Shown piece after piece: positions 1 through 37,926 of a DNA stretch of 37,926 nt. This stretch comes from Candidatus Adlerbacteria bacterium (GTDB lineage: Bacteria > Patescibacteriota > Minisyncoccia > Phycocordibacterales > SBAW01): contig CAIJFH010000010.1 in the NCBI GenBank assembly GCA_903819895.1, positions 1-37,926 on the forward strand. Reading direction: 5' to 3'. The first letter of the stretch is position 1. The number at the start of each line of letters is the position of its first letter. Both the position numbers and the translations under genes were made by a program. Under the pieces are notes generated by a model, which worked only from the letters and a program-made list of their open reading frames with translations, did no database searches and was not told the origin of the DNA.

Positions 1-74
1 GTTTCTTTGGACAACTCAAAAAGAAAGTGAACGTACACAACGGACTGCGACGTGATCGACGCTTCAAATTGATC

Positions 75-599
75 TCAGCAATTCTGGCGGGAAAGGCGAA
101 AACAGCCTCCCAAAAAGACCATTAAACCCATCTGTGCGATAGTTGCGTAGTAGCCACCACGCTGATGCATATCGACGACCGTAAACCCAACTCTCTCGAA
201 CAATGCGGCAATCCCATAGCACGTAAAACGGAGACAATCGTAGGGCTCTTTTGTAAGTTCGTTCATTTGCGGCACCGTCACAATGGCATACCCACCCTGT
301 CGCAAGACACGGTACATCTCTTGCGCTGCAGGAAGTGGATCTGCAAAACACTGGTACACTTGTGTCGATACCGCGGAGTCGAACGTCTCATCGGCAACCG
401 GAATCGCTTCAGCAGTACACGCCACTTCAACACTTGGATGCGGCAAAATATCGGTCTTGGTGTATGAATCATACGCAAACAAATGACTGTAGCGATCAAA
501 CGGCCCGGCGCCAATATCAATCACCGCACCGCGTACATAGTGCGCAACGCGCGCAACTTGTTGTTTGAGCAATATTCTGTCGGGTTGAAAAATATACAT
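75..599 (-). CDS. class I SAM-dependent methyltransferase (Methyltransf_11 type)
   Basis: A small SAM-dependent methyltransferase of about 174 residues. The glycine-rich motif I reads VIDIGAGPFDRYSHLF, followed by an acidic loop and the typical post-motif stretch around FDSAVSTQVYQCF and EMYRVLRQGGY, where the family places its methyl-donor pocket. I chose the ATG at 599 (MYIFQPDR); the open frame continues to 659, but that extra peptide looks unlike protein. The acceptor cannot be told from sequence. It sits divergent from a flippase and next to glycan genes, so a sugar or lipid-linked glycan is a reasonable guess. The last residues (RLSRQNC) look unnatural. One base fewer in the A5 run at 112-116 (+ strand) would continue the protein as WEAVFAFPARIAEINLKRR past the left edge of the window, so the C-terminus may be frameshifted. 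Confidence 0.75.
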   Translation of the reverse strand: MYIFQPDRILLKQQVARVAHYVRGAVIDIGAGPFDRYSHLFAYDSYTKTDILPHPSVEVACTAEAIPVADETFDSAVSTQVYQCFADPLPAAQEMYRVLRQGGYAIVTVPQMNELTKEPYDCLRFTCYGIAALFERVGFTVVDMHQRGGYYATIAQMGLMVFLGGCFRLSRQNC

Positions 600-620
600 A
601 AATAACGGCGACTCTACTAT

Positions 621-634
621 TACTACTGGTAGTA
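621..634. promoter_or_regulatory. short palindrome in divergent intergenic region
   Basis: TACTAC-TG-GTAGTA is a perfect 6+6 bp inverted repeat in the 130-bp gap between the divergent methyltransferase (599) and flippase (730). The gap also holds TATAGT on the - strand (about 649-654) and TATACT on the + strand (674-679). An operator is possible, but nothing identifies a binding protein. Confidence 0.25.
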
Positions 635-729
635 TTTGCAAAAGAACTATACCACACATGCTGCATGCGGTAGTATACTGCTACTACACGGGTTGCAACA
701 CATGCATCATATCTGATGTTATACACAAC

Positions 730-2013
730 ATGACCACCCCCCAACTGCGTGCCACCATAGACCGCTTCATTACTACCGTGGAACGGGTTGTCAAAATCGA
801 CGTGCGCTACTTGGCGCGCGGGACATTTTGGTCGACCATGTCTCAAATTGCCTCTATCGCTAGCATTCTTGCACTGTCCATGGTCGTAAGTCGCTACCTA
901 CCAAAAGAGGTGTACGGCGAGTATAAATTTATTCTCTCCCTCATCTCGATCCTCTACCTCTTTTCCCTATCAGGATTTGGGCAAGCAGTATTGCAATCAG
1001 TATCACGCGGATACGACGGCGCACTTGCCGAAGGATTCCGCTCCAACCTGCGCTGGAGTATTGGCATTTTTGTTGGCGCGCTTGCACTTGCGGCATACTA
1101 TTTTCTCCAAGGAAACAGCACTATCGCGATCGGCGTACTCATTGGCGGATGCATCTCGCCATGGATGACCAGCGCGAGTTTAGCGTCCGCGTTCCTCACC
1201 GCAAAAAAGGATTTTGCACGGCTCGCCTACTATGGCACCATACTCGGCTCGCTGGTGCCGGTTGCCGCACTCATCACCACCATTCTTCTCACGCACAATG
1301 TGATTGCGCTCGTGGCGGTGTACTTCGTGTCAAACCTTATAACCGACCTCTATATGTACCGAGCAACACTCCGCGTGTACCAACCCGACCCAGACAAACG
1401 CGACCCGGGCATGTTTACCTACATCAAACATCTCAGCGTGATGGGTATCCTCGGCGGCATCGCAGCCAACCTCGACCAACTACTCCTCTTCCACTTTGTG
1501 GGGCCAGTCGACCTGGCGCTGTACAACTTTGCCATCGGTATCCCCGACCAACTCAAGGGCCCGATGAAAAATCTCGATGGCATGTTGCAGGCGCGCTTTG
1601 CCAATTACCTCCCGCGCGACATCCGCAAAAACATGCAGACCAAGTCGCTCCTGCTGCTTGGTTTTGCGGTCATCTGCATCGCTGTATACATCCCACTTGC
1701 GCCGTATCTCTTCCACCTCTTGTTCCCTAATTACAACGATGCGATCTGGTACTCGCAGCTGTATATGCTGTCATTTTTGTACCTTGCTTTTACACCCAGC
1801 GCCTCATATCTCGCATCAAAACGACTCATTACAGAGCAATACATCAGCAATGCGTCTTCTAACATCTTTCAAATTATTTCGATGACCATTGGCGTTATTG
1901 GCTGGGGTCTTGCTGGACTTATTTGTTCCATTATCGCCACGCGCATGTTTACCGGCATCACCTGGTATGTTCTCTACCGCACCGCATCACATCGCGACAT
2001 AAACACGGTGTAA
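730..2013 (+). CDS. polysaccharide flippase, Wzx/MOP superfamily
   Basis: An integral membrane protein of 427 residues with about a dozen hydrophobic segments, starting with the amphipathic and first membrane helix YLARGTFWSTMSQIASIASI, typical of Wzx/RfbX/MATE-like exporters. The family moves lipid-linked oligosaccharide units from the inner to the outer leaflet of the cytoplasmic membrane. I chose ATG 730 over the upstream ATG at 658 because the 24 extra residues are Cys- and Tyr-rich and unlike the family; TATACA ends 4 nt before 730. It is the only + strand gene in the first 10 kb and converges on a methyltransferase with an 11-nt gap. The neighbouring glycosyltransferases probably make its substrate. 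Confidence 0.85.
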   Translation: MTTPQLRATIDRFITTVERVVKIDVRYLARGTFWSTMSQIASIASILALSMVVSRYLPKEVYGEYKFILSLISILYLFSLSGFGQAVLQSVSRGYDGALAEGFRSNLRWSIGIFVGALALAAYYFLQGNSTIAIGVLIGGCISPWMTSASLASAFLTAKKDFARLAYYGTILGSLVPVAALITTILLTHNVIALVAVYFVSNLITDLYMYRATLRVYQPDPDKRDPGMFTYIKHLSVMGILGGIAANLDQLLLFHFVGPVDLALYNFAIGIPDQLKGPMKNLDGMLQARFANYLPRDIRKNMQTKSLLLLGFAVICIAVYIPLAPYLFHLLFPNYNDAIWYSQLYMLSFLYLAFTPSASYLASKRLITEQYISNASSNIFQIISMTIGVIGWGLAGLICSIIATRMFTGITWYVLYRTASHRDINTV

Positions 2014-2024
2014 CTAGCAAAAAG

Positions 2025-2819
2025 TTATCGCTTCCGATATACCAGCTCTGGCACCAGTTCATCGCAGACAGTTCGCAGATATGCAAATGTCGCGGGACGT
2101 TCTAATTGAGCTTCTTTGGTGTGTTGACTATCCTCGGCGAGCATGTGTGCCTCATCTTCCTTTGGGAAAGTAACGTGAAATATGCCACCCGGACGCAACG
2201 AAACTAACAGCTGTTTAGTAATTTGTAAGGGCGTAAAGGTGTGCTCCAACGCATCCAAACAACTGACAAAATCATACGCATCTTGTTGGAGCACCAGAGT
2301 AGCATCTATGGTTGCCGCCATAGATACGTTGACTTGGCTTCTTACAAATTCCAAAGTTGGCGACGGAATATCAGCAACATCAACCGCGTATCCTTTTTGT
2401 GAAATATAGTGCGCGAAGACACCCGCACCACATCCATAATCCAGTATTCGTTGTGCGCGAACTTTTTTCACAATATGATAGGCGCGTAAAATCTTCTTCT
2501 TATACATATATGACGTCTTTGACAGATACGCCTGCCGCCACAAATCAGCATCATGTTCGTTATAAAATGACGCGACCGCATCCTCCGTGGATCGGTCCTT
2601 CGACGTCCATTGAGATTCGAATCCGATCTTACTGATGTAATATCGCACCCGAAACTCTTCCTCTGACTCAAGGCCATACTGGCGCAGTACCAGTGGAATA
2701 ATGCTCATACGCGGAAACGACGCCGCGGGGAAACATTTAAGCAATGCATACGCTCCAAACCAAACACAACCTATGCCTGTGTAAGGAAATTGACGAAATG
2801 CAGTAATGATGCGATGCAT
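2025..2819 (-). CDS. class I SAM-dependent methyltransferase (UbiG-like fold)
   Basis: A methyltransferase of 264 residues. Motif I is ILDYGCGAGVFAHYI, then VDVADI (acidic end of beta-2), FVSCLDALEHTF (motif II) and LRPGGIFHVTFPKE (motif III), all typical of Methyltransf_11/23 enzymes such as UbiG. The N-terminal about 110 residues lack a recognisable domain and may bind the acceptor or membrane. The start at 2819 is supported by TGGTATACT exactly 6 nt upstream, which would make the transcript leaderless; an in-frame ATG at 2858 lies upstream of that box. It follows the long glycan operon by 31 nt but seems to have this promoter of its own. The substrate is unknown; a surface glycan is likely from context. 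Confidence 0.8.
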   Translation of the reverse strand: MHRIITAFRQFPYTGIGCVWFGAYALLKCFPAASFPRMSIIPLVLRQYGLESEEEFRVRYYISKIGFESQWTSKDRSTEDAVASFYNEHDADLWRQAYLSKTSYMYKKKILRAYHIVKKVRAQRILDYGCGAGVFAHYISQKGYAVDVADIPSPTLEFVRSQVNVSMAATIDATLVLQQDAYDFVSCLDALEHTFTPLQITKQLLVSLRPGGIFHVTFPKEDEAHMLAEDSQHTKEAQLERPATFAYLRTVCDELVPELVYRKR

Positions 2820-2825
2820 AGAATC

Positions 2826-2834
2826 AGTATACCA
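2826..2834 (-). promoter_or_regulatory. extended -10 promoter, leaderless, for the 2819 methyltransferase
   Basis: Read on the - strand this is TGG-TATACT, then 6 nt (GATTCT), then ATG. That spacing places transcription start on the A of ATG. No convincing -35 is visible. Confidence 0.6.
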
Positions 2835-2850
2835 GAAAGCGGCGCATTGT

Positions 2851-4107
2851 TTATACACTCAAATTATCTTGATAGTGTTTTTCCAGCACGGCAACATGTT
2901 GTGCACATGAGAAGTGTTGCTCAACACGAGCGCGCCCGGCAGCGCCGAAGCGAATACGTTTTGACTCATCTGCAAGTAGTTTCATTAGCGCTGACGTAAA
3001 AGCTGGAATATCGTAAGGATTGATAATGTATCCATTTTCAGTATCACGAACAATCTCGACCGCTCCACCAAAACAGGAAGCAATAACCGGTTTACTGCAA
3101 GCAAACGCCTCGAGCAGGACGAGCCCAAACGTATCAAAACACACCGATGGCATTACAACCACGTCAGCCGCATGATACGCGGCGCGGAGCGCATCACCAT
3201 CGAGCCAGCCAGTGCAGACAATGTTGTCCTGTATACCCAACACATGCGCCTTCTGTTCCAACCGCTCCACATAGGCATCGCGCACACCGGCAATAAGGAG
3301 TAGCGCGCGCGGTTCTGTTTTGACTGCCTCTGCCAATGCTGCAAGCATCACCTCGCCACCCTTGGTCGCCGTGATACGCCCACCAAACAAAATAACAAGG
3401 CGCCCATCAAGCGCATGATGCGCACGGAAGGCGGACACCACCTCGGGGCGCACGTCCCAATCGGCAAGTGAGATACCCGTGTAAAGCACTGTAGAGTTAG
3501 GCATCCCATTTTGCACCAGCGCTTGGCGCAGTGCATCACTCACGGAAAATAGCGTGTCGACTGAACGGAGATAGAAACGGATGATGGTCTGCCGCAGTGG
3601 GTTGTAGCGCCACCGAAAGCGTTTGATTTTTTGCCACACCGAGACATGGTAGTCCCACTCTTTTGTACATACCGGATGCGCCGGATCGATGAACTCCAGC
3701 AACTTGCCGTAGTGAAAGAGCATCACGTCGTGCGCTGTCAAAAATACTTTTGCGCCTGACTTTTTTGCGAGATACAACGAGTGGTACGACAGGTGAAAGT
3801 GGATGTTGTGCGCATGGACAATGTCGGGGCGTACGCGCGCCAAAATTGCACGCACCGCACCAACACACGACGGGTTGTACAAACTACGCCACGCACGCCA
3901 TCGCTCGTGATAGGCAGAATGGATATAAAAAATATGGACACCGTCAACCACCTGCTCCTCGACCCCCTGCACCAGCCGCGCAGTGGTGGCAATCACCGAC
4001 ACAGTGTGCCCTGCCTGCGCAAGCGCACACGCATCCTGCCATGCCGCACGCTCGCCACCACCCCGACCTTCGGGAGGAATCCGATCAGCAAGGATACATA
4101 TGTTCAT
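2851..4107 (-). CDS. glycosyltransferase family 4 (GT4), GT-B fold
   Basis: A retaining glycosyltransferase of 418 residues. The N-terminal domain has the donor/acceptor entry loop RIPPEGRGGGERAAW; the C-terminal Rossmann domain has LFGGRITATKGGEV (phosphate-binding Arg/Lys) and VMPSVCFDTFGLVLLEAFACSKPVIA, which carries the second Glu of the E-x7-E nucleotide-sugar motif. The first Glu appears as Asp in FDTFG. GT4 enzymes of this type add mannose, glucose or GlcNAc-like sugars to lipid-linked glycans at the inner face of the membrane. The start ATG overlaps the stop of the deacetylase gene as ATGA, so the two are probably translationally coupled. It is the last gene of the operon running from 9966. 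The sugar specificity cannot be read from sequence. Confidence 0.87.
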   Translation of the reverse strand: MNICILADRIPPEGRGGGERAAWQDACALAQAGHTVSVIATTARLVQGVEEQVVDGVHIFYIHSAYHERWRAWRSLYNPSCVGAVRAILARVRPDIVHAHNIHFHLSYHSLYLAKKSGAKVFLTAHDVMLFHYGKLLEFIDPAHPVCTKEWDYHVSVWQKIKRFRWRYNPLRQTIIRFYLRSVDTLFSVSDALRQALVQNGMPNSTVLYTGISLADWDVRPEVVSAFRAHHALDGRLVILFGGRITATKGGEVMLAALAEAVKTEPRALLLIAGVRDAYVERLEQKAHVLGIQDNIVCTGWLDGDALRAAYHAADVVVMPSVCFDTFGLVLLEAFACSKPVIASCFGGAVEIVRDTENGYIINPYDIPAFTSALMKLLADESKRIRFGAAGRARVEQHFSCAQHVAVLEKHYQDNLSV

Positions 4108-4832
4108 AGCAGTTCTCCATTAGTCACATACCGACAATCGGCGCGGCGGCTGATGTACTGGCACACGCGCTCCAACTCATCCCACATGCCATACTTTTCT
4201 ATCTCCCACGAGTGCCCCCAGAGATGATACACCTCGCCGCGCTTGTGTGCGATATCAAACGCTGCACACGCAAGTTGCTCAAACGAGCGCAGGGCGGCAA
4301 CGGGCACACCCAGCGTACGAAATGCGGCCCCACGTTGCGCCAGCGGCTGGAGCAACTTGCCCCACCAATAGTGTTGCGCATCAATCTTGCGAAATGGCAT
4401 CGGGTAGACCTGCACGGTGGTCGGCATTTGATACATATTTTCTGTAGGACTAATAGCCGCGTATGCAGTCGTACGCGCGCCACGGTAGCCCGCCTCGTGG
4501 ACCGCGCGCTCGACCTCCTGGTCGAAGTGCCCTGCGGGGTAGCAAAACATCGGCACCTCGGCACCGAGCACCTCCTCGAGCCACCGCTTGGAGCCCGCAA
4601 CCTCGGCAACTTTTTGCTCCCACGAGACAAGACAAAGGTTGGGATGTGTTAATGTGTGTGCACCAATCTCATGCCGCCCCGCCAAGGCGAGGATCTCCTC
4701 CTCCGACAAGCGCGCGGGGCGATACTCCTTCGCAACATAGAACGTACCCTTGAGTTGGTAGCGGTCGAGCAGCGCAGCAAGCTTGTTGTCGAGCACATCT
4801 CCATCATCCCAACTGGTCGTTACGGTTAGCAT
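4104..4832 (-). CDS. polysaccharide deacetylase, NodB homology (CE4)
   Basis: A 242-residue metal-dependent deacetylase of the CE4 family, which removes N- or O-acetyl groups from polysaccharides. The first motif is TTSWDDGD (Asp9-Asp10, catalytic base and metal ligand) and the second is EIGAHTLTHPNL (His59 and His63, metal ligands). FCYPAGHFD at 96-104 matches the third motif. There is no signal peptide or membrane helix, so it is probably cytoplasmic and acts on a lipid-linked precursor. The gene starts 9 nt after the preceding GT4 gene and overlaps the next by ATGA. A perfect TATAAT lies 8 nt before the ATG and contains the stop codon of the preceding gene. Deacetylation would free an amine on the glycan before export. 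Confidence 0.85.
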   Translation of the reverse strand: MLTVTTSWDDGDVLDNKLAALLDRYQLKGTFYVAKEYRPARLSEEEILALAGRHEIGAHTLTHPNLCLVSWEQKVAEVAGSKRWLEEVLGAEVPMFCYPAGHFDQEVERAVHEAGYRGARTTAYAAISPTENMYQMPTTVQVYPMPFRKIDAQHYWWGKLLQPLAQRGAAFRTLGVPVAALRSFEQLACAAFDIAHKRGEVYHLWGHSWEIEKYGMWDELERVCQYISRRADCRYVTNGELL

Positions 4833-4840
4833 TGATTTTG

Positions 4841-4846
4841 ATTATA
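4841..4846 (-). promoter_or_regulatory. consensus -10 box (TATAAT) inside the operon
   Basis: TATAAT ends 8 nt before the ATG at 4832. Its first bases are the last codon and stop (GTA TAA) of the upstream glycosyltransferase. It could give an internal transcript with a 1-2 nt leader. Confidence 0.45.
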
Positions 4847-5972
4847 CGGCATCGACCGACGCGGCACGATATGCGGCGATGTATGCAGCAACCGTCTTCT
4901 CCCAGGTAAACTGCGCGTGCCAACGCAGTGCGTTTTGTGAAAACGTGTCTCGCTGCTCCAACACTCGGCCAATCTTGTTGGCAATGTCTTGCGGATTTTC
5001 TTGCTCGGTCAAGTATCCTGTTTCACCATCAAGAATTGCGTCCTCGATCCCACAGCCGCGGCTCCCCACTGCAGGCACTCCAAACTGCGCTGCTTCGATA
5101 ACCACCATTCCAAACCCCTCGAAGTGATGGGATGCATGGTTGGTGTATGAGTTGAGTGCAAACACCGAACTTGCCGCATACAAACATGCGATGGTGGTGT
5201 CGTCGGCGTTCTCGATAATTCGGAGATTATCTACCAGATGGTGTGCAGCAGCATAGTCCCGCATCCGAGCAACATACGATGCCGTATTACTTGCACCAGC
5301 GGCGACGTAACAAATATCTGGATACTTCTTTTTAAGTAACTCAACTGCTTGCAGTGTAACCAACTGTCCCTTTCTGCTTTTGATGGCACCGACGGTAAGA
5401 ATAATTTTGGCAGTAGTGGATAGGTCGTAGCGTTGCAAACACTCGCGCACCTCAGTTGACGATGGCGTGGGCAACACCGTCGCGCCCAAGTGTACTACCG
5501 AGAGTTTCTCTGGCACAACACCCGCGTCAACGAGCCGCTGGCGCACATACGCACTGATGCAAAATATTTTTTGTGCACGCCGATACGCCCAGCGCAGCAA
5601 TAGAGATTTCCCTGCTACATACAATGGAGCAACCGAGTACGTACCAATCCCATTACTAAATACTTGCCGAGTATTCCCCACCCCCGCCACTGCCGCATAG
5701 ACGCACAGCGGCCATCCATCGAGCGCATGCACCACGGTACACCCACGGGCCGCGCGACGCACGCGGTAACAGTTGCGCAAAAAAGACACAAGTGGAAAAC
5801 GCGACGTAAGCGGGCGCAATGGCACCACTGGGTATGCAACATCCGTACGCATCTCTTCAGAACACACAACCACCTCAACTCCCGCCAGGCGCATATGGTC
5901 GATGACCGCACGCGCATAGCGCCCGAGACCAGATTTTTCATGCAACAGTGAAGTAATGACAAGTACTTTCAT
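4842..5972 (-). CDS. glycosyltransferase family 4 (GT4)
   Basis: A GT4 enzyme of 376 residues beginning MKVLVITSLLHEKSGLGRYA, whose SGLGRYA loop is the usual acceptor-side glycine motif. The C-terminal domain shows LTVGAIKSRKGQ (phosphate-contacting Arg/Lys) and HHFEGFGMVVIEAAQFGVPAV, a clean E-x7-E motif. The ATG at 5972 overlaps the stop of the preceding GT4 as ATGA; the frame is open further upstream (to 6071) but runs inside the previous gene. It is part of the seven-gene glycan operon and most likely adds one sugar to the lipid-linked repeat unit. Donor and linkage are unknown. Confidence 0.87.
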   Translation of the reverse strand: MKVLVITSLLHEKSGLGRYARAVIDHMRLAGVEVVVCSEEMRTDVAYPVVPLRPLTSRFPLVSFLRNCYRVRRAARGCTVVHALDGWPLCVYAAVAGVGNTRQVFSNGIGTYSVAPLYVAGKSLLLRWAYRRAQKIFCISAYVRQRLVDAGVVPEKLSVVHLGATVLPTPSSTEVRECLQRYDLSTTAKIILTVGAIKSRKGQLVTLQAVELLKKKYPDICYVAAGASNTASYVARMRDYAAAHHLVDNLRIIENADDTTIACLYAASSVFALNSYTNHASHHFEGFGMVVIEAAQFGVPAVGSRGCGIEDAILDGETGYLTEQENPQDIANKIGRVLEQRDTFSQNALRWHAQFTWEKTVAAYIAAYRAASVDAV

Positions 5973-7045
5973 ATCGTTATAGTACGCACCAACGCACACA
6001 ACTGCTCCGCACATGCCTCCCACGAGAATTGGTGCGCACGTACAAGGCCTTTGGTACGCAGGGCTGTGCACAGCGCATCATCTGTTGCAAGTGCATCCAT
6101 CGCGCGTGCGATGCTCGATGGGTCGTGCGGGTCGACCAAGAGCGCAGCGTCGCCTGCGACCTCGGCAAGCGCGCCTTGGTTGGAGGTGATAACGGGCAGG
6201 CCAACCGACATCGCCTCCAATACCGGCATGCCAAACCCTTCTATATAACTCGGGAATACGAGCGCGGTTGCCGTGTGGTAGAGATACGCCAACTCGTCAT
6301 CGCGCACATAGCCCAAAAAATGTACGCGAGGTGCGAGCCCGAGCGATTGCACCAACTCGCGCAACAGCTGCTCGTATGTGCCGCCACCCTTACCTGCAAT
6401 CAATAGATGGTGCGTATGCGTCGAGTTTGACTGTGCAAACGCGCGGATTACCCCAGCAACATTTTTACGCTCCTTGAGCACACCCGCGAATAGGAAAAAC
6501 GGCGTTGGCACATCCATCGCGCGCGGCACACTCACAGGCGCAACATAGCCGATATACACCACGTCTATTTTATCTGCACTGACACCAAAGTGGCGCACGA
6601 CATCTGCTTTGGTTTGCTCCGAGATAGCGACCACGCGCGTTGCTAAGCGAAGCGAGCGCCCATGGAGGCGGCGGAGCAACCACGCGCCCACGCGCCCACG
6701 CGCCGAGGTCGCAGGGATGTCGAGATAGGCAAAGTCGAGCGCCACGACGATTGCTTTTTTTGGCCGAAAAAAGAGCGGTGTCACGGGTGTAAAAAAGATA
6801 TACGCGTCGAGGTCGCGACGCATCCCCCACGCGCCCGTGAGCCACAAGTATTTTGCACCGAGCACCTTGAGCGACCAATTGCTGCCTGGGAGCGCGGGTG
6901 GCGAGGGCGGTTGCCGTTTGAGGTAGACCGTGTAGGTGTTGCCTGGGTCGGCAGCAAGGATCGCCTTGGTCATCTCAAAAATTGAGCGCCCAAGCCCGCC
7001 AGGGCTCTTTTCTCCGTAGGGGTCAACTAACAGGCCGATGTTCAT
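5969..7045 (-). CDS. glycosyltransferase family 4 (GT4)
   Basis: A GT4 enzyme of 358 residues starting MNIGLLVDPYGEKSPGGLGR. It has FLFAGVLKERKNVAGVIRAF at the start of the C-terminal domain and VFPSYIEGFGMPVLEAMSVG, a typical E-x7-E signature, followed by PVITSNQGALAEVAGDAALLVDP. This pattern is close to mannosyltransferase-like members of the family. The start is fixed by the ATGA overlap with the FkbM-like gene upstream; a long upstream open frame to 7234 is inside that gene. No membrane helix is seen, so it is a soluble or peripheral membrane enzyme. It belongs to the same leftward operon. Confidence 0.88.
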   Translation of the reverse strand: MNIGLLVDPYGEKSPGGLGRSIFEMTKAILAADPGNTYTVYLKRQPPSPPALPGSNWSLKVLGAKYLWLTGAWGMRRDLDAYIFFTPVTPLFFRPKKAIVVALDFAYLDIPATSARGRVGAWLLRRLHGRSLRLATRVVAISEQTKADVVRHFGVSADKIDVVYIGYVAPVSVPRAMDVPTPFFLFAGVLKERKNVAGVIRAFAQSNSTHTHHLLIAGKGGGTYEQLLRELVQSLGLAPRVHFLGYVRDDELAYLYHTATALVFPSYIEGFGMPVLEAMSVGLPVITSNQGALAEVAGDAALLVDPHDPSSIARAMDALATDDALCTALRTKGLVRAHQFSWEACAEQLCALVRTITI

Positions 7046-7962
7046 AGGGTAGTTCGTGGACGAGCAGAGTAGAGACGTTGTTTGAGACGGACCAGCCACG
7101 CGTGCCCCGGCATACGCCGCGCGTAGTGTTTGAGCATGCGCACCATGCCCGAGGGATGTATCCCCGCTGGGTAGTGGCGCTTCCACTTTGGCAGCGCCTG
7201 CACCGACTCGGGCGTCAACGGCAATCGATGCCAAAAGAGTCGCTGGTACCCATCGAGCACCAGCGTGCCGTCATAGAGTTGGAAGAGTCGTGTATGAAAA
7301 CGTGTGTCCGGGTGGAGCACTGAGAGCGATGCGTCCGTAATCCCAAATAAATCAAACAGTGACGCCTGGACAAAAAACGCATTGACACCAGTCGTCCCCA
7401 CCAACCGATACCCTTTACTCTCGGCAAGTCGATTGAGCGCACACAATGATGACCCTTGCTGCACCCGCATATCGCGCGGTTGGACAAAGTCGATATCGTT
7501 GGGGATGGTTGGGTTAAACTCGACGCACACGACCCGTGGGCGATACGCCGCAAGCGACTCCCACAGGTGATACTCGTTGCCGTCGACATCAAGCACGAGC
7601 AGATCAAAGTCGATTGGGAGTGGTGTCTGTGCAAACAACTGCTCCAATGAATTTTCTCCCTCAAAACTCACAAACGCCTCGACCGGCACCACACGCGGAT
7701 TGTCGGCATAGTGTGTGCGCAATTTTTTGCTATAGCCCGCGTCGGCCTCGATCAGCACCGCCGACCAGCCATGGTCGATGAGATTCTTGGTGTTGCTGTC
7801 GTAGACGCCGTCGAGCGCACCCAGCTCGACACACCAGCGGTTTGTTGTGCCGATGACAGAAAAAATGAGCTCGATGATGCCGTCCTCGCCACCACTTGAG
7901 GTGATATCGCGGGCATATGCCGCAAGTGGCTGTGCTGCTACGTGCTGCGTACCGGTGTCCAT
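7042..7962 (-). CDS. FkbM-like methyltransferase domain protein
   Basis: A 306-residue protein resembling the FkbM family of SAM-dependent O-methyltransferases. The SAM-site region reads RWCVELGALDGVYDSNTKNL (Glu in place of Asp in motif I), followed by SAVLIEAD and FDLLVLDVDGNEYHLW, and VVCVEFNPTIPND. FkbM proteins methylate sugar hydroxyls in antibiotics and surface glycans. The C-terminal 80 residues are rich in basic and aromatic residues and may contact the membrane or the glycan. It follows another FkbM-family gene by 4 nt and overlaps the next gene by ATGA. The two FkbM-like proteins share little sequence, so they may act on different sugar positions. Confidence 0.72.
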   Translation of the reverse strand: MDTGTQHVAAQPLAAYARDITSSGGEDGIIELIFSVIGTTNRWCVELGALDGVYDSNTKNLIDHGWSAVLIEADAGYSKKLRTHYADNPRVVPVEAFVSFEGENSLEQLFAQTPLPIDFDLLVLDVDGNEYHLWESLAAYRPRVVCVEFNPTIPNDIDFVQPRDMRVQQGSSLCALNRLAESKGYRLVGTTGVNAFFVQASLFDLFGITDASLSVLHPDTRFHTRLFQLYDGTLVLDGYQRLFWHRLPLTPESVQALPKWKRHYPAGIHPSGMVRMLKHYARRMPGHAWLVRLKQRLYSARPRTTL

Positions 7963-7966
7963 AGTA

Positions 7967-8848
7967 TTACGTAGTAGAACGCTCGCCGCGGAGCACTCGT
8001 TTCAACCGGGTGATTTTGTTGTTGAAGTTGTCGCACACAGCACCCCACAGCACGGTGGCAAAGGACACGGTCGGCAGTGGCGGCTGCAACTCTGCGGGCA
8101 GGGCCAGGATATCAAATGGTGCGCTTTGGCTCTGGAGTAACCACGCGCGCGGCGCGATGCAGGCGGTCAACAACCCCAGCCAACCTACCGAGCCCAGGTG
8201 CAGCGAACTACCTGCGCCGAGTGGCACATACAGTCGATAGTGCTGCCCCGCAAAGTAGCGCTCGAGCATGCGTGGCGACGCACCATGCGCTCGCAGTTGC
8301 GAAAGGTTGACCTCAAACAGCACGACCGGTCGGCTGCGCGCGATGAGCGCCGAGCCACCCTCGAGCACCTCAAGCTCCATCCCCTCGGTATCAATTTTAA
8401 TAACATCAGCATGTGCAACCTCTTCGTCGAGTGTTGAGATTACGAGCGAACCCACGCCCGTGTGTAGTGTTTGTGACCCAGCATTGCCGTGGTCGCGCGA
8501 CACCAGCGTTGCGTGGCCAGACGCACGTGACAACCCCTTGTTGCGCGCATCAACCACGACATTGTTCTGCTCGACATTGCGACACAAAAGCGCGTACGTC
8601 TCGGGCGCGGGCTCAAACGCAATCGCCTGCGCAGCCCAGGTTGCCAGCGGCACCGCAAGCGTGCCGACATGCGCGCCGATATCTACCACGGTACTTTGCT
8701 TGGTCACAAAGTGGCGCAGCAACTCCAACGTCTCGCGTTGATGATGCCCCGCCGCAAGACCGTTTGCGATTTTGCGATCAATCTCGACATCAATCGTAAA
8801 GCTGCCGTACGGCGTCGTGATGGTTTTAAGATGTGCTGCGGTGGTCAT
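7967..8848 (-). CDS. FkbM family methyltransferase
   Basis: A 293-residue SAM-dependent methyltransferase of the FkbM family. Motif I is VVDIGAHVGTLAVPLATWA, then AIAFEPAPETYALLCRNVEQN, ADVIKIDTEGMELEVLEGG and VVLFEVNL, all diagnostic of this family. The DTEG motif is a family hallmark. It starts with an ATG at 8848 overlapping the stop of the GT4 gene upstream (ATGA); the open frame to 8896 lies inside that gene. The C-terminal portion contains a hydrophobic stretch (GWLGLLTACIAPRAWLL) that could associate with the membrane. In this operon it most likely O-methylates a sugar of the surface polysaccharide, which often caps chain growth. Confidence 0.87.
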   Translation of the reverse strand: MTTAAHLKTITTPYGSFTIDVEIDRKIANGLAAGHHQRETLELLRHFVTKQSTVVDIGAHVGTLAVPLATWAAQAIAFEPAPETYALLCRNVEQNNVVVDARNKGLSRASGHATLVSRDHGNAGSQTLHTGVGSLVISTLDEEVAHADVIKIDTEGMELEVLEGGSALIARSRPVVLFEVNLSQLRAHGASPRMLERYFAGQHYRLYVPLGAGSSLHLGSVGWLGLLTACIAPRAWLLQSQSAPFDILALPAELQPPLPTVSFATVLWGAVCDNFNNKITRLKRVLRGERSTT

Positions 8849-9966
8849 AGCTGCGCGTTGATATGAGAAATAATATGCTCTGCTCGGATGTCCCACGAAT
8901 ACTGCTGTACCTCTTGCAGAGCGTTTGCTGCGCGTACTGCTGCATCGGCTGGATGCGCGAGCACGTGGCGGATTGCTGCCGCGTACGCATCGGGAGTCGC
9001 CTCACAGAGGAACGCGTTTTGCTCGGACAGCACATCGCGAAAGCAGGGCAGATCTGCAGCCACAATGGGCACACCCGACGCCATGTAGGTAAACAACTTG
9101 AGCGGCGACGTGTACCGCTGTGCGATTGCCGACTGCGGATCACCCGTCAGGACTAGTATATCAGCTGCTGCCTGATTATCCGACAGCTCGCGGTAGGGGC
9201 GGTAGCCAACAAAATGCACCTGCGGATGTGCCTGTGTGGCCACGGCCACTTGTGCTGGCTCGCCACCAATAACAGCAGCGCAGACCTCGGGCAGTTGCGT
9301 CGCTGCGTCGTACAAAATGTCGACTCCTTTCCATCCGTCGATGCGGCCAATGTAGAGCGCGACCGGGCGCGTCAGTGGCAACCCAAGCCGCGTGCGTGCC
9401 ACTTCTTTTGGCTCGGGTGATGCAAAGTCGCGCAACTCGACACCATCGGGCGCGTAGCACACCTGCGTCGGCTTGATGCGCCACAGCGTTGGTATCTCGC
9501 TCACAAAAAATTTGGTGACCGCAACCACCGCAGCACAGCGCGCGACCGCCGCACGATACCGAGCAAGATTTTTTGGCTTGATATGCGCCTCCCACACCAG
9601 TGCAAAGCGCTTTGGTAAGAGCGGCGCGAGAAACAACAGCATCTCGCCACGCGTGTAGACAATCGCTCGACCCTTCTCGCGCCACAACCGCCATCGTGCC
9701 GACAACGCAAACGTGATTGTCTGGAGTGCAAACGCACCCGGGATAGATAAAGGCAGCGCAATGCTCGGGAGATACTCGACCGAGAATGTCTGCGGCACCG
9801 CGTATGCAGTAAAGAGATCTTCTTTCTCGACAGTAGCGCGACGCGGCAACAGGAGCGTCACCGGGACACCCACGCCTGCAAACGCGGCGCACATCTTAGC
9901 AATCTGCAACCCGTGCGCTTTGTCGGTTGGCATCCGCGCATTGACCACGTAGTACATCCGCTGCAT
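8845..9966 (-). CDS. glycosyltransferase family 4 (GT4), first gene of operon
   Basis: A GT4 enzyme of 373 residues, MQRMYYVVNARMPTDKAHG at the N-terminus, with ALYIGRIDGWKGVDILYDAA and the nucleotide-sugar region YTSPLKLFTYMASGVPIVAADLP. The SPLKLFTYMASG form in place of EGFG-x4-E is typical of a GT4 subgroup in capsule and exopolysaccharide loci. It is the first gene of the leftward operon that ends at 2851. The start at 9966 is supported by a TACAGT box exactly 6 nt upstream, predicting a leaderless mRNA; the next ATG is at 9957. It diverges from the fusion gene at 10108, with a palindromic repeat between them. Confidence 0.85.
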   Translation of the reverse strand: MQRMYYVVNARMPTDKAHGLQIAKMCAAFAGVGVPVTLLLPRRATVEKEDLFTAYAVPQTFSVEYLPSIALPLSIPGAFALQTITFALSARWRLWREKGRAIVYTRGEMLLFLAPLLPKRFALVWEAHIKPKNLARYRAAVARCAAVVAVTKFFVSEIPTLWRIKPTQVCYAPDGVELRDFASPEPKEVARTRLGLPLTRPVALYIGRIDGWKGVDILYDAATQLPEVCAAVIGGEPAQVAVATQAHPQVHFVGYRPYRELSDNQAAADILVLTGDPQSAIAQRYTSPLKLFTYMASGVPIVAADLPCFRDVLSEQNAFLCEATPDAYAAAIRHVLAHPADAAVRAANALQEVQQYSWDIRAEHIISHINAQL

Positions 9967-9972
9967 ATCGGT

Positions 9973-9978
9973 ACTGTA
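9973..9978 (-). promoter_or_regulatory. -10 box for the first glycan operon, leaderless
   Basis: TACAGT on the - strand, then ACCGAT (6 nt), then ATG at 9966. The spacing puts +1 at the start codon. No good -35 is seen. Confidence 0.5.
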
Positions 9979-10020
9979 CTACAACTTTTACTCGGCGGCA
10001 GTGGTTACCCGACTCTACCC

Positions 10021-10045
10021 AACACCAAGGACTGTCCTTGGTACG
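10021..10045. repeat. 25-bp palindromic repeat, copy 1 (REP-like)
   Basis: The core ACCAAGGACTGTCCTTGGT is a perfect 9-bp inverted repeat around one central base. The full 25 bp is identical to 12103-12127. The two copies bracket the fusion gene and its promoter. Similar GGAC/GTCC palindromes elsewhere are known substrates of RAYT-type single-strand transposases; no such transposase gene is in the window. Confidence 0.8.
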
Positions 10046-10051
10046 CACGCA

Positions 10052-10080
10052 TTGTTCGAGACGTACGTTTCTGCTACAAT
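10052..10080 (+). promoter_or_regulatory. promoter of the cyclohydrolase fusion gene
   Basis: TTGTTC (10052-10057), a 17-bp spacer and TACAAT (10075-10080) preceded by TGC, an extended -10. Start is expected near 10087, giving a leader of about 20 nt that ends GCGCACC before the ATG, with no Shine-Dalgarno match. This is the best two-box promoter in the window. Confidence 0.65.
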
Positions 10081-10107
10081 AGGAATAAGAAAAAGCAATA
10101 GCGCACC

Positions 10108-12096
10108 ATGAAACACCCCCACGTCGAGACACCGATGGAGACCACGTTTGGGAGGTTTATCATGCGCGTCTACGCGGACTCATTTGGCAAAGAGACACTA
10201 GTACTGCGGACAAACGTACTCGACCCATCCAAGCCCGTCCTTGTCCGTATACACAGCGAGTGCCTCACGGGCGACACGTTCGGCAGCTTGTGGTGCGACT
10301 GTGGCGAACAGCTACATCAAGCAATGAAGCTCATTGCAAAGAGCGGCAACGGCGTACTCGTGTACTTGCGACAAGAAGGGCGTGGCATCGGGTTGTTTGA
10401 AAAAACGCGCAGCTATGAACTACAGCGGCAAGGGTTTGATACATTCGAAGCAAATGTCATGTTGGGACATCGCCCCGACGAGCGCACCTACGAGTGGGCA
10501 AAAATAGCACTCGCCGACCTTGGTGTTGATACGATACAGCTCCTCACTAACAACCCATCGAAAGTGTCCGAGGTCGCCAAGCTTGGCATCACGGTCATTG
10601 AGCGTGTCCCAATTATCATCAACAGCAACGAGTACAACAAACCGTATTTCGACGCAAAGCGCGACAAGTTTAAACATTTCTTTAACAACGAAGTCAGCTA
10701 CTACTTCTACCAATTCCATGCCGACACCGTCGAGCAGGTGCAGCACATTGGCGAATACTTACAGAACAAGAAACGTGACCCACTGCTCAAGATTTGTGTT
10801 GGTGTTGCCGCAAACCATGAGACACTCGCCGATGCGGCAGCGATTGAAAAGATACGAGCAATCTTCGAGACCTGCGGATTCTACGAAGGATTTGTGCCAA
10901 TCCTGCATTTCTCTTTTGCTACGTCGCCAAACCCGACAGAGGATGTGCAAACTATCCACAATGTGATGCCATTTGTTACATATCTTCAGACAAACGATGT
11001 CACGCCAAAGGATACCAAGACCATTACCGCTGCCTGTGAGACATTTCTCGCCGACATACCGCTGTGGGATGAAAACTTTTCGCTCGTACACAGCAAAGAG
11101 TTTCGTGACACCATCACCAACAACAAGGCGTTCGTCTTGCTCGACAACAGCAAAGGCACTGGGTTGCGTGAGTCCAAAGAAAGTTTGATGCAAAAGATAG
11201 ATACGTTGCTTGGCTACGGCATGAACGACATTGCCATTTTTGGCGGCTTCGGACCAGACGACCTCGACACCTACTTTGAACTCCGGCGGCACTATCGCAT
11301 CAACTTCTCTATCGACGCAGAGACAAAACTTAAGACCGATGGGACACTCGATATCGAAAAAACCAAAACCTACTTGCAGCAACTGCTACGCTTTGACGAC
11401 CCAAAGGAGGCGGGCGTCGAGCAATCGCGGACATTTCTGCAACAACACAAGGCAGATGACTGGGCGTCAGTAGCTATCGACAGTCGTGAGTTTTTGGTAC
11501 ACCCTGCGGTGTTCAACCCTGGGCACTTCCCGTCGACGCGATGGTTTGCAGAGTTTGTGCGCAAGTATGTAAAAGATCAAAAGGACTTTTGTGAGATTGG
11601 TTGCGGTGCGGGCGTAATTAGTTGCTTGGTCGCGCTCGCCAACCCCGATATACATATCACTGCAACCGACATCAATCCGTTTGCAAGCGAGACAACACGA
11701 CAAAATGCCGAGCGACTCGGACTGAGTGATCGTGTCGACGTATTCAATGGTGATGTACTCGACGCGGTGCCACAAGACAAAAAGTTTGACACTATCTTTT
11801 GGTCGCTGCCGTTTGGATTCCTCGACCCGGGCGCAAAGATCGACCTGCGCGATACGCAGCTGTTTGACCCCGGCTACCGCGCAACACGTAAGTTTCTCGC
11901 CAGTGCAAAAAAGTATCTCCAACCAAATGGGCATATTCTCATCGGCTTCTCTGAAGATCTCGGGCATCCCGACCTGCTCGACGCCATCGCACGAGAGGAA
12001 GGTACCCTGTTTGAGAAAGTTGCCGAGAACGTGATGCAAGAAAAAGATGCGGTGTCGTTTGAGATTCTAAAGGGAACGTACCGCACAGAAGTGTAA
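10108..12096 (+). CDS. GTP cyclohydrolase II - TrpF-like isomerase - SAM methyltransferase fusion
   Basis: A 662-residue protein with three domains. Residues about 10-195 are GTP cyclohydrolase II: zinc ligands Cys52, Cys63 and Cys65 in ECLTGDTFGSLWCDCGEQL, Tyr86 plus RQEGRGIGL at 88-96, Asp124/Arg126 and LTNNPSKV at 146-153. This family opens GTP to a diaminopyrimidinone carrying phosphoribosylamine. Residues about 225-430 resemble TrpF (phosphoribosylanthranilate isomerase): KIC with Cys230, LLD with Asp346 (the two catalytic positions), GGFGPDDL at 379-386 and FSIDAETK at 400-407. Residues about 450-662 are a class I methyltransferase: CEIGCGAG at 495-502, ATDINP, NGDV, and SLPF at 566-569 where planar-nitrogen methyltransferases have NPPY. 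The cyclohydrolase call is firm, the middle one moderate. No other riboflavin or tryptophan gene is nearby, so it probably serves a different pathway. Confidence 0.85.
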   Translation: MKHPHVETPMETTFGRFIMRVYADSFGKETLVLRTNVLDPSKPVLVRIHSECLTGDTFGSLWCDCGEQLHQAMKLIAKSGNGVLVYLRQEGRGIGLFEKTRSYELQRQGFDTFEANVMLGHRPDERTYEWAKIALADLGVDTIQLLTNNPSKVSEVAKLGITVIERVPIIINSNEYNKPYFDAKRDKFKHFFNNEVSYYFYQFHADTVEQVQHIGEYLQNKKRDPLLKICVGVAANHETLADAAAIEKIRAIFETCGFYEGFVPILHFSFATSPNPTEDVQTIHNVMPFVTYLQTNDVTPKDTKTITAACETFLADIPLWDENFSLVHSKEFRDTITNNKAFVLLDNSKGTGLRESKESLMQKIDTLLGYGMNDIAIFGGFGPDDLDTYFELRRHYRINFSIDAETKLKTDGTLDIEKTKTYLQQLLRFDDPKEAGVEQSRTFLQQHKADDWASVAIDSREFLVHPAVFNPGHFPSTRWFAEFVRKYVKDQKDFCEIGCGAGVISCLVALANPDIHITATDINPFASETTRQNAERLGLSDRVDVFNGDVLDAVPQDKKFDTIFWSLPFGFLDPGAKIDLRDTQLFDPGYRATRKFLASAKKYLQPNGHILIGFSEDLGHPDLLDAIAREEGTLFEKVAENVMQEKDAVSFEILKGTYRTEV

Positions 12097-12102
12097 CTAC
12101 AG

Positions 12103-12127
12103 AACACCAAGGACTGTCCTTGGTACG
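12103..12127. repeat. 25-bp palindromic repeat, copy 2 (REP-like)
   Basis: Identical over 25 bp to 10021-10045. It starts 6 nt after the stop codon of the fusion gene, and the toxin gene ends 17 nt further on. There is no T-tract, so it is not a standard intrinsic terminator on either strand. Confidence 0.8.
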
Positions 12128-12144
12128 AAGGACGGACCTCCGTA

Positions 12145-12429
12145 TTACTGCAAGCGTCGCTTGAGTTGGCGATACACCACCGAGCGATGGAGAATGGCGA
12201 TTATGAAAATGGTTATGCCACTGATACGAAAGACGGCGCGATAATCACCGACGCGCAACTTGCGATACCCTTTGAGCGAGCGGCGCAGGGGCTTGCCATA
12301 CACATCCGGGTGCGTCATGAGTTTTTCCTCAATCGCGGTGAGTATCGCATCTCGCCACGCTGAAGTAAGCGCGGGAATATCCTCCGCAACGACCAGGTTG
12401 TGATAGACAACGGTAAATGCTAGCGCCAT
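12145..12429 (-). CDS. RelE/ParE family toxin of a type II toxin-antitoxin pair
   Basis: A 94-residue basic protein with the RelE/ParE layout: an N-terminal helical hairpin (AWRDAILTAIEEKLMTHP), then KPLRRSLKGYRKLRVGDYRA, VFRISG and a final strand IFIIAILHRSVVYRQL. The KGYRKLRVGDYRAVFRI block is diagnostic. RelE members cleave mRNA on the ribosome and ParE members poison gyrase; the sequence does not settle which. Its ATG lies inside the antitoxin gene with a 10-nt overlap, so the two are coupled. The pair lies between the palindromic repeat at 12103 and an orphan gene, an accessory-looking place. Confidence 0.85.
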   Translation of the reverse strand: MALAFTVVYHNLVVAEDIPALTSAWRDAILTAIEEKLMTHPDVYGKPLRRSLKGYRKLRVGDYRAVFRISGITIFIIAILHRSVVYRQLKRRLQ

Positions 12430-12644
12430 GCGGATGCGTGTGACACAAACACTGTACTCTTTACACTCTCTCGCTTGCGAGCAATCTCGTTGAGTACTTG
12501 ATCTTCCTCTAACTCCAGAGCAAGGCGCAGCAGATGCTCCGCCTTAGTCGCCTGCGGTACTTGGTCGCGCTTTGCAAGCCGCCCAAGCGCCACGTCGATA
12601 TCCTTCGAGATACTAATATTGATGCGTTTCTTGCTGGTTGCCAT
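12420..12644 (-). CDS. ribbon-helix-helix antitoxin of the RelE/ParE pair
   Basis: A 74-residue protein. Residues 5-15 (KKRINISISKD) form the DNA-binding beta strand of a ribbon-helix-helix fold, followed by two helices (VALGRLAKRDQ and TKAEHLLRLALELEED). The C-terminal tail (NEIARKRESVKS onward) would bind and neutralise the toxin. Antitoxins of this family also repress their own promoter. The ATG at 12644 is chosen because the upstream open frame runs through the terminator hairpin at 12693-12720, and because TGATACACT lies 8 nt upstream with a TTGTAC -35 at 18 bp. Confidence 0.85.
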   Translation of the reverse strand: MATSKKRINISISKDIDVALGRLAKRDQVPQATKAEHLLRLALELEEDQVLNEIARKRESVKSTVFVSHASAWR

Positions 12645-12652
12645 ATATATGT

Positions 12653-12682
12653 AGTGTATCAGAAGTGTGACAGTGTGTACAA
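12653..12682 (-). promoter_or_regulatory. promoter of the toxin-antitoxin operon
   Basis: On the - strand: TTGTAC (12677-12682), an 18-bp spacer and TACACT (12653-12658) preceded by TGA. The ATG follows after 8 nt, so the leader would be only 1-2 nt. The -35 abuts the T-tract of the upstream terminator. Confidence 0.5.
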
Positions 12683-12683
12683 C

Positions 12684-12720
12684 AAAAAAAAAGACCGCTC
12701 TGTTGCCAGCAGAAGCGGTC
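12684..12720 (-). terminator. intrinsic terminator of the orphan gene
   Basis: Read on the - strand: GACCGCT, a 14-nt loop region, AGCGGTC, then nine T. It lies 25 nt after the stop at 12745, which supports that gene being real and on the - strand. Confidence 0.85.
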
Positions 12721-12744
12721 AAGTGTGGCTCGTACCCATCCCAC

Positions 12745-13128
12745 TTACGCCGGGTATATCCCCGTACGTATCGGTAGTGTTGTCCGGACAACCTCCCGAA
12801 CAACAACGGTCGACGCAAAGGGGTCGACTCGCCCCAGAAGTTCGGCAAGCTCAGCATTGAGCTCCCCGTCCTCCCAACGACGAACCAGTCGCCCTCGCTC
12901 AAAGGCAAGTTCATCCTCAACCACATAACGACGGTAAAGGAGAGGCGCCCTGTCGACTCTGACCACCAGTCGGTCAGTCCCGAACGGTACTGGCTTAAAG
13001 TGGGATTGGTAGACAATGGTTATCTGCACGGGCTGTACTCCGTCTGCCTCATGCACCTCATTGCGCAGAGGCGTGGATGGTCGTGCAACACCCAGCACAT
13101 TGCTGTCGTTACCCCGTGCCAGCACCAT
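12745..13128 (-). CDS. hypothetical protein, no recognised family
   Basis: I do not recognise this protein (127 residues from ATG 13128). It looks soluble and highly charged, with beta-rich runs such as VQPVQITIVYQ and DRLVVRVDRAPLLYRRYVV, and a helical stretch ELAFERGRLVRRWEDGELNAELAELLG. The clean intrinsic terminator just downstream argues that it is transcribed and coding. The reading frame continues upstream; a TTG at 13167 would add 13 residues (LSVLLNLLQLPPD) that look like real protein, and TATACG on the - strand (13198-13203) would serve it as a -10. It is divergent from the GT-C membrane enzyme at 13221. Confidence 0.55.
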   Translation of the reverse strand: MVLARGNDSNVLGVARPSTPLRNEVHEADGVQPVQITIVYQSHFKPVPFGTDRLVVRVDRAPLLYRRYVVEDELAFERGRLVRRWEDGELNAELAELLGRVDPFASTVVVREVVRTTLPIRTGIYPA

Positions 13129-13197
13129 GTCCGGCGGCAACTGTAGCAGATTTAGCAAGACGGACAATAGTTGCTCTACCCAACCATGAACGAGTAG

Positions 13198-13205
13198 CGT
13201 ATACT
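13198..13205. promoter_or_regulatory. divergent -10 boxes sharing one site
   Basis: The 8 bp CGTATACT read as TATACT on the + strand (13200-13205, 15 nt before ATG 13221) and as TATACG on the - strand (13198-13203), facing the orphan gene. A single near-palindromic site may thus serve both divergent transcripts. Confidence 0.35.
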
Positions 13206-13220
13206 GCCGGAAACGTACGT

Positions 13221-14885
13221 ATGGAACGATTTTTTCGGCTCGGTGCGCGGTTGCGCGACTCATACCAGCAAGACCCGTGGCTGTGGTGGATTATCTGCGG
13301 CGCGTTCCTGCTGCGCATTGTTGGCATCTGCTACGGCCTGCCGCTCACCGTGGTTGCTGACGAACCACCGTTTGTCTTGGGCGCATTGCAGATGCTTCAG
13401 CTGCACACCCTTATCCCCGCATTCCACCTAGCGGTGTTTAAAAAAATTCTCTACTACCCGCCCTACCTCTCCTACCTCTACCTCATCCCTTTCACGATTA
13501 TCATCGGCGGCGCAGCGCTCCTGTGGCATGTCCCGACAGCGCTCCTTGAGGCACGCTTGCTTGCCGATTTGTCGCCATTCTTTTTGGTGGCGCGCGTGGG
13601 GAGTGTCCTCTTGGGCACCCTGTCGGTATATTTTGTGTATCGCATCGCACAATCACTCTTTACATCGCGCACTGCGGCGGCAGCGAGCGCATTTCTTTTG
13701 GCAACCAGCGTCCTCCACGAAAGTTTGTCGATGGTGGGGCGACACTGGATGCCAGTGTCATTCTTCTTTCTGTTGGTGTTCTACCTCATGACCCGCGAGT
13801 GGCTGCCGCGCAATCGACGCATCTTGTACTCGTGCACAGCGGTTGGCGCAGGCGTTGGCATCTCGACCATTGTAATTTTTGCAACGCTGCCGATACTGTT
13901 TTGGTTTGTGTTCGAGAGCGATTGGCGGCTGCGCGACCTGGTGCGCGACCGTTTGGTGTGGGCAGGCGCGATCACACTTGCCGTGCTGGCGCCACTCCCC
14001 ACACTGCTCTACCCCAACAGCAACAACTATCTCTTTGGCGCGCTCTTTCTCAGCGGCAAAACAATGGTCGCTGTGCTCCTGAGCCCTCTGGCTGCGCTGG
14101 CGACCCAAGCAAGTATCGAGCCGGTACTGATTGGCTTGTTTGGTATTGGGCTCGCGCTGTTGTGGCGCGACCAGCGTCGGCACGCATTCTTTCTTGGTGG
14201 ATTTTTTCTCACCTACGTTGTGCTCTTTTATTTTCTCACGCACATTCAGCCACGCTTTGTGCTGCCGCTCGTGCCTATCTATGCGCTGGCAGGTGGCTAC
14301 GCCGTGAGTGTTTTTGCGCGACAAAAGTTGGGGCTCTGGGTCGCGATACTGCTCCTGTGTCTACCACTCGCGATATCGCTGCGCGTTGCAACACTTGCGG
14401 TCGAGAACGACACACGGGCACAAGCACGCACCTGGCTGCTCCACACGCTCACCCCCACCGACAAAGTGATTGTCTATGCTCGTCTCACTCGGCTCCCCAC
14501 AACACCCTCCGCAGTCGCCGAGTTGCGCGCACTCGACCCCGGCGCGGTGCGCCAGGTTGACTCGGCAGACAGCACGCTTGGACGCACCTCACCATACGCA
14601 CTCAACCTGCATGCATTTTCCAACGATGCGTTTTTTGCAACGCTCCCCGCCTATGCGGCAACACACCACTACACCTACCTGCTGTATGAGCCAGGTATCG
14701 AGATGACACCCGCACAGCGTGCCGGGTTTGCCACACTCATCAAAACCGCGACCCCAGTGGCGACATGGCAGGGGTTTGGCAGCGCGTTCTCGATTGCCGA
14801 CAGCAACTTCCGCGTGCCGCTGAGCGACCTACTTTCGCACGCTGCACTTGGGCCTACCGTTGTGGTGTATCACTTGGCGCAGTAG
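13221..14885 (+). CDS. GT-C fold membrane glycosyltransferase (GT39/ArnT-like)
   Basis: A 554-residue membrane protein with about ten hydrophobic segments. Right after the first membrane helix it has LPLTVVADEPPFVLG; the Asp47-Glu48 pair in the first outer loop is the catalytic motif position of GT39 (PMT) and related GT-C enzymes, which use polyprenyl-phosphate sugars on the outer face of the membrane. Two GT-C-like loop regions and a short soluble C-terminal domain follow (about 420-554). I start at ATG 13221; the open frame to 13077 would overlap the divergent orphan gene and its promoter. Its 3' end overlaps the convergent exostosin-like gene by 32 nt. The acceptor, protein or glycan, is unknown. 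Confidence 0.75.
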   Translation: MERFFRLGARLRDSYQQDPWLWWIICGAFLLRIVGICYGLPLTVVADEPPFVLGALQMLQLHTLIPAFHLAVFKKILYYPPYLSYLYLIPFTIIIGGAALLWHVPTALLEARLLADLSPFFLVARVGSVLLGTLSVYFVYRIAQSLFTSRTAAAASAFLLATSVLHESLSMVGRHWMPVSFFFLLVFYLMTREWLPRNRRILYSCTAVGAGVGISTIVIFATLPILFWFVFESDWRLRDLVRDRLVWAGAITLAVLAPLPTLLYPNSNNYLFGALFLSGKTMVAVLLSPLAALATQASIEPVLIGLFGIGLALLWRDQRRHAFFLGGFFLTYVVLFYFLTHIQPRFVLPLVPIYALAGGYAVSVFARQKLGLWVAILLLCLPLAISLRVATLAVENDTRAQARTWLLHTLTPTDKVIVYARLTRLPTTPSAVAELRALDPGAVRQVDSADSTLGRTSPYALNLHAFSNDAFFATLPAYAATHHYTYLLYEPGIEMTPAQRAGFATLIKTATPVATWQGFGSAFSIADSNFRVPLSDLLSHAALGPTVVVYHLAQ

Positions 14886-15960
14886 CAGGTAGACGCTCGG
14901 CGATTGCACGCATCAGATGTCGCGTGATTGCCTCGACACAAAAGTACTGCTCAAACGCCGCGCGCGCGGCGCGTTGCATCTCTACAAACTGCTCGTCGGT
15001 GAGCGACGCATGGAACGCCGCGATGCGCTCCGGCAACTGGTTGACGTCTCGCATATCGACCCGCAACGAAAACGTTGCGTAATCCAACGCATCAGAAAAA
15101 GGAAAGTTGCGCTCAGTATCCACAATCACCGGGATGCGCCCGAGCGACGTAATTTCAAAAAGGCGAATGGATGCGTTTGCATCACCTCGCACATCGAGGC
15201 AATAGTCACTCCCCAACAAGTTGTCGACAAACTCGCGACGTAGTTGCTCGGGCGACGCATCCGCTGTGCCGGTGTGCCCCGAGTATCCACGACGACGCAC
15301 GATGTTTGCTTTGACAATTGGTGAGTGCTCCAGCGCTGCAATGGCCGCCGCACGAAAAAAGACGCCTTTCTTTTTTGCGTGGTAACGATAATCAAAAACG
15401 CTGCGCAATCGATCAGGAATTTCTTTGACGAACGCGCGCACCGTTTGCATCATGGACAATGCGCCCCAGCCCGCAAACCCCACAGTCGGGATATCGCCAG
15501 CGCTCTTGTGGCGCGGCGACCATACCCCACCCGCGTAGCGCTCGAGCAAATCATCCGCATAGAGCGGGATGTGGATCTCGTTGTCTTTTTTCTCAAACCG
15601 ATAGCCACCGTAGCGCAACACCAGCGTGTTTGGTAGGTCGACCGAGCACTCGATGTCGCCCGTGCCATCGATGAGCAAGGGCAGATGCAACTGCTCGGCA
15701 ACAACTGCACACGTGGTGAGTAGATCGGGAAACTGGAGCAGCGTTAGTCGATGTCCATAGGGCAAGAGCACCATGTCTGCATGCTCTGGATTATCGGTGA
15801 TGCGGTAGTAGCGTGTATCAAACGAATACTGATCAAACAGTGTTTTATAAAACGGCGTGTTGCTACTCTGCGCATTGCCCCAAAAGGGGTACAGGAGCGG
15901 GATATGTTGGCCCACACGCCGCCATGCCGGGTCGACAAAAAAAGTAAGGTGCGGTTCCAC
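14854..15960 (-). CDS. exostosin-family (GT47-like) glycosyltransferase
   Basis: A 368-residue protein with the exostosin C-terminal signature: LLGSDYCLDVRGDANASIRL, FEITSLGRIPVIVDTERNFPFSD and the basic region that follows. Bacterial exostosin-like proteins are inverting GT-B glycosyltransferases in surface polysaccharide loci. The N-terminal half (HIPLLYPFWGNAQSS, ADMVLLPYGHRLTLL) also fits this family. The start is a GTG at 15960, 23 nt after the stop of the GT4 gene upstream. No transmembrane helix is seen. It is the last gene of the operon that begins at 19184 and overlaps the convergent GT-C gene by 32 nt at its 3' end. Confidence 0.75.
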   Translation of the reverse strand: MEPHLTFFVDPAWRRVGQHIPLLYPFWGNAQSSNTPFYKTLFDQYSFDTRYYRITDNPEHADMVLLPYGHRLTLLQFPDLLTTCAVVAEQLHLPLLIDGTGDIECSVDLPNTLVLRYGGYRFEKKDNEIHIPLYADDLLERYAGGVWSPRHKSAGDIPTVGFAGWGALSMMQTVRAFVKEIPDRLRSVFDYRYHAKKKGVFFRAAAIAALEHSPIVKANIVRRRGYSGHTGTADASPEQLRREFVDNLLGSDYCLDVRGDANASIRLFEITSLGRIPVIVDTERNFPFSDALDYATFSLRVDMRDVNQLPERIAAFHASLTDEQFVEMQRAARAAFEQYFCVEAITRHLMRAIAERLPATAPSDTPQR

Positions 15961-15983
15961 AACAACTCAACGATACCAATCTT

Positions 15984-16952
15984 TTATTGCGCTGCCAACA
16001 GCGACACAAGCTGGGACACCAGTGCGGCGAGCGAGTGGCGAGTGCGCACATATGACGCATCAACCGTGTGCGGCACCACGAGTGCTTTGGCAATCTCCTC
16101 GGGAGTTGCATCGACCACCACCACGGGCACGTCACCAAGCGATGTGCTGGTGCTGACAACGGGTAGCCCGCATGCGAGCGCCTCGAGCACCACTTTGTCG
16201 ACGCTGCCGGTCTCGCTGGTGTGCACCAACACCTGCGCGCTGCGATACTCATAGCGCAGCAGCTCCTGCGTGAGCCCGCCGAGAAATTGGATGCGCGCTG
16301 CGACACCCAACTGGCGCGCCAACTGCTCCAGTCGCCCGCGCTCTGGCCCATCGCCGATGATGCGCACCGTTTGCCCACTAAGCGCCGCAGCGCGGATCAC
16401 CAAGTCGTGCCGCTTCGTCGGCGACAATCGCCCCACCGACAATACGGTGTTAGTGCGCAACACGGAGGTGTCGGGCGAAAAAAAATCGGTGTCGATGCCG
16501 TGCCCCACTACGTGCACCTTGTTACTTGAAAGACGAAAGCTCTCTTTCGACGCAGTAAAAATAATATGCGCAAACAGTGCAGCAACCCGCAGCCGCAGGT
16601 TGACGCTCTTGTGTGTATACCACAGCGCAACTTTTTTGTGTGCAATGCGCCACCACGCGCCGCCAAGGATGAGATACTCCGGATTCATATGCACAAACAC
16701 GGTGTCATACTGCCCGCGCAGCTGCCAGAGTAGCCGCCAAAAACGCAGTGCATACTGGAGACGAGACACCGCGCCCTGCTCTTTGCCAAGCGAATAGACG
16801 CGCACATTGCTGGGCAGTGTGTGTCGGCCTTCCTCGAGGCAGATTACTGACACCTGCTCGTAGTGTGCGGCAAACTCAACTATCCATCGATGAAAAAAAC
16901 CGAGTATCGGGTCGATATGGTCAACGGTTTGTGTACAGATAAGAAGACGCAT
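15984..16952 (-). CDS. glycosyltransferase family 4 (GT4)
   Basis: A compact GT4 enzyme of 322 residues starting MRLLICTQTVDHIDPILGFF. The C-terminal domain carries LSVGRLSPTKRHDLVIRAAA and VLVHTSETGSVDKVVLEALACGLPVVST, where ETGSVDKVVLE keeps the two Glu residues of the E-x7-E motif. It starts 15 nt after the stop of the double-GT4 gene, so the two are cotranscribed. The N-terminal domain has an aromatic-rich segment (LRFWRLLWQL) suggesting peripheral membrane binding. Likely to add one sugar to a lipid-linked glycan. Confidence 0.85.
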   Translation of the reverse strand: MRLLICTQTVDHIDPILGFFHRWIVEFAAHYEQVSVICLEEGRHTLPSNVRVYSLGKEQGAVSRLQYALRFWRLLWQLRGQYDTVFVHMNPEYLILGGAWWRIAHKKVALWYTHKSVNLRLRVAALFAHIIFTASKESFRLSSNKVHVVGHGIDTDFFSPDTSVLRTNTVLSVGRLSPTKRHDLVIRAAALSGQTVRIIGDGPERGRLEQLARQLGVAARIQFLGGLTQELLRYEYRSAQVLVHTSETGSVDKVVLEALACGLPVVSTSTSLGDVPVVVVDATPEEIAKALVVPHTVDASYVRTRHSLAALVSQLVSLLAAQ

Positions 16953-16967
16953 AGGTGCAGTTGGTAT

Positions 16968-19184
16968 TTATGTTGAACGAGTTGCAGGTGCAGCGCACAC
17001 CTCGATACCATCGCGCCAGGACGCCGCCCACTGCTCGGGCGACAAAAGTGGCATCGCGAGCGCGCCGCGTGTGTGCTGGGTTAGTATACCTTGTGCCAAT
17101 GCAAGAAATGTCTCGGGCGTGTAGATGGTCGCCCCTGCCCGCTTGGCAATGCCCACATCAAGCGACAACACGGGCGCGCCAGCACACAGTGCCTCAACGG
17201 TCGACGCGCCGTACCCTTCGTACACAGCGGTGGCAGCAATCACTAGGTCGGCCGATTTGTAGAGCGAATACACATCATGCCGAAAGCCGAGAAACACCAC
17301 ACGGTCGACAATCCCCAGCGCTGCCGCGAGTGCTTGTAACGCCACTTTTTGTGACCCGTCGCCAGCGATAAACACCCCGACACCCGGCTGCGCGCGCAGA
17401 AGCGGCACCAATAGGCGCAGTATATCATCGATACGCTTCTCTTTCTCTAAACGTGCCGCAATGAGAATGCGTGTTTTTATTTTTTTGTACGCATCAAATA
17501 ATTTTGATGGCGGCGCTGACTGTATCGCTGACACATCGATGCATATCGGCAACACCGACACCCGCGCACTCGGCGCGAGAGTAGAGACCGCGTTTGCAAT
17601 CTGCTCGGACACCACACGTACGCCGCGCGCGCGTGGCAACAAAAAACGCGCGAGCCGCACGTTGAGTCGGTGGCGCTGTTGATACTCGGACGCAAAGAGG
17701 TCGGTGTGGATTTGCAGCTGGAGCGCCGCACCCACACGGCGCGCAATGTGCCACGCGACAAGCCCGAGAAAGAACGGGTCTTGCGCCGTCACCACATCGG
17801 GGCGCAGTGCGCGAGCGCGTCGATACATCCGCCGTGCGACCGCCACCTTGGAGCCCTGGAATCCGCGAATGATGCCGTGCGAGCCGAGCAGCACCTCGCG
17901 CGACGAGCCGCGCACATACACCTCGAGCCACCCCACCTCCTGCGCCTGCAGCAGCAAGCGACGATGCACCCCGCTGTCGGGCGACAGCGCCTGTGCATCA
18001 CCCGAAAGCATCAACACCCGCAGCCCCGTTGTGGTTGGTGGCACCACCTCAACCGGCGGCTGTGACGCGCGGGACACCGGTAAAAAAAGTTCGTCCAACG
18101 CCGCGAGCGAGAATGCCGGATCAAACGGCGCGAGCGCCTGCCATGCACCACGCCGCATCCGTGTTGCAAACCGCTTGTCCTGCAAAAAGCGGAGCATGCT
18201 CGCCGCAAGTGCGGGCACATCATCGGGAGCACACAGCAAACCACTCGTCTCGTGCGCAAGCAGCTCAACATTGCCACCAACCGGTGTCGTGACAATGGGT
18301 GTACCAATTTGCATCACTTCGATTAATTGATGCGACAACGCCTCGTAGTGCGTATTGAGCACAAACACGTCTGCGGCTGCAACGCGCGTATGCAGCTCGT
18401 GCTGCGGCACCTGACCCTCCAACAAGACACTGGCGCCCAGGTTGAGTGCTGCAATTTTTTGCTCAATCGCTGCGCGCTCGGGACCACTGCCGGCGATGCG
18501 CAGCTGTGCGTTGGGGAACTCGCGCAGCACCAGCACAAAAGCATCGAGGAGCGCGAGCAGCCCTTTCCATTTAACCAAACGTCCCGCACTTACAATCAAC
18601 GGGCCTGCGCCAACACCAAGCATCGCGCGGGCCGCCTCTTTGGTGAACGGCTCGATCGGCTCCAGTGTGCTGTAAATAACAATAATCCGCCCTGGGGCGA
18701 CACCCCATCGCATAATCACCGATTTAAAATAGTTGCTCGGCACCACCACGCGCTCGGCACGCGATGCAACACACCGCTCAATAAGCATAAACAATCGCAC
18801 CGGCCAAGGGTAGGTTTTGACGCTCACTAAAAATTGGTCGAGGTTTTCGGTGACACCAAAGCGACCAACGCCTTGCTCCCACGCATAGTCGCCTGCGACG
18901 CGCAACACAAATCGCTTGCGCAAGAAAAATGCCGCGAGTGATGCCGGCAAGCCGACCGACACCGGGTCGAGCGCGTACACCACATCACACCCCCACCCAC
19001 GCCAGAGCACCAACAAAAAATAAGCGAGATGCCGCAACACTTTTGGGTAGCGGCGCACCCGCGCAAACGGCAACACCTCGACCACGTGCGCCCGCCGGGG
19101 CAACTCCGACGCGACAAACTGGGCGTGCGTCGCGGGCCCACCAATCTCGGGCGGGTACAGGGGCGTCGCAAGTAAAATCCGCAT
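16968..19184 (-). CDS. tandem GT4 fusion: two glycosyltransferases in one chain
   Basis: A 738-residue protein made of two complete GT4 enzymes. The first (about 1-370) starts MRILLATPLYPPEIGGPATH and has SAGRLVKWKGLLALLDAF and THYEALSHQLIEVMQIG. The second (about 385-738) has VLMLSGDAQALSPDSGVHRR at its start, then IAARLEKEKRIDDIL and AATAVYEGYGASTVEALCAG with a clean E-x7-E motif. A Pro/Val/Thr-rich linker (about 368-386) separates them. Most GT4 proteins are 350-420 residues, so this is a real fusion and may add two sugars in sequence. The first domain's motif has YEALSHQ in place of EGFG, seen in some active members. The start at 19184 lies 8 nt after a TAGAAT box. Confidence 0.87.
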   Translation of the reverse strand: MRILLATPLYPPEIGGPATHAQFVASELPRRAHVVEVLPFARVRRYPKVLRHLAYFLLVLWRGWGCDVVYALDPVSVGLPASLAAFFLRKRFVLRVAGDYAWEQGVGRFGVTENLDQFLVSVKTYPWPVRLFMLIERCVASRAERVVVPSNYFKSVIMRWGVAPGRIIVIYSTLEPIEPFTKEAARAMLGVGAGPLIVSAGRLVKWKGLLALLDAFVLVLREFPNAQLRIAGSGPERAAIEQKIAALNLGASVLLEGQVPQHELHTRVAAADVFVLNTHYEALSHQLIEVMQIGTPIVTTPVGGNVELLAHETSGLLCAPDDVPALAASMLRFLQDKRFATRMRRGAWQALAPFDPAFSLAALDELFLPVSRASQPPVEVVPPTTTGLRVLMLSGDAQALSPDSGVHRRLLLQAQEVGWLEVYVRGSSREVLLGSHGIIRGFQGSKVAVARRMYRRARALRPDVVTAQDPFFLGLVAWHIARRVGAALQLQIHTDLFASEYQQRHRLNVRLARFLLPRARGVRVVSEQIANAVSTLAPSARVSVLPICIDVSAIQSAPPSKLFDAYKKIKTRILIAARLEKEKRIDDILRLLVPLLRAQPGVGVFIAGDGSQKVALQALAAALGIVDRVVFLGFRHDVYSLYKSADLVIAATAVYEGYGASTVEALCAGAPVLSLDVGIAKRAGATIYTPETFLALAQGILTQHTRGALAMPLLSPEQWAASWRDGIEVCAAPATRST

Positions 19185-19192
19185 ACCTTTGT

Positions 19193-19198
19193 ATTCTA
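19193..19198 (-). promoter_or_regulatory. -10 box for the 19184 operon
   Basis: TAGAAT on the - strand ends 8 nt before the ATG at 19184, predicting a leader of only 1-2 nt. Confidence 0.4.
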
Positions 19199-19224
19199 CT
19201 GCAACTGCGCCCAGGCGCTACCGG

Positions 19225-19782
19225 TTACTCCGCCAACGCGCGCAGCTGCTCGATGAGCGCTGCATACTCGGCCAGTATCGGGTGCTGCCAGGTGTCAGTA
19301 AGCATCGCGAGCATCTCCTCGTTAAAGCGCACACGGCGCGCTTTGCCGCGGCTAAACAATTTCCACACATCGGCACCAATGTCGTGATGTGCGCGGATCA
19401 AACTCTCGGTGTTGTGTATTTTATCTGCCAACGACACGGCCTTTGCCTCGACCGAACCCAATCGCACCTGCTCGATGTAGCCCCGCATCCGCTCCTCCCA
19501 AGGGAGCGTTTTGTCTTCGGTCACTGCCAGTACAATCGCCAGCACCTCGTCGCCAAGCTGCATGCGCAGATCACTCTCGGGAAAATCGGTATCCTCGAGC
19601 ACGTCGTGCACCAGCGCAGCCGCAATCACTTCGCTCCCGAACCCGTACTTCGCCAATTTGAGTGCGACCATCACCGGGTGCTCGACATACGGAATGTCCC
19701 CCGCCTTGCGCAGCTGCCCCGCATGCGCCCGGAGCGCAATTTGTAGTGCGCGGTCAATCAGCTTGTCTCCACTTTTCCCCAT
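19225..19782 (-). CDS. HD-domain hydrolase, RelA/SpoT or Mesh1-like
   Basis: A 185-residue HD protein. Key residues match the (p)ppGpp hydrolase type: His35 in PYVEHP, His59-Asp60 in ALVHD, Glu63-Asp64 in VLEDTD, and Asp120 and Asn124 in LADKIHNTE. Length fits single-domain hydrolases of the Mesh1/small alarmone hydrolase type, which remove the 3' pyrophosphate of ppGpp using manganese. No synthetase domain is attached. The ATG at 19782 lies exactly 6 nt after TGGTATAGT, and that box contains the stop codon of the preceding glycosyltransferase gene. A second protein of this type is at 35323-35871. Another nucleotide substrate cannot be excluded. Confidence 0.8.
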   Translation of the reverse strand: MGKSGDKLIDRALQIALRAHAGQLRKAGDIPYVEHPVMVALKLAKYGFGSEVIAAALVHDVLEDTDFPESDLRMQLGDEVLAIVLAVTEDKTLPWEERMRGYIEQVRLGSVEAKAVSLADKIHNTESLIRAHHDIGADVWKLFSRGKARRVRFNEEMLAMLTDTWQHPILAEYAALIEQLRALAE

Positions 19783-19788
19783 ATTGGC

Positions 19789-19797
19789 ACTATACCA
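19789..19797 (-). promoter_or_regulatory. extended -10 promoter, leaderless, for the HD hydrolase
   Basis: TGG-TATAGT, then 6 nt (GCCAAT), then ATG at 19782. The TAG inside TATAGT is the stop codon of the upstream GT4 gene. Confidence 0.6.
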
Positions 19798-20980
19798 CTT
19801 TAGCAAACACCTGCTCGTGCATCTCTTTTGCAATCGTATTCCAGTCGTATTTTTCTTCCACCATTTTTTTTGCAGTGGCGATGACATTTTGCACTTGCTC
19901 AACATGGTCGGGGTTAGTGATGTCTCGCACGGCGTCGGCGATTTGCTCGGGCGAGTTTTTGTCGACTGCCCAGCCAGTCGTTGGCACTCCTGGATTGCGT
20001 TTTACATCAAAAAGAAAATCGGCGATGCCACCCTCTTGCGTCGCAATGACTGGCAGCCCCACCGCCATCGCCTCGATAAATGAGTTGCCCATCCCCTCGG
20101 AGCGGCTGGGGCGGATAAAGATGTCGCACACATGCAAGAGCGCAGGCAACTGGTCGTGGCTCACGTAGCCAGCAAAATGCACACGCTCGGCAACACCAAG
20201 CTCGCGTGCAAGCTCTTTCAACATCTGCTCGTCCGGCCCGCCGCCAAGCACGAGAAAGTGCGTGTGGTCGAAAAAGGTTCCTGACACCTTTGTATCGAGC
20301 ATTCGGATTACATCATCAACTGCGTTTTTGTGGACAAGCCGTGATGATGTAACGAGCCACACTTCACCATCTTTTTTACCAAGTTTTTGTTGTAACGCTT
20401 TTTGGTCGACAGTATTGGGAACAATCGCAAACCGCGAAACATCGACGCCGTTTGGCACGACTACCACCTCGCCATGGTAGCCGCCTTGTCGCGCCCACCC
20501 CGCAAGAAATGCGGAGATTGTTTGCACCACGCTCGCGTGGCGAAACCCTGCTCGTAGGATTGGCGAAAACAATTTGATATACCAGCGACCAAACACGTGT
20601 TCGAATGGATCGCCCTCCTGTAGGGTGAGCACGTATGGGAGCGACACACCCAACATACGCAAGAGCGTAATGGGAAGAGTCATGTACGACATCATCGCCC
20701 ACGCGCCGTCGAACTTTTCTACCGTATGCAAACGACGTGCTGCGAATGCAGCACGCGAGATGAAAAGAATTTTAGAGAGATACGAACTCCCACCACCAAC
20801 ACGATGCACATGCACATTGCCTACCTGCTCCTCGCGTGCATCACTGCGCGAGAAGCGCATCGTCACCATATGAAACTCGATGTCGCTGGGCGCGATGCGA
20901 TTGGTGATTTCTTTAATCGCCACTTCAGCGCCGCCAACATGCGGATAGTACGCGAGCGAAAAGATAAGAATTTTTTTCAT
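19790..20980 (-). CDS. glycosyltransferase family 4 (GT4)
   Basis: A GT4 enzyme of 396 residues: MKKILIFSLAYYPHVGGAEV, the classic N-terminal GGAE loop; VTSSRLVHKNAVDDVIRML at the start of the C-terminal domain; and IFIRPSRSEGMGNSFIEAMAVGLPVIAT with the E-x7-E motif. The ATG at 20980 overlaps the stop of the epimerase gene as ATGA, so the two are coupled. A soluble or peripheral enzyme. Its C-terminal about 80 residues include an insert (FLFDVKRNPGVPTTGWAVDKNSPEQ) also seen in GT4 proteins of uncultured bacteria. Donor sugar is unknown; the adjacent epimerase may make it. Confidence 0.88.
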   Translation of the reverse strand: MKKILIFSLAYYPHVGGAEVAIKEITNRIAPSDIEFHMVTMRFSRSDAREEQVGNVHVHRVGGGSSYLSKILFISRAAFAARRLHTVEKFDGAWAMMSYMTLPITLLRMLGVSLPYVLTLQEGDPFEHVFGRWYIKLFSPILRAGFRHASVVQTISAFLAGWARQGGYHGEVVVVPNGVDVSRFAIVPNTVDQKALQQKLGKKDGEVWLVTSSRLVHKNAVDDVIRMLDTKVSGTFFDHTHFLVLGGGPDEQMLKELARELGVAERVHFAGYVSHDQLPALLHVCDIFIRPSRSEGMGNSFIEAMAVGLPVIATQEGGIADFLFDVKRNPGVPTTGWAVDKNSPEQIADAVRDITNPDHVEQVQNVIATAKKMVEEKYDWNTIAKEMHEQVFAKVV

Positions 20981-21846
20981 CGGGTAACAGTGTTGATATA
21001 GTCGGCAAGTTTTTTTGTTGCATACCAACCAATCGCATGCGCTTTTGTAGCGTCGAGCACCGCGGTCATGCGGTTGCCTGCCGCCTCGGGGCGCATCTCA
21101 ATGGCACCACCAAACAACTGCGCAACATCGAGAATGGAGTACGACTCCTCTGCCCCTAACCCAAACTCGTCGCCCACACCTTTTCCCCCCACCAGCAGCA
21201 ACCCGTCCACAATATCATCCACATGAGTGAAGTTTCGCTTTTGCGTGCCCGGCGACGTGATGGTTAGTGGCTCACCCCTGAGCATCTTTTGCCGAAAGAT
21301 TTCGATGACGGTGCCGTAGGAGCCGGAGCGCTCGCCCGGGCCGTAGACATTGTAGAAGTAGGTGATTGCGTACGGGAGCTGGTACCACGCAGCATAGTTG
21401 CGCACCAACTCGGTGTTGCTCGCTTTTGTCCACGCGTAGGGACTTTGGTCGCGACCCATGCCGCCGTCGGCAAACTTGGTCGATGATCCCGCGTAGACCA
21501 GTTTGCAATGGTGCTGCGATATGCTGTTTTGCGCGCGCCAAAACTCCAGCACGCCAAACGTGCCAACTGTATTTAAATCCCACACGAGCGCGGGCTCGGT
21601 CAAACTAATTTCGGTGCGCGAATATTCGCCCAGATGGTAAACCAAGTCGACCTGCTCGGGCACGTACGTTTGGATATCTTTGGTATGCCCCTCGCGGTAG
21701 TCGACCCCAGCAACATGGTTGTCGCGCACGCCGGTAAAGTAGTTGTCGAGCGAGATAACCCGGTGCCCCAACGCGGCAAGACGCTCGCACAGATGCGAGC
21801 CGATAAACCCCGCACCACCGGTGACTACGATTGTCTGTGTTGCCAT
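20977..21846 (-). CDS. NAD-dependent sugar-nucleotide epimerase/dehydratase (extended SDR)
   Basis: A 289-residue extended short-chain dehydrogenase of the GalE/RmlB/WcaG group. It has TGGAGFIGSHL at 9-19 (NAD site), YAGSST at 118-123 (catalytic Ser) and SPYAWTKAS with Tyr137 and Lys141. Such enzymes interconvert or dehydrate nucleotide sugars in the cytoplasm. At 289 residues it is slightly shorter than GalE. ATG 21846 is preferred; an in-frame GTG at 21852 is an alternative. TACAGT lies 9 nt upstream. It is the first gene of a two-gene unit with the GT4 downstream (ATGA overlap) and probably supplies that enzyme's donor. Confidence 0.85.
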   Translation of the reverse strand: MATQTIVVTGGAGFIGSHLCERLAALGHRVISLDNYFTGVRDNHVAGVDYREGHTKDIQTYVPEQVDLVYHLGEYSRTEISLTEPALVWDLNTVGTFGVLEFWRAQNSISQHHCKLVYAGSSTKFADGGMGRDQSPYAWTKASNTELVRNYAAWYQLPYAITYFYNVYGPGERSGSYGTVIEIFRQKMLRGEPLTITSPGTQKRNFTHVDDIVDGLLLVGGKGVGDEFGLGAEESYSILDVAQLFGGAIEMRPEAAGNRMTAVLDATKAHAIGWYATKKLADYINTVTR

Positions 21847-21870
21847 ATCCACACCACTGTACCGCGGATG

Positions 21871-23448
21871 CTACTCTATCTCAAACTCGCTGGCAGCGCT
21901 GTAAGTTTCGTACTGGTTAACAACCGCGGAGGTAGTATGCCCCGCCCGCAGGAAGAACGATGCAGCAACACCACCCGCCACCAGTACCAACAACCCGGCA
22001 AGCGACTCCCACAGCGGGAGCGAGAATCCGCTCGCCGCGACCGACGCAAGTTGCTCATGCGCAGATGGATGAGCTGGATTAGTCGCCACAGCAGCAACTG
22101 GTTGCGACGCAGCCACAGCAGGACTCGCTACTGGCGTGGAAGCCGATACGACACGCACCGGCGCTCTGCTTGCTAATGGATTACTCGACACGAGCGTACC
22201 CGCCGCATTTGATGAGACAACTCCAGCACCAGCCGCAGCTCGCGCCACGGCTGGAGACACATCCGATGCAGCGCTCGCGGCGAGCATATTGTTGGGATAG
22301 CGCAGCAATGCATCCGCGCCCACGCGCATCCCGAGTACAACAACAGAAAAGTGCACGCTCTGTGTCCCGAGCAAAATCGTATCCTTGGGGATCACAAACG
22401 TGCTCGACGCAGATGAGACGCTCCACAAACCAACATTCAAATCCTGCGATGATTGATTACTCAACACCAGCGAACCATCGGGCTCCACCAACATCCCCAC
22501 TTGTGCCGGCACCGCCTGCACCCGCTGCTGCGCAATACCAGATGCGGTGTCTGCCGCGACCGTGAGCACCACTGCGTAGGTACCTGGGTAGGGGTAGGTA
22601 TGAAAGACATTCTGCCCCTCGGCGGTCGCGCCATCACCAAAGTTCCAGATGTATCGAGCATTGGGAACAAGCGCGCCTTTTGCCGTCAGCGCCGTGCCGG
22701 TAAAAAAGGATCCGGCACCAACAGTGACAATACTGGGCGCAGCAATACGCGGCGCGAGTGGCACCGGAGCGCTGCCACCACTTGCAGAGGATGATTGCGC
22801 AGCAGTGTCAGACAACACACCATTCGACGAGCTCGTGTCAGTCGTACCACCAGCACTCTGTGTCGTGTCCGTACTATTTGTATTTTGAACAGGAGACGCA
22901 GTGTACGAGCCGGTGTTGACACCTGGGTCGGGCGCTGCAGCAACCAATGTCCCACTGCTCAACCGATGTAGCGAGTTGCCGTCGTTCTTCCCGCCCATCG
23001 CGGTCGTGTAGGTAATCGAGTCGACTGTTGCGCCGAGGTCGTCGAGCAACGCAATCGTCGCGCCCGTTGTTTGGTTTGGACTAATGGCGGACTTAATTAC
23101 CGAGTACGAGCCGCCATACTGGGTGATAAACCCCGCAGGGTCGTTGGTGATGATTGCAAATGTCTGCGGCGCAATCGTGAGCGACCCGCGCCCGCCACCA
23201 TTGCTTGTCGCGGCCGGGTCGACCAGCACATGCTTTGATGAACCCCCATCATCGACGCGCCACCCCTTGGTGCCTGCGGTCATCGTGACCGGCGTGCTGC
23301 CCGAGTTGTACAACTCGACCCACTGCGCACTACTGCCCGGCGGGTCGTACATCACCTCGGTGATCTGGAGCGCAGCAAATGCGCGTGTCGGCGTCGCGGC
23401 AAAAAAGAGGAGAAGAAAAACGCTACTATAAAATATTCGCCGTTGCAT
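21871..23448 (-). CDS. secreted lamin-tail (LTD) and PKD domain surface protein
   Basis: A 525-residue exported protein. Residues 1-25 form a signal peptide (basic QRRR-like start, FLLLFFAATPTRA, cut near AFA). Then comes a lamin-tail domain (LQITEVMYDPPGSSAQWVEL, GWRVDDGG), a Ser/Thr-rich linker, a PKD domain (YIWNFGDGATAEGQ, VFHTYPYPGTYAVVLTV), a second beta-rich region and an Ala/Val/Ser-rich stalk. It ends with a membrane helix (LAGLLVLVAGGVAASFFL) and a short acidic tail, so it is probably anchored in the cytoplasmic membrane and faces outward. LTD proteins in bacteria are often surface or nuclease-associated; no nuclease domain is seen here. Its start overlaps the end of the TraG-like gene by 23 nt, so the two are cotranscribed. 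Confidence 0.8.
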   Translation of the reverse strand: MQRRIFYSSVFLLLFFAATPTRAFAALQITEVMYDPPGSSAQWVELYNSGSTPVTMTAGTKGWRVDDGGSSKHVLVDPAATSNGGGRGSLTIAPQTFAIITNDPAGFITQYGGSYSVIKSAISPNQTTGATIALLDDLGATVDSITYTTAMGGKNDGNSLHRLSSGTLVAAAPDPGVNTGSYTASPVQNTNSTDTTQSAGGTTDTSSSNGVLSDTAAQSSSASGGSAPVPLAPRIAAPSIVTVGAGSFFTGTALTAKGALVPNARYIWNFGDGATAEGQNVFHTYPYPGTYAVVLTVAADTASGIAQQRVQAVPAQVGMLVEPDGSLVLSNQSSQDLNVGLWSVSSASSTFVIPKDTILLGTQSVHFSVVVLGMRVGADALLRYPNNMLAASAASDVSPAVARAAAGAGVVSSNAAGTLVSSNPLASRAPVRVVSASTPVASPAVAASQPVAAVATNPAHPSAHEQLASVAASGFSLPLWESLAGLLVLVAGGVAASFFLRAGHTTSAVVNQYETYSAASEFEIE

Positions 23449-25411
23449 CGTCGCGTATCGCACCTTCGTCAACCTTGAGCATATCGCGCAGTACATCCTC
23501 CGGCAATCCTGCGGCCGCCTCGGCATGGTGGATATCCTCGGATGCTGTCTTCGCATGAGCGGTCGCTCGGGTGAGCGCATCTTTGAGGTTTACTACTGGC
23601 GCCGCAGGAGCAGTAGCCGGTTGTGTTGGCGCAGGATCCGCGGATGGTGACGACACATCCTCGGGTGCTGCATCTTGTTTTGCACTGGTTGCTTTTGCAA
23701 TCGCCTCGCGCAAACTGGTCGCGCCGTCAAGCGGCGGGCGCACGGGCTCGGCTGCCGCAGGCGGTTTGTATGCGGGCACTGGCGGGCGTGAGGCAGGTGT
23801 TGCACGCGGAGCAGGTGGTGTATAGGGGCGAGCAGGGGCGGCAGGTAGCGGCACCGGTGTTGGTTTTGGTTCCTGTTGAGAAAGAGACGGCGCGGAAGTG
23901 ACTGGCGTGTGCGCTGTCGTATTCGCAACAGAAGTGAAACGTGGTGGTTGTGCGGGCGCTGGCCGTGGTGACGACTGCGCCCACGCAGGGCGAACGGGAG
24001 TGACTGGCTTCGGCGCAGCTGTCTGCACAGGAGCGACCGCCTTGGGTGCCGTACTCGTTGCAGATACTGTTTTTGCTGCAGCGCTCGCGGCAGGTGCGGG
24101 CTGTTTGGGTGGTGTCGCCTCAAGCGCCTGCCAATCGGTGATGATTTTCTCCACCACCTCGCGTGGTTTAGCAAACTGCTCGCGTGACGACGCCAGCGCC
24201 TCTTTAAAGAAACTACGCGGCAATGGGTCAAAGGGTGGCAGTGTTGTTGCAGAAAAGGGAGGTGAGCCAACACCATCGATCATCAAACTGAGATAAATTT
24301 GTGCAATGCCCAAGTTGACCAAGTCGGTCTGTGTAAACTGCGGTGTAAAGACGGTCTCCAATACTTCGGCATCAAATGGCCCAACGCGAAATGCGACCGT
24401 CGTGCCCACGTTGCCAAACACCGCGTCGCGCACCTCCTCCTCCATCTGCTCGACATACTGGTGCGCAATCAGCAAATTTAATTTATATTTGCGCGCCTCG
24501 GACAAGATGTCAGAGAACGACTCGTTGGCAAAGTTTTGAAACTCGTCCACGTAGAAGTAGAAGTTTGGCAACGACGCGAGTGTCGTCGCTGACACATCCG
24601 CGCGCGACATTGCCGCCAAATAAATCTTGGTCACCAACATCGAACCCAAGAGCGTCGCGTTGGTCTCCCCCACGCGCCCTTTAGAGAGGTTCATCACAAA
24701 AATCTTTTTGTCATCCATCATCTGCCGGATATCAAACGACGACTTGGCTTGGCCGACAATGTTGCGGATGAGTGGGTTGCTCGTAAACTGCCCCACTTTG
24801 TTTTGAATAGCGGGCGTCGCGTCTTGGGTGTAGCGGTCGGTATAGTTGGCAAACTCATCGACCCAAAAACTTTTGACGATTGGGTCGGTGATATTCTCGA
24901 CCACTTTCTTGCGAAATGGTTTTTGCACCAGCATCCGGTTGACATCAAGCAAGGTCGCGCCCGGATACTCCAAGAGCGCGAGTAGCACGTTGGACAAAAT
25001 GTACTCCATGCGCGCGCTCCACGCGTCGACCCAGATCTTGCGAAATGCCGAGAGCAACCCCGACACGACCAAGTGCCGCTTGTCGTAGCCGACGTCCTCC
25101 ATCACGTTAAATGCGACGGGGTAGTCCATGTCAAACGGCGCAAAGTAGACAACATCTTTGATGCGATGCTCGGGCACGTACTCCAAGATGCGATCAGCGG
25201 TCGAGCCGTGCGGGTCGATAAACGCCATCCCCTCGCCGTTGCGGATATCCTGAATCGCCATGTTCTCGAGCATGGTCGACTTGCCCATGCCTGTCTTGCC
25301 GATCACGTACATGTGCTTTGCCCGGTCGCGGCGCTTGATCCCAAACGGGGTCTCCTTCCCCCGCGAGTTGGTCTGCGCAAAATAGGTTATCTTGTCCGGA
25401 TCCTCGTGCAT
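23426..25411 (-). CDS. TraG/VirD4-like type IV coupling ATPase with Pro/Ala-rich tail
   Basis: A 661-residue protein. Residues 1-430 are a P-loop ATPase of the TraG/TraD/VirD4 (DUF87/TraM-recognition) group: Walker A GKTGMGKST at 38-46, Walker B YFYVDE at 285-290, and AFIDPHGS. Such ATPases pump DNA or protein through type IV secretion channels or help DNA uptake. Unlike VirD4 there is no N-terminal membrane helix. Residues about 435-575 are Pro/Ala/Thr-rich and probably disordered; the C-terminal part has two similar helices (SLREAIAKAT and NLKDALTRAT). The start is supported by TGCTATACT 7 nt upstream. No relaxase, VirB4 or pilin gene is nearby, so conjugation is not shown. Confidence 0.82.
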   Translation of the reverse strand: MHEDPDKITYFAQTNSRGKETPFGIKRRDRAKHMYVIGKTGMGKSTMLENMAIQDIRNGEGMAFIDPHGSTADRILEYVPEHRIKDVVYFAPFDMDYPVAFNVMEDVGYDKRHLVVSGLLSAFRKIWVDAWSARMEYILSNVLLALLEYPGATLLDVNRMLVQKPFRKKVVENITDPIVKSFWVDEFANYTDRYTQDATPAIQNKVGQFTSNPLIRNIVGQAKSSFDIRQMMDDKKIFVMNLSKGRVGETNATLLGSMLVTKIYLAAMSRADVSATTLASLPNFYFYVDEFQNFANESFSDILSEARKYKLNLLIAHQYVEQMEEEVRDAVFGNVGTTVAFRVGPFDAEVLETVFTPQFTQTDLVNLGIAQIYLSLMIDGVGSPPFSATTLPPFDPLPRSFFKEALASSREQFAKPREVVEKIITDWQALEATPPKQPAPAASAAAKTVSATSTAPKAVAPVQTAAPKPVTPVRPAWAQSSPRPAPAQPPRFTSVANTTAHTPVTSAPSLSQQEPKPTPVPLPAAPARPYTPPAPRATPASRPPVPAYKPPAAAEPVRPPLDGATSLREAIAKATSAKQDAAPEDVSSPSADPAPTQPATAPAAPVVNLKDALTRATAHAKTASEDIHHAEAAAGLPEDVLRDMLKVDEGAIRDDATANIL

Positions 25412-25418
25412 TAGAGAT

Positions 25419-25427
25419 AGTATAGCA
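25419..25427 (-). promoter_or_regulatory. extended -10 promoter, leaderless, for the TraG-like gene
   Basis: TGC-TATACT, then 7 nt (ATCTCTA), then ATG at 25411. The region further upstream is GT-rich with no clear -35. Confidence 0.55.
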
Positions 25428-25438
25428 CCACCACACCA

Positions 25439-26277
25439 CTACAGCTTCTCTGCATACCAAATAGCATAGATGCCCGTGGTGGCAAAAAATTCTTGCTGCA
25501 CATTGGCAGTTTGCATATTATCTACCATCAGTTGCGGGATGAGACGAAAGAATCGAAACGTCTTATTGAGCCACATCCAGTGCTTGCTGAGTCGATGCAT
25601 ATATGCCGCGGTTTTGCTATGCGTGCGGTCATGTCGTGCATCTCTATCCGCATAAATCCAGCACGGTGCATGTCCAAAGAGAAACTATCTACAGTTGCCA
25701 GATTATCCAACGCAAAACCTTGGCAAAACTCTTGATAGATACGCATCTCTCGGTCGGCACCTGGTGTGCGACGCAGAAAACCATCCCCAACAATTATCCG
25801 CCCACCCGGCTTGAGTATACGAAATGCTTCGTTGAGGAAATCTGCTTTGCGCTCCGCATGGCAGACACTTTCAATCGCCCAAACAACATCAAACGTAGCA
25901 TCTGCAAAACCAGTGTTGTTGAAATCCCGCACAAAAAACTCTGTTTTGTCCTGCAACCCTGGTCGCTGCGCATACGTGTTTGCCTTATCTTTCTGCTTTT
26001 CAGATATCGTAATACCAACGACGTGCGCACCACGATGCTTTGCGAGCCACAACGCACTCCCACCAACTCCACACCCCGCATCAAGAACCATATCCCCCAG
26101 TTGAATACGCGCAGTGTCTGCCATGACCTTGTTGGTATTGAGAAGTGCCTCGGGTAGCGTCTTAGTATGTTCATCCCATATCCCATAATGCAGCGCATTT
26201 GTCCCTTTGTGCCAAAACACTTTGTAAAAAGGTATCGTGTAGTCATAATACTCCACAACCTTTCGCTTACTATCCAT
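25439..26277 (-). pseudogene. SAM methyltransferase (tocopherol-methyltransferase-like), frameshifted near its 3' end
   Basis: The N-terminal 220 residues are a good class I methyltransferase: MVLDAGCGVGGSALWLAKH, VVGITISEKQ, FDVVWAIESVCHAERK and LKPGGRIIVGDGF. This resembles gamma-tocopherol and related small-molecule methyltransferases. In the first frame the protein stops at 25528 with an unnatural tail. Shifting to the -1 frame at the A4 run (TTTT on +, 25612-25615) gives TAAYMHRLSKHWMWLNKTFR and then a C-terminus ending TTGIYAIWYAEKL at 25439, the normal family ending (about 279 residues). So a base is missing, the gene is decaying, or ribosomes slip at AAAA. The ATG at 26277 is 6 nt after TGGTATACT. 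Confidence 0.75.
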
Positions 26278-26283
26278 GGCGAC

Positions 26284-26292
26284 AGTATACCA
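26284..26292 (-). promoter_or_regulatory. extended -10 promoter, leaderless, for the frameshifted methyltransferase
   Basis: TGG-TATACT, then 6 nt (GTCGCC), then ATG at 26277. Confidence 0.55.
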
Positions 26293-26349
26293 CCCCGTGC
26301 TGTGAGTGGTACGCTACCAGTAGACGGTTCTCAACCAAAACAGAAGGAG

Positions 26350-26355
26350 TATACT
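26350..26355 (+). promoter_or_regulatory. -10 box, leaderless, for the Nudix gene
   Basis: TATACT, then CATGCC (6 nt), then ATG at 26362. The AAGGAG just before the box resembles a Shine-Dalgarno site but would lie upstream of +1 and so not be in the mRNA. TTCTCA lies 16 bp upstream as a possible -35. Confidence 0.55.
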
Positions 26356-26361
26356 CATGCC

Positions 26362-26931
26362 ATGACAGACACCGCGGAGGAGAAAGTGCTGCTGCGTGCG
26401 TCGCTCGTGTTTCCTGTACAGGAAGCGACGGGCGGAGTGCTTGGCGAAAAGATACCGATGCGTGTAGCGCTCGGAATCAAAAAGAAGAAGATCGGTGCCG
26501 GGCTCTACAACGGCGTTGGAGGCGGCATCGAGGATGGCGAGAGCGCGGCCGAGTCGGCGGTGCGCGAGGCGTTCGAGGAGTGGGGCGTCACGCTCGACCA
26601 AGCATCACTCACGCTGCGCGGAGTCATCGACTTTCACAATACGAAAAGCGATGGCGAGTGTTTTACCTGCCGTGTGTACGTCTTCATCTCCCCGCCGTGG
26701 CAAGGCGAGGCACGCGCGAGCGACGAGATGGGTGCGCCCGAGTGGTTTGCCCTCGACGCGCTCCCGCTAGACCAGATGATGCCCGCCGACCGCGATTGGC
26801 TGCCAGCACTGCTCACTAGCGACTCGCCCATCTATGCGCAGTGTGCGTATGGACCAAAACAGCAAACCCTCGAGCGCCCGAGCATCGTGCGTCCCGCCAC
26901 GCTCGACGAACTCCAAGCCCTGCTCCCCTAA
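26362..26931 (+). CDS. Nudix hydrolase, MutT/MTH1-like
   Basis: A 189-residue Nudix protein. The Nudix box runs from residue 54 (GGIEDGESAAESAVREAFEEWGV), with the metal-binding REAFEEWG complete. LYNGVGGGIEDGE and the Trp residues further on resemble the MTH1/8-oxo-dGTPase group, which cleans the nucleotide pool by hydrolysing oxidised purine triphosphates. The C-terminal about 40 residues (SPIYAQCAYGPKQQTLERPS) are an extension. The ATG at 26362 is chosen because TATACT ends exactly 6 nt upstream; the frame is open to 26167 but that part is antisense to the methyltransferase gene. It diverges from that gene with an 84-nt gap. Confidence 0.85.
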   Translation: MTDTAEEKVLLRASLVFPVQEATGGVLGEKIPMRVALGIKKKKIGAGLYNGVGGGIEDGESAAESAVREAFEEWGVTLDQASLTLRGVIDFHNTKSDGECFTCRVYVFISPPWQGEARASDEMGAPEWFALDALPLDQMMPADRDWLPALLTSDSPIYAQCAYGPKQQTLERPSIVRPATLDELQALLP

Positions 26932-26965
26932 TCCGCCGAAGTTACTACACCTAACCTCGGCGGAT
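26931..26965 (+). terminator. hairpin after the Nudix gene
   Basis: ATCCGCCGA (26931-26939) pairs perfectly with TCGGCGGAT (26957-26965), with an inner GTTA/TAAC pair. The following ACTGTTT is a poor T-tract, so it may be a weak terminator or a 3' stabilising hairpin. A TTGACA at 26971-26976 follows at once. Confidence 0.45.
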
Positions 26966-26970
26966 ACTGT

Positions 26971-27002
26971 TTGACAAACATCGACACTTACTGCACTATA
27001 CA
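26971..27002 (+). promoter_or_regulatory. possible promoter of the 27066 gene
   Basis: TTGACA (26971-26976) is a perfect -35; TATACA (26997-27002) is the nearest -10, but the spacer is 20 bp, longer than usual. Start would be near 27009, giving a leader of about 57 nt. Confidence 0.35.
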
Positions 27003-27065
27003 GATAGAAGTGCCTATCCAGGAGTGCCGAAACACAAAAGGAAACATACAGGAAAGGAGCGTGCT

Positions 27066-27470
27066 ATGGGTCGACTTGTGGTAACGAATACAGCAGGTAA
27101 CGTTATCCGCGTCGAGTACACAAACACACCACCCCAAAAAAATACAAACCGTGTGATATTTTCACCAGTTGGTATTGAGTTGAGCGGCAAAAATGTTATC
27201 ATCTTGGCATTATTTGATCCCTCTGTGGATCCGCCGATTACGGCAATCGACGAGCTGCAGCACACGCTCCGCTGTAGAGGTTTTACAGACCCTGAAATTA
27301 CACTTTCACCGTACAAGTTCACAATCCGTGTCATTGTGCGAGCGGGGACACTGTTTACACTGCGGGCATACGCCACAAGTTTTGCAAAGATAATTGAGAC
27401 AACGCTCTACATTTCTGTGGGCATCGAGGAACTCGGTGACACGGATGCAGAACTATCATTGCTCGCCTAA
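27066..27470 (+). CDS. hypothetical protein, no recognised family
   Basis: A 134-residue protein that I do not recognise. It looks like a soluble alpha/beta protein: VVTNTAGNVIRVEYTN, RVIFSPVGIELSGKNVIILALF, ITAIDELQHTLRCRGF, ITLSPYKFTIRVIVRAGTLF and a final helix-strand (SFAKIIETTLYISVGIEEL). ATG 27066 is preceded by GAAAGGAG 7-8 nt upstream, one of the few Shine-Dalgarno-like sites in the window; an in-frame GTG at 27024 would add 14 very basic residues. It has its own possible promoter and a good terminator, so it is a monocistronic unit. Confidence 0.65.
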   Translation: MGRLVVTNTAGNVIRVEYTNTPPQKNTNRVIFSPVGIELSGKNVIILALFDPSVDPPITAIDELQHTLRCRGFTDPEITLSPYKFTIRVIVRAGTLFTLRAYATSFAKIIETTLYISVGIEELGDTDAELSLLA

Positions 27471-27481
27471 TCCGCCACCAC

Positions 27482-27530
27482 ACACCCGGTTCTCTGCAAT
27501 TGCGCAGGGAATCGGGTGTTCGACTTTTTA
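27482..27530 (+). terminator. intrinsic terminator of the 27066 gene
   Basis: ACACCCG (27482-27488) pairs with CGGGTGT (27513-27519); an inner part (TTC...TGC with GCA...GAA) extends the stem. CGACTTTTTA follows. It ends 20 nt before the convergent DUF4015 gene. Confidence 0.8.
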
Positions 27531-27549
27531 TAGGAACAGCGCGGGAGTG

Positions 27550-28809
27550 CTACTCCCCCAAGACGGTCTTGAGTGATGTATATTTGTTTGCCGCGTCCCA
27601 AAAGAGGTAGGAGGAAATGCCGGCATCGTTGGTTGCTTTGATTTGCGCCGCGACCATATCGGGCGTGTAGGGCACCGGCCAATCGAAGCTCTGCAGCCAC
27701 GGGCGGATTTTTGACGCTGGGTACGATTCTGTAGTGGTGGCTGCAACCGTGCGCTTTACTGCAGATGAAAGTTGGGAATAGACAATGTCGTACGGATGCG
27801 CGTTTACATCCGCGTAACCATTAAACCCTTTGGGGTAGTGGGAGGGGTAGACCATCGGGTCGACAAAGTCGAAGTACGGCAGCGCGCGCTCGAGCACCTG
27901 CCCGATGCCGAGGTCGTCGGTGTGCGACGAAACAAATCCAAACATGTCCGCCGAGAGCACCGGCTCGACCGACACGTCCACCTGCGCTGCCGAGGACGCA
28001 GCGACGGGGCGCAGCTCGTGGTCGAGATACTGAAAGAAGTCCTCGAGCACCTGCACCTTGCTTTCTCCGCGGTCAAAGGTGTAGTCGGCGTCGGCAAGCG
28101 GGCCGTCGGACGGAAAGCGGATATAATCAAAATTGATTTCATCAAACCCAATGTCGCGGTACGACACGCGTGCGAGCTCGGCGACGTAGAGCCAAAACGG
28201 TTGCGCACCCGCGTCGGCAAACGCGAGCCCCGCATAATTCTTCCAGATGCCGCCCTCTTTTGTTTTGACCGCGACCTCGGGGTGCGCTTTGACATAGAGC
28301 GGATCTTGAAACGTGGTGAGCCGACCAATCACGTAGATTCCTTTTGCGTGGAGCGAGGCAATAAACGCTGGCATGTCGCTCGCACCACAGTGCGTGGACA
28401 CAAACGGCGCGAGCACCGGATCATCGGTTTGAAAGGAGATGCCGCCCGAGGAGTCCTTGATGTCGATCACGACCGCGTTCAACTTCCCCTTCTCGATCAT
28501 ATCCACCAGCGCGGCGCGCATCGCCGGCGCGCCAGCCGTGCACTGCGACATGTATATTGCGCGGATGGATGCGGGTGGCGACATGTGCGCGACGAGTGCA
28601 CGTGCAGGTGCGGCGGTTGCTTGTGTCGTTGTAGCTACGATACCCGATGCTGTTTGCGATACAGCAACACCACCTTGTGCAGATGCCAATACCGAATCCT
28701 CGCCAATGAACGCGTAACCAATCGTTACCACCGCGAGCGTGCCAAACAAAACAACGAGCACCAGCGTGCCGTAGCGAATTGCGCGAAACAGTAGCAAATG
28801 ATTATGCAT
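27550..28809 (-). CDS. membrane-anchored putative glycoside hydrolase, DUF4015 (TIM barrel)
   Basis: A 419-residue protein with a membrane helix near 12-35 (GTLVLVVLFGTLAVVTIGYAF) and then an extracytoplasmic TIM barrel. SIRAIYMSQCTAG opens the barrel, LNAVVIDIKDSSGGISF carries an acidic strand end, VIGRLTTFQDPLYVKAHPE, GFDEINFDYIRFPSDG and DFVDPMVYPSHYPKGF follow, all hallmarks of DUF4015 (a GH13-like putative hydrolase family). The D-E-I-N-F-D-Y-I-R-F-P block is the strongest match. It probably cuts or remodels a cell-surface polysaccharide; substrate unproven. It overlaps the small membrane protein gene by 8 nt, so the two are one unit. Confidence 0.85.
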   Translation of the reverse strand: MHNHLLLFRAIRYGTLVLVVLFGTLAVVTIGYAFIGEDSVLASAQGGVAVSQTASGIVATTTQATAAPARALVAHMSPPASIRAIYMSQCTAGAPAMRAALVDMIEKGKLNAVVIDIKDSSGGISFQTDDPVLAPFVSTHCGASDMPAFIASLHAKGIYVIGRLTTFQDPLYVKAHPEVAVKTKEGGIWKNYAGLAFADAGAQPFWLYVAELARVSYRDIGFDEINFDYIRFPSDGPLADADYTFDRGESKVQVLEDFFQYLDHELRPVAASSAAQVDVSVEPVLSADMFGFVSSHTDDLGIGQVLERALPYFDFVDPMVYPSHYPKGFNGYADVNAHPYDIVYSQLSSAVKRTVAATTTESYPASKIRPWLQSFDWPVPYTPDMVAAQIKATNDAGISSYLFWDAANKYTSLKTVLGE

Positions 28810-29032
28810 TATGCTCCCCCTCGGGTGCCGTACGGTTGTTCTCGGCAAAGGGTAAGCGGTCGGTGGTGCGGACTGTGCGCGAAAGCTGCTCGCCACGCAG
28901 CAAAAACCCCAGCAGCATGATGCCCAGCCCCGAAAGCAGCAGCAATGTCTCGCGCCAGCCGCCGGGAAAACCGAGGTACGGCGTCACGACAACCAAGAGG
29001 CCCAGCACGACAACTCCCATCTCTTTTGACAT
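28802..29032 (-). CDS. small two-helix membrane protein
   Basis: A 76-residue protein with two hydrophobic segments (GVVVLGLLVVVTPYLGF and ETLLLLSGLGIMLLGFLL) joined by a short PGGWR turn, then a polar tail of about 30 residues. Proteins of this shape are common and unnamed in CPR genomes. The ATG at 29032 is exactly 6 nt after TGGTATAGT; the extra upstream ATG at 29053 is upstream of the -10 and can be dismissed. It precedes and overlaps the DUF4015 gene and may anchor or assist it. Confidence 0.75.
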   Translation of the reverse strand: MSKEMGVVVLGLLVVVTPYLGFPGGWRETLLLLSGLGIMLLGFLLRGEQLSRTVRTTDRLPFAENNRTAPEGEHNA

Positions 29033-29038
29033 AGCGAC

Positions 29039-29047
29039 ACTATACCA
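29039..29047 (-). promoter_or_regulatory. extended -10 promoter, leaderless, for the small membrane protein operon
   Basis: TGG-TATAGT, then 6 nt (GTCGCT), then ATG at 29032. Confidence 0.6.
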
Positions 29048-29067
29048 CACCACTCGTACTATAAAAA

Positions 29068-29802
29068 TTACTCGTGCACTGGCTCGACAATCACCACAAA
29101 CTCGCCGCGCTGATGATTGGGGTCTGCCTCGAGCAGCGCAATCAACTCCTCTGGTGTCCCCTGCAACACTTCCTCATGCATCTTGGTGAGTTCGCGACCG
29201 AGAGTGATGCGAGATGCGGGGCACGCGTCGAGCAATTCCGACAAAAGTTTGAGTATGCGATGCGGCGACTCATACAGCACAACCGGCATGCCCCCCGACG
29301 CCTCAGCAAGCATTGTGGCAATGCGGCGCAGCGCGGTCTGCCGACCTTTTTTGTGTGGCAAAAATCCCAGGAAGGTAAACTGGGTCGTGTCGACACCCGC
29401 AATCGACAAGAGTGCGGTTAGTGCCGATGGCCCGGGGATGGCTTCTATGGTAATGGTATCTTTCGTGAGTCGCTCGCGAACCGCAGCAACCAACCGAGCG
29501 CCCGGGTCGCTGACGCCGGGCGTGCCTGCGTCGGAGACATACACCACGTGCTCGCCTGCATCGAGACGCGCGAGCACCTCGCCAACTTTTTTTGCCTCGG
29601 TCGCCGCGTCGAGCCGCTGGAGCGGTTTTTGTATCTCGTAGCGCTGCAAGAGTTTTGCAATCACCCGTGTATCCTCGGCATAAATTACGTCACACTCTTT
29701 GAGTGTCCGCAGTGCGCGCAGCGTGATATCCTCCAAGTTGCCAATAGGTGTCGCGACGATTGAGAGTTTTCCCGATACAGTGTCGAGTGAGTTACTGGTC
29801 AT
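29068..29802 (-). CDS. rsmI: 16S rRNA (cytidine-1402-2'-O)-methyltransferase RsmI
   Basis: A 244-residue tetrapyrrole-methylase-fold enzyme that 2'-O-methylates C1402 in the decoding centre of 16S rRNA. Motifs are textbook: LSIVATPIGNLEDITLRAL at 13-31, YAEDTR at 41-46, VSDAGTPGVSDPG at 89-101, EAIPGPSALTALL, LYESPHR and GRELTKMHEEV. The usual length is about 280; this one lacks the C-terminal HTH extension found in E. coli RsmI. It starts 6 nt after murC, so the two share a transcript. Confidence 0.95.
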   Translation of the reverse strand: MTSNSLDTVSGKLSIVATPIGNLEDITLRALRTLKECDVIYAEDTRVIAKLLQRYEIQKPLQRLDAATEAKKVGEVLARLDAGEHVVYVSDAGTPGVSDPGARLVAAVRERLTKDTITIEAIPGPSALTALLSIAGVDTTQFTFLGFLPHKKGRQTALRRIATMLAEASGGMPVVLYESPHRILKLLSELLDACPASRITLGRELTKMHEEVLQGTPEELIALLEADPNHQRGEFVVIVEPVHE

Positions 29803-29808
29803 GGTATG

Positions 29809-31173
29809 TTATTTTTCTCGCAATGCCTGCTCACTGGCGCGGTAGACATCGCCGGCGCCCATGGTAAAGGCGACCGTGTCGGATGAGAGCGACGCGAGCA
29901 CATTGGCAGCGCCATCGAGCCCCGAGAGCGATCGCGCCGGTGTACCCTGGTTGGAAATCGCCTGAGCGAGCGCCTCGGCCGAGACGCTTGGGTCGTGCTG
30001 CTCGCGCGCGGCAAACACCGGCAAGATATACACCTCGTCGGCCGAGGCAAGCGCGTCGACAAACCCCGCCCACAAATCGCGCGTGCGACTGTAGAGATGT
30101 GGATGAAAGATGACGGCAATTTTTTTGTTGGGAAATTTTTCGCGCGCCGCAGCGATGGTCTTGGCGACCGCAGTTGGATGATGCGCGTAGTCGTCGTAAA
30201 GCGTCGCGCCACCACGGGTCACTCCTTTGTACTCGAACCGACGCCACGTACCGCGGAACGTGGCGAGCGACGCATCTATTCGCCCCTCGGCGATGTGCGG
30301 AGCGATGGTCTGCGCTGCTGCCTTTGCCGCACGCGCATTGTCGCGATTAAACTCCCCCGGCAAGAGCAGCTCGGGTACCTGCTCTTTTGTATAATCCACC
30401 ACCGACCTTCCCGTGTCTGCGCCCCCTTCGAGTTCCTCAGGGCAAGACGCAATCGCACGTTTGACCGAGATATCCTGCGTGTTCGCAACCAGCGTCCCCT
30501 GCGGCACCATGTTGGCAATCGCCTCGCCAAAGGTCTGCTCGATGTGCGACAAACTGGTGTAGTAATCAGTATGCTCCAGCTCGATATTGGTAATCACAAA
30601 CACCTCCGGGTGGAAGTTGAGAAAATGCGCGCGATACTCGCACGCCTCGACTACGAAAATATCTTGTGACGATTCTGAATCCGTTTTTGAATGGGATTTC
30701 CCCGAGTGTGTCGAGGGGCGAAAATTGCTCCCCCACTCCGAGACAATGCTGCCGACCACAACGGTTGGGTCGCACCCTGCGTCGATCAAAATCTTGGCGA
30801 TCATCGCGGTCGTCGTTGTCTTGCCATTGGTGCCCGACACCGACACAACACGCTTGCCCTCGGCGGCACGCCCCAGCGCCTCAAAGTAGTTCATCTCCGG
30901 CACGCCAAGCTCGCGGCCGCGCACGCGCTCGGCGTAGCCATCCGAGCCCTCGACCACTGCGTCGCTATACACCAGCACATCAGTATCCTCGGGCACGTGG
31001 CTGGCACTGTGGCCAATCAACACATCAACGCCTTTCTCGCGCAAGAGTTTGGTCGTTGGCTGCTCGGATCTATCTGACCCAAGCACCACTGCGCCCTGCC
31101 CCGCAAACAGCTGCGCCAAGGCCGACATCCCAATGCCGCCAATCCCAACCATGTATACCTTCTTCCCCCGCAT
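29809..31173 (-). CDS. murC: UDP-N-acetylmuramate--L-alanine ligase MurC
   Basis: A 454-residue Mur ligase that adds L-Ala to UDP-MurNAc, the first peptide step of peptidoglycan precursor synthesis in the cytoplasm. The N-terminal Rossmann signature is MVGIGGIGMSALAQLF, the P-loop SGTNGKTTTT at 113-122, and VVEACEYRAHFLNFHPE, ITNIELEHTDYY and YDDYAHHPTAV are the MurC-specific blocks. Residues 151-170 (FRPSTHSGKSHSKTDSESSQ) are a low-complexity insertion. It starts 4 nt after murI, with TGGTACAGT exactly 6 nt before the ATG that overlaps the murI stop by one base. Confidence 0.93.
   Translation of the reverse strand: MRGKKVYMVGIGGIGMSALAQLFAGQGAVVLGSDRSEQPTTKLLREKGVDVLIGHSASHVPEDTDVLVYSDAVVEGSDGYAERVRGRELGVPEMNYFEALGRAAEGKRVVSVSGTNGKTTTTAMIAKILIDAGCDPTVVVGSIVSEWGSNFRPSTHSGKSHSKTDSESSQDIFVVEACEYRAHFLNFHPEVFVITNIELEHTDYYTSLSHIEQTFGEAIANMVPQGTLVANTQDISVKRAIASCPEELEGGADTGRSVVDYTKEQVPELLLPGEFNRDNARAAKAAAQTIAPHIAEGRIDASLATFRGTWRRFEYKGVTRGGATLYDDYAHHPTAVAKTIAAAREKFPNKKIAVIFHPHLYSRTRDLWAGFVDALASADEVYILPVFAAREQHDPSVSAEALAQAISNQGTPARSLSGLDGAANVLASLSSDTVAFTMGAGDVYRASEQALREK
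30664..30723 (-). repeat. in-frame insertion within murC
   Basis: Sixty bases encode a Ser/His/Lys-rich peptide between the P-loop region and VVEACEY, where MurC proteins normally continue directly. It contains CCCC (30700-30703) and GGGG (30715-30718) around CGAG/TCGA, an imperfect hairpin. Likely an inserted mobile-like element that stayed in frame. Confidence 0.4.
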
Positions 31174-31177
31174 GCGG

Positions 31178-31942
31178 TTACTGTACCACTTCTACCGTAG
31201 TGGGGCTATGCGGAAACAGCTCCGCTACCAGTTTTCGAAACGGCTGCGAGTCCTTGGTGATACAGAATGTCGTCGTGCCGCTCCCCTGCTCGGAGTCGGC
31301 GAAGAGTGTTTGAGCGCGGGCGGCGACCGCCTCGGCTGGGTCATAGACGACGACACCAGCGGGCTCACAGAGTGCTTCGAACACTTCGCGCACGAGCGGA
31401 TAGTGCGTGCACGCGAGGATGAGTACGTCGAATCTGGAGAGCGGTAGGTCTTCGAACCCGTTCTGGACGATCTTTCGAATCTCTTCGCGTGATGCACCAA
31501 ACTCGATAGCGCCCGCGAGCTCCGGCAGTGGCACCGCGGCGATATGCTTGCCTATCATCTGGAACGCCTGTTGGTAGATCTCGGATTGAATGGTCGCGGG
31601 TGTCGCACACAAGAGTATCCGCGCCTCACTGTCGCGAAACTGCACGACGGTTGGCCCCACCATCTCGACCAGCTGTGTCGGTGCGAGCGAAAAAATATCG
31701 AACAAAGAAATAGCGAGCGAAGCCGAGACACTGTTGCAAGCACTCACTATCGATGTCGCCCCGCGCGACTGCAAAAATTGGATAGCATGCACCGTCAGCG
31801 CCGAAAGTTCGGCATGACTCTTCGACCCATACGGTGCGTTGGCGATATCACCAAAGTAGACAACATCCGCACGCGGCAAAACCTCCCGCAGTTTGCGCAG
31901 CACCGTCAATCCACCCGAGCCAGAATCGAAGATGCCGATCAT
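31178..31942 (-). CDS. murI: glutamate racemase MurI
   Basis: A 254-residue racemase that makes D-glutamate for peptidoglycan. FDSGSGGLTVLRKL has the catalytic-region Asp6/Ser7, ACNSVSAS carries Cys69 and LACTHYPLV carries Cys178, the two catalytic cysteines. VGPTV and YFGDIANAPYG also match the family. The start ATG overlaps the stop of the serine hydrolase as ATGA and also lies exactly 6 nt after TGGTATATT, so it can be made from the operon or from its own leaderless transcript. murC follows at once; D-Glu is the substrate of MurD encoded upstream in the same direction. Confidence 0.93.
   Translation of the reverse strand: MIGIFDSGSGGLTVLRKLREVLPRADVVYFGDIANAPYGSKSHAELSALTVHAIQFLQSRGATSIVSACNSVSASLAISLFDIFSLAPTQLVEMVGPTVVQFRDSEARILLCATPATIQSEIYQQAFQMIGKHIAAVPLPELAGAIEFGASREEIRKIVQNGFEDLPLSRFDVLILACTHYPLVREVFEALCEPAGVVVYDPAEAVAARAQTLFADSEQGSGTTTFCITKDSQPFRKLVAELFPHSPTTVEVVQ
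31180..31188 (-). promoter_or_regulatory. extended -10 promoter, leaderless, for murC
   Basis: TGG-TACAGT, then 6 nt (AACCGC), then ATG at 31173. It overlaps the last two codons and the stop of murI. Confidence 0.55.
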
Positions 31943-32991
31943 GGACGAAATATACCATCCGCGACCGCACGCCGCACGGCACTTATCGCATCGCCATTTG
32001 GTGGACGCTTGGGGAATGTCGCGTTGGAAAGCAGTACGAACGCTTTCATACTTCTTGGATCGATCACGACACACGTGCCCGTGAAGCCGGTTTTGCCTAT
32101 CATATGCTCGTGCGCATGCTCCCCCATGAACCGTAGCGTATTGAGCTCCCAGCCGATGCCCGACCATGCACCAATAGCACCGAGTGCGTTCTCCTCCATC
32201 AGCGCGATCGTCCGAGGTTCAAACATCCGCACACCTCGAAACACACCGTCACCAAGGACCATCTCCGCGACGTTCAAGATATCATCAGCCGAGGCGAACA
32301 ACCCTGCGCACCCAGCGTCGAACCCATCCCTCTGTAAGATGTAGGCCGTCTCGTCGTGCACCACGCCTTGGACCTTCCCCCGCCACGAGGTCACCTCGGT
32401 CGGCGGCACACTCGCCCACTCAGCTGGCGCGAACGTCGCGCGCCGCATAGCAAGCGGCTCGAATATATTCTGTCGCGCGAGCGTATACAACTTCTCTCCC
32501 GTGAGACGCTCGATGATGAGCCCAAGCAGGAGAAACGGCGTGTTGCTGTACTGATACTGCGACCCAGGAGCGAACGCGAGCTCGCCCGAAAAAAGAAACC
32601 TAAAAATATCCTGCGCGCTCGCTCGCTCGAACGAAAATCCTTCGGTCTTCTTCAACACATACGAGTAGGTCAACAGGTGGCGCACCAACGCCACCTCCGC
32701 GCCCGTGGTCGTCACCTCGGGCAAAAGGTCAATAATCCGATCATCGAGCGACAATCTCCCCTGCTCGATAAGCTGCAAAGCCAACAACCCCACCGGCACC
32801 GACTTCGTAATCGAAGCCACATCATACACCGTCTCCGCCTGCACCTCGTGTGAATCGACATCATACTCAAACCGCCCCGCCGAAATAATCTCCCGCCCTC
32901 CATCATTTCCCAAAATCCCCACCACCGCCCCCGGGAAAACACGTTCCGCGATAGCGTTGTCTAGGATGGTCTGTATCTCTTCTTTATTCAT
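31939..32991 (-). CDS. serine hydrolase, beta-lactamase/PBP class C family
   Basis: A 350-residue penicillin-recognising serine hydrolase. S-x-x-K is Ser60-Ile-Thr-Lys63, Y-x-N is Tyr148-Ser-Asn150, and KTG is at 300-302 in MIGKTGFTGT. Members are beta-lactamases, DD-peptidases, esterases or aminopeptidases. No signal peptide or membrane helix is seen (MNKEEIQTILDNAI), so it may be cytoplasmic, unlike true beta-lactamases. Its place before murI and murC suggests cell-wall turnover or recycling. The start at 32991 is 8 nt after TATAAA. Which substrate it acts on is unknown. Confidence 0.85.
   Translation of the reverse strand: MNKEEIQTILDNAIAERVFPGAVVGILGNDGGREIISAGRFEYDVDSHEVQAETVYDVASITKSVPVGLLALQLIEQGRLSLDDRIIDLLPEVTTTGAEVALVRHLLTYSYVLKKTEGFSFERASAQDIFRFLFSGELAFAPGSQYQYSNTPFLLLGLIIERLTGEKLYTLARQNIFEPLAMRRATFAPAEWASVPPTEVTSWRGKVQGVVHDETAYILQRDGFDAGCAGLFASADDILNVAEMVLGDGVFRGVRMFEPRTIALMEENALGAIGAWSGIGWELNTLRFMGEHAHEHMIGKTGFTGTCVVIDPRSMKAFVLLSNATFPKRPPNGDAISAVRRAVADGIFRP
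31949..31957 (-). promoter_or_regulatory. extended -10 promoter, leaderless, for murI, inside the hydrolase gene
   Basis: TGG-TATATT, then 6 nt (TCGTCC), then ATG at 31942. It is built from the last codons (Gly-Ile-Phe) of the serine hydrolase. Confidence 0.55.
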
Positions 32992-32999
32992 ACTCTATT

Positions 33000-33005
33000 T
33001 TTATA
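33000..33005 (-). promoter_or_regulatory. -10 box for the serine hydrolase
   Basis: TATAAA ends 8 nt before the ATG at 32991; predicted leader 1-2 nt. Confidence 0.4.
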
Positions 33006-33039
33006 CTTTTAATCACTGTAGTGGTGAAACTGGTGACTT

Positions 33040-33945
33040 CTAATCCCACAAACTAAGTCGTATAAAGGAGATGCGGCCATACAACTTTGATGTTTTCCTT
33101 ATAGAATATTTTAGAAATTCGGGAACAAGGGTTTCAATGATTGCAAAAGAGACAACAACATAACAAAGGGCTGTAAAATTATTCTCGAAAAGTGTTTCGA
33201 CCACAGAATTGTGTATGGAGTAATAAGAAAAAATAACAAATAAAATAAGATGCGCAAGACAATAGAACACTACAGACCACTGCCGTGCTTTGTAATATCC
33301 AAAGAAATCCATCGTTTTTACGTTCTTAAATCTAAATTCAGTTTGTTCCTGAATTCGCTCTCTCGCTGATTCGGTACGCATTCCGTCAAATGAACGACTT
33401 AGAATATCTTTCTGGAGGGTCTCCCCCGAAATAATCCAAAGAATTGCAAGCAGTAAAAAATCTAAACACCTTACGAAATTTGGCAGAAATACACGCCAAA
33501 ACCATAGGTAGCAACGAAGAAAGAAACCGGCAGCAATCTTTGTTGGCTGCATGTGTCGATCTTCTAGAATCTTAAGAAGTTTTTCTGGGCTTATCTTTTT
33601 GTCTTTCTGAAAAAGAGATTTATCCTGAATATCCAAAGAAAATTCATTCCGACAATTAAAATCCACGGGATCAGATACATTCCATTCTGAACCTAGTGAT
33701 ATCCCTTCTAATATCTTCTTCCCGTGACTAACGCTTATTGAGAGAAACTTTCTGCTACTGTCTTTATTTAACTCCTCTTCATTTATTCCTATTTTGTATA
33801 AAGACGCGAGTCCGTCTGGCAAATCTCTTACACGACTAACCCCGACACCATCAATCCAAGTTATCGGAGAAGAAAATTCATCTCGTGAGAAGCTGAAAGA
33901 TTCTCTCAACCAATCTGAAATTGCGGTTTTATCGGGAGGGTTCAT
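33040..33945 (-). CDS. AT-rich membrane protein of unknown function
   Basis: A 301-residue protein that I do not recognise. The N-terminal about 140 residues are soluble and charged (VRDLPDGLASLYKIG, SISVSHGKKILEG); then come four or more hydrophobic helices (RVFLPNFVRCLDFLLLAILWIIS, VVFYCLAHLILFVIFSYY, TALCYVVVSFAIIETLV). Three 60-base lines I counted are 35-40 % GC, against 65 % in a line from murD next door, a sign of recent transfer. It starts 3 nt after murD, so it is inserted into the cell-wall operon. No mobile element is seen at its ends. Confidence 0.7.
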   Translation of the reverse strand: MNPPDKTAISDWLRESFSFSRDEFSSPITWIDGVGVSRVRDLPDGLASLYKIGINEEELNKDSSRKFLSISVSHGKKILEGISLGSEWNVSDPVDFNCRNEFSLDIQDKSLFQKDKKISPEKLLKILEDRHMQPTKIAAGFFLRCYLWFWRVFLPNFVRCLDFLLLAILWIISGETLQKDILSRSFDGMRTESARERIQEQTEFRFKNVKTMDFFGYYKARQWSVVFYCLAHLILFVIFSYYSIHNSVVETLFENNFTALCYVVVSFAIIETLVPEFLKYSIRKTSKLYGRISFIRLSLWD

Positions 33946-33948
33946 AAG

Positions 33949-35313
33949 CTAAATCTTCCCCACCAACCCCACGAACTGGTCGTTTCGGTCGTATTCGTTG
34001 GTGAAGAGGCCGAAGGAGGCGAAGGCTGGGGAGAAGAGTATTGTGTCGCCGGGGGTGGCGGCTTTGACGGCCTCGGTGACGGCTTCGGAGAGGCGACCGA
34101 CGGTGGAGGATTCGGGAAGTTGGTCGAGGATGCGGTCGGTGCCGGTGCCAGCCAGCAGGATCACTTTTTTGCAGTGTTTGGGGATCTCTTCTACGAGGGC
34201 TGACATGTCGAGGCCTTTGTCGGCGCCTCCCATAATTAAAACGACGTTCTTCTGCTCGCCGAAGGCTCGCAGTGCTGCGATGGTCGCGTCGGGGGTGGTG
34301 GAGTTGTTGTCGTTGTAGATCTTGACCCCATGCACTTCGCGCAGGAATTCGAGGCGGCCGGGGAGGCCAGTGAAGGATTCGAGGCCTGCCTTGATGTCCT
34401 CTTTATCGACGCCAAAGGCGAGCGCAGCAGTCGCGGCGAGGCCGGCGTTATAGCGATTGTGTTCGCCGAGGATCTTCAGCGTGACGCCTTTTGGGAGATT
34501 CTTCGCGCTCGCGACCGTTACCTGCGAGCGGATCTTCTGCTGGTAGCCGTACTCTTTAATGAACGGCGCCACCTGCTCGCCGAGGATGCAGACGTCGCTC
34601 TCGTCTTGGTTGATGAAGATGTTCGCCTTGTCGGCGAAATAGAGCCGCATCGCTTCGTCGTCAGACGTGGCAGCTTGTCGGTAGTAGTTCATATGGTCGG
34701 GCAGGAAGGTGGTGAAGACGGCGATGTTGGGACTAAGACCATGCTCGCCAAACCCTTGGAGCTGCCAGGAGTCGAGCTCCAAGACCGCGACCGACTCTGG
34801 CGTCACTTGGGGCAATAGCGCCAGCGATGACACGCCTCGCACATTGCCGCCGACCAATACGTTCATTCCAACATTCCCCGCCTGTCGGGCGGACAGGTTA
34901 AGAATGTGCGCGAGCAGATGCGTGACGGTCGACTTGCCGCGGGTGCCGGTGATGCCGATCGTGGGGATGCCCGCGAGTTCGACGAAGAGGTCGGAGCTCA
35001 TCCGCACGGATATGTTATTTTTTTTCGCCTCCTCAATATAGGGAGAGTTGAGCGGCACGCCCGCCGCTTTAATGATGAGGTCGCGATCTTGAAAGTCTTC
35101 TGGCACGTGCCGGCCGAGCCGGAGGACGATATTCGGGAACGGTCGCAGCTGCTCCAGCGACGACTCGAGCTCGTCCGCTGCCTTCAGGTCGGTCACGATA
35201 AGCTGTGCCCCACACTCAGCAAGAAACTTCGCGTCCCCCACCCCACGCCCCAGGAGCCCCAAGCCCATCAGCGTGATGCGCTTCCCTCTAAAAAAAGTGT
35301 GGTACCGCTCCAT
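33949..35313 (-). CDS. murD: UDP-N-acetylmuramoyl-L-alanine--D-glutamate ligase MurD
   Basis: A 454-residue Mur ligase that adds D-Glu to UDP-MurNAc-L-Ala. ITLMGLGLLGRGVGDAKFL opens the N-terminal domain, GITGTRGKSTV at 120-130 is the P-loop, and LGEHNRYNAGLAA, FTGLPGRLEFLREV, YNDNNSTTPDAT and IMGGADKGLD are MurD-type blocks. ATG 35313 is preferred; an in-frame GTG at 35319 is possible. It begins 9 nt after the HD-hydrolase stop codon. Residues 139-146 (NLSARQAG) come from a small palindrome inserted in frame. Its substrate D-Glu is made by MurI further down the same cluster. Confidence 0.93.
   Translation of the reverse strand: MERYHTFFRGKRITLMGLGLLGRGVGDAKFLAECGAQLIVTDLKAADELESSLEQLRPFPNIVLRLGRHVPEDFQDRDLIIKAAGVPLNSPYIEEAKKNNISVRMSSDLFVELAGIPTIGITGTRGKSTVTHLLAHILNLSARQAGNVGMNVLVGGNVRGVSSLALLPQVTPESVAVLELDSWQLQGFGEHGLSPNIAVFTTFLPDHMNYYRQAATSDDEAMRLYFADKANIFINQDESDVCILGEQVAPFIKEYGYQQKIRSQVTVASAKNLPKGVTLKILGEHNRYNAGLAATAALAFGVDKEDIKAGLESFTGLPGRLEFLREVHGVKIYNDNNSTTPDATIAALRAFGEQKNVVLIMGGADKGLDMSALVEEIPKHCKKVILLAGTGTDRILDQLPESSTVGRLSEAVTEAVKAATPGDTILFSPAFASFGLFTNEYDRNDQFVGLVGKI
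34878..34897 (-). repeat. palindrome inserted in murD
   Basis: CCTGTC (34881-34886) and GACAGG (34892-34897) form a 6-bp inverted repeat, and CCGCC/GGCGG overlaps it. It encodes LSARQAG on the - strand, residues that do not fit the Mur ligase alignment. Likely a dispersed palindromic element tolerated in frame. Confidence 0.4.
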
Positions 35314-35322
35314 ACGCACGGG

Positions 35323-35871
35323 TTAGATATGACGATAGCGACCCATCCCCGCCTCAAACGCCTCGGTAAATAGTTTCTCGAGTTGTTGGCTCACTCCGGC
35401 GCATGCATCAGCAACTTTTTTGGCACCAACAATGTAGTCGACGCTCTCGAGCGGGTCGGTGTCGAGCAAGACGCCACTCCCCACCAGCCGCACATTGGAG
35501 ATTTGATCTGCAATTTTGACTCGCTTTGCAGAAGCACTCTGCCCATGCACCCGCAGTGCCTGCTTGTCCTTGCACTCTGCCACCGACAAATCCTTAAACT
35601 CGACCGGGTCGGTGAGTTCGTTGATGAGTTGCCACACCTCGTCGCCAAAGAGTGCTTTGATGTCGTCGAGCGTTGTTGTGGTGTGCTCAACTGTGTCGTG
35701 CAGCCACGCGCCGGCGATCTCTAGCTGTGTGCCACCCGACTGTTGCACCAGCTCGACCACCTCGGCGACGTGGGTGATATAGGGCACCTGCCGCGCATCA
35801 CGCCGGACCTGGCCCTCGTGGGCCTTGTTTGCAAACTCCATCGCCTGCGCGACGACATCTTGGTCGGTCAT
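35323..35871 (-). CDS. HD-domain protein, RelA/SpoT hydrolase-like
   Basis: A 182-residue HD protein related to the one at 19225-19782. It has His34 in YITH, His58-Asp59 in AWLHD, and Asp122 and Asn126 in IADQISNV, but VEHT (Glu62-His63) where the (p)ppGpp hydrolases have Glu-Asp. That change may alter the substrate or activity. There is no synthetase domain. ATG 35871 is exactly 6 nt after TGCTATACT, which discards an upstream in-frame ATG at 35982 that would run through the tRNA-Leu gene. It is the first protein gene of the murD unit, linking a stringent-response-like enzyme with cell-wall synthesis. Confidence 0.75.
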   Translation of the reverse strand: MTDQDVVAQAMEFANKAHEGQVRRDARQVPYITHVAEVVELVQQSGGTQLEIAGAWLHDTVEHTTTTLDDIKALFGDEVWQLINELTDPVEFKDLSVAECKDKQALRVHGQSASAKRVKIADQISNVRLVGSGVLLDTDPLESVDYIVGAKKVADACAGVSQQLEKLFTEAFEAGMGRYRHI

Positions 35872-35877
35872 GCTACA

Positions 35878-35886
35878 AGTATAGCA
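35878..35886 (-). promoter_or_regulatory. extended -10 promoter, leaderless, for the HD/murD unit
   Basis: TGC-TATACT, then 6 nt (TGTAGC), then ATG at 35871. It lies between the tRNA-Leu 3' end and the HD gene. Confidence 0.6.
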
Positions 35887-35906
35887 ACCTTTGCAAAAAA
35901 CAACAG

Positions 35907-35988
35907 TGGGCATGGGGAGACTCGAACTCCCAAGGATTGCTCCATACGCTTCTGAGACGTACGCGTATACCAGTTCCGCCACATGCCC
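35907..35988 (-). tRNA. tRNA-Leu (CAG)
   Basis: An 82-nt class II tRNA. Acceptor GGGCATG pairs with CATGCCC; the anticodon stem TACGT/GCGTA closes loop CTCAGAA, giving anticodon CAG for CUG codons. There is a variable arm and a T-arm with GTTCGAGTC. The 3' CCA is not encoded. It is followed by a short T-run and the leaderless promoter of the HD gene. Confidence 0.92.
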
Positions 35989-36089
35989 GTGTGCCCATGC
36001 TACGCGAAATTATGGAAAAATCCAGTGGCACTTGCGAATACACCCTCCCACAGAATCACTTTGACAAAACCAGTGCAATTATGTTTCTC

Positions 36090-36116
36090 TTACGGTAGCT
36101 ACGGCTAGCACCGTAA
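36090..36116 (+). promoter_or_regulatory. strong leader hairpin before the HEAT-like gene
   Basis: TTACGGT (36090-36096) pairs with ACCGTAA (36110-36116), and GCTA (98-101) with TAGC (106-109) inside, with one bulged A. A purine run AAGGGGG follows, then the ATG at 36135. No T-tract on either strand, so not a terminator. TTGACA at 36061-36066 could be a -35, but I see no good -10. Confidence 0.5.
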
Positions 36117-36134
36117 AAAACACAAGGGGGCAAC

Positions 36135-36566
36135 ATGAGCGATTTACTGCCGACACTCATCGCTGCCGTACGGACCAGACATGGCCACGAGCGCTGGGAT
36201 GTAGTCGACACACGCGCGGCCGTAGCCGCAAACGACCCAGACGTTATCAACTGGGCGCTGTGTGTCGGCATCAAAAACATCGACGCTCGGTTGCGCGAGC
36301 TCGCGGCACTACTACTGTGCCTCACCGATCGAGCACTTGAGGAACTTGTGCCACTCATGGCGCAGATCGTCGAGACAGACGCGAACATCCGTGTGCGAGG
36401 ATATCTTGCACTCGCGCTCTGGATGCGAATGGATCTGGCTGGACAGACAGAGCATCTGCGTCAGATAGTTGATGTCGCGCTGGCCGACCCAGAGATATCA
36501 TCGCCGGTCAAGCAACATTTTCTTCGATGCCGTCGGGAGACGCGACCGGAGGAGGTGTTTGCCTGA
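36135..36566 (+). CDS. small alpha-helical (HEAT-repeat-like) protein
   Basis: A 143-residue protein, apparently all helical. Pairs of amphipathic helices such as DPDVINWALCVGIKN/DARLRELAALLLCL and ALEELVPLMAQIV/NIRVRGYLALALWM match the pattern of HEAT or ARM repeats, which usually bind proteins or act as scaffolds. I do not recognise a specific family. It has a purine-rich AAGGGGG 7 nt before the ATG, unlike most genes here, a structured leader and an excellent terminator, so it is a separate unit on the + strand. Confidence 0.65.
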   Translation: MSDLLPTLIAAVRTRHGHERWDVVDTRAAVAANDPDVINWALCVGIKNIDARLRELAALLLCLTDRALEELVPLMAQIVETDANIRVRGYLALALWMRMDLAGQTEHLRQIVDVALADPEISSPVKQHFLRCRRETRPEEVFA

Positions 36567-36596
36567 TACGTTGATATATCAGATTCTGCGAGCGAA

Positions 36597-36640
36597 GCCG
36601 CGCCAACGTACCTACCGTTGGCGCGGCACTTCGTTTTTCT
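36597..36640 (+). terminator. intrinsic terminator of the HEAT-like gene
   Basis: GCCGCGCCAACG (36597-36608), loop TACCTAC, then CGTTGGCGCGGC (36616-36627), a perfect 12-bp stem followed by CGTTTTT. It also faces the end of the convergent Nudix gene. Confidence 0.9.
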
Positions 36641-36670
36641 GTCCGCGTTTACTTTTTCTATCTTAGATAC

Positions 36671-37081
36671 TCACCGTGTCTTAAAAAATACCTCGAGCGC
36701 TCGGACGTATTGCGGAAACATCGATATGTGCAGCAAGTCGTTTTTATCAATCCACTTCATTTCAGCAATCTCAATATCATGTGGACGAAACTCCTCTGCA
36801 GGACTGACCAGCGTTGCATGATACGCAAGTAACACATGCGGCACGTTTCCTCGTGGATGCACAAACGTCTCGGTATATACCACTCTACGCATTTGTATAC
36901 CCACACCGAGTTCTTCTTGTATTTCTCGTCGCAAACCATCCTCTAACGACTCATTCGCGTTTAAGCGACCACCTGGCAATTCCCATGTATCATCATCGCG
37001 GACATCTCGCGTTACAAGCACTTTACCATCTCGTTCAATAATCGCCTTTTGTGCAATCTTGCCAACAAAATGTTCTTCCAT
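36671..37081 (-). CDS. Nudix hydrolase
   Basis: A 136-residue Nudix protein. The Nudix box starts at residue 37 (GGRLNANESLEDGLRREIQEELGV) with the metal-binding REIQEELG complete; WELPGG precedes it. Size and layout fit small pyrophosphohydrolases of the MutT group acting on nucleoside diphosphate derivatives; substrate is unknown. The ATG lies only 1 nt after the 3' end of tRNA-Ile, so tRNA processing would leave a nearly leaderless mRNA (see findings). No separate promoter is visible. Confidence 0.85.
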   Translation of the reverse strand: MEEHFVGKIAQKAIIERDGKVLVTRDVRDDDTWELPGGRLNANESLEDGLRREIQEELGVGIQMRRVVYTETFVHPRGNVPHVLLAYHATLVSPAEEFRPHDIEIAEMKWIDKNDLLHISMFPQYVRALEVFFKTR

Positions 37082-37082
37082 G

Positions 37083-37155
37083 TGCGGGCACTTGGGGTCG
37101 AACCAAGGACCTTTCGAGTATCAGTCGAATGCTCTACCAGCTGAGCTATGCCCGC
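37083..37155 (-). tRNA. tRNA-Ile (GAT)
   Basis: A 73-nt tRNA. Acceptor GCGGGCA pairs with TGCCCGC; D-arm GCTCAGCTGGTAGAGC; anticodon stem TTCGA/TCGAA with loop CTGATAC gives GAT; T-arm GGTTCGACCCC. CCA is not encoded. It lies 443 nt downstream of the 16S 3' end, the usual place of tRNA-Ile in a bacterial rrn operon. Confidence 0.95.
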
Positions 37156-37598
37156 ATAGCCGCAAAACGGCATGTGCGCATACTAACAAAGAAAATCAAT
37201 TCTGCACAGGGCTTGCATATACGAGGGCTTTGTGAAATCATGACGCTTCGGCTCTTTTGAAACGGGGGCCGTGCGAACCAACGGAAACTAGCCGCGCAGT
37301 TTCCTGCGCGGCATCTTTTTATTCGCATCAAAAAATCGAATCGTTGTGAACCTGTTTTGCAAGAAGAGAGAAAAACACCTTTCTCTTGTTCCGTTTGTTA
37401 CCCATCGGTTCGCCTTGTACTCAGGGCGTTGGATGGGTCATCTCCTCCCTGTCGCGTATGGGAGGCGTCTACCCGAAGGCAGACAGCGGATACAATATAT
37501 GATTAGTATCATCATCCTTCTTTATCTTTCGAATTCGAAAAGACAAAGAAATCGCCACTTCACCCAACAGTGCTCTTGCGAACCCTGAAGGGGTATTT
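37156..37598 (-). other. 16S-tRNA-Ile spacer with three hairpins, no gene
   Basis: A 443-nt gap with no convincing gene. Three inverted repeats can fold: 37518-37550 (TTCTTTATCTTTCGAA with its near-perfect reverse complement), about 37430-37475 (CCTCCC/GGGAGG within a longer stem) and about 37360-37388 (CAAG-AGAGAAA with TTTCTCTTG). They could be RNase III-type processing stems. A + strand terminator lies at 37291-37320. Confidence 0.5.
37291..37320 (+). terminator. intrinsic terminator on the + strand in the rRNA spacer
   Basis: GCCGCGCAG (37291-37299), loop TTTC, CTGCGCGGC (37304-37312), then ATCTTTTT. Oriented against the rRNA, so it would stop antisense transcription before the 16S gene or end a small unseen + strand RNA. 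Confidence 0.75.
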
Positions 37599-37926
37599 CA
37601 TTGAATTATTCCACGAGCAGCTTCCGCTACCCGTGCCTTGTTACGACTTAGTCCCTGTCACCGAGCTTGCCGTGAACCAGATTGCTCTGGGCTTCGGGCA
37701 CTCCCGGCTCCCTTGACTTGACGGGCGGTGAGTACAAGACTTGAGAACGTATTCACCGCTGTATAGCTGACCAGCGATTACTAGCGATTCCGGCTTCATG
37801 AGGTCGAGTTGCAGACCTCAATCCGAACTGGGCACTCGTTTATAAGGATTGGCTCAGGGTTACCCCGTCGCGACCCGTTGTCGAGTGCATTGTATCATGC
37901 GTGCAGCCCAGGATATCAAAGGGACA
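37599..37926 (-). rRNA. 16S ribosomal RNA, 3' part (cut by the window edge)
   Basis: The last about 328 nt of 16S rRNA. Conserved blocks on the - strand include GAATACGTTCTC, TACTCACCGCCCGTCAAGTC and AAGTCGTAACAAGG, and helix 45 is GUAGCGGAAGCUGC with its GGAA tetraloop (37617-37630). The 18 nt after helix 45 read UCGUGGAAUAAUUCAAUG, where E. coli has GGUUGGAUCACCUCCUUA, so the CCUCC anti-Shine-Dalgarno is absent. The 3' end at 37599 is set by alignment with E. coli and is approximate. Confidence 0.93.

Follow-up and report, generated by a model that had tools for sequence, protein, structure and literature searches.

Vitamin B2 synthesis begins with GTP cyclohydrolase II (RibA), and the original report of a folate bypass in Chlamydia that combines RibA with TrpF is said to be that of Adams et al. 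in 2014. In Chlamydia, an isomerase annotated as TrpF (and named TrpC in the source cited here) shunts the RibA product toward tetrahydrofolate by way of 2,5-diamino-6-(phosphoribosylamino)pyrimidin-4-one (DARPP) and dihydroneopterin phosphate (PMC9765610). GTP cyclohydrolase II also serves specialised metabolism: the toxoflavin and pseudoiodinine pathways start from it and use methyltransferases. Alongside these, their clusters encode proteins of the WD-40 and sulfatase-modifying-factor types and a RibD-type deaminase, and no TrpF-like enzyme is listed for the pseudoiodinine (psd) cluster (PMC9911603).

The stretch of DNA analysed here, which we call the window, comprises 37,926 nucleotides from a Candidatus Adlerbacteria genome and carries at positions 10108-12096 of the plus strand a gene that joins a RibA domain, a PRAI-like barrel, and a SAM methyltransferase. 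Its product is a real ORF of 662 residues made up of three domains. The Patescibacteria, to which this organism belongs, are believed to synthesise few compounds of their own. By analogy with the Chlamydia bypass, the fusion would hand a GTP cyclohydrolase II product to a PRAI/TrpF-type barrel and so give 7,8-dihydroneopterin phosphate. In Chlamydia, however, the enzymes are separate, TrpF is functional, and the folate assembly genes are present, whereas the fusion is one polypeptide with a divergent barrel that lacks the TrpF cysteine, an added methyltransferase, and no folate assembly genes found in its genome. The chemistry that we propose therefore already has a precedent; the architecture is what looks new, and neither it nor the PRAI-like barrel family appears to have been described before in the literature and databases searched.

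Three domains of the fusion protein

The first domain (aa 1-191; 10108-10680, plus strand) is a GTP cyclohydrolase II by every measure applied. Residues 6-168 match PF00925 (6.5e-56; 188.9 bits against a cut-off of 23.3), the protein scores 219.7 bits against TIGR00505, above the curated cut-off of 205.85, and the domain matches the structure of E. coli RibA (2bz0) with a Z of 18.3. The E. coli residues C54, C65, C67, Y105, D126, and R128 are all retained, as C52, C63, C65, Y103, D124, and R126, and RQEGRG and TNNPSK are both present, which bears out the cyclohydrolase II motifs listed in the preliminary description. According to work in Streptomyces, the tyrosine at position 105 of E. coli RibA decides between a deformylated and a formylated product. 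Since this tyrosine (Y103) and the other catalytic residues are retained, the normal RibA product would be expected from domain 1, and a FAPy-type product arising through a change at Tyr105 was ruled out. Phe110 (in GFDT) was also rejected as the Tyr105 site, as it corresponds to E. coli Y112. Conversion of GTP to DARPP, in which the domain would open GTP and remove formate and pyrophosphate, is thus a strongly supported first step as far as sequence can indicate.

The second domain (aa 192-430; 10681-11397, plus strand) matches no Pfam or NCBIfam model significantly; PF00697 (PRAI) did not hit it, nor did that model match anything in the window's own genome or in 20 relatives of one draw. Lack of a (beta/alpha)8 barrel would have told against the preliminary reading of this region, but AlphaFold2 does predict one: the domain alone, modelled from five sequences, folds as a complete (beta/alpha)8 barrel with a pLDDT of 82 and a pTM of 0.82. 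The six best rows of a VIA-align comparison were all PRAI/TrpF structures (Z 15.6-14.7; 1v5x 15.6, 1nsj 15.4, 4wui 15.1, and others), a preference that is consistent with a PRAI assignment for the model but not decisive, because KDO8P synthase (KDO8PS) follows closely at Z 14.5 and other phosphate-binding barrels lie within about 1-1.5 of PRAI. Foldseek placed triosephosphate isomerase and TrpA structures high, with no PRAI among the best 50 matches listed. In profile comparison by hhalign, a family of stand-alone barrels aligned with the fusion barrel at 99.4% probability and with a TrpF alignment at 97.7%; the family and fusion barrels together reached 98.1% against TrpF, and the fusion barrels alone 33.7%. 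On this profile evidence the fusion barrel is related to TrpF through a link that runs via the stand-alone family.

TrpF catalysis depends on a cysteine on strand 1 (KICG) and on an aspartate. The preliminary description took Cys230 (codon 10795-10797, plus strand) for the former, as a TrpF-like KIC, and this assignment is ruled out: by the predicted strands and alignments Cys230 lies on strand 2, the TrpF strand-1 position corresponds to about F203/H204, and Cys230 is missing both from two-domain homologues, which have FLGI or FLGV there, and from the stand-alone family, so that it is unconserved in distant relatives. The barrel therefore cannot use the exact acid-base pair of TrpF. Asp346 (codon 11143-11145, plus strand; LLDN, strand 6) fared better. 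It aligns with the TrpF catalytic aspartate and is invariant in the fusions, the two-domain forms, and the stand-alone family. The segment VLLDNSKGTG (11134-11163, plus strand) holds this aspartate together with a TrpF-like GxG loop, and AIFGGFGPDD (11233-11262, plus strand) holds the strand 7 GG; hhalign sets SKGTG on TrpF GGTG and FGGF on TrpF AGG, so the earlier reading of LLD and of the GG in GGFGPDDL as TrpF-like agrees with the alignment and extends to the GxG loop. The likeness to TrpF (PF00697) thus lies in the predicted fold, the aspartate, the GG and GxG segments, and remote profile homology. The differences are the lack of a PRAI Pfam hit, the replaced cysteine, the SPR segment that follows TrpF strand 2 and is not seen in the fusion barrel, and a genome in which phmmer with E. 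coli queries found no trpC/F gene.

Stand-alone PRAI-like barrels of about 250 aa occur in 13 other genomes in a 238-genome draw of the class and match no Pfam family above cut-off. They (L030-L042, L029) share the motifs YIGVTGF ... LLDxSGGxG ... AGGLGP ... SIDAE and are present in about 5% of sampled class genomes. No GTP cyclohydrolase II was found in genomes with a stand-alone barrel in a same-sized draw of the same group, and a RibA-product substrate is therefore not family-wide; the ancestral substrate need not have been DARPP. With these relatives, the fusion defines a new PRAI-like barrel family. They also bear on a rival account, in which the DARPP supplied by RibA undergoes some other reaction in the barrel, such as an epimerisation, an aldol-type step, or cleavage of the N-glycosidic bond, before the methyltransferase modifies the result. 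Barrels that live without RibA imply that the fold is used for other substrates, the TrpF catalytic cysteine is unconserved, and structural scores separate PRAI weakly from other phosphate-binding barrels. We nonetheless regard this account as somewhat unlikely, given that the TrpF aspartate, GxG loop, and GG segments are retained and that another patescibacterium (G212, see below) has a genuine TrpF in one cluster with a RibA-like gene.

The third domain (aa 445-659; 11440-12084, plus strand) is a class I SAM methyltransferase of the MTS/PrmC-like type. Residues 461-627 match PF05175 (MTS; 1.4e-16, above cut-off), and by VIA-align its nearest structures were MJ0882 (Z 20.3), PrmC, RlmG, RsmC, and a carbamoyl N-methyltransferase, in keeping with a Rossmann fold. 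Motif I is intact as EIGCGAG, with its GxGxG. At motif IV the protein reads SLPF (aa 566-569) in place of NPPY, as had been noticed earlier, and [SA][LM]PF stands at this position in 5/5 fusions. NPPY/F at motif IV is a mark of amide and amino N-methyltransferases; with its Asn missing, a standard amide or exocyclic-amine mechanism becomes less certain.

Distribution of the fusion and of other RibA-barrel loci

The genome that carries the window fusion is assembled in 38 contigs totalling 837 kb at 96% completeness, and the bacterium is tiny and probably host-dependent. A search of other genomes for the same architecture, which the preliminary description had suggested, returned five genomes in all, with fusions 58-92% identical: the window itself, L003/G015 (92% identical to the window fusion), L002/G031 (67%), L004 (66%), and G057 (58%). 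Named relatives are Adlerbacteria, Nomurabacteria, and one unclassified Patescibacteria genome, which marks the organism as a patescibacterium. The distribution is patchy. The fusion was found in 3/60 relatives, the window genome not counted, and a 297-genome draw of the order contained only three full fusions, the window one included. Among the 60 relatives, GTP cyclohydrolase II domains were present only in fusion-carrying genomes and all belonged to the fusion family. Compared with the 92% identical L003 sequence, the RibA domain and the barrel of the window gene have dN/dS values of 0.06 and 0.07, and the methyltransferase has one of 0.14; all three domains are therefore under purifying selection. 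A tree of the RibA domain gave no clear order of fusion events. A viral or plasmid origin was considered and rejected, since collections of phage, viral, and plasmid sequences gave no homologue covering the full length.

Across other ARRANGEMENTS, RibA and the barrel are joined in three arrangements: the fusion, an HTH-RibA-barrel protein, and a divergent two-domain form. The second arrangement is a further copy in G031 (L019 15133-17350), separated by about 5.5 kb from that genome's full fusion, in which an XRE-type HTH precedes RibA and the barrel in a protein of 507 aa. It is followed by a separate, methyltransferase-like protein of 236 aa, whose gene overlaps it by a few codons; this protein has the motif-I-like DVGGGMGD and no family match. 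The HTH of this paralogue would suit a nucleotide sensor or regulator whose domains bind GTP and SAM and make no product, but the HTH occurs in one copy only and the RibA catalytic residues are all retained, and of the readings considered here this is the one to which we give least credence. The two-domain form, in G803 and G784, is about 30% identical to the window protein and has no methyltransferase. In both genomes a divergently oriented TrmB-type regulator adjoins the RibA-barrel gene, the two regulators being 76% identical.

An unfused cluster was found in G212, a patescibacterium of another family in the same class (L156 3465-11253). Its genes lie on the same strand in the order RibA-like, dTMP-kinase-like, TrpF, class III aminotransferase, an unknown protein of 455 aa, an arylformamidase-type cyclase, adenine phosphoribosyltransferase (Apt), and a HAD hydrolase; a divergent TrmB-type regulator accompanies them, as one does the gene in G803 and G784. 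The TrpF is genuine (PF00697, 1.6e-19), with KICG, LLDS, and GGTG all present, and no tryptophan gene was seen in the stretch read. The RibA-like protein matches PF00925 at 3.2e-8 and retains the three cysteines, D126, and R128 (E. coli numbering); its activity is uncertain because R90, E92, R94, and Y105 are lost. To judge from these genes, G212 holds an independent association of RibA-like and TrpF enzyme types, with the TrpF cysteine intact, in what looks like an undescribed biosynthetic cluster.

Two further kinds of RibA locus were read from the sequence. At L150 and L151 (G292 and G061), divergent RibA genes adjoin an M19-dipeptidase-like gene. At L157 5140-6906 (G244), a RibA-like gene that reads as an HTH fusion lies beside a HisG-like ATP phosphoribosyltransferase gene.

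Pathway context and proposed function

Whole-genome searches were made by phmmer with E. coli proteins against the complete assembly; among the controls pyrG and ileS were found, ClpX was weak, and IspA gave nothing, so a gene missed by these searches may still be present. RibA was found only in the fusion, and tgt and DHFR were both found. No match was obtained in the genome for folE, folB, folK, folP, ribB, lumazine synthase (ribE), or ribF, nor for queA, queC, queD, queE, or queF, and E. coli RibD gave one weak match, to a deaminase-like ORF (33 bits). The earlier statement that the fusion has no further riboflavin or pterin gene close by is thus correct and, DHFR apart, extends by phmmer to the whole genome for the genes queried. 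The window protein shares the complete domain (TIGR00505) and the catalytic residues of ordinary RibA, but differs in being joined to a barrel and a methyltransferase and in having no riboflavin genes found with it. A link to queuosine through tgt was ruled out, as tgt occurs in 49/60 relatives and is uncorrelated with the fusion.

These searches weigh on whether the fusion simply supplies DARPP or dihydroneopterin phosphate for the riboflavin or folate of the cell or its host. The presence of DHFR would fit such a supply, as would the synthesis of folate through RibA and TrpF in Chlamydia (PMC9765610). A bypass of the Chlamydia type, however, needs FolB, FolK, and FolP downstream, and E. coli FolB, FolK, and FolP found no match in the fusion genome; HPPK (PF01288) was found in 0/7 carriers tested, while 11/14 control genomes gave a match. 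The riboflavin genes ribB, ribE, and ribF were likewise not found genome-wide, and neither pathway includes a fused methyltransferase. We judge this supply to be very improbable. More generally, a vitamin role appears unlikely because riboflavin, folate-assembly, and queuosine-synthesis genes were not found, DHFR and tgt excepted.

A pathway of the toxoflavin/pseudoiodinine type leading to an azapteridine, with the barrel as an auxiliary, is in our estimate improbable. Those routes begin with GTP cyclohydrolase II and employ methyltransferases (PMC9911603), a combination also present in the fusion, but their RibD-type deaminase, WD-40, and sulfatase-modifying-factor partners are not evident beside the window gene, and the genome-wide match to E. 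coli RibD is the weak one given above.

We propose instead that the fusion is a self-contained three-step enzyme that would convert GTP to DARPP, then to an Amadori-rearranged intermediate, and then to a methylated specialised product, a scheme that we consider quite possible though short of probable. For the second step we infer an Amadori rearrangement of the phosphoribosylamine by the barrel, from its remote homology, one retained catalytic aspartate, the recurrent pairing of RibA with the barrel, and the G212 cluster. Asp346 would act as the acid, with a base other than the cysteine of TrpF, and the resulting 1-deoxyribulose would close on the 5-amino group to give 7,8-dihydroneopterin phosphate, as in the RibA/TrpF bypass of Chlamydia. 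Passage of the RibA product to an Amadori-type barrel had been suggested in the preliminary description. The idea gains from the Chlamydia precedent (PMC9765610), the unfused G212 cluster, and the predicted barrel, and loses from the mistaken TrpF cysteine and from stand-alone barrels in genomes in which no RibA was found. In the third step, the C-terminal domain would use SAM to methylate the small molecule made in the second, the one ground for this being that the methyltransferase is fused.

Since the searches found no gene for riboflavin, for folate assembly, or for queuosine synthesis that could act downstream, these three steps would most likely yield a specialised metabolite or signal, a methylated compound of the pterin or pyrimidine type, and not a vitamin precursor. 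A specialised metabolite is plausible since toxoflavin and pseudoiodinine clusters use GTP cyclohydrolase II with methyltransferases (PMC9911603). A narrower version, which we hold only tentatively, is that one enzyme makes a new methylated pterin, or a related compound, from GTP while avoiding GTP cyclohydrolase I in bacteria without known pterin pathways; G212 would then represent a second such pathway in Patescibacteria. If the proposal is true, the fusion would be a second, fused instance of the RibA and isomerase route to pterins known from Chlamydia. That genomes otherwise without folate assembly or GTP cyclohydrolase II keep a three-enzyme fusion under purifying selection suggests that an ultra-small bacterium makes a specialised small molecule.

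Genes around the fusion

Besides the fusion gene itself, no neighbour gene is common to the five fusion loci. In G057, the fusion is followed on its own strand by an ABC transporter (L020 5221-7799) made up of two ABC-2-type permease-like proteins and a DrrA-like ATPase; it is a possible exporter and is not conserved at the other fusion loci. In the window (658-25411), the fusion lies amid cell-surface polysaccharide genes, which encode GT4 glycosyltransferases, an FkbM methyltransferase, a polysaccharide deacetylase, and a flippase-like protein. Exostosin-like and PMT_2 proteins are encoded in the same region, followed by a lamin-tail/PKD protein and a TraD/TraG-like ATPase. Immediately after the fusion, the sequence of the other strand reads as a RelE/ParE-like toxin ORF (12145-12429, minus strand), preceded by a ribbon-helix-helix-like antitoxin segment (about 12420-12660, minus strand).

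Follow-up and report, generated by a model that had tools for sequence, protein, structure and literature searches.

A Nudix hydrolase gene beginning one base after tRNA-Ile(GAU) in Candidatus Adlerbacteria: probable release of a leaderless message by tRNA 3' processing

Candidatus Adlerbacteria is a lineage within the Parcubacteria. The window, by which we mean the whole stretch of DNA analysed (37,926 nt), carries on its minus strand the end of a 16S rRNA gene, followed by an extended -10 element, a gene for tRNA-Ile(GAU) and a gene for a Nudix hydrolase (Table 1). The junction between the last two reads ...TGCCCGC A C ATG GAA GAA, such that A73 and C74 are directly followed by the ATG and the CCA end of the tRNA is not encoded. 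The initial annotation had placed a single base between the discriminator and the start codon, and on the minus-strand sequence this geometry is exact; the 5' end of the tRNA, which it gave as 37157, lies at 37155. Rfam and ARAGORN report the tRNA as 37083-37155 and 37082-37155, respectively, because ARAGORN includes C74. Convergent to the Nudix gene, an open reading frame of 143 amino acids without a Pfam match occupies positions 36135-36566 of the plus strand.

Table 1. Features of the tRNA-Ile/Nudix locus and of an in-window comparison gene; positions are those of the window.
Feature	Positions	Strand	Remarks
16S rRNA gene, 3' end	37593-37649	-	Reads ...GCTCGTGGAATAATTCAATG, without the anti-Shine-Dalgarno CCTCC; Rfam RF00177 at 37599-37926
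Extended -10 TGTTAGTAT	37180-37188	-	Probably drives tRNA-Ile and, by inference, Nudix; the -10 hexamer, TAGTAT, occupies 37185-37180
tRNA-Ile(GAU)	37083-37155	-	Discriminator A73 at 37083; RF00005 (72 bits) and ARAGORN
C74	37082	-	Sole base separating A73 from the ATG; C75 and A76 not encoded as such
Nudix hydrolase gene	36671-37081	-	136 amino acids; ATG at 37081-37079; open reading frame, PF00293 (E 2e-16), N-terminus kept in orthologues
Extended -10 TGCTATACT	35878-35886	-	Precedes the HD-domain ATG by six bases; in-window comparison
HD-domain gene (PF13328)	35323-35871	-	After tRNA-Leu(CAG); own leaderless-type promoter; outside the Nudix unit

The product of the Nudix gene matches PF00293 with 60.7 bits against a gathering score of 21.1 and possesses the Nudix box GX5EX7REUXEEXGU, in the form GGRLNANESLEDGLRREIQEELGV, which places it among the Nudix hydrolases. 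Counted from the methionine adjoining the tRNA, its orthologues begin M-x(3-11)-FVG-x2-AQKAI, and there is no alternative in-frame ATG, GTG or TTG before codon 21, which itself falls within the domain. Since the N-terminus is conserved from the first methionine and no other start precedes codon 21, the annotated ATG is very likely the true start; a later in-frame start, which had been named as an observation that would overturn the initial proposal, is thus unlikely. Upstream of the ATG the same frame reaches a TGA in the anticodon arm of the tRNA, with no start codon between the two. The first 12 codons are identical between the window's genome (G000) and G015, a degree of synonymous-site conservation that is no more than suggestive (p ~0.08). 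The 3' arm of the tRNA contains no Shine-Dalgarno-like motif, and an ATG one base past A73 leaves no room for a leader carrying one, as expected of a leaderless gene. The start region is unstructured.

We surveyed the junction in the 30 genomes of the genus whose tRNA-Ile could be located. The Nudix gene starts 0 nt after C74 in G000, G015, G026 and G028, 1 nt after it in G017 and 2 nt after it in G025; in G034, where CCA is encoded, it starts 10 nt after C74. Conservation in relatives, a check put forward with the initial annotation, therefore takes the form of a start codon 0-2 nt past C74 in six genomes of the genus. Abutment is found in only seven of the 30 tRNA-Ile loci, and the abutted Nudix proteins are approximately 40-83% identical to the window protein where the search matched them. 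Although an ATG is expected at any one given base with a chance of about 1 in 64, the junction goes beyond chance because a conserved gene begins at this ATG and because the junction recurs, at 0-2 nt after C74, in the five relatives of G000 listed above. The juxtaposition of tRNA and Nudix gene is genuine; it is conserved and belongs to a wider pattern. The abutted copies do not form one group on the Nudix tree, where at least four changes are required, and the abutted state has therefore been gained or lost repeatedly; its distribution over the tree shows no clear clustering, since 99 of 500 shuffles gave an equally low number.

Away from the tRNA, the Nudix ATG lies mostly about 6 nt past a -10-like box, as in TATACT-TTTCAT-ATG at locus L004 and in similar form at L008, L012 and L006, and the gene remains near tRNA-Ile even in genomes where it has its own promoter. 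No TANNNT was located 9-16 nt before the Nudix ATG in the six genomes with 0-2 nt abutment. The earlier view that no promoter separates the two genes thus holds for promoters of this type, and the Nudix gene, lying directly after a same-strand tRNA and having no promoter of its own, can be described as tRNA-punctuated. Upstream of tRNA-Ile, an element of the form TGnTANNNT occurs within 60 nt in 22 of the 30 same-genus loci, where shuffled sequences gave an expectation of 2.1. The extended -10 block between 16S and tRNA-Ile is conserved in G000 and G015 and the leader after it diverges; G026 and G034 have no clear -10 close before tRNA-Ile. Since tRNA-Ile has its own conserved promoter, transcription of Nudix is most simply explained from there, and the two genes are very likely co-transcribed. 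The suggestion that Nudix expression is tied to rRNA and tRNA transcription is consequently supported in its tRNA half only, dependence on an rRNA promoter not being needed.

At its 3' end, the 16S rRNA gene of the window reads GUGGAAUAAUUCAA in place of GGAUCACCUCC. CCTCC is missing from the 16S 3' ends of all 81 order genomes with a match (147 scanned); G329, a further genome of the order, has a normal 16S end on a single contig that may be a contaminant, and in other classes of the phylum CCTCC is present in the three loci seen. Downstream of helix 45, a second anti-Shine-Dalgarno was looked for and no consistent feature was found; helix 45 is followed by a short TTCAA/TTGAA palindrome. The 16S trailer (37480-37592, minus strand) is conserved in the genus by alignment and looks structured, containing hairpins and the block CGGCGAT...GATAGTGCTAA...TTGCACTCG. 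Despite 16S rRNA without CCUCC, Shine-Dalgarno-like pentamers stand at the classical distance before 6-17% of starts in G000, G034, G023, G042 and G145. In the literature searched, which was largely open-access, we found no account of anti-Shine-Dalgarno loss in Patescibacteria, CPR or Parcubacteria.

Leaderless transcription is expected to leave a -10 box at a spacing of six bases from the ATG, which genes of the host often show. Among 368 genes of G000, TANNNT peaks at position -12 from the ATG with 54 occurrences against 5.3 per background position. Similar values were obtained for G034 (48 against 5.5) and G023 (51 against 7.0), the peak being weaker above background in G042 (57 against 12.2) and G145 (30 against 13.1). 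In the control genome G591, which has an anti-Shine-Dalgarno, the excess is weaker (25 against 15.1). Within the window, the start of the HD-domain gene reads TGCTATACT-TGTAGC-ATG. Based upon these signals, translation in this order appears to be initiated mostly on leaderless mRNAs.

No protein scoring above the TIGR02651 cut-off for RNase Z was detected in 35 same-genus genomes, 29 of which are at least 90% complete, and the window's own genome likewise gave weak matches only. The weak matches have scores of approximately 17-31 bits, and the best per genome mostly lies in a frame the size of RNase J (600-700 amino acids). RNase Z, to which the cut had originally been ascribed, thus loses its place in the scheme, as the host does not seem to encode a recognisable one; a very divergent enzyme may be present. 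C74 is encoded in 117 of 117 tRNAs from five genomes of the order, while the full CCA is encoded in about a quarter (25 of 98). In the control G591, 11 of 18 tRNAs encode C74. A CCA-adding enzyme is present (130 bits). The universal C74 suggests that the tRNA 3' end is made beyond A73. With a cut after C74 the Nudix mRNA would start exactly at the AUG, which we consider likelier than the start at CAUG previously predicted from a cut after A73. The tRNA-Ile(GAU) gene is the sole such match in the window's genome and its precursor must therefore be processed. Propionibacterium acnes is without tRNase Z, has many leaderless mRNAs and cuts its tRNAs between C74 and C75 (PMC3848588), and the bldA tRNA of Streptomyces coelicolor is cut within CCA (PMC4681348). 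RNase J, RNase III and PNPase are retained in CPR genomes (PMC12641178).

Abutment recurs within one genome, G000 possessing three cases, at tRNA-Ile, tRNA-Val and tRNA-Thr. In G000 and G030 the arrangement tRNA-Val-CCA-ATG opens a pseudouridine synthase gene (PF00849), the G000 case being on a 5-kb contig that is possibly a contaminant. In G000 and G026, tRNA-Thr(CGU)-CCA-ATG opens prfB. Directly after CCA we also found tsaD (G016) and a gene for an ASCH/DUF3850 protein (G019). The two tRNA-Val loci, L132 (G000:C30:152) and L097 (G030), specify the same protein and have different upstream flanks; tRNA and gene may have moved together, or contig C30 could be contamination. The gene prfB follows tRNA-Thr(CGU) across the order, abutted past CCA in L134 (G000:C20) and L095 (G026), and in L254 (G042) it lies behind its own TATACT-N6-ATG, at the second ATG.

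Across 397 genomes of the order, 22 tRNA-Ile genes have an ATG 0-3 nt past C74, and 11 of these open a reading frame of at least 80 codons; eight such frames begin 4-11 nt past C74, in twice as many positions. Shorter distances are favoured only modestly (11 of 19, p 0.024), among genomes that are not independent of one another. Reading frames of this length within 0-3 nt were found in 11 of 397 genomes inside the order and in two of 363 from other classes of the same phylum (Fisher p 0.023), in a survey whose statistics ignore relatedness and in which frame length stands in for a gene. The number of ATGs after tRNA-Ile is close to that expected by chance and only the share opening long frames stands out; since ATG counts after tRNAs are not above chance, our argument is not based on them. 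Apart from Nudix, the adjoining frames were named by eye, and some of them resemble nucleotide-sugar dehydrogenase, MurA, MurD-like ligase and glyoxalase. The MurD-like ligase follows tRNA-Ile at 0, 8 and 4 nt past C74 in L284, L296 and L303, from three other families of the order, and the window itself has a MurD-like gene 1.7 kb downstream. Several tRNA genes (L041, L082, L079 and L088) are directly preceded by palindromic elements, for example GCTCGCGNNGCGAGC or AAATGAAA...TTTCATTT. At G000:C31:22192-22263 (L031), ARAGORN reports a tRNA-Ile with the anticodon TAT, which is unusual in bacteria.

We propose that tRNA-Ile(GAU) and Nudix constitute one transcription unit, read from the extended -10 promoter of the tRNA (37188-37180), and that Nudix has neither a promoter nor a Shine-Dalgarno sequence of its own. 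The tRNA would be parted from the Nudix RNA by some endonuclease, not RNase Z, whose cut most likely falls past the encoded C74, and the CCA-adding enzyme would complete the tRNA end. The 5' end of the Nudix RNA would then be the AUG or one base before it, and ribosomes without an anti-Shine-Dalgarno would translate this leaderless message. Co-transcription, the cut and its position, the enzyme and translation of the product are deduced here from features legible in the DNA, namely the geometry and its conservation, the missing -10 box, the tRNA promoter, the missing anti-Shine-Dalgarno, the leaderless signature, the want of a recognisable RNase Z and the CCA-adding enzyme; we regard the model as a whole as reasonably probable. 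Weighing against it are the small share of abutted tRNA-Ile loci, the modest distance preference, ATG counts close to chance, the want of a clear -10 before tRNA-Ile in G026 and G034, and the minority of genes that retain a Shine-Dalgarno-like motif. Of the initial proposal, the production of a leaderless Nudix mRNA by tRNA processing is retained as the best-fitting model, because the genes of the host look leaderless and its 16S rRNA has no anti-Shine-Dalgarno, with the lack of a usual promoter and the kept junction in agreement; the assignment to RNase Z is abandoned.

The most serious competitor, whose chances we put somewhat below even, is neutral compaction, by which processing may occur with no selected coupling of the Nudix level to that of tRNA-Ile, the Nudix promoter having been lost because read-through from the tRNA was enough. 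In its favour are a small genome, the four or more changes required by the Nudix tree with no clear clustering (99 of 500 shuffles as low) and the many different genes that adjoin tRNAs, but a junction held at 0-2 nt over deep divergence, and the nearness of Nudix to tRNA-Ile even when it has its own promoter, speak for more than this. Ribosomes might also start at the AUG beside the folded tRNA on a two-gene transcript, no cut being required and the tRNA being matured later or from other transcripts. The unstructured start region and the independence of this order from Shine-Dalgarno pairing would permit it; however, a stable tRNA fold one base from the AUG would lie in the mRNA entry path, and the precursor of the sole tRNA-Ile(GAU) match in the genome must be processed, which makes this improbable.

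Cleavage by RNase Z after A73, yielding a message that begins with CAUG, has in its favour that this is the usual enzyme for CCA-less tRNA precursors in other bacteria and that a C is present at 37082. It becomes very improbable given that the 35 same-genus genomes yielded only weak, mostly RNase-J-sized matches below the cut-off and that the universal C74 suggests a 3' end past A73. We give almost no credence to a promoter within the tRNA gene or to initiation at a later codon: the one weak promoter-like match within the Nudix gene (37065-37038) is about the number expected by chance, the usual -10 site is empty in six genomes, MxxxFVGxxAQKAI is conserved from the first methionine and the earliest alternative, codon 21, is within the domain. 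The preferred model, a cut past C74 by another endonuclease, could be extended to tRNA punctuation throughout this order without an anti-Shine-Dalgarno, in which a putative endonuclease would cut all tRNA precursors past C74 and so supply the genes located there, prfB, tsaD and Nudix among them, with ready leaderless messages, a mitochondrion-like logic of separate origin in bacteria. This extension is speculative and we rate it as rather doubtful.

If the model is true, bacterial tRNA processing makes mRNA 5' ends in the mitochondrial manner but through another enzyme, and metatranscriptomes should contain RNAs that begin with AUG, or with CAAUG after tRNAs whose CCA is encoded. It would link three traits in one large uncultured order, namely loss of the anti-Shine-Dalgarno, leaderless promoters, and absence of a recognisable RNase Z together with a universal C74; no joint description of these was found in the literature searched.

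Bacterial tRNA-mRNA operons, for example thrU-tyrU-glyT-thrT-tufB of E. coli, likewise have a single transcript of tRNA and protein gene that is split by tRNA processing, but the mRNA of the classical operons retains a leader with a Shine-Dalgarno sequence, for which there is no room here. The promoter-made leaderless mRNAs of Actinobacteria (PMC4633059, PMC4681348) resemble the proposed message in that the AUG is at the 5' end or adjoins it and in lacking a Shine-Dalgarno; their 5' end is a transcription start, whereas here it would be a processing site bearing a 5' monophosphate or hydroxyl. P. acnes and S. coelicolor (PMC3848588, PMC4681348) make an endonucleolytic cut at C74 and employ a CCA-adding enzyme, as we propose here, and P. 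acnes similarly has no recognisable tRNase Z; no protein start has been described at their cut, and the cut in the present lineage is a predicted one. The closest parallel in layout is the animal mitochondrion, where mRNAs lie directly 3' of tRNAs, are freed by tRNA processing and are leaderless (for the anti-Shine-Dalgarno point of this comparison, see PMC10582724). It differs in that the present case concerns a bacterial genome with many promoters, in which only some genes are punctuated and each tRNA has its own promoter, and in that mitochondria use RNase Z (ELAC2), an enzyme not recognised here. The tRNA/Nudix arrangement thus adds to known tRNA punctuation, most likely as a case in which tRNA 3' processing by an enzyme other than RNase Z would yield a leaderless message.
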